Source of the DNA: Flavobacteriales bacterium
Lineage (GTDB): Bacteria > Bacteroidota > Bacteroidia > Flavobacteriales_D > Sanyastnellaceae
Direction: 5' to 3'
NCBI GenBank assembly: GCA_030828175.1
Contig: JAURDB010000002.1
Location: forward strand, 1-49,660
DNA: 49,660 bases
Part shown: positions 1 through 49,660 of the stretch, one piece after another
Position numbering within the stretch: position 1 is the first letter of the stretch
Layout: each line of letters opens with the position of its first letter
Program-made: the position numbers and the translations under genes
The notes under the pieces: model-generated
Seen by the model: the letters and a program-made list of their open reading frames with translations, nothing else
Database searches by the model: none
Told to the model about the DNA's origin: nothing

Positions 1-402
1 CTCGCCGCCTGGGAATCCGGTGATCTCGCCACAGCAGACCTGCCTTGGGAAGAGTGGATCTACCAGGAGCGTTACCGCTTCCTCTCCAACCTCGCGGACG
101 ACACCCCGACCGAGCGCATGGCCGAACTCGACGCCGCTTGGGGCATCGGTTCCACAGGCAACAACGAGGTCCTCTTTGCCTGGATGGAACAGGCCATCCG
201 CAGCAACTACACCCCCGCCTATCCCCGTGTGGAGTCCTTCCTCATCGAAGTGGGGCGCCGCAAATTCCTGACGCCATTGTACCGCGCCATGAAGGAAACC
301 GGCCAGATGGAAATGGCACTGGACATCTACGGCAAGGCACGCGGCGGTTACCATTCGGTCGCCACCGGCACCATGGACGAACTCCTCGGCTGGGAGGGTT
401 GA
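1..402 (+). CDS. M1-family aminopeptidase / leukotriene A4 hydrolase-like, C-terminal part (5' truncated by window edge)
   Basis: Frame 1 is open from base 1 (LAAWESGDLATADLPWEEWIYQERYRFLSNLADD...) to the stop at 400-402. AWGIGSTGNNEVLFAWMEQAIRSNYTPAYPRVESFLIEVGRRKFLTPLYRAM resembles the LTA4H C-terminal helical domain. Confidence 0.75.
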   Translation, partial: LAAWESGDLATADLPWEEWIYQERYRFLSNLADDTPTERMAELDAAWGIGSTGNNEVLFAWMEQAIRSNYTPAYPRVESFLIEVGRRKFLTPLYRAMKETGQMEMALDIYGKARGGYHSVATGTMDELLGWEG

Positions 403-423
403 ACCAACCCATATTCGACTTCA

Positions 424-459
424 AAGCAAAAGGCCGCCCGATGGGGCGGCCTTTTGCTT
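424..459. terminator. Bidirectional intrinsic terminator between convergent genes
   Basis: Perfect 16-bp inverted repeat AAGCAAAAGGCCGCCC-GATG-GGGCGGCCTTTTGCTT, A/T-flanked on both sides, between convergent stops at 402 and 478. Confidence 0.85.
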
Positions 460-477
460 TCAGATGGAATTGAAGAA

Positions 478-3400
478 TCAGCGGGACAGGTTGATGTATC
501 CCTTGATTTCCCGCTTTTCATTCGTGGACTCCGAATACAGCACCACGCGATACGCATAGATGCCATCCTCGGCGTAGTACATCTGCGCCGGATCCACGAC
601 CTCATCATCCGCCTGTCCGTACCAGCCCTTGTCAATATCGGTGTTGTGAAAGACCTGATGGCCCCAACGGTTATAAATCCACATCTCGAATCGATCCGGA
701 TCAATGTCTGTACCATAGACGGCCCAGATGTCATTGAACCCATCATTGTTGGGAGTAAAACTGTTGGGGATAAAGACATTGAAGAAGTCGAATATGACGA
801 CTTCACGCGTGACGGCTGATTGACAACCGTTGGTGTCCGTCACCTCCAAGGTCACCGGATAGATCCCCCCATTGCCCAGCGGGAACGTGTAGGTGGGATT
901 CGGCTCTGAACTTACAGCCTCGAGATTTCCAGGAATGAAGTTCCAGCTCCAATCCGTGACGTTGGGAGAAACACTCGAAGCGAAATCAATCCGGCAATCG
1001 GGTGCGGTGGTGGGCTGAGGCCCCGCCTCAAACCCGACACTCGGAGGAGTGAAGACCTGTATGTAGTTGTCTTCAATCAAGGTGTTGACGCATCCCGTAG
1101 TGGTCACCACCGTGACGGAAACGTCATAGACGCCCGGCTCCGTGTAGATGTGCAAGGGCGTCGCTTCCGCGCTGGCTCCTTCGTCACCAAAACTCCAAAC
1201 CTGACTCTGCACGAGTGGTGCCGGCAAATCGTGTCCGAATGTCATCGCCTGGGGAACACAACCCTTGGTGGTATCTGCTGCGAGATGCAAGTCAAACGGC
1301 TGTTCTACCTCGACCTCCATGCACGCCGTCACGGCCGGGGTCGTACAAGCCTCTGAAACCGTCACACAGAACTCCCCGGTCAATGGCGGAACAAACGTGG
1401 ACTGATCATCCGTGCCTGCGGCGAACGTGCTTCCGCCATAAGCGAATTCAAAAGAGTAACCGTCTCCTTGGCCTCCCGTGACATTGATGGCCGACAAAAG
1501 CACCTCATCGCCCAGACAGATCAAGTCGTCTGCATCGATCCCGACCGTGAACGCATCGTAGATGCCCACCTGCACTGAACCCGGCTGGGTCACGCATCCG
1601 GCGGCATCCACGCCTTGCACATCATACACCGTGGTGTACGCGGGACCCACCAGAATGGAAGGTCCCTGCCCCACCAGGTTTCCATCCACCGTCCAGTTGA
1701 AGGTGTAGGGACCGCCGGTAGACGCTGTTGCTGATAAAGTTGTCGCACCGCCAATGCAGATGATCTCGTCGTCACTCAATGAAATGCCCGGCGGCTCAGG
1801 ATCGGCCAAATCGAATTCAATGCTGTAACTGCAACCCAGCTGATCTGACACCTCCAAGGTGTAGGATCCAGCCTCGAGGTTTTCGAAAGCCTGAAGACCA
1901 CCTCCATAAGACAATTGCTCGAGTACGCCTCCCGCATAGCTCAACTGGACATCCCAAGGCCCGTCAGCAGCTGGCTCATCGATGTTCAGCGTGATTTCTC
2001 CATCCGTAATGAGGCAGGTAGGGTCGCTGTAGTCCGTGGTGAATTCAAACCCTGGAACCACCAACACGGTATCCGTGGTGGCACAGTTTTCCAAGCCGAT
2101 GGGCTCTACGAAAGCCACGTATTCCGTGGGTGTACCATCAAACGTATTGACCGTCGGCTGTGCGCTGTTCGGGTTGGTGAGGTTGTCAGCAGGCTCCCAG
2201 CTCCAGATGAAGCCGCAAGCATCGAGACCACATCCCGCACACCAGCTGATTTCCTCGTAAAAAGTGCTCGACTCACAACTCACACTGCCATCCGAAGTGA
2301 GCAACACCGTCAGGCACCCATCGGGGTTGGTCGCCGTCACCGATGTCTCCGGGTAATCTCCGGACAGGTCTACCAACAAGGGAGCAGAGGTGTCGTCTCC
2401 ATCATACACCTGAATGTGGTCGAAGAAGTTCTCGATTTGTCCATCATAAAACAGGATGTTCATCAACGTGCCGTCACCGGGGTTGTCCGGGCAGTAAGTC
2501 CAAGTGGTATTCTCGTTGTTGCCGTAGCATATGGTCGTAGTGCCCTGGTCTCCGCCACAGGGAGAGGGTCCTCCGCCGATGAATGCTCCTTGAAGTTCCA
2601 CAGGGTCCCCACAGAAAACCTGATCCGGCCCGGCGGTTATGCTGTTTTCCGGACCTTCCACCACCTCGATGCTGAGGGTGGTGTCGAAAGTGCAACTGAA
2701 GTTGTTCGTTACCGTGAACACGTAATCGTAAATGCCCGGCTCATCCAAAATGATGTCACAGTAATTCGCATTGAAATCCTGATCGATGATCCCTGGGCCT
2801 GTCCAGTATGAACTGTCCGCATTGAGACCAATGGTCGGGGTAAAAGTGGTCACGCCCGGAATGAGCGCCGGATTGAGGTTCAGGCCCCATTCGAAGATGT
2901 AGCCGTTGTCGATGGCCAGGTTGTCGACCACCGAGAAGGTCCATGTGCCGTTCAAGGGGCATCCCACGAAGTCACAGAGGTCTCCCTCAGCGGTGTACAG
3001 ACCGGGATTGGCCACGTTGTTGTTCTCGGCATTGCCCGCGTTGTCCGTGTAGGCCACCTGCGTCCAATTGGAGTTGTCGTTGATGTTGGTGGCGATGTCA
3101 GGATTGGGAGACCAACCGTAATCATAACCGGTACCGGGAATGTTCGAACCGTCGTCCACTGCCTCACCCAGGAAGCAGCCACCGCCTCCGTTCGGGTAGC
3201 TCATCAGCGGCACCGTGGTTCCATCCGGACAGGTGATCGTCAAATCCAGATCCCCCATGTAACTGTGCTCCATGTTGACGGTCACGGACAACAGATCGTC
3301 ACAATCCTCCAACGTGGCACCGTCCTCGAAAAAGTCAAAGTTCAGCTCACTGCTGTAACTGAAGCCAGCGCCATCCGCGAGGTAGGTCTCCCCTGCCACA

Positions 3401-4296
3401 ACCTGCGGCGGAAGCGCCGTCCATGTAATGCTCTGCACAGGATTGCCATCCACAAATGCCGGACTTCCGGCGCAGACCGGCGTGCTTTGAACACTGTTGA
3501 AAAGTGGAATGGTGCTCACCAAGACTTGCAAGGGCTGCAGGTTGAGGGACACACAACCATTGTTGTCGATTACGGAGAGGTTCACGATGTACTCACCGGG
3601 CTCGTCAAAGGAATGGGTGATGTTCGCTGAAGTCGCAAGGGTATCTACAGACCCATCATCAAAATTCCATACCCACTGGGCCAGATTGAAACCAGGCTCT
3701 GCGGTTGAACCGGCATCTCCAAAGGTGATGGGTTCATTCAAACAAACCCCAATGGACAGAGAGTCGGGATTCGGAAGAGGTGGATCCACAATGCTGCTCG
3801 CCGATATGGGCGTGGCACAGGGTGTTGTGCACGAAATGTTGGCTTCCCAACCCGGTGCTGCGGTGTTTGCAGGACCATTGTCCTGAAAAACGAAAGTCAA
3901 GCATCCCGTTGGATTGTTGACCGTAGCCGTCACCGGCAACCCCTGCAACGCATTGCCCGTGTAGTTTCCCATGGAGGGAGAACCCGCATCAGGTCCATCG
4001 TAGATGAACAGGTAATCACTGTTGTTCGGGTTCGGATTTGTCTCAAGGCCGAAGGCAACAAAACTCACGGAAACCGCATCCCCCGGGTTGTCCGGACATA
4101 GGGTGTAAGTGAAATTGGCGTCTGGGTATGGGTTACCCACTCCACTGTCATCGTTGCCTGCATCAACAAAAATGCCTGTGCAGGTCTCAGCCGTTCCATC
4201 GGACATGATGAAGAACTGCGCTTGGATGACGGATGATAGAGATATCAACGCCACCCCAACCGACAAGCGTCGGAAATTGAATCGATCCTGGGTCAT
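478..4296 (-). CDS. Large secreted multidomain protein: CUB-like, PKD, proprotein-convertase P-like, second CUB-like, further PKD, and a C-terminal gliding-motility-associated (CHU_C) domain; likely T9SS substrate
   Basis: ORF 478..4395. Start chosen at ATG 4296 (MTQDRFNFRRLSVGVALISLSSVIQAQ, signal-peptide-like). C-terminus FIPNSFTPNNDGFNDIWAVYG...FEMWIYNRWGHQVFHNTD...GIYAYRVVLYS matches CHU_C. Contains PKD cores (WSFGDEG...TPLHIYTEPGVYDVSVTV) and duplicated CPDNPGD CUB-like segments. Confidence 0.88.
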   Translation of the reverse strand: MTQDRFNFRRLSVGVALISLSSVIQAQFFIMSDGTAETCTGIFVDAGNDDSGVGNPYPDANFTYTLCPDNPGDAVSVSFVAFGLETNPNPNNSDYLFIYDGPDAGSPSMGNYTGNALQGLPVTATVNNPTGCLTFVFQDNGPANTAAPGWEANISCTTPCATPISASSIVDPPLPNPDSLSIGVCLNEPITFGDAGSTAEPGFNLAQWVWNFDDGSVDTLATSANITHSFDEPGEYIVNLSVIDNNGCVSLNLQPLQVLVSTIPLFNSVQSTPVCAGSPAFVDGNPVQSITWTALPPQVVAGETYLADGAGFSYSSELNFDFFEDGATLEDCDDLLSVTVNMEHSYMGDLDLTITCPDGTTVPLMSYPNGGGGCFLGEAVDDGSNIPGTGYDYGWSPNPDIATNINDNSNWTQVAYTDNAGNAENNNVANPGLYTAEGDLCDFVGCPLNGTWTFSVVDNLAIDNGYIFEWGLNLNPALIPGVTTFTPTIGLNADSSYWTGPGIIDQDFNANYCDIILDEPGIYDYVFTVTNNFSCTFDTTLSIEVVEGPENSITAGPDQVFCGDPVELQGAFIGGGPSPCGGDQGTTTICYGNNENTTWTYCPDNPGDGTLMNILFYDGQIENFFDHIQVYDGDDTSAPLLVDLSGDYPETSVTATNPDGCLTVLLTSDGSVSCESSTFYEEISWCAGCGLDACGFIWSWEPADNLTNPNSAQPTVNTFDGTPTEYVAFVEPIGLENCATTDTVLVVPGFEFTTDYSDPTCLITDGEITLNIDEPAADGPWDVQLSYAGGVLEQLSYGGGLQAFENLEAGSYTLEVSDQLGCSYSIEFDLADPEPPGISLSDDEIICIGGATTLSATASTGGPYTFNWTVDGNLVGQGPSILVGPAYTTVYDVQGVDAAGCVTQPGSVQVGIYDAFTVGIDADDLICLGDEVLLSAINVTGGQGDGYSFEFAYGGSTFAAGTDDQSTFVPPLTGEFCVTVSEACTTPAVTACMEVEVEQPFDLHLAADTTKGCVPQAMTFGHDLPAPLVQSQVWSFGDEGASAEATPLHIYTEPGVYDVSVTVVTTTGCVNTLIEDNYIQVFTPPSVGFEAGPQPTTAPDCRIDFASSVSPNVTDWSWNFIPGNLEAVSSEPNPTYTFPLGNGGIYPVTLEVTDTNGCQSAVTREVVIFDFFNVFIPNSFTPNNDGFNDIWAVYGTDIDPDRFEMWIYNRWGHQVFHNTDIDKGWYGQADDEVVDPAQMYYAEDGIYAYRVVLYSESTNEKREIKGYINLSR

Positions 4297-4405
4297 GGTT
4301 GTAGGTCCAAAGGTGGAACCGAACAACGAAAGGAAGCGTTGCATGAACCGCAAATGTTCCACGGTGGGTTGTGTCCAAATCCAAGACACCCGCATGGGAC
4401 TGCCT

Positions 4406-5725
4406 TCATTCTACCAAGAGTTCATCGGCATAGTAAGCGGGTCCTGCCTTACCCTGAACCACAATGGACCAAGAGAAACCAGATCCCGGCAGCGCCCGCC
4501 CCCCTGTGGGAAGGCTGCCGTCCCATGCCTTTGGCTCGGTGGTCTCAAAGACGATGTGCCCCTGCTTGTCCTGGATTCGAAAGACAAAAGGCCACTCCAA
4601 TTGCAGCAATCCCCTCGGAAGAAAACGGTCATAACTGCCGTCTCCATCGGGACTGAACCTTCCGGCCCCTCCTATTCCAAATCGGCTACCCACTTCAATG
4701 TTGTGGCGCGCAACCGATTGACATCCATAGGGAGAACTCGCCACCAACTGAACCACGTGTTCACCTGTGCGGCCCAACTCGAAGTCCGCAGATTCGCCAG
4801 CCTTGGCGGTTTCCCCGTCTACAATCCATGTGGCATTGCTCGCATCTCGGCTTCGGTTCCGCATGCGAATGACCGGGTTCCGTTCGGACATGGCCGGGAC
4901 CTCCCACGTAAAGTCTGCCCGTGGTATCGGATGGATGGTCACCAGATTTTCAATGGTCCGCGTGCGAATCAATCCATCGCTGATCCGCGTCACACTCAAG
5001 GTAATGTCGTAGGTACCCGGTGCATCAAAAACGTGCTGTGGAGAGGCCTCGTTGCTGAATTGACCATCACCGAAGTTCCAAAGCACCCGCACGTCATTCA
5101 TGGGTTTGGCCATTCTGAAACCGATTTCGGTTCCCACGCAGGCGGCATCGATGTCGGCTGCAAAGGCGGCTGCCACCGCAGCAGGCAACTCAGCCCAATC
5201 CGCAGGGACGTCCACGGGAGATACATCCCCGCGGACCGAAGACGGCTTTGAAGCGGGTATGGAAGCCGTCTCAGTTGCAGCGCCCGATACATCGGCCCCA
5301 GCCAATTCTGCTCTGCCCTGCTCGGCGGTGCCGCCCCCCATATTCTCATCCACTTCTCCCCGCTTGGCTCCCCCAACTTCCTGACTTTCGGCAAATCCAG
5401 GATCTTCTGAAGGGCCTTCGTCCAACGCACCGCTGACCCATCCTGAATTTTCACCCTCGGAAGCTGCTTCCGGAATGTCGGAATCCACCGGGTCGGTGAA
5501 CCAGAGGGCGCCTCCAATCAACGCCGCTCCAGCGGCAGGACCCAAAATCCAGCGCCACGAAGCAGCAGCGGCACCACCTGCCGCACCACCCGCCATGGCT
5601 GACTGCATGGTCAACCAACTTGGGGCAGCCAGACCCGGCGCTTTTTCCAACGCCGAGCGCATGCCCTGTTCAAAGCTGCCACCGGCAGCTCCCCGCTTCT
5701 TTTCTTCTTCTCGCTCTTCGCTCAC
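4406..5725 (-). CDS. Single-TM PKD-domain protein with degenerate CHU_C-like C-terminus; candidate anti-sigma/sensor
   Basis: Short charged N-terminus, then TM WILGPAAGAALIGGALWF, then PKD (VLWNFGDGQFSNEASPQHVFDAPGTYDITLSV) and C-terminal FSPDGDGSYDRF...FRIQDKQGHIVFETTEPKAWDGSLP. ATG overlaps the stop of the upstream sigma-factor gene. Confidence 0.75.
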   Translation of the reverse strand: MSEEREEEKKRGAAGGSFEQGMRSALEKAPGLAAPSWLTMQSAMAGGAAGGAAAASWRWILGPAAGAALIGGALWFTDPVDSDIPEAASEGENSGWVSGALDEGPSEDPGFAESQEVGGAKRGEVDENMGGGTAEQGRAELAGADVSGAATETASIPASKPSSVRGDVSPVDVPADWAELPAAVAAAFAADIDAACVGTEIGFRMAKPMNDVRVLWNFGDGQFSNEASPQHVFDAPGTYDITLSVTRISDGLIRTRTIENLVTIHPIPRADFTWEVPAMSERNPVIRMRNRSRDASNATWIVDGETAKAGESADFELGRTGEHVVQLVASSPYGCQSVARHNIEVGSRFGIGGAGRFSPDGDGSYDRFLPRGLLQLEWPFVFRIQDKQGHIVFETTEPKAWDGSLPTGGRALPGSGFSWSIVVQGKAGPAYYADELLVE

Positions 5726-6342
5726 TTTTCCCTCAATTTCTTCCGCAACAATTCGCGCAAGTTCCTGCGCGCCTTGGCATAATTCGATTTAGAAGTCCCC
5801 TCCGATATCCCCAACTCAATGGCGATGTCCCGGTGACCATACCCCTCAATCGCATATAGGTTGAAGACCGCACGGTACACGGGCGTCAACTGCTCCATCG
5901 CCTCCAAGATGTCATTCTGCCCCAGACCTGCCCATTCCGGCTCGTTCTCCTCCTGCACGCGTTCGGACAACACATCCAACATCTCCTCAGACTCCCCCAC
6001 GAACTGCAGTTGGCGCGAGGCGCGCAATGCGTCGATGGCCATGTTCACCATGATCCGGCGAACCCACCCCTCGAACGACCCCTTGAAGGTGTAACCGCCA
6101 ATGTTGCGGAAAACCTTGATGAACCCATCCTGCAGCACATCCAACGCCTCCTGTTCTCCGGGAATGTATCGGCGAATCGCCAACAACATCTTCCCCGCAT
6201 AGAACTCGTAGATCTGTCTTTGCCCTTCGGTTTCTTCCGCCTGGGCAGATTTTACCCAAGACCGAATCACTTCGGGGTCCGGAGGAGCGGACGGAGAGAT
6301 GACGAATCGTTCCACGATTGGTTGCCCGAAAGAAACCGACAT
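5722..6342 (-). CDS. ECF-type RNA polymerase sigma factor
   Basis: Region 2 (EALDVLQDGFIKVFRNIGGYTFKGSFEGWVRRIMVNMAIDALR) and region 4 (LTPVYRAVFNLYAIEGYGHRDIAIELGISEGTSKSNYAKARRNLRELL). ATG at 6342; the track extends to a TTG at 6348. Confidence 0.9.
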   Translation of the reverse strand: MSVSFGQPIVERFVISPSAPPDPEVIRSWVKSAQAEETEGQRQIYEFYAGKMLLAIRRYIPGEQEALDVLQDGFIKVFRNIGGYTFKGSFEGWVRRIMVNMAIDALRASRQLQFVGESEEMLDVLSERVQEENEPEWAGLGQNDILEAMEQLTPVYRAVFNLYAIEGYGHRDIAIELGISEGTSKSNYAKARRNLRELLRKKLREK

Positions 6343-6425
6343 CTGCAAAATGAAGGCCCCGGGTGAGCGTCAATATCGCCACTTCGTGGAAACTCTCTGC
6401 AAGCTTGCCGTCGTAGTTTCGCACC

Positions 6426-7571
6426 ATGCGCGTCGTTGTAGGACTTTCCGGTGGTGTAGACAGCAGTGTCGCTGCACTGCAACTCCAACGCGAAGGACAT
6501 GAGGTCATTGGCATCTTCATGCGGAATTGGGTCGACGACAGCGTCACCCTCGACAACGCATGTCCATGGGTGGATGATGCCAATGACGCGCTGCTCGTCG
6601 CCCAGCACCTCGGAATCCCATTTCAGGTCATCGACCTATCCCAAGCCTATCGCGAGCGCATCGTAGACCACATGTTTGCCGAATACGCCGCTGGAAGGAC
6701 ACCCAATCCCGACGTTCTCTGCAACCGGGAAATCAAATTCGACCTGTTCCGCAAAGCCGCTCACCAACTCGACGCAGACGCTGTCGCCACCGGGCATTAC
6801 TGCCGAAGGAGCACCACAGTGGATGGAATGCACCAGCTGTTGGCCGGGCGGGACACCAACAAGGACCAGAGCTATTTCCTGTGCCAAGTGACGCAGGAAC
6901 AACTATCGGATGCCCTCTTCCCCGTGGGAGAACTCGAGAAGCCGGAGGTGCGTCGGATCGCCGAGGAGGCCGGACTCCCGACCGCCCACAAAAAGGACAG
7001 CCAGGGACTCTGCTTCGTGGGAAAGGTCAAGTTACCGGACTTCCTTCAGCAACAATTGAAGGTGACCCAAGGTCCCATCGTAGAGCTTCCTGCGGACGGC
7101 ATCACACCCCCCGCGCACCCTTGGGAGTCGCCAACCTTGGACCTCGTTCACGCCAGGGAAGTCGGTCAGCACCCAGGAGCGCACTTTTTTACCATCGGCC
7201 AGCGCCGCGGACTCAATGTCGGTGGACACGTCGAGCCCCTCTTCGTGATCGACAAGGACATGGAATCCAATACTTTGTTCGTGGGAGAAGGCGACCGGCA
7301 TCCGGGCCTCATCCGGCAAGGCTTGGCCATGGACGATGCCGCCGTTCACTGGATTCGAACGGACCTCCGCCCGGAGCCCTTCGCCCCCTTGCGCGTCAAA
7401 GCACGCTTCCGATATCGCCAGCCCCTGCAAGAAGCCACCTTGACTTGTGTTGAAGACGAATGGCGCCTGGTATTCGACGAGCCCCAATCCGGAATTGCCC
7501 CGGGTCAGTTTGCCGCCTGGCACGACGCCGAAACCGGTGAAGAGGTCCTTGGCAGCGGCGTGATTTCTTGA
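6426..7571 (+). CDS. mnmA: tRNA 2-thiouridine(34) synthase MnmA
   Basis: PP-loop [44 protein letters not shown]. Confidence 0.95.
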
Positions 7572-7584
7572 GTGAAGCCCCGAG

Positions 7585-8598
7585 TCAAAGCTTGTCTTTG
7601 AGCAGGTAGACGTTTCGGCGGGGCGCGTTGCGCGTGACGAGTTCCGCTACGAAACCGGTCAGGAAAAGCTGGAGTCCCATCATCATGAAGACGAGGGCGA
7701 TGTAAAAGGCACTGATATCGGCAATGTTGCGCGCGACGACGCCTTCCGACAAGGCCCAGAGCTTGTACCCGCCGATGGCAGCAAACAGACCGAAGCCCCC
7801 GATGAACATGAGTGTTCCCATCACACCGAAAAGGTGCATCGGCTTGTGACCGAATCTGCCGATGAAGGCAATTGTAAGCAGGTCCAGGAAACCATTGACA
7901 AATCGCTCGAGGCCAAACTTGGTGCTGCCGTATTTCCGGGCGCGGTGCTGAACCACCTGCTCTCCAATCCGGGAGAAGCCGGCCTGCTTTGCCAAAACGG
8001 GGATGTATCGGTGCATCTCCCCATTGACTTCCACGGCTTGCACCACTTCGCGACGGTATGCCTTGAGTCCGCAATTGAAATCGTGCAGGTGGATGCCACT
8101 GACCCTGCGTGTCGCCCAATTGTACAGCTTGGTAGGCAGGGTCTTGGTAATCGGATCGTATCGCTTCTTCTTCCACCCGCTCACCATGTCGAGACCATCC
8201 TCAACAATGCGCCGTTCGAGTTCGGGCACTTCATCTGGACTGTCCTGCAGGTCGGCATCCATCGTGATGACGACCTTTCCCCGTACCACACGAAAACCCG
8301 TGTGCAATGCAGCACTCTTGCCCTGGTTCCGAGCAAAACTCAAACCCACAACAGCGTCGCCGTGATGGGCCTTCAACTCCTGTATCACCTTCCAGGATCC
8401 GTCTGTGGAGCCATCGTCAATGAAGACCACCTCATAGGAGCGCCCCTGGAGAACCTGGGCAATCCAGGTCATCAGTTCAGGAAGGCTCTCCTCCTCATTG
8501 AAGAGGGGCACCACGATGCTCAAATCGAGGTCGGGTCGGGTCGGTGATGTCAGCGCGTCGGTCTCCATTCCAGTGGGGGCATTCGCCTTGAAGTGCAA
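7585..8598 (-). CDS. Family 2 glycosyltransferase (dolichyl-phosphate mannosyltransferase / ArnC-like) with C-terminal TM segments
   Basis: LDLSIVVPLFNEEESLPELMTWI...VVFIDDGSTDGSW...VITMDADLQDSPDEVPEL, followed by TM helices. ATG at 8568 is an alternative start. Confidence 0.9.
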   Translation of the reverse strand: MHFKANAPTGMETDALTSPTRPDLDLSIVVPLFNEEESLPELMTWIAQVLQGRSYEVVFIDDGSTDGSWKVIQELKAHHGDAVVGLSFARNQGKSAALHTGFRVVRGKVVITMDADLQDSPDEVPELERRIVEDGLDMVSGWKKKRYDPITKTLPTKLYNWATRRVSGIHLHDFNCGLKAYRREVVQAVEVNGEMHRYIPVLAKQAGFSRIGEQVVQHRARKYGSTKFGLERFVNGFLDLLTIAFIGRFGHKPMHLFGVMGTLMFIGGFGLFAAIGGYKLWALSEGVVARNIADISAFYIALVFMMMGLQLFLTGFVAELVTRNAPRRNVYLLKDKL

Positions 8599-8605
8599 GG
8601 TAAGG

Positions 8606-9184
8606 TCAGCCTTGGAAGCCTCCGGCAGTTTCGGGATTCCTCTTCATGATGGCTGCGACAATCAATGCCACAAAGGCAATCCAGAATGCGCTCATGGCTG
8701 CGTCCAGCAATTGACCCGGGACAGAAATGGAAAACCGCGTGGATTTCTCCAAGAGTTCAGTCATGCTGCCCTCCATGACACCTCCCAAAGAACCGATGGT
8801 TTCCAGGCTCTTGTCCATGACCAACTCTACATAAGCACCTCTCAAATCGGGCCGCATCACATGAAACAAAAGCAAGTTGAACACCGTGTATCCCAACCGT
8901 GTCAACATGCCTGAAATGAGCGAAAGACCAAAGGCGCGTCCGAACCGAAGCGCCCCTTCTTCCCTCTTGGCCGTGATGAGCACCATCACCATGACCATCA
9001 CCACCACCGTCAACATTGCCGGCCCCGTCCATGCACCCAGGAGCGACTCAAATTGGACCATGTAAGCCAGCAGATACCCCATCAAGATCAGTCCAGCACC
9101 GGCCAGGCCATGGCCAAAGAGGAAAGGGGGAATCAAAGGTCGCTCAGAACGCTTGGAATGATCGGAGTCGAATGCACTTTCCAT
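8606..9184 (-). CDS. DUF4199-like integral membrane protein
   Basis: Four-TM hydrophobic pattern, length and Bacteroidota-typical position upstream of a GT2 gene. Confidence 0.6.
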   Translation of the reverse strand: MESAFDSDHSKRSERPLIPPFLFGHGLAGAGLILMGYLLAYMVQFESLLGAWTGPAMLTVVVMVMVMVLITAKREEGALRFGRAFGLSLISGMLTRLGYTVFNLLLFHVMRPDLRGAYVELVMDKSLETIGSLGGVMEGSMTELLEKSTRFSISVPGQLLDAAMSAFWIAFVALIVAAIMKRNPETAGGFQG

Positions 9185-9246
9185 GTTGCGGGTGAATCAA
9201 AGGGCAATATCGAAAACAGCGGCATACAAAGGGACGGGTCCTGTCC

Positions 9247-9254
9247 TACCTTTG
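9247..9254 (+). promoter_or_regulatory. Bacteroidota -7 element TACCTTTG upstream of SRP RNA
   Basis: Exact TAnnTTTG match ending 6 nt before the SRP RNA closing helix at 9261. Confidence 0.6.
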
Positions 9255-9260
9255 TCCACG

Positions 9261-9360
9261 GAGGGCAAGTCTCCCACGACCAGCTCCCACTGAATCCCCC
9301 AGGGCCGGAAGGCAGCAAGGGTAAGTGGTCGTAGCGGTGCGATGGGAATCGCTTGCCCTC
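9261..9360 (+). ncRNA. ffs: Small bacterial signal recognition particle RNA (4.5S-like)
   Basis: Domain IV apical sequence CCCCCAGGGCCGGAAGGCAGCAAGGGTA (9296-9323). Inner helix CCACT (9287-9291)/AGTGG (9324-9328). Perfect closing helix GAGGGCAAG (9261-9269)/CTTGCCCTC (9352-9360), followed by TCTTTTT. Confidence 0.92.
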
Positions 9361-9382
9361 TCTTTTTGCCCATATTTCGGCC

Positions 9383-10210
9383 ATGTCCGACGCCTTCCTC
9401 CCGAAAGCCAAAGTTGTCCTCATTACCGGTGCCACGACAGGCATTGGGGCCGCCATTGCAGGTGTGCTGGCCCAATCCGGCCACCGGGTTTGGGGCACCG
9501 GACGGCGCGTGGAAACCTCCGCTCCAAGGCCGGGCATTCCCGGAACCTTGAGCCTGGACGTTACCCGTCCGGAATCGGTCCATCAAGCCATCCAAACCTT
9601 GCTGGAAAACGAAGGGCGCTTGGATGCGGTGGTGAACAACGCGGGCATCGGCATGATGGGCGCCATGGGCGACACGACCGAGGAAGAACTGCTGACCGTC
9701 TTTCAGACCAATGTGGTAGGCCTGCACACCGTCAGCCGGGCAGCCATTCCCCATCTCATCCAAACGAAGGGCCATCTGATGCACGTGGGCAGCGTTGCCG
9801 GCGTCGTGGGCTTGCCCTTTCGAGGCGTCTACTGCTCCTCCAAGGCCGCTGTGGAACTCATCGCAGAGGCCCAAAGCATGGAGCTCGCGCGCCACGGCGT
9901 GCGCGTGACCGTCCTGCGCCCAGGTGACTTCCGCACCGCCATCAACAACAATCGGCTCCGCGTGGCCAACCCAGACCACGGGGTCAACCCCGGATTCGAA
10001 GCCGTTTGCGAAGCGGTGAACGCGGAAGTCGCACACGCCAAGGACCCGGAAGACATGGGCAAGGCCGTCCTCAGACTGTTGGACCAGCGCAAACCGCCGC
10101 TTTATGTGACTGTGGCCCCACCCTTGCAGCGCTTGGCCATTGTCTTGAAACGCCTCCTGCCCGATCGCATTTTTGAAAGGCTGATCGCCCGCCGGTATCC
10201 ATTGGACTGA
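9383..10210 (+). CDS. Short-chain dehydrogenase/reductase
   Basis: VVLITGATTGIGAAIAGVLA, NNAGIG, YCSSKAAVEL. Track start at 9353 lies inside the SRP RNA closing helix; ATG 9383 preferred. Confidence 0.88.
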   Translation: MSDAFLPKAKVVLITGATTGIGAAIAGVLAQSGHRVWGTGRRVETSAPRPGIPGTLSLDVTRPESVHQAIQTLLENEGRLDAVVNNAGIGMMGAMGDTTEEELLTVFQTNVVGLHTVSRAAIPHLIQTKGHLMHVGSVAGVVGLPFRGVYCSSKAAVELIAEAQSMELARHGVRVTVLRPGDFRTAINNNRLRVANPDHGVNPGFEAVCEAVNAEVAHAKDPEDMGKAVLRLLDQRKPPLYVTVAPPLQRLAIVLKRLLPDRIFERLIARRYPLD

Positions 10211-10233
10211 AAATCCGCATTTTTACGGCTACC

Positions 10234-11754
10234 ATGAACCATGCTGCCTCCCCCCGCCCCATCACGAAGGTCCTTGTGGCCAACCGCGGGGAAATTGCCC
10301 TTCGGATCATGCGCACCGTCAGGGCGATGGGGCTGCAAAGCGTGGCCGTGTATTCCGATGTCGACGCGGACATGCCTTTTGCCCGCTATGCCGACGAAGC
10401 CGTCCACATTGGCCCCGCCCCCGCTTCCGAAAGCTATCTCCTCACCGACCGCATTCTTTCAGCGGCGAAGGAAACCGGCGCGGATGCCATCCACCCAGGT
10501 TATGGTTTCCTGAGCGAGAACGCGGAATTTGCCCAAGCCGTGGAAGCTGCCGGGATTGCTTTCATTGGACCCCAGCCGGACAGCATCCGCACCATGGGAG
10601 ACAAGCTTTCCGCCAAGGCCGCGGTCGCTGCGCAGAATGTCCCCCTCGTCCCAGGGTCGGATGGCGAAGTGACAGACCTTGATGAAGCCGAACGCCTTGC
10701 GCAGCAGATTGGATTCCCGGTCATGGTCAAAGCCAGTGCCGGTGGTGGTGGAAAGGGCATGCGCGTCGTTCATGATCCCGCCATGCTCAGAAGCGCAACC
10801 CAGCGGGCCATGAGTGAGGCCAAGAGCGCCTTTGGCAATGGAGCCGTGTTCCTCGAGCGCTTTGTCACGGAACCCCGCCACATCGAAATCCAAGTGCTCT
10901 GCGATGCGCATGGAAACGGCGTCCACCTTTTCGAACGCGAATGCAGCATTCAGCGTCGACACCAGAAAGTAGTGGAGGAAGCACCCAGCGCCCTGCTCGA
11001 TGAAGAACTGCGCGACCGAATGGGCCAATGCGCCCTCGATTGCGCGGCATCATGCGGATACGTGGGCGCGGGAACGGTCGAGTTCCTGGTGGATGCCGAC
11101 CGGAATTTCTACTTCTTGGAAATGAACACCCGGCTGCAGGTGGAGCATCCCGTCACCGAGATGATCACAGGAGTGGATCTCGTGGAGGAGCAGATTCGCA
11201 TTGCGCGCGGCGAAACCTTGCGGCTGAAGCAGGAAAACCTGCGCATTCAAGGCCACGCCATTGAGCTTCGGGTCTACGCGGAAGATGTACCGGCGGGTTT
11301 CCTTCCCTCCACCGGCCATCTCTCTTCCCACATCGCGCCCGAAGGACCGGGCATCCGGGTAGATGCAGGCGTGGAAACCGGCGATGAAATCTCCATCCAT
11401 TACGACCCGATGATCGCCAAGTTGTGTGCCCACGGCATGAACCGCGACCAAGCCATTGAGCGCCTGCGCCGGGCCATCGACGAGTACCTCATCCACGGTG
11501 TGGAAACCACCCTCGGTTTCGGGCGCTTCGTCCTGGACCATCCTGCATTCATCTCAGGGAAGTTCGACACCGGCTTCGTCGCCGCGCATTTCGGAAGTGA
11601 TGTCTTTGACGGTTACCAGACCAACCGTCGAAATGAGAAAAATTGGACGGCAGTTGCCGCGGTTCTGGCCACTGCCGAAGGCAAAACGCCATTCGACACT
11701 CACCCGGAAAAGACCGCTTCGGGTGCAGCATGGAGAAATCGTTTTGCCGATTGA
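10234..11754 (+). CDS. accC: Biotin carboxylase subunit of an acyl-CoA (acetyl/propionyl) carboxylase
   Basis: KVLVANRGEIALRIMRTVRAMG, HPGYGFLSENAEFA, SAGGGGKGMRVV, FLEMNTRLQVEHPVTEMITGVDLVEEQI. No adjacent BCCP gene. Confidence 0.85.
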   Translation: MNHAASPRPITKVLVANRGEIALRIMRTVRAMGLQSVAVYSDVDADMPFARYADEAVHIGPAPASESYLLTDRILSAAKETGADAIHPGYGFLSENAEFAQAVEAAGIAFIGPQPDSIRTMGDKLSAKAAVAAQNVPLVPGSDGEVTDLDEAERLAQQIGFPVMVKASAGGGGKGMRVVHDPAMLRSATQRAMSEAKSAFGNGAVFLERFVTEPRHIEIQVLCDAHGNGVHLFERECSIQRRHQKVVEEAPSALLDEELRDRMGQCALDCAASCGYVGAGTVEFLVDADRNFYFLEMNTRLQVEHPVTEMITGVDLVEEQIRIARGETLRLKQENLRIQGHAIELRVYAEDVPAGFLPSTGHLSSHIAPEGPGIRVDAGVETGDEISIHYDPMIAKLCAHGMNRDQAIERLRRAIDEYLIHGVETTLGFGRFVLDHPAFISGKFDTGFVAAHFGSDVFDGYQTNRRNEKNWTAVAAVLATAEGKTPFDTHPEKTASGAAWRNRFAD

Positions 11755-11806
11755 TCGGGCATTCCAAAGGGCAACTTTTCCGCGGAAATTCCGTTGGAAA
11801 GAAGCG

Positions 11807-12421
11807 ATGTTCCTGAAAATCACATGCACCTGCCTGTGTCTTGCCGCCACAATGATGTCGGCGAAAGGACAATCGCCCCCCTGCACAACCGACAGCTTGC
11901 CTCCCTTGGTTCAACTGAATGAGGCCGTAGTTGCCCCGGGCCCGAGCATCCCAGAAGACCACCGCACCCAACCGGGAACACGGCGCTACAGCCGCCTTGA
12001 AAAGCGGGTGCTCAAAGTCTGGCCCTACGCGGAATTTGCGGGTTTGGCCATGGACAGTCTCGAGTCAGAACTGTCCGCGATTGAATCCCCCAAGGAGCGC
12101 AAAACCCTCATTGAGCAAAAGGAGGAGGCCCTCAAAGCCCGATTCGAAGGAGAACTCAGAAAGCTCACAGTGCGCGAGGGTGTCATCCTCATCCGACTGA
12201 TCGACCGCCAAGCCCACCGCACCACGTACGGGGTGGTCAAAGAACTCAAAGGCCGATTGAGCGCCTTCATGTGGCAAGGCCTTGCCCGTTTGTTCGGACA
12301 TGACCTGAAAAGCGAGTACGACCCAGAGGGGGATGACGCTGCCATCGAGCACATCATCCATTCCCACGGTTTGGAAAACCCTTCCTCCCTGTCCGCGCGC
12401 TATCCTTCACCTTCCAGGTAG
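11807..12421 (+). CDS. DUF4294-like protein with signal peptide
   Basis: ATG 11807 (MFLKITCTCLCLAATMMSAKGQ), then RYSRLEKRVLKVWPYAEFAGLAMDSLE...VREGVILIRLIDRQAHRTTYGVVKELKG...FWxxxARLFGHDLKSEYDPEGDD-type block. The track start at 11456 overlaps accC and is spurious. Confidence 0.7.
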   Translation: MFLKITCTCLCLAATMMSAKGQSPPCTTDSLPPLVQLNEAVVAPGPSIPEDHRTQPGTRRYSRLEKRVLKVWPYAEFAGLAMDSLESELSAIESPKERKTLIEQKEEALKARFEGELRKLTVREGVILIRLIDRQAHRTTYGVVKELKGRLSAFMWQGLARLFGHDLKSEYDPEGDDAAIEHIIHSHGLENPSSLSARYPSPSR

Positions 12422-12423
12422 GC

Positions 12424-12431
12424 TATCTTTG
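12424..12431 (+). promoter_or_regulatory. -7 element TATCTTTG immediately upstream of the exonuclease gene
   Basis: Exact TAnnTTTG match; only 6 nt separate it from ATG 12438. Confidence 0.6.
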
Positions 12432-12437
12432 CACCGC

Positions 12438-12995
12438 ATGGAAAAGGCGTACATCCTGTATGATCTGGAAGCGACATGCTGGAGGACCAGCCGCCCCAAA
12501 CGAGTGGAGATCATAGAGGTAGGCGCGGTGAAGGTCAACGCCAAGCTTGAAATCGTCTCGGAATTCTGCGCCTTTGTCAGGCCCTTGATGCACCCTGTAA
12601 TCAGCAAATTCTGCACTTCGCTCACCTCCATTCGTCAATCCGACGTCGACCGCGCCCCTCTTTTTGACGAGGTCATGGAGGATTATGAAGACTGGATGGG
12701 GGTCGGCCGGCAACAAGTCATTCCCCTGAGTTGGGGTGAATTTGACAAGCGCCAGCTATTGACGGATGCCCAACTCCACAACGTGGAACTGGACTGGCTG
12801 GATTCCCATGTCTGCTTTCAAAAGCACTTTGGAAAGTGGAAAGCTTCTCGAAACCAAATTGGACTGAAGAACGCCTTGGAGGATGAAGGCATAGGCTGGG
12901 CCGGAACAGAGCACCGCGCCATCGATGATGCCCGCAACATGGCCGAGCTTTTTTGTAAGGTCGCGGCAAACATTCCGAGCCTTTCCATCCGCTGA
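12438..12995 (+). CDS. DEDDh 3'-5' exonuclease (KapD/ERI1-like)
   Basis: AYILYDLEATCW...RVEIIEVGAVKV (DxE), SLTSIRQSDVDRAPLFDEV, EHRAIDDARNMAEL (HxAxxD). Confidence 0.85.
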   Translation: MEKAYILYDLEATCWRTSRPKRVEIIEVGAVKVNAKLEIVSEFCAFVRPLMHPVISKFCTSLTSIRQSDVDRAPLFDEVMEDYEDWMGVGRQQVIPLSWGEFDKRQLLTDAQLHNVELDWLDSHVCFQKHFGKWKASRNQIGLKNALEDEGIGWAGTEHRAIDDARNMAELFCKVAANIPSLSIR

Positions 12996-13687
12996 TGGCC
13001 CTTTCACTTCGCACCCTCCGCAATGCATGGACCGTTGCCAGATTGGAATGGCAATTGGAATGGCGGCAGGGACATCAACTTGCCGCGGTCGGTCTGTTCG
13101 CCGTTGCCTCGGTTTACGTGGCCTTTCAAGCCTCGGACCAGCGCACCGACCCTGCGTCATGGACGGCCATGCTTTGGTTGGTTTATCTGTTCAGCGGATT
13201 CACTGCCATCGGCAGGCTCTTTGACCGCGAGCGCAGCGATGTGAGGAGATACCTGCAATGGACAGCCGATCCCCTCGGGCTCATCCTGGGCAAGTTGTTC
13301 CATTCCATTCTCACCACCACCGCCTTGACGGCTCTGGTGCTCGGGGCTTTCATTCTGTTCCTCGGTTGGCCCCAAGGAGCTGGGGAGCTTACAAAACCAG
13401 CCCTGTTGGTCCTCGGAGCATGGCTGGGTGGGCTTTCCATCACGGTCACCCTCGTTTTTGTTTCGGCTGTCGCCTCCCAAGTCCGCGCGGGAAGCGGTGC
13501 CCTGGGAGCGGTTTTGGGATTGCCTTTGCTCCTTCCACAGCTCATCCTTTCCACGCGTCTGACCCGGGGAGCCTTGTCCGACACACCTTGGGCCATACTC
13601 GCGGAATACCCCTTGTTCCTGGCAGCCATCAGCGCAGGGACCGCCACCCTTGCGTGCATACTCTTCCCCTACATTTGGCGCGCATGA
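12995..13687 (+). CDS. ccmB: Heme exporter protein CcmB
   Basis: Multi-TM protein of about 230 aa (FQASDQRTDPASWTAMLWLVYLFSGFTAIGRLFDRERSD; GALGAVLGLPLLLPQLIL), immediately before ccmC. Confidence 0.82.
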   Translation: MALSLRTLRNAWTVARLEWQLEWRQGHQLAAVGLFAVASVYVAFQASDQRTDPASWTAMLWLVYLFSGFTAIGRLFDRERSDVRRYLQWTADPLGLILGKLFHSILTTTALTALVLGAFILFLGWPQGAGELTKPALLVLGAWLGGLSITVTLVFVSAVASQVRAGSGALGAVLGLPLLLPQLILSTRLTRGALSDTPWAILAEYPLFLAAISAGTATLACILFPYIWRA

Positions 13688-14727
13688 ACGGCGCATGGAA
13701 TTGGATCTGGAAAGGAGGTGGCATCGTCCTGCTGGCGTACGTCATCCTTCGCGGATTTTCTACACCGCTTCAGCCGGGACTGGTGACTGCAGCTCCCTCG
13801 CAACTGAAACTGGGAATGCAAACCGTCACCTTGACGGCCGCAGGACAGCCCTTTGGCAAAGAAGGCGCGTCCCTCTCGGAATTCACCGTGGTTTTGCGCG
13901 CCGGTGACCAATTGCTGAAAACGGAGACGCAAGAAGTCCAACCGCACGGCATCACCGTGGCAGTAAACGTTCCCGGCGTCTTGCCTTCGCGGGCGTTGGA
14001 CGCATTCGTTTTCACGCCTTCGGCAGGCACCCTGTTCTTGGGGAACGCCTGCTTTGTCGAGGAAGCTGCCAAAGGAGACATTCCCACATCCTATGTTGCG
14101 AACAAACCGGATGAATCCACCCCTCAATTGGGGTTTAGCTTTCCCTTCCAACCCAACATCATCGAAAGCATCCGCAACCTTTTGTGGCATGTCCCCATGT
14201 GGTTTTCCATGTTCTTCATCATGGGGCTGGGATTCGTGGCTTCTCTGGGACAACTGAGAACGGGAAAAGTCATGTGGGACCTCAGGGCGGAAGCAGCGGT
14301 GCGCACAGGCCTTCTTTTCGGACTCCTTGGACTCGCCACGGGCTCCTTGTGGGCACGATGGACATGGGGCGCCTGGTGGGTCTCTGACCCTCAACTCAAC
14401 GGTGCCCTTGTAACGGTCCTGCTGTATTCGGGCTACCTGATATTGAGATCGGCCATGGGCGATGACGATCGGGTGGGCCGCCTTGCAGCCGTCTACAACG
14501 TTTTTGCCTTCGTCATGCTGGTCATCCTGCTGATGGTACTTCCGCGATACACCGAAAGCCTACACCCCGGAAAGGACGGCAATCCCGGATTCAACAAATA
14601 CGATCTCGACAACAGCCTGCGGGCCGTTTTCTATCCCGCCGTGATCGGCTGGGGTTCCCTGTGCTACTGGATGTACACCCTGCGCCTGCGGATGAACCGG
14701 ATCGCTTACTCTCTGTTGTCGCGTTGA
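13684..14727 (+). CDS. ccmC: Cytochrome c biogenesis protein CcmC (CcsA-like) with periplasmic N-terminal domain
   Basis: WARWTWGAWWVSDPQLNGALVTVLLYSGYL tryptophan-rich heme-handling signature. ATG 13684 overlaps ccmB stop (ATGA). Track start at 13258 is spurious. Confidence 0.85.
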   Translation: MNGAWNWIWKGGGIVLLAYVILRGFSTPLQPGLVTAAPSQLKLGMQTVTLTAAGQPFGKEGASLSEFTVVLRAGDQLLKTETQEVQPHGITVAVNVPGVLPSRALDAFVFTPSAGTLFLGNACFVEEAAKGDIPTSYVANKPDESTPQLGFSFPFQPNIIESIRNLLWHVPMWFSMFFIMGLGFVASLGQLRTGKVMWDLRAEAAVRTGLLFGLLGLATGSLWARWTWGAWWVSDPQLNGALVTVLLYSGYLILRSAMGDDDRVGRLAAVYNVFAFVMLVILLMVLPRYTESLHPGKDGNPGFNKYDLDNSLRAVFYPAVIGWGSLCYWMYTLRLRMNRIAYSLLSR

Positions 14728-14737
14728 ACGTTAGATC

Positions 14738-14911
14738 ATGTTCGCATTGACCCTACTCAACTCACTCGAAGGCTTCTTTTTTGGAAGCGGGAAAGCCCAT
14801 GTCGTGACGGGTGTCGCCCTCATCATACTCGCAGGATTGGCCATCGCCCTGTGGCGCATGGACCGTCGTTTGAGTCGATTGGAAGCAGAGTCCAAAGAAT
14901 CTCACCGCTGA
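14738..14911 (+). CDS. ccmD: CcmD-like small membrane protein (57 aa, not in ORF track)
   Basis: Translated by hand: MFALTLLNSLEGFFFGSGKAHVVTGVALIILAGLAIALWRMDRRLSRLEAESKESHR*. One TM plus basic amphipathic tail, between ccmC and ccmE. Confidence 0.72.
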   Translation: MFALTLLNSLEGFFFGSGKAHVVTGVALIILAGLAIALWRMDRRLSRLEAESKESHR

Positions 14912-14914
14912 ACC

Positions 14915-15322
14915 ATGAGCCGCCTCAACATTGTTGTCATTCTGATGGTTGCCGTTCTTCTCGGCACGCTCTTGAGTGTATTCACCACCAACACGGAATC
15001 TGTCGTCTTTGCCCGGGCATTCGCTGAACCTGGCATCGAATTCAAGGTGTCTGGCACATTGGATGCCAACTACCCTGTCCTTTACGACCCATTGCAGGAT
15101 GTGGCAGAAACCCGGTTCCACATGAAGGACAAGGATGGCAAGGTCCAAGAAGTGCTGCTGCGCAAATCCAAACCGACCGGCCTGGAACAAAGTGAATCCA
15201 TCGATTTGTACGGCAAAGTGATCGACGGAGAATTCATTGCTACGGACATGCTCATGAAGTGCCCGAGCAAGTACAACGAAGAAAGCCACAGCCTCGCTGA
15301 AGCCGTGCCGGAAGCCGGCTGA
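14915..15322 (+). CDS. ccmE: Cytochrome c maturation heme chaperone CcmE, CxxxY variant
   Basis: N-terminal TM, OB-fold-like body (FKVSGTLDANYPVLYDP...VQEVLLRKSKPTGLEQSESIDLYGKVIDGEFIATDMLMKCPSKYNEE); position between ccmD and ccmF. Confidence 0.82.
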   Translation: MSRLNIVVILMVAVLLGTLLSVFTTNTESVVFARAFAEPGIEFKVSGTLDANYPVLYDPLQDVAETRFHMKDKDGKVQEVLLRKSKPTGLEQSESIDLYGKVIDGEFIATDMLMKCPSKYNEESHSLAEAVPEAG

Positions 15323-15348
15323 AACTCAATACTGGAGCAACCTCAATC

Positions 15349-18165
15349 GTGGACATCGCCTACACCGGAGAATGGACCTGGGCCGCATCGCTCGGCCGAC
15401 TGCTCATCGCGTTGGCATTCGCTTCGGGTCTGGCCGCCACGATAGGATACACCCGGGCCGTCAAATCCCGGGATGACCAATGGATGCGCATGGGGCAATG
15501 GGGCTTTCGCATCCAGGCAGCGGCCCTGTTCAGCGCCATGGGCCTGTTCTATCTGCTCATCTTCAGCCACCGTTACGAATTCCAGTACATATGGAAGCAC
15601 TTGAATGACACCATGTCGCCTGGACTCGTGCTGGCCAGCTTTTGGGGTGGACAAGAAGGTGGATTCCTCATGTGGATGTTCTGGATATTGGTCCTGGCGA
15701 TCGTGTTCCTCAAGCGGAATCCCGGCAAGCTCGAAGCCCCTGTCATGGCGATTCACGGAGGCATTCTTACCGGACTCACTTCCATGCTGCTGGGCCTTTG
15801 GTTCGGGGATTTCCAATTGGGCCTTGACCCCTTCCTACTGCTTCGTGAAGCGCCACAAAACGCCGGTTTGCCTTGGACACTGAACCCGGACTACCTGGCA
15901 CTCATTCCCGAATTCGCAGATGGCCAGGGATTGAACCCGCTGCTTCAGAACTATTGGATGGTCATCCACCCTCCGACGCTGTTCCTGGGATTCGCCAGTA
16001 CACTGATGCCCTTCGCCTTGGCCCTGGCCGGACTGTGGACCGAAGACCACCGAACCTGGATGCGCCGGGCCGTTTCATGGGCCTTCTTTGGCGTGGCCAT
16101 CCTCGGGGCCGGCATCCTCATGGGTGGCGCATGGGCTTATGAAGCGTTGAGTTTTGGCGGCTTCTGGGCATGGGACCCTGTGGAAAACAGTTCCTTGGTC
16201 CCCTGGCTTGCATTGGTCGCAGGAGCCCACCTGCTGTTGATCAACCAAGCCAAACCCGGTACGGCGGTCACCGCAACCTACCTCATGATAGGCCTTGGTT
16301 TCTTGCTGGTCGTGTATTCCACCTTCCTGACCAAAAGCGGCATCCTGGGCGATACCTCCGTCCACAGTTTTGTCGACAGTGGAATTCTGCCCCAGCTGCT
16401 GGCCTTTTTGCTCTCCTGCTGTGCCCTGTTCGCCCTCCTCGTCCTGCCTCCCGGGCGCGACCGGGTAACGTTCGGCGGAATCATGGCTGCCTTGGGTGTG
16501 GGAATCGTGGCCTTGAACCCCGCGTTGTGCATTCTGGGGTTGTTGATGACGATGGGAATCGCCATTCTCAGGGGCCACCTGAAGCATCTGCCCAGGACAC
16601 GGGAGGAAAGTCCCTTGTGGACGCGCGAATTCTGGATGTTCGTTGGGGGCATGCTGATGTTCGCATCAGCCGTGCACATTACGTTTCAGACGAGCCTCCC
16701 GGTCATCAACCACTTCCTGGAGCCTTTCAGCGGTTGGTTTGAGCGGCTTCATCAATCCACAGGCAGTGCGCTGGCGCGCAAGCTGGCCACGCACGACTTG
16801 GCGCCCGGCACCGATTTCGACGCCACCTATCACGCCATACAGGTCCCCCTTGCCTTCCTTTTCGTCACCATCACGGCCTTCACCCAATTCTTGAAGTATG
16901 GCAGAAATCCGGGAAAGCCGATTTTCATGTCACTCCTTCGCAGTCTGTTGGCAGCCCTGGTACTGACGGGAATGGTCCTTCTTTCCTACGGATTCGAAAC
17001 ATGGGAAGCGCCCCGGGTGGCCCTGCTTCTCGCTTGTCTCTGGTCCGCCTCGTCCAATGCGGACTACATCGTTCAGTTCCTGAAGGGTCGATGGGACCAC
17101 GCCGGAGCGAGCATCGCCCACATAGGTTTCGCCCTGGTCATTTTCGGCGCGGTCCTTTCCAACGCGAAGAAGGAAATCATATCCCAGAATCGATTCGGCG
17201 ACCTGGCCATGCTGAACGAATCCCTCTCCAACAAGGAGGACCTCCTGCTCCTCGAAGGGGACACCATCGCCATGGGGCCGTATTATGTGCGCTATCGCGA
17301 GCGCCGACAGCAAGGCATTCATGCCAAATTCGCTGTGGACTACTTCCAAACCTCTCCTGCCGAATACAAGACGGGGCAAGTGGTGGCCAACGAAGGGTTC
17401 CTCTTTCAGGCCCATGCTGACCACACGGCAGCCCCTGCTTTCACGTCAGACCTCGAAAGCGGTCATTGGACCTTCATTCCCATTGCCAATGAAAGGCAGC
17501 GAAACGAAGCGCGGCCTTGGTCGGCAGGCAAACCCGGACCTTTTGCCTTTACTCTCGAGCCGAGAATTCAGCTCAACGAACAGATGGGCAATGCCCCGGA
17601 GCCCGATACGAAGCGTTTTTGGAACAGGGATCTCTACACCCATATCAAATGGGGAAGGGTCTCGGATCCGGAAGCCGATGAAGACGGTTGGATGGACGGC
17701 AGAAAACACGACCTCATGCGGCGCGACAGCCTGGTCATCGGAAGGTCCATCCTGGCATTGGACTCCATTTCGGCCGTGACCATGGAAGAGAAACCTTCCT
17801 ACGGATTGCTCGACAAGGACCTCGCTGTCGCGGCCCATTTCAGGCTCACCGGAAATGGCCCCGACACCAATTTCGTCGCCTTGTACATCGTGCGAGACAG
17901 CCTATTGATCCCCGACATGGTAACCTTGGAAGACCGTGGGGTCAAAGTCCGCATCGACGGCTTCCGTCCAGGCGAGGCCACCTTTGAGACGGTCATTTGG
18001 GAGAACCTTTCCATTCGCCGTGATTTCATCGTCATGCAAGCGGTGGTCTTCCCCCAGATCAATCTGCTCTGGTTGGGATGCCTGATCATGACGGGCGGGG
18101 CCCTGATGTCGGTGCGACAAAGGAGAAAGAGGCTGTTGAAACGCCCAGCCGCCCCAACACCATGA
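15349..18165 (+). CDS. ccmF: Heme lyase CcmF (GTG start)
   Basis: WWD signature GGFWAWDPVENSSLVPWLALVAGAHLLLIN; WMVIHPPTLFLGFASTLMPFALALAGL; 938 aa, many TM segments. Confidence 0.92.
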   Translation: MDIAYTGEWTWAASLGRLLIALAFASGLAATIGYTRAVKSRDDQWMRMGQWGFRIQAAALFSAMGLFYLLIFSHRYEFQYIWKHLNDTMSPGLVLASFWGGQEGGFLMWMFWILVLAIVFLKRNPGKLEAPVMAIHGGILTGLTSMLLGLWFGDFQLGLDPFLLLREAPQNAGLPWTLNPDYLALIPEFADGQGLNPLLQNYWMVIHPPTLFLGFASTLMPFALALAGLWTEDHRTWMRRAVSWAFFGVAILGAGILMGGAWAYEALSFGGFWAWDPVENSSLVPWLALVAGAHLLLINQAKPGTAVTATYLMIGLGFLLVVYSTFLTKSGILGDTSVHSFVDSGILPQLLAFLLSCCALFALLVLPPGRDRVTFGGIMAALGVGIVALNPALCILGLLMTMGIAILRGHLKHLPRTREESPLWTREFWMFVGGMLMFASAVHITFQTSLPVINHFLEPFSGWFERLHQSTGSALARKLATHDLAPGTDFDATYHAIQVPLAFLFVTITAFTQFLKYGRNPGKPIFMSLLRSLLAALVLTGMVLLSYGFETWEAPRVALLLACLWSASSNADYIVQFLKGRWDHAGASIAHIGFALVIFGAVLSNAKKEIISQNRFGDLAMLNESLSNKEDLLLLEGDTIAMGPYYVRYRERRQQGIHAKFAVDYFQTSPAEYKTGQVVANEGFLFQAHADHTAAPAFTSDLESGHWTFIPIANERQRNEARPWSAGKPGPFAFTLEPRIQLNEQMGNAPEPDTKRFWNRDLYTHIKWGRVSDPEADEDGWMDGRKHDLMRRDSLVIGRSILALDSISAVTMEEKPSYGLLDKDLAVAAHFRLTGNGPDTNFVALYIVRDSLLIPDMVTLEDRGVKVRIDGFRPGEATFETVIWENLSIRRDFIVMQAVVFPQINLLWLGCLIMTGGALMSVRQRRKRLLKRPAAPTP

Positions 18166-18953
18166 TTGCCCGCGCCCACGTCATCGGAATGGGCCGTCTG
18201 GGTCGCCCTTTGGCGGACCGCCTGGAATCCATGAACATCGCCGTGGAAAGGTGGGGGCGCCAAGATTCAGGTGGAGTACGGGGGCTTTCCCATTGGCCGG
18301 AAAGACAAAAGGGCGACGCAGTATTTCTGGCCCTTCCAGACGATTCCATCGAACAAGTGGCGAATCGATTGAAGGCCACCCTCTCCCCCGACGCGATCCT
18401 GGTGCACCACGCGGGAGCGGTTCCATTGGATGTCCTGCCCGTGGAAAACCACCGGCGGGCCGTCATGTGGCCTCCCATGACCTTCGGCACAGAGCGAGCC
18501 CCGGATTGGAATGCCCTCCCCATGGGCGTGGAAACGGACCACGAGCCTCTCTTCCAATGGGCACAGGAACTCGCACCCCACGCCTTTCGGTTGACGGCCG
18601 AAAGCCGGCCCCAACTCCATTTGGGAGCCGTTCTCGGTGGAAACCTGACCGCGGCCTGGATCGGTGCGGTGGAAATGTACCTGAAGGCGCATGCGCTCCC
18701 GGGAGCCGTCCTGCGCCCCCTGATCGAGGCAAGTGTTTCCAAAGCGCTCACTGGAAATGCATTGGACACCGTGTCAGGGCCTGCATCGCGAAACGACCGA
18801 ACCACCCTCGACCAACAGGTCAAAGCACTCGGATCGTCCGGAGCCAACCCACCAGATTTCGCCGAAATCCATCGGCTCCTGACCAACCTCATCCTTTCAC
18901 ATCATGGACACCCTACACTCCCTCCCATTCAAGCAACGACTGGCGAACATTGA
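18162..18953 (+). CDS. Rossmann-like and DUF2520 domain protein
   Basis: ARAHVIGMGRLGRPLADRLESM, VFLALPDDSIEQVANRL, VHHAGAVPLDVLP, RRAVMWPPMTFG. ATG overlaps ccmF stop. Confidence 0.8.
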   Translation: MIARAHVIGMGRLGRPLADRLESMNIAVERWGRQDSGGVRGLSHWPERQKGDAVFLALPDDSIEQVANRLKATLSPDAILVHHAGAVPLDVLPVENHRRAVMWPPMTFGTERAPDWNALPMGVETDHEPLFQWAQELAPHAFRLTAESRPQLHLGAVLGGNLTAAWIGAVEMYLKAHALPGAVLRPLIEASVSKALTGNALDTVSGPASRNDRTTLDQQVKALGSSGANPPDFAEIHRLLTNLILSHHGHPTLPPIQATTGEH

Positions 18954-19440
18954 GGCATTTGTATTTGACAACGATGGTGTGTTCACCAACGGAACGGTCT
19001 ACCTCATGCCCGGTGGAGAGCAAGTCAGAACGGCCAGCACCCGAGATGGCTATGCCGTGCAACATGCCGTAAAGTGCGGCCTGCGCATCGCCATGATATC
19101 CGGGGGGCAAAGCGACGAGGTGGTCCGAAGGATGAACGGCCTGGGCGTCAAAGAGATCATCATGGGTGCCGCACTGAAAATCACTGAATTCCAATCCCTC
19201 TGCGACCGCTGGGAGGTCGACCCGGCCCAGGTCTGCTACATGGGAGACGACATTCCGGACATTCCGGTACTCAAAGCGGCCGGCATCGCCTGCTGCCCCC
19301 ATGATGCAGCTCCCGAAATCCGCAGCATTTGCGACTACGTGAGTCCGGTCAAAGGTGGCGAGGGATGTGTTCGAGACATCCTGGAGCAAGCCATGAAAGT
19401 GAATGGGCTTTGGATGAATGACCTCGCTCACGCGTGGTGA
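18904..19440 (+). CDS. HAD-superfamily (KdsC-like, IIIA) hydrolase
   Basis: FVFDNDGVFTNGTVYLMPGGEQVRTASTRDGYAVQHAVKCGLRIAMISGG...VCYMGDDIPDIPVLKAAGIACCPHDA. Confidence 0.85.
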   Translation: MDTLHSLPFKQRLANIEAFVFDNDGVFTNGTVYLMPGGEQVRTASTRDGYAVQHAVKCGLRIAMISGGQSDEVVRRMNGLGVKEIIMGAALKITEFQSLCDRWEVDPAQVCYMGDDIPDIPVLKAAGIACCPHDAAPEIRSICDYVSPVKGGEGCVRDILEQAMKVNGLWMNDLAHAW

Positions 19441-19445
19441 AACCT

Positions 19446-19453
19446 TAAGTTTG
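19446..19453 (+). promoter_or_regulatory. -7 element TAAGTTTG upstream of yidC
   Basis: Exact TAnnTTTG; 7 nt to ATG 19461. Confidence 0.55.
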
Positions 19454-19460
19454 CCGCCCC

Positions 19461-21257
19461 ATGGATCGCAACACCATAACCGGATTCCTGCTGATTTTCG
19501 CGATGGTCATCGTGTATCAGATGTACTTCGCGCCCGTGCCGCAGGAGCCGGCAGCTGAGCAGAGCACGGCACCGACACCTGAGACCGCAGACGAAATCGT
19601 AGAACTTCCCAGCGGACGGAACCTGGACGCAGACAGCACCTATGTCGCCCGAACCGCGACCCTCAGCTCCGACCAATTGAATGTCGTGGTGTCCAGCGAC
19701 GGGGGCAACATCGTAGGAGCGATGCTGAAGGACGGCTATGTCGACTTCTGGGGGCAGGAGCCCATTCAGATGTGGACCGAAGGTGGATCTGACATCAACT
19801 GGATTGCACGGGGCGAGGGTTCCTACGACCAGCGGTTCGACATCGCGGAACAAGGAGCAGGCAAATTGGTCCTCACGAACCGGGGTGAAGGTCCGCTGCG
19901 TCAGCTCACATACAGCATCGATGGGTACCTCGTGGACGTGCAAGCCCGGTTCGAGGGTGCCCGGGGCGAAGTCGGGTTCCAGTGGCAAGCGGACGGGCGG
20001 CACAACGAAAAGGGCATCGATTGGGAGCGCCAGCGCAGCAGCATTTACTATCGTGAACAAGGACGTGGACGCGACTACCTGTATGAGGGTCGGGACGATG
20101 AAGCCCTGATTGAAGACCCAGTGGAGTGGGTAGCCTTCAAGCAGAATTACTTCTCTGCCATTGTGGGATCTGATGCCGGTTTCACCTCCGGAAAATTGAG
20201 GAGCCTCCCCCCCTTGGATGCCCAGGACACTTCCATCAACATGCGCTACGGCATGGATGTGACCCTTCCCACGGAGGACATCGATGGAAGAGAAATTGCC
20301 AAGGTGCGATTTTACTTCGGCCCCAATGACGTGGCCTCCCTCCAGACCACAGGTTGGGGAGAAATCGCCCGTGTGATTGATTTCGGTTGGTGGATCTTCG
20401 GCTGGATCAATCGGAACTGCATCTTCCCGGTTTATGCGTTTCTCGCCAAATACATGGGCTCGGCAGGTCTCATCGTCTTGGTTATGACGCTGCTGATCAA
20501 GTCGGTTTTGGCACCCATCACATGGAAGAACTACGTCAGTTCCGCCAAAATGAAGGTGCTCAGGCCCGATCTGGACACCATCAATGCGAAGTATCCCGAG
20601 CAGGAGGATGCCATGCAACGGCAGCAGGAAACCATGAAACTGTACCGCGACAGCGGAGTCAATCCCATCGCGGGATGCGTGCCCCAGTTGATTCAAATGC
20701 CCTTGTTGTACTCGATGTTCCGGTTCTTTCCGGCCAATATCGAACTGAGGGGCAAGTCATTCTTGTGGGCGGAGGACCTCGCAGCCTATGACAGCATATT
20801 GGACCTTCCCTTCGACATTCCCTTCTATGGCGCACATGTATCAGGGTTCACTCTGCTCATGGCGGCTTCCATGTTCTTGTACATGAACCAGAACATGTCG
20901 CAGCAGGCAATGCCAACCCAACCCGGCATGCCCGACATGCGCATCATGATGCGCATCATGCCCTTCTTCATGCTGTTCTTCTTCAACCAATACGCCAGCG
21001 GACTCAGCCTGTATTACTTCATGGCCAACGTGACCACCATGGGTCAGGTATTCTTGGTCAAGAAGTTCTTCATTGATGAGGACAAGATTCGAGAGAAGAT
21101 CAAAACCAAGCAGGCCCGCCCACAAGAAGAAAAAAAGAAAGGCGGATTCGCGGAGCGCCTGGAAGCCATGCAAAAAGAGCAACAGAAGAGGGCGGAAGAG
21201 ATGAAGAAGCAACGCGACCAAACGCGCAAGGCCCGCAACCAGAAGCGGAAGAAATGA
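19461..21257 (+). CDS. yidC: Membrane protein insertase YidC with long basic C-terminal tail
   Basis: DRNTITGFLLIFAMVIVYQMYF, YMGSAGLIVLVMTLLIKSVLAPITWKNYVSSAKMKVLRPDL, GCVPQLIQMPLLYSMFRFFP, and a Lys/Arg/Glu-rich tail. Confidence 0.95.
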   Translation: MDRNTITGFLLIFAMVIVYQMYFAPVPQEPAAEQSTAPTPETADEIVELPSGRNLDADSTYVARTATLSSDQLNVVVSSDGGNIVGAMLKDGYVDFWGQEPIQMWTEGGSDINWIARGEGSYDQRFDIAEQGAGKLVLTNRGEGPLRQLTYSIDGYLVDVQARFEGARGEVGFQWQADGRHNEKGIDWERQRSSIYYREQGRGRDYLYEGRDDEALIEDPVEWVAFKQNYFSAIVGSDAGFTSGKLRSLPPLDAQDTSINMRYGMDVTLPTEDIDGREIAKVRFYFGPNDVASLQTTGWGEIARVIDFGWWIFGWINRNCIFPVYAFLAKYMGSAGLIVLVMTLLIKSVLAPITWKNYVSSAKMKVLRPDLDTINAKYPEQEDAMQRQQETMKLYRDSGVNPIAGCVPQLIQMPLLYSMFRFFPANIELRGKSFLWAEDLAAYDSILDLPFDIPFYGAHVSGFTLLMAASMFLYMNQNMSQQAMPTQPGMPDMRIMMRIMPFFMLFFFNQYASGLSLYYFMANVTTMGQVFLVKKFFIDEDKIREKIKTKQARPQEEKKKGGFAERLEAMQKEQQKRAEEMKKQRDQTRKARNQKRKK

Positions 21258-21760
21258 AGCTGCCGCGTGAACGGACGAAGGGCCAGGTTCAGTGGATGCT
21301 GGGAATGGCCCTCGGAGTTTTGGGAATCTGCGGTGCGTCTTGCGCTGGCCCCAAGCAATACCTGAAAGGTGAAGGGTCGCCCATCCTTTCCTACTCCAAA
21401 TCCATGTGCTTCGGCCCCTGCCCTGCGTTCACGCTGGAAGTGGAATCCGACGGGGCGGCGCGTTTCAACGGACGCGCCCACATCGAACCCAAAGGACCCC
21501 ATACCGGGAAATGGTCTACGGCAGATCTCGAGGCGCTCGCAGAAATCGCCCATTCATCCCAGCTCCGCCATAAAGCCGGGACGTATGACAATCCCTTGAT
21601 CATGGATCTTCCGTCCACGCGTTTGACCATGGGGCCCTACCACGTCCTCGACCGAATCAACGGTCCTGATTTGTCGGTCCTTTACTACAGCCTGGACAGC
21701 CTGATCAGAGTGACGACATGGACACCTGAGGTGGCATCCTCAGGCAAAGAGCGTCGCTGA
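21254..21760 (+). CDS. DUF6438-like lipoprotein/secreted protein
   Basis: Signal-peptide/lipobox-like N-terminus (GICGASCAG), then ILSYSKSMCFGPCPAFTLEVESDGAARFNGR. Confidence 0.65.
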   Translation: MKLPRERTKGQVQWMLGMALGVLGICGASCAGPKQYLKGEGSPILSYSKSMCFGPCPAFTLEVESDGAARFNGRAHIEPKGPHTGKWSTADLEALAEIAHSSQLRHKAGTYDNPLIMDLPSTRLTMGPYHVLDRINGPDLSVLYYSLDSLIRVTTWTPEVASSGKERR

Positions 21761-21828
21761 TTCGAATCTCCTGCTATTTTCGCGCTCCCTCCGGTGCATG
21801 GAAACCGAGGCCAACGACGAACAACATC

Positions 21829-24036
21829 ATGAAGCAACGCATCTTCCTGCTGCTCCTCGCAGCCATTCAACTCGCGTCAACTACTGCCAGGGCCGACGAA
21901 GGCATGTGGCTCCTTCACATGCTCAAGCGCATCAACGAAGCTGAAATGCAACAGATGGGCCTGAATCTATCGGCCGAAGACATCTACTCATTGAACCAGG
22001 CTTGTCTGAAAGATGCCATCATCACGTTGAATGGAGGAAGTTGTACGGCCGAGATCATCTCCGACCAAGGCTTGGTCCTCACCAACCACCACTGTGCTTA
22101 CGGCGCCATCCAAGGCTTCAGTACCGTGGAGGACGACATCCTGACCAACGGATTCTGGGCCATGGCACTCGAAGAAGAGAAGCCCATACCAGACTTCAGT
22201 GTGACCTTTCTTCAACGCATCGAAGACGTAACCGAGCGCGTTTTGGCGGATGTCACATCCGACATGGACCAAGCGACACGTGAACAGACCATCCAGGGTG
22301 TCATCAGCCAGATCGAAGAAGAGGAAAAGGGCATCAATCCTGACTTCCGCCCTCAGATCAAGAGCTTCTATCACGGCAATGAATTCTACCTCTTTGTATA
22401 CCGTGACTACACCGACATCCGCCTCGTGGGCAATCCCCCTGAGAGCATCGGCAAATTCGGCGGCGACACCGACAACTGGATGTGGCCCCGCCACACGGGT
22501 GACTTCTCCCTGCTCCGCATCTACGCGGACGGCGACAACAACCCCGCCGATTACAGCGAGGACAATGTTCCCTACCAGCCCAAGCGCCACCTCAAGGTCA
22601 GCCTCGACGGAGTCCAGAACGGAGACTTCACCATGATCATGGGCTATCCCGGCAGCACCGATCGCTTCTTGAGCAGCCGCGGAATCCAGCAAGCCCTCGA
22701 CCTCTACAACCCCAGTGTAGTCAACGTGCGCGATCTCAAGCTGAAGACCATGAAGAAGCACATGGATGCCGATCCAGCGGTGCGCATCCAATATGCCGCC
22801 AAGTATGCCCAGACCGCCAACTACTGGAAGTACTACATCGGTCAATCCAAAGGACTGCGCGCATTGGACGTATACGGAAAGAAAAAAGCCTTGGAAGATG
22901 ATTTCACCGCTTGGGTGAACGAATCTCCGGAGCGCCGCACTGAATACGGAGCGGCTCTTGAACTCCTCAGCACATACTATGAAAACACCGACGCCACGGT
23001 CCAAGGACAGGTTTACTCTTTGGAGGCAGGCCTGATCGGGTGTGACCTGATGCTCTTCGCCTTCCGCGTCGGAATGGGCGCACAAGGCCTCTTCAGCGAG
23101 GACGCAGACCGCGCCGGCGGTGCCGCCGCCAGCTTGCGCGCCCGGGCCGAGGGCTTCTTCAAGGATTACGACATGGAGACCGATCGCGACCTGTTCATCA
23201 ACCTGATGGGCAAGTACATGAACGACATTCCAGCCGACCAGCAGCCCACATTCTTTGCCAACGTCAACGACAAGTACAAGGGCGATTTCAAGCGCTACGC
23301 CGACAAGATGTACCCCAAGAGCTTCCTCACGGATCCCGTTCGTTTCGAGGAGTTCATCGCCAACCCCAGCGAGAAGGCATTGGAAAAGGACCTCGCCATC
23401 GCTGCGGCCATGAGCCTGATCGAGACGTACCGGGGTTACTTCGCTTCACCCGAACAGGGCAAGTTCGACGAAGGCTATCGCCTCCTCACCGCTGGCTTGC
23501 GTGAGATGAGCCCCGACAAAATGTGGTACCCGGACGCCAACTCGACCATGCGTCTGTCCTACGGAACGGTGGGCGATTACGACCCCGCCGATGCCGTTCA
23601 TTACGACTTCGTCACCACGTCGGACGGCATTTTGCAGAAGAAGGACAACAGCAACCCTGAATTCGTGGTCGACGGCACCCTCGAGTCTCTTTTGCGCCAG
23701 CGCGACTTTGGGCGTTACGCCGACGATGACGGCAACCTGGTCCTGTGCTTCATCTCCAACAACGACATCACAGGCGGCAACTCAGGAAGTCCCGTCATGA
23801 ACGGCAACGGCGACCTCATCGGCCTTGCCTTTGACGGCAACTGGGAAGCGATGAGCGGCGACATCGCCTTCGAACCCGAGCTGCAGCGCACCATCAGCGT
23901 AGACATCCGCTATGTCATGTGGGTCATTGACAAAATGGCCGGCGCCCAGAACCTCATCGACGAAATCGATTTCGTGACAACGCCGAAGTCCATGCCCCAA
24001 GACATGGCACGCCCGTTGGAGGAAGGCCGTCCCTGA
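21829..24036 (+). CDS. S46-family dipeptidyl peptidase (DPP7-like)
   Basis: SCTAEIISDQGLVLTNHHCAYGAIQ (His), GDTDNWMWPRHTGDFSLLRIY (Asp), NDITGGNSGSPVMNGNGDLIGLAFDGNWEAMSGD (Ser); signal peptide. Confidence 0.93.
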   Translation: MKQRIFLLLLAAIQLASTTARADEGMWLLHMLKRINEAEMQQMGLNLSAEDIYSLNQACLKDAIITLNGGSCTAEIISDQGLVLTNHHCAYGAIQGFSTVEDDILTNGFWAMALEEEKPIPDFSVTFLQRIEDVTERVLADVTSDMDQATREQTIQGVISQIEEEEKGINPDFRPQIKSFYHGNEFYLFVYRDYTDIRLVGNPPESIGKFGGDTDNWMWPRHTGDFSLLRIYADGDNNPADYSEDNVPYQPKRHLKVSLDGVQNGDFTMIMGYPGSTDRFLSSRGIQQALDLYNPSVVNVRDLKLKTMKKHMDADPAVRIQYAAKYAQTANYWKYYIGQSKGLRALDVYGKKKALEDDFTAWVNESPERRTEYGAALELLSTYYENTDATVQGQVYSLEAGLIGCDLMLFAFRVGMGAQGLFSEDADRAGGAAASLRARAEGFFKDYDMETDRDLFINLMGKYMNDIPADQQPTFFANVNDKYKGDFKRYADKMYPKSFLTDPVRFEEFIANPSEKALEKDLAIAAAMSLIETYRGYFASPEQGKFDEGYRLLTAGLREMSPDKMWYPDANSTMRLSYGTVGDYDPADAVHYDFVTTSDGILQKKDNSNPEFVVDGTLESLLRQRDFGRYADDDGNLVLCFISNNDITGGNSGSPVMNGNGDLIGLAFDGNWEAMSGDIAFEPELQRTISVDIRYVMWVIDKMAGAQNLIDEIDFVTTPKSMPQDMARPLEEGRP

Positions 24037-24063
24037 TACCGAGACACCGCCAAAACCCATTCG

Positions 24064-24089
24064 AAAGCCCTGCCTCCCGGCGGGGCTTT
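24064..24089. terminator. Bidirectional terminator between S46 peptidase and ppc
   Basis: AAAGCCCTGCC-TCCC-GGCGGGGCTTT (11-bp stem with one T-G wobble) between convergent genes. Confidence 0.75.
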
Positions 24090-24133
24090 CTGATGGGGGC
24101 AAATCCCGCAAGAGGAGAGGAAAACCCGGAAAG

Positions 24134-26632
24134 TCAGACCGCGTTGCGGCCGGCATTGATGATGCCGAACATCGTTCGCACCACCAACTTTTCCAGAACA
24201 GGTCCTGCGGCAGGAGACGCGCCCTGTCCGTCCAGCCATTGCAATGCGGCCTGCTGGATGACCAAGAGCGGCAGTATGATGGATTCTCTGAGGTCAATGG
24301 ACTCGGCGATGGACGGAGCGCGCTCCATCAGCTCAGATTGACCGGACACCTTGAGGATGAGTGTTCGCGTCAACTGGAACTCCTTGCGCACCGCGCTCCA
24401 GAGGTCTCCAAAACGCCCGTCATGCTCCAAATGTGCGGTCAAGGCGAAGTTGCACTTCCGCATGCTCTGCATGCTGTTCTCCAGCAACGCGGCAAACAGG
24501 GGCTGATCCCGATACAACGCGCACACCTCGTCCAGTCGACCCTGCTTGTCCAACTCGGCCAGTGCCGTGCCGATACCGAAGAATCCCGGAACGTTCTGCT
24601 TCAGCTGGCTCCATGAGCCCACAAAGGGAATGGCCCTGAGGTCATCCAAGGTCAGTGGACCGTCCTTCTTCCGGCTTGTCGGACGGCTGGCAATGTTGGT
24701 GGCGCCATAGTGCTTGAGTGTGCCGTACGTGGAGAGATAGTCCATGAACGCCGGATGGGCCTTCAGCGCATTGTATTCGGCATAACTCCGCTCGGCCAGG
24801 TCATCCATCAGGACCCTTTGCTCGGGGGTCCACCGCGACTTTTCAGGGTCAATCAGCCTGTGCTGAATGCCCGCCGTCAGCAGCAACTCCAAATTGTAGG
24901 AGGCACTGCGTGGGGTGCCGAAATTGGAACTGATGGACTGACCTTGAATCGTCGTCTGGACCTCTCGGGTCTCGACATCGGGACCAAGAGAGGCGTAAAA
25001 GCGGTGGGTATTGCCCCCACCTCGGGCGGGCGGACCTCCTCGCCCATCGAAAAAGACCACCTCCACTCCTGCTTCTCGGCACACTGCGGAGAGTTGTTCC
25101 TTGGCCAGGTGGATGGACCAATTGGCCCTCAAGTATCCCCCATCCTTTGTCCCGTCACTGAAACCGAGCATGACGTGCTGCACATGGCCTCGAGCTGCCA
25201 AGTGGCGGCGATACTGGGGCATGCCAAACAGGCTCCGCATCTGGTCGGGAGCGCCCGCCAGGTCATCAACCGTTTCAAAGAGCGGCACAACATCAAGGGC
25301 CATTCCTTCCTCTCCCAAAGCATGGCGCGCCATCGTGAACAATCGAATCACATCTTCTGCTCCCCGACAATTGCTGATGATGAAGCGGTGACAACCCCGT
25401 GGCCCATTGAGCTGCTGGATTTCCCGAATGGACGCCATGACATTCCAGGCGTCGGACACCACATCGTCTGTTCCGTCGGCCATGGGCTGCACCCCTGCCG
25501 AACCCAGAAGGCCCTCTGCATCAGACGGCAAACCCAGCGCATCCGCCGAGCGACGCAAGACCCGGCTGTCCTGGCGGATGTCGATGGCCGCAAAATGGCG
25601 TCCGAACATCAGAATGGCTACACGCAACCGCGCTATGTCCTCGGCATGCAGACCACCAAAGTCACGGCGTACCCGCGTTTCGATGGCCTCCAGGCTCTCC
25701 AGCACACCCTCATCGTCAAAGACCTGTGAATCGATGGCGAGAATCGCCTCTTCCACCTTGGATTGGAGTGCGTCCAGCTCGACATCAAGCCCTTTGAAGG
25801 TGATGCGGCGACGCAGCTGACGGAAGGCCCTGCGGTAACAGCGCAACAAGGTCAACCGCAAGCGCCGGGCCACGCGCAATGTCGTTCCCGCATCCACAAA
25901 TGGATTGCCATCCCGGTCTCCGCCCGGCCAGAAACCGATGGAAAACAAACCCGCCGCCGTTTCGAGCGACACCCCGGTGGAGGCTGCTACGCGAAGCGCC
26001 AGCTGCGGAATGGCCTCAAAAAAAACGTGCTCGAGGTACCAGCTTTGGCGGACCGCTTCCTCGTAAGGCGTGGGCTTCTTGGTCTGGAAAAAGGGGGTCA
26101 GGCCCAACTGGTGCAGCAGGTTGTGGGCGCTTTCCAGGTCACCGTCTTCGATGCGGGAGGTGAGATCCGTGATGATACCGAGCGCAGTGCCCGGATAAAA
26201 CTGCGTGGGATGGGCCGTCAAGACCACCCGCACGTGTTGGCCTTCCAGCGCATGGGACAAAGCGTCCTCCAAACCGCGGCGGGCAATGCGGGGCAAAATA
26301 CCCGCGAGGGATTCGGCACCTTCCAGATCATTGAGGCGGTCATAGCGGGCATCTTCCAAAGCGTCCACGAGGACGACCTGACGCTCTATGTACTGCACGT
26401 ACCGAAACAACAGCCCCACCTTCTCCTCTTCCGACAGATGCACCTCGGACAGGTGCGCAGAGAGCAAATCCATGGGCGATCGGCCAGCGGCCAAACCCTC
26501 CCTGCACGCTTCGGCAAAGAGCGGAACGCGCAGTCCCGTCCCGCGAATCCCGTCCAGCGGGAGGGTCAGGAATATGCTGTTGTAAACTTCGAAAGGGCGC
26601 GCCACAGCGGACGCGTAGGTCGAATGCTCCAT
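24134..26632 (-). CDS. ppc: Phosphoenolpyruvate carboxylase (divergent clade)
   Basis: VRVVLTAHPTQFYPGTALGII; IGFWPGGDRDGNPFV; VMLGFSDGTKDGGYLRANWSIHLAKEQL; FFDGRGGPPARGGGNTHRF; QGQSISSNFGTPRSASYNLE. Start placed at ATG 26632 (MEHSTYASAV). Confidence 0.93.
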   Translation of the reverse strand: MEHSTYASAVARPFEVYNSIFLTLPLDGIRGTGLRVPLFAEACREGLAAGRSPMDLLSAHLSEVHLSEEEKVGLLFRYVQYIERQVVLVDALEDARYDRLNDLEGAESLAGILPRIARRGLEDALSHALEGQHVRVVLTAHPTQFYPGTALGIITDLTSRIEDGDLESAHNLLHQLGLTPFFQTKKPTPYEEAVRQSWYLEHVFFEAIPQLALRVAASTGVSLETAAGLFSIGFWPGGDRDGNPFVDAGTTLRVARRLRLTLLRCYRRAFRQLRRRITFKGLDVELDALQSKVEEAILAIDSQVFDDEGVLESLEAIETRVRRDFGGLHAEDIARLRVAILMFGRHFAAIDIRQDSRVLRRSADALGLPSDAEGLLGSAGVQPMADGTDDVVSDAWNVMASIREIQQLNGPRGCHRFIISNCRGAEDVIRLFTMARHALGEEGMALDVVPLFETVDDLAGAPDQMRSLFGMPQYRRHLAARGHVQHVMLGFSDGTKDGGYLRANWSIHLAKEQLSAVCREAGVEVVFFDGRGGPPARGGGNTHRFYASLGPDVETREVQTTIQGQSISSNFGTPRSASYNLELLLTAGIQHRLIDPEKSRWTPEQRVLMDDLAERSYAEYNALKAHPAFMDYLSTYGTLKHYGATNIASRPTSRKKDGPLTLDDLRAIPFVGSWSQLKQNVPGFFGIGTALAELDKQGRLDEVCALYRDQPLFAALLENSMQSMRKCNFALTAHLEHDGRFGDLWSAVRKEFQLTRTLILKVSGQSELMERAPSIAESIDLRESIILPLLVIQQAALQWLDGQGASPAAGPVLEKLVVRTMFGIINAGRNAV

Positions 26633-26647
26633 GGAGGTGGGGTTGTT

Positions 26648-26670
26648 TGCACCGGAGCATTGCCGGTGCA
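26648..26670 (-). promoter_or_regulatory. Perfect stem-loop in ppc 5' leader
   Basis: TGCACCGG (26648-26655) / CCGGTGCA (26663-26670), 7-nt spacer, directly downstream of a TAATTTTC -7-like box on the minus strand. Confidence 0.5.
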
Positions 26671-26733
26671 TGAAAATTACAACGAAAGACATGCCCAGGT
26701 TCGGTACCAACCGCGTCCCGCTAACTTCGCGGC

Positions 26734-27717
26734 ATGGAATACCGCAGGCTTGGCAACAGTGGACTGCAGCTCACCGAACTCTCCTTGGGAAGCTGGATCA
26801 CCTTCGGCAGTCAAATCGACGACAGCACCAGCGGACGGCTGCTGGACATGGCCTATGACGCCGGCATCAACTTCTTTGACAATGCCGAAGTATATGCCCA
26901 TGGCGCCTCCGAAGAAGTAATGGGCCGCTTGCTGGCACAGCGCGATTGGCCGCGCGACACGTGGTGCGTCTCCTCCAAGGTCTTCTTCGGAGCGGGCGGA
27001 CAAATGCCCACCCAGCGCGGGTTGAACCGCAAGCACGTCGTAGAAGCCTGCCACGACGCCCTGAAGCGCCTTCGCGTAGACTACTTGGATCTGTTCTTCT
27101 GCCACCGCCCGGACAAGCAAACCCCCATGGAGGAAACCGTCTGGACGATGCACCAGCTCATTCAGCAGGGCAAAATCCTTTACTGGGGCACGAGCGAATG
27201 GAGCGCGGCAGAAATCATGGACGCCCACCGCATCGCCGAGCGGCACCACCTCATCGGTCCCGTCATGGAACAACCGCAGTACAACATGTTCGTGCGGCGG
27301 AAGGTGGAGGTCGAATACGCCGACGTCTATCGCACCGTGGGATTGGGAACCACCATCTGGAGTCCGCTTGCTTCCGGCATCCTCACCGGCAAGTACAACA
27401 AGGAAGTGGGGTCGGACGTCCGATTGAAGCGCGAAGAGCTCAGCTGGATCTCCAAGCGCCTGCTCACGGATCAGCACCTCTCCAAAGTGGCCTCACTGGA
27501 AGCTTTGGCGGGCGACATCGGAACCAGCATGACCCAACTTGCGCTGGCCTGGTGCTTGAAGAACCCGCACGTTTCCACCGTACTCCTGGGGGCCTCCAAA
27601 CCCGAGCAACTGGCTGAGAACCTGCGAGCACCGGAAGCCGTGCAGCTGCTGACCCCGGATGTCATGCAGCGCATCGAGGACATCCTCGACAACGCACCGG
27701 CCCATCCTGAATACTGA
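26734..27717 (+). CDS. Aldo/keto reductase (YghZ / Kv-beta-like)
   Basis: MEYRRLGNSGLQLTELSLGSW, FDNAEVYAHGASEEVMGRLL, LRVDYLDLFFCHRPD, YWGTSEWSAAEI. Confidence 0.92.
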   Translation: MEYRRLGNSGLQLTELSLGSWITFGSQIDDSTSGRLLDMAYDAGINFFDNAEVYAHGASEEVMGRLLAQRDWPRDTWCVSSKVFFGAGGQMPTQRGLNRKHVVEACHDALKRLRVDYLDLFFCHRPDKQTPMEETVWTMHQLIQQGKILYWGTSEWSAAEIMDAHRIAERHHLIGPVMEQPQYNMFVRRKVEVEYADVYRTVGLGTTIWSPLASGILTGKYNKEVGSDVRLKREELSWISKRLLTDQHLSKVASLEALAGDIGTSMTQLALAWCLKNPHVSTVLLGASKPEQLAENLRAPEAVQLLTPDVMQRIEDILDNAPAHPEY

Positions 27718-27720
27718 TTC

Positions 27721-28401
27721 ATGCGCATCGACATCCTATCCGCCGTCCCGAACCTGCTTCAAGGCCCCTTCAGTGAGAGCATCGTCGGACGGGCACGCAA
27801 GGCGGGCGTCGTGGAAGTGGAAGTGCACGACATCCGAAAGTGGACCACCGATAAGCACGGCAAAATCGACGACACCCCCTTTGGCGGAGGAGCGGGCATG
27901 GTCATGGCCATTCAACCCATCACGGACGCCATCGCAGACCTGCGTTCACAGCGGCAATACGACGAAATCATCTACCTCACGCCGGACGGCGAAAGGCTCA
28001 CCCAAGGCAGGGTCAATCAACTGAGCCTTTCGGGTAATCTGCTGATGCTCTGCGGGCATTACAAGGGCATTGACCAGCGCATCCGTGACCACGTGATCAC
28101 CTTGGAAATTAGCATCGGAGATTATGTCCTCAGTGGCGGCGAACTGGCGGCAGCCGTCCTTGCGGACGCCCTCGTCCGACTTGTTCCCGGTGCCATCGGC
28201 GATGGGGAAAGCGCCCTGACCGACAGTTTTCAGGACGGCTTGCTCGCCCCTCCCGTGTACACACGCCCCGCAGAATGGGAAGGCCACAAGGTCCCCGACA
28301 TTCTGCTCGGCGGCCATCACGCCGAGATCGACAAGTGGAGAATGGAGCAGGCCATCGAAAGAACGCAACGCCTGCGTCCCGACTTGTTGGACGAGGCGTG
28401 A
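27721..28401 (+). CDS. trmD: tRNA (guanine-N1)-methyltransferase TrmD
   Basis: [71 protein letters not shown]. Confidence 0.95.
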
Positions 28402-28453
28402 AATGTCGTAATATTGCACCCCGTTTCAACGGACCTATTTCATCCCACGCGTC

Positions 28454-28816
28454 ATGGATCGTCTCCGTCAAATTTCCCAAAAGCTCGTTCCCGTTCAGGA
28501 TTGGCCCGAGTTCAAGGCTGGTGATACCGTCAAGATCAGCTACAAGATCAAGGAGGGCTCGAAGGAGCGCACCCAGGTTTTTCAAGGCACGGTCATACAG
28601 CGCCGTGGCGAAGGACCCACCGCCACTTTTACCGTGCGCAAAATGGCTTCCGGAGTAGGTGTTGAGCGCGTATTTCCCATTGCAAGCCCCTTCCTCGAAG
28701 CAGTGGAAGTCATGAAAGTGGGTAAGGTTCGCCGTGCACGCATCTACTACTTGCGTGGACTCACGGGCAAGTCTGCACGCATCAAAGAGAAGCGGACTTT
28801 CACGGCAGCCAAATAA
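28454..28816 (+). CDS. rplS: 50S ribosomal protein L19
   Basis: [82 protein letters not shown]. Confidence 0.97.
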
Positions 28817-28836
28817 GGCCACGTCCTTTTCGCACT

Positions 28837-28865
28837 ACGAAGCCGGCATCATTGTCCGGCTTCGT
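28837..28865 (+). terminator. Intrinsic terminator after rplS
   Basis: ACGAAGCCGG-CATCATTGT-CCGGCTTCGT followed by CGTTT. Confidence 0.7.
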
Positions 28866-28904
28866 CGTTTGTGGACCTCGCCGTTGCTATCTTGAGCCCA
28901 AAGC

Positions 28905-29645
28905 ATGGACGCTCCTTTCGATCTCCAGATTGTGTGCAGCACCCCAGGAGACATCTCCCGCGCCCAGCGTGGAGGAGCAACCCGGATTGAAGTAGCTGGC
29001 TGTTACACCACAGGGGGCGTCACCCCTTCTCCCGGCACGATCAAGGCCTGCATCGCGGCCACCGACCTTCCGGTCACAATCGCCATGCGGCCCAGGGAAG
29101 GGCATCTTGTTTTCAGCGCCTCCGAGCGGGAAATCATTCTAGCCGACGCAGAATGGAGCCTCGAGCAAGGCGCCAACCAAATCCTCATCGGCGGATTGGA
29201 CGCACACCTCAATTTGGACATCGACCTGATCGAAACGGCAATCCAACGCTTTGGGGGAAACCGCGTCATGGTCAACCGCGCGATCGACAGCGCGAAGAAA
29301 CCCCATCAGGATTTCGAACAACTGAAATCCCTGCCCATTGCGGGCCTGGCCAGCAGCGCCGGTTTCGGCAATGCCATGAAGGGTCACGAGAAACTCGTGG
29401 AGTGGCAAGCCAACGTGGATTTTGACATCTACGCCTCCGGCGGAGTCCTCCCCGGCGGTGCAGGACGCATGTGGGCTGCAGGGCTGTCCTGCTTCCGAGC
29501 CTCAGCCCGACACAGCGGTGGTGTCGCCCATGAGGGCCGATGGTTCGAAGGGGAAATCTATCCGGTCGATGCCAAGCAGGTAGAGCGCTTGGTCAAATCC
29601 CTCCACCGCGCCATCGCCAACGAAGAAGCGGGGCCAGAAGATTGA
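28905..29645 (+). CDS. cutC: CutC-family protein (divergent)
   Basis: RGGATRIEVAGCYTTGGVTPSPGTIKACI...MRPREGHLVFSASEREIILADAEWSLEQGANQILIGGLDAHLNLDID...ASGGVLPG aligns by eye with the CutC TIM-barrel pattern. Confidence 0.72.
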   Translation: MDAPFDLQIVCSTPGDISRAQRGGATRIEVAGCYTTGGVTPSPGTIKACIAATDLPVTIAMRPREGHLVFSASEREIILADAEWSLEQGANQILIGGLDAHLNLDIDLIETAIQRFGGNRVMVNRAIDSAKKPHQDFEQLKSLPIAGLASSAGFGNAMKGHEKLVEWQANVDFDIYASGGVLPGGAGRMWAAGLSCFRASARHSGGVAHEGRWFEGEIYPVDAKQVERLVKSLHRAIANEEAGPED

Positions 29646-29692
29646 CCCTCTGAATCCTGGATTCAGGCGATGGCCAAACCGCCATTTTCAGA

Positions 29693-31393
29693 TCAACCTG
29701 CGAGAACGACCGCCACCCGGTCCCGCACGGTGCGCTCCCGAGATTCAGCCTCACGTTCGAGTTCATCACAACGCCGCAGCATGGCATCCGCTGTCGTGCG
29801 GTCCTTCAAGTCGCCGGCGTTCACGCGCACATTCATCACGGCTCCGAGCACGGCCGTCCGCGCACAGAGCGCCCCAACCCCTGCATCCGTGACGCTGTTC
29901 GGATTGCCGCGCTCCGCCATGTCCGCCATGACTTCCATGGACTGCAAGGCCAACTCGGCCACCTCCAGCGGCGTTTGCATGGCCCCCAACGTAGCCGCCT
30001 GGATGGCCGCTGTGCGCTCTGCCTTCTGGGTCTCGTTGCCTTTGGGCATACCAAAGGCCGCCATGATCGCATCGAAGGCAGCCGTGTCCTCGTCCACCAA
30101 GGCCAACAAGCGCGACTGCAAGGCCATTCCGCGCTCCGCCACCTCGCTGAAGGCCTCCCAACGGTCGTCCCACCCCCGCTTGTGGGCACTCAGGTTGGCG
30201 ACCATCGTACCCAACGATACACCCAACGCACCCACATAGGCCGCGATGGATCCGCCACCTGGCGCCGGGGACTCGCTCGAAGTCTCCTCAGCAAACCCCG
30301 TCAAGGTCATGGCAGCAAGTGGTGCGGTATCCCCTGCGGCATCCTCGAGCAAATACTCGATTACCCTCTTCCGGGCGTTGAACGGCGCAAGGTCATCCAG
30401 CCCCAGGGACTTGACCGCCACCTTGATCTTCTCGGATTCCGAAATGCCGAGACTGCGCTCCTGCTTCCTCAAATAATGATCCGCGGCATCCATCAGCACC
30501 CGCTTCGGAATCAAGCCGACAATTTCACTGCCGGTCACCCGCATGCCACGGGCAATCGCCCGCTCACACGCAGCGTCGAATGCCGTATGCACCGACGTGA
30601 CAGAAATGTTGGTCAGATTGAGCGACAACTGGGCAATACCGTATTCCTCTATGTACCATCCGATGCCCTTGACGCACTTCAGCATCCCGGGATCGCGGAG
30701 GGGCTGCCCATCGGGACCGTTGACCACCTTGCCGCCCACTCCTCCTTCGCGCTTGACACGGCCATTCTCGCGCAGGTCGAAAGCAACCGCATTGGCCCGG
30801 CGCGTGGAAGTCGAGTTCAAATTGATGTTGTAAGCCACCAGGAAATCCCGCGCACCGATGGCAGTCGCCCCCGTCTTGCGGGCGTGGGCATTGAATTCGG
30901 CAGGGCCAAAGTCCGGAGTCCAAGCCGGATCGGACAGCTTTTCCAGCCCCTCGTATTCCCCTCTGCGGCAATGCGCCAGGTTCCTGCGCTCCGGCTGTCG
31001 TGCGGCTTCCTCGTAGAAATATCCGGGGATGCCCAACTCTTCTCCGACACGCTTGCCCAAGGCGTGGGCCGCAGCCTTGCAATCTTCCATGGTCACACCT
31101 GCTACCGGCACGAAAGGACAGACATCGGTGGCCCCCATGCGGGGATGCTCACCGTGGTGCTTGGACATGTCGATCAGTTCCGAGGCTTTGGCAATCAAGC
31201 GGAATGCCGCCTCCACAATGGTTTCGGGCGGTCCGACGAAAGTGATGACGGTCCGGTGGGTGGAATTGCCAGGGTCCACATCCAGGAGCCGGACCCCCTC
31301 TACGGTTTCCACAACGGCAGCAATGGCATCGATTTTGGCGCGGTCGCGGCCCTCACTGATGTTGGGCACACATTCAATCAATCGAACAGACAT
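29693..31393 (-). CDS. ftcD: Bifunctional glutamate formimidoyltransferase / formimidoyltetrahydrofolate cyclodeaminase
   Basis: N-terminal domain LIECVPNISEGRD...VRLLDVDPGNSTHRTVITFVGPPE; C-terminal cyclodeaminase SPAPGGGSIAAYVGALGVSLGTMVANLS. Confidence 0.93.
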   Translation of the reverse strand: MSVRLIECVPNISEGRDRAKIDAIAAVVETVEGVRLLDVDPGNSTHRTVITFVGPPETIVEAAFRLIAKASELIDMSKHHGEHPRMGATDVCPFVPVAGVTMEDCKAAAHALGKRVGEELGIPGYFYEEAARQPERRNLAHCRRGEYEGLEKLSDPAWTPDFGPAEFNAHARKTGATAIGARDFLVAYNINLNSTSTRRANAVAFDLRENGRVKREGGVGGKVVNGPDGQPLRDPGMLKCVKGIGWYIEEYGIAQLSLNLTNISVTSVHTAFDAACERAIARGMRVTGSEIVGLIPKRVLMDAADHYLRKQERSLGISESEKIKVAVKSLGLDDLAPFNARKRVIEYLLEDAAGDTAPLAAMTLTGFAEETSSESPAPGGGSIAAYVGALGVSLGTMVANLSAHKRGWDDRWEAFSEVAERGMALQSRLLALVDEDTAAFDAIMAAFGMPKGNETQKAERTAAIQAATLGAMQTPLEVAELALQSMEVMADMAERGNPNSVTDAGVGALCARTAVLGAVMNVRVNAGDLKDRTTADAMLRRCDELEREAESRERTVRDRVAVVLAG

Positions 31394-31431
31394 GAATCAG
31401 GCGGTTTTTCGGCCGCCAAGCTAACGCGAAT

Positions 31432-34293
31432 TCAATCGCAAACCCCACCCCACACCGCAAGCAGTTCCAACAGGTCCGGCGCCCCAATCTGGCCATCCCC
31501 ATTCAGGTCGCTTGCACAAACCAGCGCACAACTTCCATCGTCCACCACAGCCTCAGGGTTGTAGTTTACCGCCTCGGGGTTGAGGCACCCTGCCAGGAAA
31601 CACGAACCATCATCCAAGGAGGCTGTCGGATTGAAGTTCGCGGCAAAAGCATAGGTGCAGCCAGGAATGGCATCCACCACCTCTACATAGGCTGCAACCG
31701 GGTCGCTCTTGCACAGGAAGCCTTGGGACGAGACTTCCCAATCGTAGAAGAAATAGTAGTAACCCAATCCTGCCGCATTGGCAATGGTGGAACTCTGAAT
31801 GGTGGCCAACTGGCCAATCTCATAAGGATAGTCCAACTCTCCGGCCGCGTTGTCCCGCCACAGATTGACGGTAGAACCCTCCGCCAACAAGGCATACCCA
31901 TCCCCTTCCGGTACAGCAAAGCCCAATTCAATGGTATTCCATCCCGGGGCCAGGTTGTGCGTCGATTCTGCGAGGATATCGGCTTGAATCGACCGAAGCT
32001 GGATGGTCCGAGGACCGGGCACCTCCGCGCGGACCTTGACCCTATCGATCACAATGTCCTCGTGGGCATCAAAAGAGAGGCCATAGGTGTCGGAGTCGAT
32101 GTACCACCCCGAAGAACTCGTCTGCTTACCGCCTTGTGCGGTTCGGATGTCGCGCATGCCCTCTGCCTTCACCCACCACCCCGAGCTGGCTCCCAACGGG
32201 TACGTCGAGAAAGTGGGCCCCTCCTGAACGAACGGCCCCACTTGATCGGTGGTGCCCGCCAACAAATCTGCCATGGCGTTCGGACCGTAGGGTGCATACC
32301 ACCGCACCGTCTCCCCTTCCAACTGGATGGCCTCGAAGGTGTGGCTTGTTCCGATGACCGCCAACCCCGGTGCCACGATGGGGGGAGACGGGGTGTCGAA
32401 TGCCTCAAGGACCAGGAGTTCACTGGTGTCGATATGGCCACACAGGTTGGTGGTGGTCACATACACCGTATCGGAAGAAGCCAAGTTCAGGGTGTCAGCG
32501 GAAATGCCGTTGGACCATTGCACATCGAGCTGCTCCCCCTGCACATTCAGCCTGCGCACGGTTCCACTGCAGAACTTGGCAGGACCATCCAGTTCGATCA
32601 CCGGGGCCACGGACTCCGTCACGGAAATCACCACCGCGGGAGACAGGATGGAACACCCCCCATTGTTCAGGAGCGTTTGGGCAACCCCTGCTTCGCTGAA
32701 AACCCGGCCTTCCGGATGCTCGGTCCCTCCGGTCCATCCCGAAGCCGTCCATCCCGACGGCACCTCCAACAAGAGGGAATCCCCCGGACACAGCTGAGCC
32801 TCCTCGGGCCACCCCAGTTCCAGGTCCACGCCGAAACAGGGCGTCTCCAGAAGCGTGTGATACTGATCGATGGCCGGATCGAGCCCAACGGTCCGGATGC
32901 CACTGGGCCAAAACACCTCTACGCTGTCCACGGAAGTGCGGTCCCCGAGACCAAAGTTGAATGTCAGCGGACCACAACTGCTGTAGCTATACCCGATGAA
33001 GGCGGCATCGGTTCGGTGAAAATCCGCTCCGGAATGCACCACGACCCGAGCACCTGCTGCATCCCGCGGGGAAACCACCCCCTCCAATTCAAAGCCAATC
33101 CAATGCGGCACGGTGTCCATGTTCAAGAACAGCTCACAACCGGGATTGGCTGAAACCAAGGTGTTGACCACAAGCAGGTCCTCGGTGCCGTTCAGGTCAA
33201 AATCAGCGACCACCGTCGCGTAACCACTGTAATTGCTTTCCAATGGCGTGCCCGATGCAATGTCGGTGAAGGTCAAGTCCCCGTTGTTGTGATACAGGAG
33301 GTTGGGATAGGGAGAGAAGAAATACTCGTTGGCCACATACAGGTCGCGCTCTCCGTCGTGGTCGTGGTCGATGAAGGCCGTTCCCCAGCCCATGCCGAGA
33401 TCCCCGACTCCCGCCGTTTCCGTGATGTTGGTGAACGGCAGGATGCTCCCGTCCTCCGGCTGCGGGCCGGGATTGATGAAAAGGTCGTTGGGCAGGTTGT
33501 TGGAAATGAAGATGTCCAGGAATCCGTCGTGGTCCAGATCGGTGGCATCCACCCCCATTCCTTGTGCCGCCAAGTCGAGGCCCCATGCAGCCGCCTGGTT
33601 CACAAAGGACCCGGTGCCGTCGTTGATGTAGAGCTTGTTGGCCTGATTGGCATCGTGGGTCAGGTACAAATCCAAATCACCGTCGTTTTCGATGTCCAGG
33701 AAAAGCGCCCCCATGCCGATCAAGTTGTCGGTAGCGCCTGACGCATAGTAACCATCCGTGAAGCCCCCTTCCCCATCCGAAAGCCAAAAGGCATTGGGCT
33801 GGTTCATGTTGACGATGTACAAGTCCAAAAAACCATCCAGGTTGATGTCGGCAGCATGCGCGCTGCGGCACTGCGACTCCTGGCCCAGCCCGAGCTCGTC
33901 GGTCACATCGGTGAAGGAGCCCCCGTCGTTTCGGTAGAAATGATTCACGTCACCGGTATTGCAGCTCAGCAGGTCCGGGTCCCCGTCATTGTCGTAATCG
34001 AAGAACAAGGTCACCATGGTAAATCCATCGTCTTCCACACCGGCCACCACGGGAACGAAAGTGGCATTGCCCTCATTCCGATACAGCGTATTGGGCGCCA
34101 ACCGGCTCCCCACATATACATCGAGGTCACCATCGAGGTCGTAATCGGCGACCGCCGCGGCGTGGTTCAGGTAATTGCCCAGCAACAGCGCTTCATCGCT
34201 GTGGTCTACGAATGCATGCTCCTGCCCCATAGCAATGGCGCCCGTGACCAACGTGGCCAACGTCACAATCCCATATTTCGACAGGACATACAT
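31432..34293 (-). CDS. FG-GAP/VCBS-repeat protein with ASPIC/UnbV domain, Cys-rich DDGSC repeats and dockerin-like C-terminus
   Basis: Repeats such as DYDLDGDLDVYVG, FDYDNDGDPDLLSC, DLDHDGFLDIFISN; ASPIC GARVVVHSGADFHRTDAAFIGYSYSSCGPLTFNFGLGDRTSVDSVEVFWPSG; end GCTYAFAANFNPTASLDDGSC / GCLNPEAVNYNPEAVVDDGSC / DLNGDGQIGAPDLLELLAVWG. Confidence 0.9.
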   Translation of the reverse strand: MYVLSKYGIVTLATLVTGAIAMGQEHAFVDHSDEALLLGNYLNHAAAVADYDLDGDLDVYVGSRLAPNTLYRNEGNATFVPVVAGVEDDGFTMVTLFFDYDNDGDPDLLSCNTGDVNHFYRNDGGSFTDVTDELGLGQESQCRSAHAADINLDGFLDLYIVNMNQPNAFWLSDGEGGFTDGYYASGATDNLIGMGALFLDIENDGDLDLYLTHDANQANKLYINDGTGSFVNQAAAWGLDLAAQGMGVDATDLDHDGFLDIFISNNLPNDLFINPGPQPEDGSILPFTNITETAGVGDLGMGWGTAFIDHDHDGERDLYVANEYFFSPYPNLLYHNNGDLTFTDIASGTPLESNYSGYATVVADFDLNGTEDLLVVNTLVSANPGCELFLNMDTVPHWIGFELEGVVSPRDAAGARVVVHSGADFHRTDAAFIGYSYSSCGPLTFNFGLGDRTSVDSVEVFWPSGIRTVGLDPAIDQYHTLLETPCFGVDLELGWPEEAQLCPGDSLLLEVPSGWTASGWTGGTEHPEGRVFSEAGVAQTLLNNGGCSILSPAVVISVTESVAPVIELDGPAKFCSGTVRRLNVQGEQLDVQWSNGISADTLNLASSDTVYVTTTNLCGHIDTSELLVLEAFDTPSPPIVAPGLAVIGTSHTFEAIQLEGETVRWYAPYGPNAMADLLAGTTDQVGPFVQEGPTFSTYPLGASSGWWVKAEGMRDIRTAQGGKQTSSSGWYIDSDTYGLSFDAHEDIVIDRVKVRAEVPGPRTIQLRSIQADILAESTHNLAPGWNTIELGFAVPEGDGYALLAEGSTVNLWRDNAAGELDYPYEIGQLATIQSSTIANAAGLGYYYFFYDWEVSSQGFLCKSDPVAAYVEVVDAIPGCTYAFAANFNPTASLDDGSCFLAGCLNPEAVNYNPEAVVDDGSCALVCASDLNGDGQIGAPDLLELLAVWGGVCD

Positions 34294-34353
34294 GGTTCTG
34301 ACTTCGTCGCATCCTCGTCAGACAATGCGACAACCCATGAAGATACAAAGGGT

Positions 34354-35619
34354 TCAATCCAACCAATGCCCGCGCAACAAAACGCGTTCGGCAAGCGGGT
34401 CTCCAAAGGCATAAAGCGCCTCGTCCACAGAACGCAAGGGACGGGTCATGATCAAGCTCGCTTCCTGCCCAACCCCCAGGCCGCCCACTTCGCTTGCGAG
34501 TCCGAGCGCCGCAGCACCGTTGACCGTTGAAGCCGCAATGGCCTCCATCGGCTCGAGCCCCATGCGCATGCACCCCAAGGCAGCAGCCAAGTGCATGTTG
34601 CCCGAAGGCGCTGAACCGGGATTGAAGTCCGTGGCAATGGCCAGGGCGCAACCGGCATCAACGAGGGTCCGTCCAGGCGTGAAGGGCAAATCCAGGAAGA
34701 GAGAACACAGTGGCAAAGCCACCGGAAGGGTTTCGCTGTTGGCCAATTCCGCCACATCCTCGGCGCGAAGCACTTCCAGGTGGTCCACGGACATCGCCCC
34801 CTGCTCCACGCAGAGCGCGACCCCGCCGGAAGCCTTGAATTGGTTCACGTGCACCTTGGCAGGCAAGCCCCGCAGATGCGCCTGTTCCAGCAACAGCCGC
34901 GTCTCCTCCAGTCCGAAATAACCCTCTTCGCAGAAAATGTCGACGTGGTCCGCCAGGCCTTCCGCCACCACCGCAGGCAGCACCTCCCGCACCATGTACT
35001 CCGTGTAGGACATGGCATCTGACCAACCTTCCGGAACCGCATGACAACCCAGGAAAGTGGTTTTGACCGGAATGCGTCCCAAAGCGCCCAGCCGACGGGC
35101 CACCCGCAACATCTTCAATTCACTCTCGAGGTCCAGCCCATATCCCGACTTTATCTCGATCGCGCCTGTTCCCATGCGCATGAGCCTCTCCATCCGCGCC
35201 AACGAGACGGCGTAAAGTTCATCCTCCGGCATTTCGCGCAACGCCCTGGCGCTGTTGAGAATGCCACCTCCTCGGGCCGCAATCTCCTGGTAACTCAATC
35301 CCCGGATGCGGTCCACGAACTCTCCTTCCCGCGAGGCAGCGTGCACCAAGTGGGTGTGGCTGTCCACCCAGGCGGGCAGGATGCAACGGCCGGGCGCATC
35401 CAAAACTTCCAGCCCATTCCAATCGGCAATGCCCGGAAAATCGGCCATGGCACCGCCATCGACCACGCGTCCATCCTCCACCGCCAGCCAGGCGTTCTCC
35501 AAAACGGGCATGCTCCGCATATCCCAGCCAGCCATTCGCTCCAGCGGGGTTTCTGCGAATCCCACCAAATGGCCGATGTCCTTGATGAGCAATCTGCCCT
35601 GGGCAAATCCATTCTCCAT
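34354..35619 (-). CDS. hutI: Imidazolonepropionase
   Basis: [108 protein letters not shown] 35619; track N-terminal extension overlaps aroC and is spurious. Confidence 0.93.
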
Positions 35620-35658
35620 GCGGCCCAAGGTCGCACATCCTGTCGACCTGCCGCCGCG

Positions 35659-35666
35659 TACCTTTG
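35659..35666 (+). promoter_or_regulatory. -7 element TACCTTTG directly upstream of aroC
   Basis: Exact TAnnTTTG; 4 nt to ATG 35671. Confidence 0.6.
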
Positions 35667-35670
35667 CAAC

Positions 35671-36765
35671 ATGCCGGGAAACACTTTCGGAAAACTGCTG
35701 AAAATCACCACATTCGGGGAATCCCACGGCCCCGCCCTCGGAGGCATCCTCGACGGGCTGCCCGCCGGAATCCAGATTGACCTGGAGCGCATCCAGCGCG
35801 AATTGGAACGCCGCAGGCCCGGCCAGTCCCCCCTGACCACTGCCCGCAAGGAAGCGGATCAAGCGGCGCTGCTCTCCGGCATTTTCGAGGGGCGGACCAC
35901 AGGCACGCCCATAGGGTTCACCATTCCCAATGCCGACGCACGGTCCGGCGATTACAGCCACAACGAAGCGAACTACCGACCGAGCCACGCGGACTACACC
36001 TACGATGCCAAATACGGCATGCGGGATCACCGCGGGGGCGGACGATCCAGCGCCCGGGAAACCGCTGCACGCGTGGTCGGCGGCGCCCTGGCCCGCCAAT
36101 TCCTGGAACAGCTCTATCCACAAGGTCCCATGCCCGCCGTATCCGCCTATGTGGAGCGGGTCCAGGACATTGCCATGCCCTCCCCGCCCGCCTACCATGC
36201 ACCCGAACGGGTCGATGCACATCCGGTGCGCTGTCCCGACCCGGAGACCGCCCGGCGCATGGAGGAACGGATCCTCGAAGTCAAGAAGGCCGGTGACACC
36301 GTGGGGGGAACCGTCGTGGTCGTTGCACGGCACATTCCCGCAGGCTGGGGCGAACCCGTGTTCGACAAACTGCACGCCGACCTCGCCAAGGCCCTATGGA
36401 GCCTGCCCGCCGTCAAGGGACTCGAGCTGGGCAGCGGATTCAGCGGGACCCTGATGCGCGGATCCGATCACAACGACGCCTTCACTTCAGCATCGGGCCA
36501 CATTCGCACCGCCACCAACCACAGCGGAGGCATCCAAGGGGGCATCAGCAACGGAGAGGACATCGTGTTGCGGATCGCTTTCAAACCGGTGGCCACCATT
36601 CTCGCAGAGCAAGAAACGGTCAACCGCGCAGGAGACGCAGCCACGATAGCGGGTCGAGGGCGTCACGACCCCTGTGTCCTTCCCCGCGCCGTTCCCATGG
36701 TGGAGGCCATGGTTTTGCTCGTCCTGGCAGACCACGCCCTGAGGCAACGGAGCGCCCGACTCTGA
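35671..36765 (+). CDS. aroC: Chorismate synthase
   Basis: [94 protein letters not shown]. Confidence 0.96.
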
Positions 36766-36814
36766 ACCGTAGCTTGCAAACTCGAACGGATCGCAACACC
36801 AACCCGAAAAAAGC

Positions 36815-38221
36815 ATGCGCCTCGCCCTGCATTGGCAAGTCCTCATCGGCCTCGCTGTCGGTATCCTGTACGCCTGGATGTCCATCACATTCGGATGGAA
36901 CGACTTCACCGTCGACTACATCAAACCCTTCGGCGACATTTTCATCAATGTACTGAAGCTCATAGCAGTACCCCTTGTTCTCTTCAGTATCATTTCAGGT
37001 GTAGCCAGCCTGGGTGACCCCGCCAAATTGGGGCGACTCGGCATCAAGACCGTGGTGACCTACCTGCTGACCACCATGACCGCCGTCGTCTTGGGCCTGG
37101 TGCTGGTCAACCTGTTCCAACCGGGAGCCCAGGTCTCGGATGACCTGCTTGAATCCAACCGCATCCGTTACGAGCTGTGGCGGGACGCCAACGGCATTCA
37201 GGTACTCGACGACATCAACCTGCTCGAGGATCCGAGCCTTCAAGCCAAGGTGGAGTCCCTCTCCGGAGAACAGGTATCCATGAACGATTGGGTAACCGAT
37301 AAGCTGAACAAGGCGGAGCGTACCAAAGCCACAGGTCCATTGCAGCCCTTGGTGGACGTCGTGCCCACGAACATCTTCCGTGCGCTGGGCGACATGTCCA
37401 TGCTCCAGATCATCTTCTTCGCGGTCTTCTTTGGGGTGGTGCTCGTGGGCATGCCCAAAGAACAAGCCGGTCCCCTGATGCGGGCCATCGACGGATTGAA
37501 TGAGGTCTTTGTCCGCATGGTGTGGGTCGTGATGAAGGCGATGCCGGTCTTTGTCTTCGCCCTGATGGCCGGCCAAATTGTCAATGCTGCGGGCAGCGAT
37601 CCCGAGATGTTCCGACAGTTGCTTGAGTACCTCCTCCAGTACAGCCTTGTCGTGGTGCTTGGTTTGGCCATCATGATCTTCCTCTTCTACCCTTCCCTGG
37701 TGAGTTTGCTCGTCAAACCCCTCGGGTTCAAGCGGTTCTTGGCGGGCATGCGCGATGCCCAGATCACGGCATTTTCCACATCGAGTTCCGTGGCCACCCT
37801 TCCCGTCACGATGGACTGCGTGCGCAACAAAATCGGTGTTTCGGAGCGTACCACCAGTTTTGTCCTCCCGATTGGAGCGACCGTCAACATGGACGGAACG
37901 TCTCTGTATCAAGCGGTTGCAGTGGTGTCACTCGCCCAATTTCACATGGTCGACCTGACGCTGGCCCAACAAGCGGTCATCGTGATCACCGCTACCCTCG
38001 CCTCCATTGGCGCGGCGGCTGTTCCCAGCGCCGGTCTGGTTCTCATGATCATCGTGCTGGAAAGCGTGGGGCTGAACCCCGCCTGGATCGCGCTGATATT
38101 TCCCGTGGACCGCATCCTCGACATGTGCCGCACCGTGGTCAATGTGACCGGCGATGGTGCCGTGTCTACCATCATCGCCCACAGCGAAAATGAACTCGAG
38201 GTACCTGAAGTGAACACCTGA
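36815..38221 (+). CDS. Dicarboxylate/amino acid:cation symporter (DAACS family)
   Basis: FINVLKLIAVPLVLFSIISGVASLGD, TAFSTSSSVATLPVTMDCV, PIGATVNMDGTSLYQAVAVVSLAQ, GDGAVSTIIAHSENEL. Confidence 0.93.
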   Translation: MRLALHWQVLIGLAVGILYAWMSITFGWNDFTVDYIKPFGDIFINVLKLIAVPLVLFSIISGVASLGDPAKLGRLGIKTVVTYLLTTMTAVVLGLVLVNLFQPGAQVSDDLLESNRIRYELWRDANGIQVLDDINLLEDPSLQAKVESLSGEQVSMNDWVTDKLNKAERTKATGPLQPLVDVVPTNIFRALGDMSMLQIIFFAVFFGVVLVGMPKEQAGPLMRAIDGLNEVFVRMVWVVMKAMPVFVFALMAGQIVNAAGSDPEMFRQLLEYLLQYSLVVVLGLAIMIFLFYPSLVSLLVKPLGFKRFLAGMRDAQITAFSTSSSVATLPVTMDCVRNKIGVSERTTSFVLPIGATVNMDGTSLYQAVAVVSLAQFHMVDLTLAQQAVIVITATLASIGAAAVPSAGLVLMIIVLESVGLNPAWIALIFPVDRILDMCRTVVNVTGDGAVSTIIAHSENELEVPEVNT

Positions 38222-38223
38222 CC

Positions 38224-40275
38224 ATGCGGCCAAGTCCCCTTGTTCCTTTTTTGGCCTTTCTTCTCTGCCATGCATTTTCTCCTGAAGGCATGGCCCAGGA
38301 TGCAGATGTCTGCCAGCCCGAACTCGACGCCAAGACCGCCAAACTCCTGGAGAAGGGACTGGACAAACGCAAATACGACGCGGAAAAGCGCCAAGGATTT
38401 CTGGAATCGGCGCTGGAGGAAGATGAAAATGCACTCCCCGCAGAATTTGCCTTGGGACTGCTCTTGTTTGATCAAGCGCGACGCAGCGGCATGGGATTCG
38501 CGGAATCACGCGCCCATCTTCTGTCAGTGCACGATCGCTGCCCGGACTACGATGCGGAATTGCCCTACACGCTGGGCAGCATCGCTTTTGCAGAGAACGA
38601 ATTCGAATCTGCCATCGGCTGGTTCAACCGGTTCATTTCCTGGGAATCCCAAACGGGAAAACCACTCTCACCCCGGGCCATGAAAAGGCTCGACGATGTG
38701 GTGGAAAGGCTCCCGGAAATCCAGTTCCTGATGGAGTTCAATGCCCATGCGGACAGCCCCCCTCCCAAGGTGCTGGCATCCGTTGCCTCACACGATCAGG
38801 AGTACCTCCCGGCGCTGAGCCCGGACGGGACTTTGTTGTTCTTCACGCGTGCCGGTGAGCGAAAGGCCAAGGGCGACCTGGTCAGCAAGCCGTTCGAAAA
38901 GTTCACTTGGGCCCGGCGGGAAAGCCCCGACCTCGACTTCGATGCCGGGGAAGCCATGGAAGACCCCTTCAACCGCCAAATGGGCTATGGTGGCGCCTCC
39001 ATTTCCGTTGACAACCGCTCTCTTTTCCTCGCGATCAAGACGCCTGCACCGGGCAATCCTGAAAACATCGATCTGTATTCGGCCCGCTACGAATTGATGG
39101 AAGATACCGGCGATGAAGTCGTTTACCTGTGGAGCGAACCTGCCGCGCTCGACGCCTTGAACACTCCGGATGGTTGGGAATCCCAGCCCGCCATCAGCCC
39201 GGATGGCAAGTGGTTGTATTTCGCGGCAGTGCGCCCGGGAACCACCGAGGATGCCCAAGGGCAACCGACGATTGACATCTTGGTCAGTGAACGTGACAAC
39301 CTCGGAGAATGGAAGCGTCCCGAATTGCTCCCAAGCCCCATCAACACGACCTACAGCGACAAGGCTCCGTTCCTTCACCCCGATGGCAGAACCCTTTATT
39401 TCGCCTCGAATCGGACACCGGGCGGAGGGGGCTATGACATCTGGATGAGCCGCTTGGACAGTACCGCACGCCCAACCGACGTCAACGGCTGGTCAAGGCC
39501 CGTCAATCTGGGCATTCCACTCAACACCGAAGGCGATGAGCACGGCCTGATCACCGCGGCCGATGGACGTACCGCGTATTTCTCGAGCCGACGCATCGGC
39601 ACCCAAGGGCTCGACATCATGACTTGGACCTTGCCTGAACCCGTGAGGGCAAGGGCTTCCGTTGTCGTGCGGGGCCAACTCGATGTCAGCGATGACCTCT
39701 CGGGCGAGACGGTGGAGCTGGAGCTGCGCTACGCCGAAAGCCGGAGGGCGCAAGCCATCGAAATCTCCGATGACGGGGCATTTGCCACCATCGTCGACCT
39801 GTCATCCCGGGAAGACGTGCTTCTCGTGGCAAAGGCGGAAGGTGCCGCCTTCAGCGCGGGACTCCTCGTCGACAAGGACGAAGAAGAACCCGCACTGATT
39901 GATGCGGAATTGACCGTGCGTTCGATATCCGAAACCGGCGCAGCCTTCGAAATCGAAGACATCCATTACGCTTCGGGTTCTGCCGTCATTGGAAGGGCGA
40001 GCTTGCTGCTTTTGGATTTGTTTGCGGAATACCTGTCGGAGACGGGACTCTCTGTGGAGATTGGAGGTCACACCGACGATGTCGGAAGCGATGCTGACAA
40101 TCTCGAGCTCAGCGAAGCGCGCGCCCGCTCTGTGCGGGAATACCTGATACAGCAGGGGGTTCCCGCATCGGACATCTCCTCCCGAGGCTACGGGGAAAGC
40201 CGCCCCAGGGCAGACAATGGAACCCCCGAAGGCCGCGCCCGAAACCGGCGGACAGAGTTCCGCGTGACGAATTGA
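38224..40275 (+). CDS. OmpA-family protein with PD40 (WD40-like) repeats
   Basis: PALSPDGTLLFFTRAG, PAISPDGKWLYFAAV, PFLHPDGRTLYFASNRTPGGGGYDIWMSRL; OmpA_C LSVEIGGHTDDVGSDADNLELSEARARSVREYLIQQGVPASDISSRGYGESRPRADN...RNRRTEF. Confidence 0.93.
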   Translation: MRPSPLVPFLAFLLCHAFSPEGMAQDADVCQPELDAKTAKLLEKGLDKRKYDAEKRQGFLESALEEDENALPAEFALGLLLFDQARRSGMGFAESRAHLLSVHDRCPDYDAELPYTLGSIAFAENEFESAIGWFNRFISWESQTGKPLSPRAMKRLDDVVERLPEIQFLMEFNAHADSPPPKVLASVASHDQEYLPALSPDGTLLFFTRAGERKAKGDLVSKPFEKFTWARRESPDLDFDAGEAMEDPFNRQMGYGGASISVDNRSLFLAIKTPAPGNPENIDLYSARYELMEDTGDEVVYLWSEPAALDALNTPDGWESQPAISPDGKWLYFAAVRPGTTEDAQGQPTIDILVSERDNLGEWKRPELLPSPINTTYSDKAPFLHPDGRTLYFASNRTPGGGGYDIWMSRLDSTARPTDVNGWSRPVNLGIPLNTEGDEHGLITAADGRTAYFSSRRIGTQGLDIMTWTLPEPVRARASVVVRGQLDVSDDLSGETVELELRYAESRRAQAIEISDDGAFATIVDLSSREDVLLVAKAEGAAFSAGLLVDKDEEEPALIDAELTVRSISETGAAFEIEDIHYASGSAVIGRASLLLLDLFAEYLSETGLSVEIGGHTDDVGSDADNLELSEARARSVREYLIQQGVPASDISSRGYGESRPRADNGTPEGRARNRRTEFRVTN

Positions 40276-40380
40276 ATGTGCCCGCCGGAATTACGGGCGG
40301 GACAACGTGAATAATTAGGAGAAACCCATGCAAAACAGGGCAAGGGAGAGGCGATTTTCACGTTGTTCACGCACGTCCCC

Positions 40381-43300
40381 ATGTCGCATCGTTACTTCCT
40401 CGCCACTGCACCGCCTGCTCCTCCATCAAGGAAGGGCGCTTTCTTGAAGCAGGCCATCAGCCTCTTCGCAACTGCCCCTTTCTTCCTTGCGGTTGCCGCT
40501 CAAGGTCCCGGATTGATCGGTGGCGAACCGATTTCCAGCAACGAAAGACAGGACCCCTCCACGTTCGAACGCGCCCGACATCATTTTGATCACCACCAGT
40601 ATGCCGCGGCCTTGGAGCTCTATGACCGCTGGGTGCAAAACCCACTGGCAGGCGATGGCGCTGCGGGTGAACGGGAAGCGTTGGACCGCGTGGAGGCTGA
40701 ATACCGCGCAGCATTGTGCGCCATGTACCTCTACCACAAGGATGCGGTGTGGCGCATCGATCGGTTCATCGAGAACCATCCGGAATCCACCTGGGTCCCC
40801 AAAATCCAGTGGGAGCTGGCGAATTACGAGTATCGCAGAAAGAAATGGAGCAAGGCGGCAGAGGCTTTCAACGCCCTCAATCCGCGTCGTCTGTCCAAGG
40901 TCATGCGAACGGAATACCACTTCAAACGGGGCCACTCTCGCTTTGAAACGCAAGACTTGGGCGGGGCGCGCGGAGACCTGCTGATGGTTCAGGATGATCC
41001 TGCAGCCCAGCCCGAATACCTCGAAGCTGCGAAATACTACCTCGCCCACATTGCCTTCGCGGAAGACCGTCTGACCACGGCATTGGAAGCTTTTGAAGAA
41101 CTGGCAGAAGTCAACGCCTTTCGCGATGCCGTTCCCCTTTACATAGGGCAGATCCTGTACCGACTGGAACGCCACGAAGATCTTTCCAAGCGCGCTCCTG
41201 AATGGCTTTCCGAAGAACGGAGCATCGCGGAGCGTGACCGCCTCGAGCTGACGCGAATTGCGGGGGAATCCTTGTTCCACTTGGGAGATTGCGACGCGGC
41301 ATCGCCCTACCTGGAAACCGCATGGAAGGCCGCAGATGCCCAGGAAAGGACCCCGGGTTTCAGCTACATGGTAGGTACTTGTCGTTTGAACCAAGGAAAT
41401 GCGAATGAGGCCATCACGGCACTCATGCGCGCCACAGGAGGCGACACACCACTGGACCAGTACGCCACGCACAGCATGGGGCGCGCTTACCTGGCCCTCA
41501 ATGAAAAACCCAAGGCGCAGGCCGCTTTTGCCAAAGCCGCCACGATGGAGCACGACTTGGAAGTGCGCGAGGACGCGCTTTTCAATCACGCCAAACTCGC
41601 CTTTGAAACCGACTTCAACCCCTTCAACGACGCCATCGCTGCTTTCGAGCAATACCTCGAAGAATACCCCGACAGTCCGCGCCGAGACGAAGCCTACGGT
41701 TTCCTGCTCGAGGTCTACCTCACCACCCGCAACCACGTGAGGGCCCTCGAAGCACTGGACCGCATCCAACGGAAAAAGCCGGAAGAGAAAGCGGCCTATC
41801 AAAAACTCGCATTCAACCATGGGGTGAGCCTTTTCCAAGGCGGAGACTTCGAAGAGGCCGATGCCTTTTTCAAGCGAAGCCGCACCTTCCCTGAGGACGC
41901 CACCCTCGCAGCGGAAAGCCAATACTGGCAGGGGGAAATTGCCATGAAAGCCGGCCGTGATGCACCCGCTCTCAGTCACTACCGCGCCTTTCTGAACGCA
42001 CCGGGCGCTTTCAATTCTCCGAAATACAATGAAGGGGAATACGGCGCCGGCTATGCCTTGTTCCGCCAACGCAAATACCGCGACGCACAGGTCTCCTTCC
42101 GGAAGTATGCGGATGCCGAAACCGGTGCAGGTCCCGGAGGACACAGGGCAGACGCACTGTTGCGCATCGGAGATTGTTTCTACATAGACAAGGACTACCG
42201 CCGTGCAGTCGGTGCCTATGACAAAGCCCTGACAGCGGGAACCACACAACAGCAATACACCCGTTTCCAAAGGGCACGCTGCCTCGGTTTGGACGGGGAC
42301 CTGGCCGGGGAAGTGGACGGCATGAACGAACTGCTGGACGCCCACCCGGAAACCACCTTCAAAGGGGATGCCCTGACCGCCATTGGCAAGGCGGAAATCG
42401 AGCGAGGCAACATGGCCGAAGCCCGGAAAGCCTTTGAGCGCATCCGCACGGATTTGCCAGGCAGCCCCTTCGCCAAACGCGCCTTGGTGGACCTGGCCTT
42501 GATTGCCGTGAAGCAGAACCGAGAGGACGACGCCCTGGCTTTGTGGAAAGAAATCACAACGCGCTATCCCGACGATGAAGTCACCAAAGACGCCTTCCTC
42601 CTGGTGGAGCCCCTGCTCGTGGAGCGCGGCCAACTGGACGACTTGCCCGACGTCGTGGGATTGAGTGAGGACGACATCGCAGAACGCACATACGCTGCCG
42701 CACAAGACCTCGCCCTTTCCGGCGACTGTGCGGCCGCCATTCCCAAAATGGAGCAGTTCATCGGGAAGTACCCGGAGAGCATTCGCATCACAGCGGCCCG
42801 TTTCCACCTCGGACAATGCCGGTTCGACAATGGCGACAAGGATGGTGCCCTCGCCCCCCTCGAAGCTGTGATTTCCGGCCCACTCAGTGATTACCACGAG
42901 CCTGCCTTGGTCATGGCGGCCACCTTGCAATTCAACCGAGATGAATTCGAGGCTGCACTGGCCCACTACCAAAAGCTCGAACAAGTAGCCGTTTTGAAGC
43001 GGCACGTGCTGGAGGCCCGCATTGGCATCATGAGGTGCAGCCGAGCCCTTGGTGACGGTGCCACCGTCCTGGAATACGTCGGCCCCATCCTCGACGATGC
43101 TGAGACGCCGGCCGACATACGGACCGCCGCCCGATACAACCGGGCCTTGATTCTGCAGGAAAGCGGAGACCCCAGCGCCAAAGAGGATTGGGAAATCCTC
43201 GCGGAAAACGGCCTGCATGCGGAAGAAGCGACCCACCACCTCGCAGCCCTCACCTTGGCAGACGGCGATGCCGAAGCCTGCCAGGTCGCCATCTTCAATC

Positions 43301-43551
43301 AGCTCAATAGGTTCGGCGCGGGAAGCGATTGGTCCTACGAGAGTTTCCTCCTGTTGGCAGAGTCCTACATCGCTCAGGAAGATTACTTCCAAGCCCGAAC
43401 CACCGTGGACCAGCTGCAGACCAACGTTCAGACCGCCTGGGTTCAGGATGCCTGCCTCGACATGCTGGACCGCATCGTCCAGCTCGAGCAACCCGCTCCT
43501 GACCCCGCTGACACCACATCCGGCACCACGACCAATCCCAACGAAGAATGA
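40381..43551 (+). CDS. Large tetratricopeptide-repeat protein
   Basis: About 1056 aa of repetitive alpha-helical TPR-like units; TTG start at 40363 in track, ATG 40381 preferred with signal-peptide-like N-terminus. Confidence 0.85.
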   Translation: MSHRYFLATAPPAPPSRKGAFLKQAISLFATAPFFLAVAAQGPGLIGGEPISSNERQDPSTFERARHHFDHHQYAAALELYDRWVQNPLAGDGAAGEREALDRVEAEYRAALCAMYLYHKDAVWRIDRFIENHPESTWVPKIQWELANYEYRRKKWSKAAEAFNALNPRRLSKVMRTEYHFKRGHSRFETQDLGGARGDLLMVQDDPAAQPEYLEAAKYYLAHIAFAEDRLTTALEAFEELAEVNAFRDAVPLYIGQILYRLERHEDLSKRAPEWLSEERSIAERDRLELTRIAGESLFHLGDCDAASPYLETAWKAADAQERTPGFSYMVGTCRLNQGNANEAITALMRATGGDTPLDQYATHSMGRAYLALNEKPKAQAAFAKAATMEHDLEVREDALFNHAKLAFETDFNPFNDAIAAFEQYLEEYPDSPRRDEAYGFLLEVYLTTRNHVRALEALDRIQRKKPEEKAAYQKLAFNHGVSLFQGGDFEEADAFFKRSRTFPEDATLAAESQYWQGEIAMKAGRDAPALSHYRAFLNAPGAFNSPKYNEGEYGAGYALFRQRKYRDAQVSFRKYADAETGAGPGGHRADALLRIGDCFYIDKDYRRAVGAYDKALTAGTTQQQYTRFQRARCLGLDGDLAGEVDGMNELLDAHPETTFKGDALTAIGKAEIERGNMAEARKAFERIRTDLPGSPFAKRALVDLALIAVKQNREDDALALWKEITTRYPDDEVTKDAFLLVEPLLVERGQLDDLPDVVGLSEDDIAERTYAAAQDLALSGDCAAAIPKMEQFIGKYPESIRITAARFHLGQCRFDNGDKDGALAPLEAVISGPLSDYHEPALVMAATLQFNRDEFEAALAHYQKLEQVAVLKRHVLEARIGIMRCSRALGDGATVLEYVGPILDDAETPADIRTAARYNRALILQESGDPSAKEDWEILAENGLHAEEATHHLAALTLADGDAEACQVAIFNQLNRFGAGSDWSYESFLLLAESYIAQEDYFQARTTVDQLQTNVQTAWVQDACLDMLDRIVQLEQPAPDPADTTSGTTTNPNEE

Positions 43552-45404
43552 ATACCACAGCCCTTCCCCTGGCCAAACGCGGCAAGGCCCTTCGGTCCTG
43601 TGCACTGGCATTGTTCATTCCAGCCGCCCTCGCCGCCCAGGACAGCCTGCAGGTTACGTTCGTCGGCGACCGCGAATTGTACCTCCGAGAAGTGACCAAG
43701 CCCGGTGATTCACCCCACACCATCGACCTGGGCGTGGACAAACCGATCATCGCGTACGCTCCCATTGCCAAGCGGACTTCTCCCCAGCCCGTTGCCCGAA
43801 CCATTGCGCCGCTCGCCGTGGAAATGGACGCCCCCCTGCCCCGCCTGTACGCTGGCCACGCAAGGGCCGGCTTTGGCATTTACACCTCACCTCTGTTGGA
43901 ACTCCATCTGGGAGATACCCGCAGCCGCCAAGGAGCGTGGGGCGTATCCCTCCGACACAGAAGCTCAGCCGGATCCACAGGTCAGGCAGACAGCCTGGGA
44001 GTCGACGAAGGCTGGTCCAAGAATGCCTTGAATGGGTACTACCGCCGGTTTGTGAAACGCAGCAGTGTCACCGCATCCGGTTTCGTAGCCAGGGATTCCT
44101 GGGGCCTGCATGGCCTGGATCTGGCCGCCGCCGCGGCTGGAAATTTCTCCGCTCCTGCAGAACGACAATCGTACACGCGCATGGGCGTTGACCTTCGGTT
44201 GCAGAACCACGAACGGGACAGCACCAAGGTTCACCGCAACCTCTCTCTCACCTATTCGCGTTTGGGCATCGGTCCTTCGCCGCTTCCGGGAAATGCCGCC
44301 CAAATCGAAATCCTGAGAGAACCCGGTCGCGAAAACCTCATCGAAGCCACAGGCCGTATCCACACATGGCGAGAGGATGCCCGTTATGACTTGAATTACG
44401 AAGCGCACATCATCGGTTCCCGACTGGATGCAGTGGGCGATTCCACCGCTGCCGCCATCCATCGTTCCGCTGCACTGGTGGGACTTCGCCCCACGGTGAC
44501 CAAGGAGCGCGGAGCCTACATGATCCAGGCAGGCGCCGGATTGTGGGTGGATGCCAGGGGTGCACAGGCCTTTCATTTCTATCCCACCGCAGAAGTGCGA
44601 TTCCGACTGCTGGACGACGTGTTCGTCCCCTATGGAGGCGTAGATGGAGGAATGCAACGCAATGCCATTCACGACCTCGTGGCGGAAAACCCCTTCTTCG
44701 ACGCCGGCTATCAGGCCGGGCCCGATGCCACACGCGGCGCCCTCCGCCATACCAACCGCGCGCTGGAACTCTACGGCGGGCTGCGGGGAAAGCTCACCCG
44801 GGATCTTGCATTCAATGCACAGGCACGCACCACGCGATTCCGGGACTTCCAATATTGGGTCAATGAGGCCGGTCCGGACAGCGCCGGTCAACGATTCAGT
44901 GCAGCCTATGACTCATTGACCGTGGCCAGCGTCATCGGAGAGGCTACGTACAGAGGCCAAGGACCATTGGAACTATCGGCGCGTGCCGAATTCCACACGT
45001 ACGGTACCGGTGACCAACCCTATGCCTGGTACCAACCCCGAACCCGCATCTCAGCCAACGGGCGTTGGAATCTGGAAGAATTGCTTTTCCTCGAGTTCGG
45101 CGTGGAAGTCGTGGGTGCCCGCTACGCTCCGAGCCGCGTTCCCTTCAGCGCCATCACCAACTTGGACGGTCAGGACATACAGTCGGCCAGTGAAGCATTT
45201 GGACCGCTCTTCGGAGACGGTGAACCGATCTATGCCCGCAAACTTGCGGCCTACACTGCGATTGACCTCGGCATCGAGTACCGATACAACGCCCGTCTCT
45301 CTGTCGGTGTGAATGCAAAAGGACCACTCGGCAACACCGAAATCATAGGGGGATATGGCGCCCAGAACATGGGGGTCATGATGCTCGCTTCCTACCGCTT
45401 CTGA
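43548..45404 (+). CDS. Outer-membrane beta-barrel protein (TonB-receptor-like barrel, no plug recognised)
   Basis: Signal peptide; alternating polar/aromatic strands; ends ...NMGVMMLASYRF with terminal aromatic residue. ATG overlaps TPR stop. Confidence 0.7.
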   Translation: MNTTALPLAKRGKALRSCALALFIPAALAAQDSLQVTFVGDRELYLREVTKPGDSPHTIDLGVDKPIIAYAPIAKRTSPQPVARTIAPLAVEMDAPLPRLYAGHARAGFGIYTSPLLELHLGDTRSRQGAWGVSLRHRSSAGSTGQADSLGVDEGWSKNALNGYYRRFVKRSSVTASGFVARDSWGLHGLDLAAAAAGNFSAPAERQSYTRMGVDLRLQNHERDSTKVHRNLSLTYSRLGIGPSPLPGNAAQIEILREPGRENLIEATGRIHTWREDARYDLNYEAHIIGSRLDAVGDSTAAAIHRSAALVGLRPTVTKERGAYMIQAGAGLWVDARGAQAFHFYPTAEVRFRLLDDVFVPYGGVDGGMQRNAIHDLVAENPFFDAGYQAGPDATRGALRHTNRALELYGGLRGKLTRDLAFNAQARTTRFRDFQYWVNEAGPDSAGQRFSAAYDSLTVASVIGEATYRGQGPLELSARAEFHTYGTGDQPYAWYQPRTRISANGRWNLEELLFLEFGVEVVGARYAPSRVPFSAITNLDGQDIQSASEAFGPLFGDGEPIYARKLAAYTAIDLGIEYRYNARLSVGVNAKGPLGNTEIIGGYGAQNMGVMMLASYRF

Positions 45405-45482
45405 AGCCCTTTCAAGGCCCCGTTTTCACCCCCCCTGAGACCCGGTGTGGAAAACCGGGCAAAACGCCTGCAAAAGTGTTGA

Positions 45483-48298
<2,816 letters not shown>

Positions 48299-48347
48299 TC
48301 AGGCGCCGAACCGACAGCGCTTCCAGCGGCCCCCACCGCAGAAACGT

Positions 48348-49139
48348 TCACACGTATTCGCGGCCCGCAACATCGAGGACCTGGGTGGTCTTCTTGAGCG
48401 TCCGCAACACCATGAAAATGGCAAAGGCCGACACCAACGCGTAGGCCCAGAAGTCCTGGAAGATGCAGGAAGGTGCAGAAAAGAACGCCGCATCGAGCCC
48501 CGCCGCGCGGAACCCGTGCAGTCCGTCGATCCAGGCGAAACTCAAGAAGACGGCGAAGAACCCATTGTACTCACGCTTCAGAACGTTGCGCATCGAAAAG
48601 GACACCTCTGGCTCCTTCCATCGGCGCACGGCCGGCCAAAAGGCGGGGACCCGCGCTGACCAATCGAGGTAGGCCTGGCCGAATTTGCCGCGCAGGAACT
48701 GCTCTTCGGCAAACATGATGCGCTCGTAGTACAGGGCATACAGCAACAGGAACGACACACCGAACCACAGATGGCCGATGTACATGACGATGCCCAGCCA
48801 CATCAGCAGGTTGCCCAGGTACAGCGGGTGGCGGCACACCGAGTACATGCCGAGCGTATTCAGCGATTCGGCGACCTGGCCCTCCTTCGTGTTACGGCCC
48901 GAGGTTCCGCGCGGAGTGTAGCCCACGCAAAGCGCCCGGATCAATTGACCCGCCATCGCCACATCCAGGCAGAAGAGCGGCCACCACCAACTTCGGTCAA
49001 AACCGTCCGACATCGGCGTCCACATCACGTCGCCCAGCAGCACCACCGGAACCGCGCCAAAAAACAGCAGCAAGGGCAGAAAGCTGCGCCACCGGAACAG
49101 CCAGTTGCCCGACCGGTCCATTTCTTCGATCAGCGCCAT
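48348..49139 (-). CDS. Isoprenylcysteine carboxyl methyltransferase / phospholipid methyltransferase-like membrane protein
   Basis: LNTLGMYSVCRHPLYLGNLLMWLGIVMYIGHLWFGVSFLLLYALYYERIMFAEEQFLRGKFGQAYLDWSARVPAFWP. Confidence 0.78.
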   Translation of the reverse strand: MALIEEMDRSGNWLFRWRSFLPLLLFFGAVPVVLLGDVMWTPMSDGFDRSWWWPLFCLDVAMAGQLIRALCVGYTPRGTSGRNTKEGQVAESLNTLGMYSVCRHPLYLGNLLMWLGIVMYIGHLWFGVSFLLLYALYYERIMFAEEQFLRGKFGQAYLDWSARVPAFWPAVRRWKEPEVSFSMRNVLKREYNGFFAVFLSFAWIDGLHGFRAAGLDAAFFSAPSCIFQDFWAYALVSAFAIFMVLRTLKKTTQVLDVAGREYV

Positions 49140-49660
49140 CAGTCGAAGATGGGCTGGTTCCAGCGCTTGACGGAATCCTCCAGCGCCACGCCGGACAGCA
49201 CTTCCACCATCAGGCCATCGGACAGGCCGAGCTCGACATCGCGGCGCTCAAACTGCTGCGGCCCCACCTGCACCTCCACGAACGGCTTGGGCCCTTCGTA
49301 CTGGACCAGCGCCTCGCTCAGGGCCAGCACTTCCTTGCGCTGGTCGAGCACCACATCCGCGTTGGCACTGAATCCGGCGCGGATGAAGTCGCCCTCATCG
49401 AGCGTCACCGCCGCGCGGATTTCGAACTGCACCGCTCCGTTCTCGGGAACCCCCTTGGGCGAGATGTACTCCAGGACCGCATCGAACTTCTTGCCCGGCA
49501 TCGCGCCGATGGACAGGATCAACGGAATGCCCACCCGCAGGTTCTCGATTTCGCTTTCGTCGATCTGGCCGCGGAAAATCAAGTCCGTCATGTCGGCGAC
49601 ACTGGAAATGGTCGTGCCCTCATTGAAGGTGTTGGCCTGGATGACCTGATTTCCGACCTC
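49139..49660 (-). CDS. Efflux periplasmic adaptor subunit (HlyD/MacA-like), N-terminal part beyond window
   Basis: Frame stays open to the window edge (EVGNQVIQANTFNEGTTISSVADMTDLIFRGQIDESEIENLRVGIPLILSIGAMPGKKFDAVLEYISPKG). Confidence 0.8.
   Translation of the reverse strand, partial: EVGNQVIQANTFNEGTTISSVADMTDLIFRGQIDESEIENLRVGIPLILSIGAMPGKKFDAVLEYISPKGVPENGAVQFEIRAAVTLDEGDFIRAGFSANADVVLDQRKEVLALSEALVQYEGPKPFVEVQVGPQQFERRDVELGLSDGLMVEVLSGVALEDSVKRWNQPIFD

Follow-up and report, generated by a model that had tools for sequence, protein, structure and literature searches.

A conserved ECF sigma factor and membrane protein pair in Flavobacteriales with a cargo-signal-like periplasmic domain: a candidate regulator of type IX secretion

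The type IX secretion system (T9SS) exports adhesins and gliding proteins, and how Bacteroidota sense and adjust it is largely unknown outside Porphyromonas gingivalis. The locus described here raises the question of whether a cell might read the state of T9SS through a membrane-bound look-alike of its cargo. The locus lies in a window of 49,660 nucleotides (the whole stretch of DNA that we analysed; contig JAURDB010000002.1 of GenBank assembly GCA_030828175.1), which originates from a 2.3-Mb draft genome of a Flavobacteriales bacterium in 252 contigs that is 84% complete. The cassette that it contains offers a candidate anti-sigma module of two helices, a sharply defined promoter motif, a compact predicted regulon and a candidate family of sRNAs, with which the question becomes directly testable; if the proposal developed below is true, it would describe a cargo-mimic sensor for T9SS.

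Three open reading frames (ORFs) on the minus strand of the window make up the cassette. The first encodes a sigma factor (5722..6270, minus strand) with matches to Sigma70_r2 (4e-11) and Sigma70_r4_2 (1e-15) in Pfam and to TIGR02937 (1.3e-26), and it belongs to the ECF type, with regions 2 and 4 but not region 3, and a length of 182-208 aa depending on the start. It shares 4 nt (GTGA) with the gene of a 439-aa protein (4406..5725, minus strand), a putative membrane anti-sigma factor given its conserved position, one transmembrane (TM) helix and CHU_C-like end. The third gene, present in most loci, encodes a giant CUB/PKD/P-domain protein (478..4296, minus strand; ORF 478-4395), which probably starts at ATG 4296 (MTQDRF..., a signal peptide). 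Pfam detects three PKD domains, CUB, P_proprotein and CHU_C (2.2e-16) in this giant, and its TIGR04131 score of 39.9 bits, against a cut-off of 35, identifies it as type-B T9SS cargo, with an intact type-B CTD (487..774, minus strand) that carries NRWG and WYG and ends in GYINLSR. The ORFs and Pfam matches thus agree with the first-pass annotation in the 4-nt overlap, the one-TM middle protein and the domains of the giant. Elsewhere in the window, a Bacteroidales small SRP RNA is found at 9256-9362 on the plus strand (Rfam RF04183, E 4.5e-22).

Searches of relatives with the 439-aa protein returned members of similar length in the genus, the family and the order, and every retrieved locus whose contig extends far enough has an ECF gene immediately upstream (locus L018 is ended by the contig end before the upstream gene). 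A search of GTDB genomes by the sigma factor alone gave 80 Flavobacteriales/Bacteroidota loci, in nearly all of which the gene after sigma encodes a protein of about 400-450 aa with one TM helix near residue 50 and a C-terminal CHU_C domain, the most frequent spacing between the two genes being a 4-nt overlap (35 cases). The cassette is real and conserved, and the pair recurs across Flavobacteriales families, a named cultured strain, Cryomorpha ignava (locus L058), being among those that have it, so that the co-occurrence expected by the first-pass annotation is borne out by this neighbourhood survey of loci picked by sigma. Behind the pair, an ORF of at least 600 aa follows on the same strand within 700 nt in 41 of the 57 distinct loci with enough sequence; these ORFs are often recognisable CHU_C/PKD adhesins (23 by simple motifs, many others being cut by the locus end). 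A phylum-wide profile search, in which four candidates per genome were scored, returned mostly PKD/CHU_C adhesins and sets no bounds to the distribution of the pair. In nine inspected loci there is no adhesin behind the pair and unrelated genes stand there instead, and consequently we regard the sigma/TM pair as the core and the adhesin as an optional third gene. The earlier suggestion that the TM protein senses a cognate adhesin is weakened by these loci, at least nine among those inspected; given this loose linkage, we argue that the sensor would read how the secretion route is faring overall and not a single adhesin. Where the adhesin is missing, a role in T9SS is also not evident from the locus itself.

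The cytoplasmic part of the TM protein comprises about 57 residues, in which AlphaFold2 predicts two core helices (16-28 and 37-45) with moderate confidence (pLDDT about 60-73). This two-helix module (residues 16-45; 5591..5680), a candidate anti-sigma domain on the basis of AlphaFold2 and profile matches, is followed by a single TM helix (residues 58-75; 5501..5554), found by hydropathy and as an AlphaFold2 helix over the same residues, and by a disordered periplasmic linker (residues 76-165; 5231..5500; pLDDT <50 over residues 76-151). The three periplasmic beta domains beyond it are well predicted, with pLDDT mostly >90: a PKD domain (residues 188-265; 4931..5164; PKD_4 5.7e-12) with invariant C196 and G237, a second Ig-like domain (residues 272-346; 4688..4912) with invariant C335, and a CHU_C-like domain (residues 347-438; 4412..4687) that has neither the R-x-W-G motif nor the final basic residue (all on the minus strand). 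Foldseek comparison of the model with the PDB returned generic Ig-array matches (e.g. GhpA of Aureispira) and no functional lead.

Several observations bear on whether the N-terminus binds the sigma factor. No curated anti-sigma family was matched by the 439-aa protein in a Pfam and curated-family profile search, and it does not have a class I anti-sigma domain of the RseA/ChrR/RsiW type, which has four helices and often the zinc motif HxxxCxxC. A class I anti-sigma factor is found near only 6% of Bacteroidetes ECFs (PMC7406223), so an unrecognised type of anti-sigma factor is to be expected here. Cell-surface signalling of the FecI/FecR kind was ruled out, as the TM protein has no FecR domain and the third gene, which would have to supply the transducer, encodes a PKD/CHU_C protein and not a TonB receptor. 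The peptide FEQGMRSALEKAPGLAAPSWLTMQSAM, on the other hand, fits a family-wide motif directly before the TM helix (roughly FE..[IL]K.sLe..EvPYn..dW..le..L); the description of the N-terminus as "not a recognisable canonical anti-sigma" therefore holds for curated families but misses a motif of its own family. Moreover, a profile of the N-terminus built from CHU_C-type family members matches ECF-adjacent proteins with unrelated periplasmic parts (L102, 1.1e-9; L117, 7.8e-5; L104, 1.1e-4; L114, 4.3e-4) and, marginally, L062 and L065, while among other ORFs it found two weak matches only (0.036 and 0.4). Since the same module is carried by unrelated proteins beside ECF genes, the two-helix N-terminus is probably an anti-sigma domain. 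It may be a minimal one, working by analogy like the two-helix domain of CnrY, which wraps sigma2 and sigma4 (PMC7406223). At a further locus (L216, G030:C27), an ECF promoter stands before the gene of a 278-aa protein with an N-terminus similar to this anti-sigma-like motif.

At the other end of the protein, the CHU_C-like domain is related to, and distinct from, the signal of secreted cargo. In the 439-aa protein it stays below threshold both for CHU_C (13.4 bits against a cut-off of 27, E 0.087) and for TIGR04131 (13.8 against 35 bits), and by these measures the protein is not type-B cargo. Across the family, 29 of 51 TM proteins match TIGR04131 at E <0.01, which makes homology to the cargo signal clear. 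We aligned 84 distinct TM-protein domains with 36 CHU_C domains of large ORFs from the same loci and genomes (an adhesin set seeded from this locus). R-x-W-G is found in none of the 84 TM-protein domains versus 35 of 36 adhesins, the Asn of the DGxND loop in 17/84 versus 36/36, and a final K/R in 31/84 versus 34/36, whereas W-x-G is kept in all 84 and the TM-protein domains possess a signature of their own (P34 in 79/84, W98 in 82/84). In a tree whose few columns and long branches limit finer inference, 81 of the 84 are set apart from the adhesin domains with a branch support of 98/99. A further set of eight type-B proteins with predicted ECF promoters, identified later, serves as a partial check: RWG is present in six, the others having GWG (L383) and RRG (L384). 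Judged by alignment and tree, the domain is an old separate branch and a conserved subfamily of its own; the first-pass description of a "degenerate CHU_C-like end" is right about the sub-threshold match, but this is not a decayed end. In Flavobacterium johnsoniae each of five conserved type-B CTD motifs is needed for secretion (PMC12618676). Taking that result together with the alignment, we infer that most of the TM-protein domains are not exportable cargo, and the match of their changes to motifs A-E is likewise our reading.

Upstream of sigma, GGGCAACC...CGTC is kept across species and conserved in 11 relatives of the genus. In the window it forms a predicted ECF-type promoter (6301..6327, minus strand), GGGCAACC-AATCGTGGAACGATT-CGTC, with GGCAACC as -35, a 15-nt spacer and CGTC as -10. 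Upstream of sigma, 78 of 99 loci contain the pattern G[GC]AAC[CT]-N14-18-CGT, whereas mononucleotide shuffling yields 1.0 on average and 4 at most (the 99 include related loci and hence are not independent); the consensus is GGCAACC-N15-CGTC[TA], sometimes with N14. The sigma ORF is open to 6348, and the promoter (6327-6301) separates an ATG at 6342 from the remaining coding sequence, but an in-frame stop in the related species L009, just before the conserved GQPIV stretch, argues that coding constraint does not explain the motif. For the same reason, and because the promoter follows it closely and covers part of the other shared start codon (GTG, 6315-6309 region), ATG 6342 is unlikely to be the start of sigma; GTG 6270, giving 182 aa, is likelier, and candidate GTG/TTG start codons downstream of the promoter differ among species of the genus. 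The position of the motif points to autoregulation of the sigma operon from an ECF-type promoter, and the promoter could also be used by further ECF factors of these genomes. Between mnmA and sigma, L009-L017 and L035 share another conserved block, CGATATTG ... TTTTGTGAATG (GATATTG...TTTTGTG); its spacing is too variable for a sigmaA promoter.

The same promoter defines a small predicted regulon. GGCAACC-N15-CGTC precedes the sigma operon in 29 of 33 genomes and a DUF5684 four-TM protein in 26 of 33; nearly all of these sites are +1 to +68 nt away from their gene (one candidate start is at -12). Overall counts of the strict pattern are not above control (31 versus 32), and the argument consequently rests on conservation and not on raw number. 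With a looser pattern, the 11 genus genomes contain 57 sites, where the reversed pattern gives 27; of the 57, 29 belong to the sigma operon, DUF5684 and an sRNA described below, which accounts for the excess over control; in this genus the looser pattern gives no T9SS excess beyond the operon's own adhesin. All three core targets are present in the genome of the window, where the small DUF5684 protein with the same ECF promoter before it was located by promoter search at G000:C55:8140-8167 (minus strand, locus L148). Orthologous exported FG-GAP-like proteins stand behind an ECF promoter in two genomes (L158 in G005, L204 in G016), and are possibly a further member of the regulon in the genus.

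Evidence for a link to secretion comes from 12 more distant genomes, in which 44 promoter sites were found versus 16 in the control. Besides core targets (sigma operons 7, DUF5684 4, sRNA 4), these sites precede eight type-B CTD proteins, of which six exceed the TIGR04131 cut-off and two do not, as well as four proteins with a type-A CTD and two of the PorP/SprF family, of which one exceeds the curated cut-off. The apparent enrichment of T9SS genes is judged from how rare such genes are and not from a measured p-value. The genome of the window is itself T9SS-bearing, with SprA (SprA_N 1e-155) and eight PorP/SprF genes, none of which lies beside the window cassette. The earlier proposal of a secretion-linked regulon is supported by this promoter, shared by the operon and, in other families, by type-A/B CTD proteins and PorP/SprF shuttles. 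The co-occurrence and the anti-sigma-like module at the N-terminus also support that reading, which had missed the promoter, the DUF5684 target and the sRNA. In the open-access literature we found no description of a CTD-bearing anti-sigma factor, nor of DUF5684.

The third core target is an RNA of about 85-95 nt, built from a hairpin, a single-stranded core that is conserved (TTGGTTTCAA...TTGCAGGTT) and a terminator, which in several genomes adjoins the gene of an OmpR-type response regulator. RNAalifold gives 16 pairs, 10 with compensatory changes, and an Rfam search of the sRNA loci and the window found no family for it. A covariance model, built without the promoter, recovers the sRNA in the genome of the window (G000:C191:1407-1491, plus strand, locus L255, E 3e-7) and, this one included, in 19 genomes outside the training set once weak and tRNA-like matches are discarded; those rejected are L265 and L270, tRNA-like stretches without the promoter, and L268 and L269 were also left out of the count. 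All sRNAs found by the model have the promoter upstream, as GGCAACC or, in the genus, GGCAACG, with one G057 copy retaining only CAACC...CGT; G037 and G057 contain two or three copies. The members are L154, L161, L187, L188, L196-L198, L205, L217, L220, L221, L224, L233, L237 and L243-L264. The first of the tandem promoter-like sites near the sRNA was left uncounted, as it falls within the coding sequence of the response regulator (RQP...SVRG), where it may reflect coding constraint. An exact 12-mer complementary to the sRNA core was searched for, and since little was found beyond the sRNA itself we claim no target. Structure and conservation suggest a candidate family of structured sRNAs that is apparently undescribed.

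Taken together, these observations favour an ECF sigma factor under its own control, paired with an anti-sigma factor in the membrane, which would serve T9SS in a manner resembling the logic of the sigmaE envelope response, a reading to which we assign a probability of roughly 0.6. Under this proposal, the two cytoplasmic helices of the TM protein would hold the sigma factor, and the cargo-like domain, being non-exportable, would remain in the periplasm as a decoy or receptor, where its binding partner (cargo, shuttle or translocon) would report how well T9SS handles its cargo. A change at this domain would lead to release of sigma, by proteolysis or a conformational route; the freed sigma would then increase transcription of adhesin, shuttle and membrane-protein genes, and the sRNA of the regulon would adjust other mRNAs. 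The more specific idea, that the look-alike of the T9SS cargo signal is the sensing half of the anti-sigma factor, competing in the periplasm with real cargo or bound as cargo is, and reporting secretion load to a regulon with a new sRNA family, we hold tentatively, at somewhat short of even odds.

The strongest competitor is an ordinary ECF/anti-sigma pair for general envelope stress, whose PKD and CHU_C domains would form a stable Ig-like spacer sensing a cue other than T9SS (surface contact, peptidoglycan or a ligand), T9SS genes being targets as a large envelope load. Such a response would fit the inspected loci, at least nine, in which the pair lacks an adhesin, the occurrence of the N-terminal module on very different periplasmic parts in some ECF-adjacent proteins, and an sRNA arm with a small membrane protein. 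The competitor accommodates less easily that a domain resembling the cargo signal has stayed at the very C-terminal end, with a conserved signature of its own, through long divergence, or that T9SS cargo and shuttles recur among the non-core targets of several families, and we consider it unlikely, if a serious contender. A different possibility is that the TM protein is itself a T9SS substrate, whose CTD is engaged by the translocon so that pulling or export takes the anti-sigma factor from the membrane, comparable to export of FlgM by the flagellar type III system. The family members that match TIGR04131 on their own (29/51) invite this idea, and the long linker, modelled as disordered, could span the periplasm; but R-x-W-G is absent from all 84 domains and a terminal basic residue present in only 31, F. 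johnsoniae secretion needs all five type-B motifs (PMC12618676), and no PorP/SprF gene adjoins the window cassette, all of which makes this improbable. That the TM protein is no anti-sigma factor, and instead a surface or periplasmic protein merely in sigma's operon, agrees with the missing curated family match but hardly with a short N-terminal module conserved among otherwise unrelated proteins in the same ECF-adjacent position, or with the common start/stop codon overlap of the pair, and we give it very little credence.

The preferred reading, a sigma factor and anti-sigma factor that would serve T9SS, can be compared with several known systems. Sigma E and RseA of E. coli combine a membrane anti-sigma factor, an autoregulated operon, sigmaE-dependent sRNAs and outer-membrane traffic as a theme, and RseA is a class I anti-sigma factor cut by DegS. 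The predicted system would share the membrane anti-sigma factor, the autoregulated operon, an sRNA in the regulon and the theme of outer-membrane traffic, but on the periplasmic side it looks like secreted cargo, and a class I domain was not found in it. CnrH/CnrY senses metal through CnrX, and its sensing part is entirely different from that found here. The likeness to CnrY, a class II anti-sigma factor of Cupriavidus metallidurans, concerns the very short two-helix cytoplasmic part on a membrane protein (PMC7406223), which here is a prediction of moderate confidence. Type-B CTD cargo such as SprB (CHU_C, TIGR04131; PMC12618676, PMC9143113) is homologous to the C-terminal domain of the TM protein, whereas the latter has no R-x-W-G, mostly no final basic residue, a membrane anchor and a branch of its own. 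The SM6 promoters of Flavobacterium psychrophilum are also of ECF type with a CGT -10 box, and drive the T9SS genes GldN and PorU, the ECF/anti-sigma pair THC0290_1774/1773 and the putative sRNA Rfp11; the available part of that source (PMC9723704) gives no account of the domains of that anti-sigma factor and lists T9SS machinery and not CHU_C adhesins and DUF5684, and the likeness is one of description only. Finally, in PorXY-SigP/PorA of Porphyromonas gingivalis T9SS genes are also under the control of an ECF sigma factor, upstream of which a protein with a CTD acts, but there the response regulator PorX activates SigP, and PorA is a secreted surface protein confined to Porphyromonas (PMC7712824), whereas in the system proposed here the membrane protein in the anti-sigma position itself carries the CTD-like domain and the predicted targets are cargo, shuttles, DUF5684 and an sRNA.
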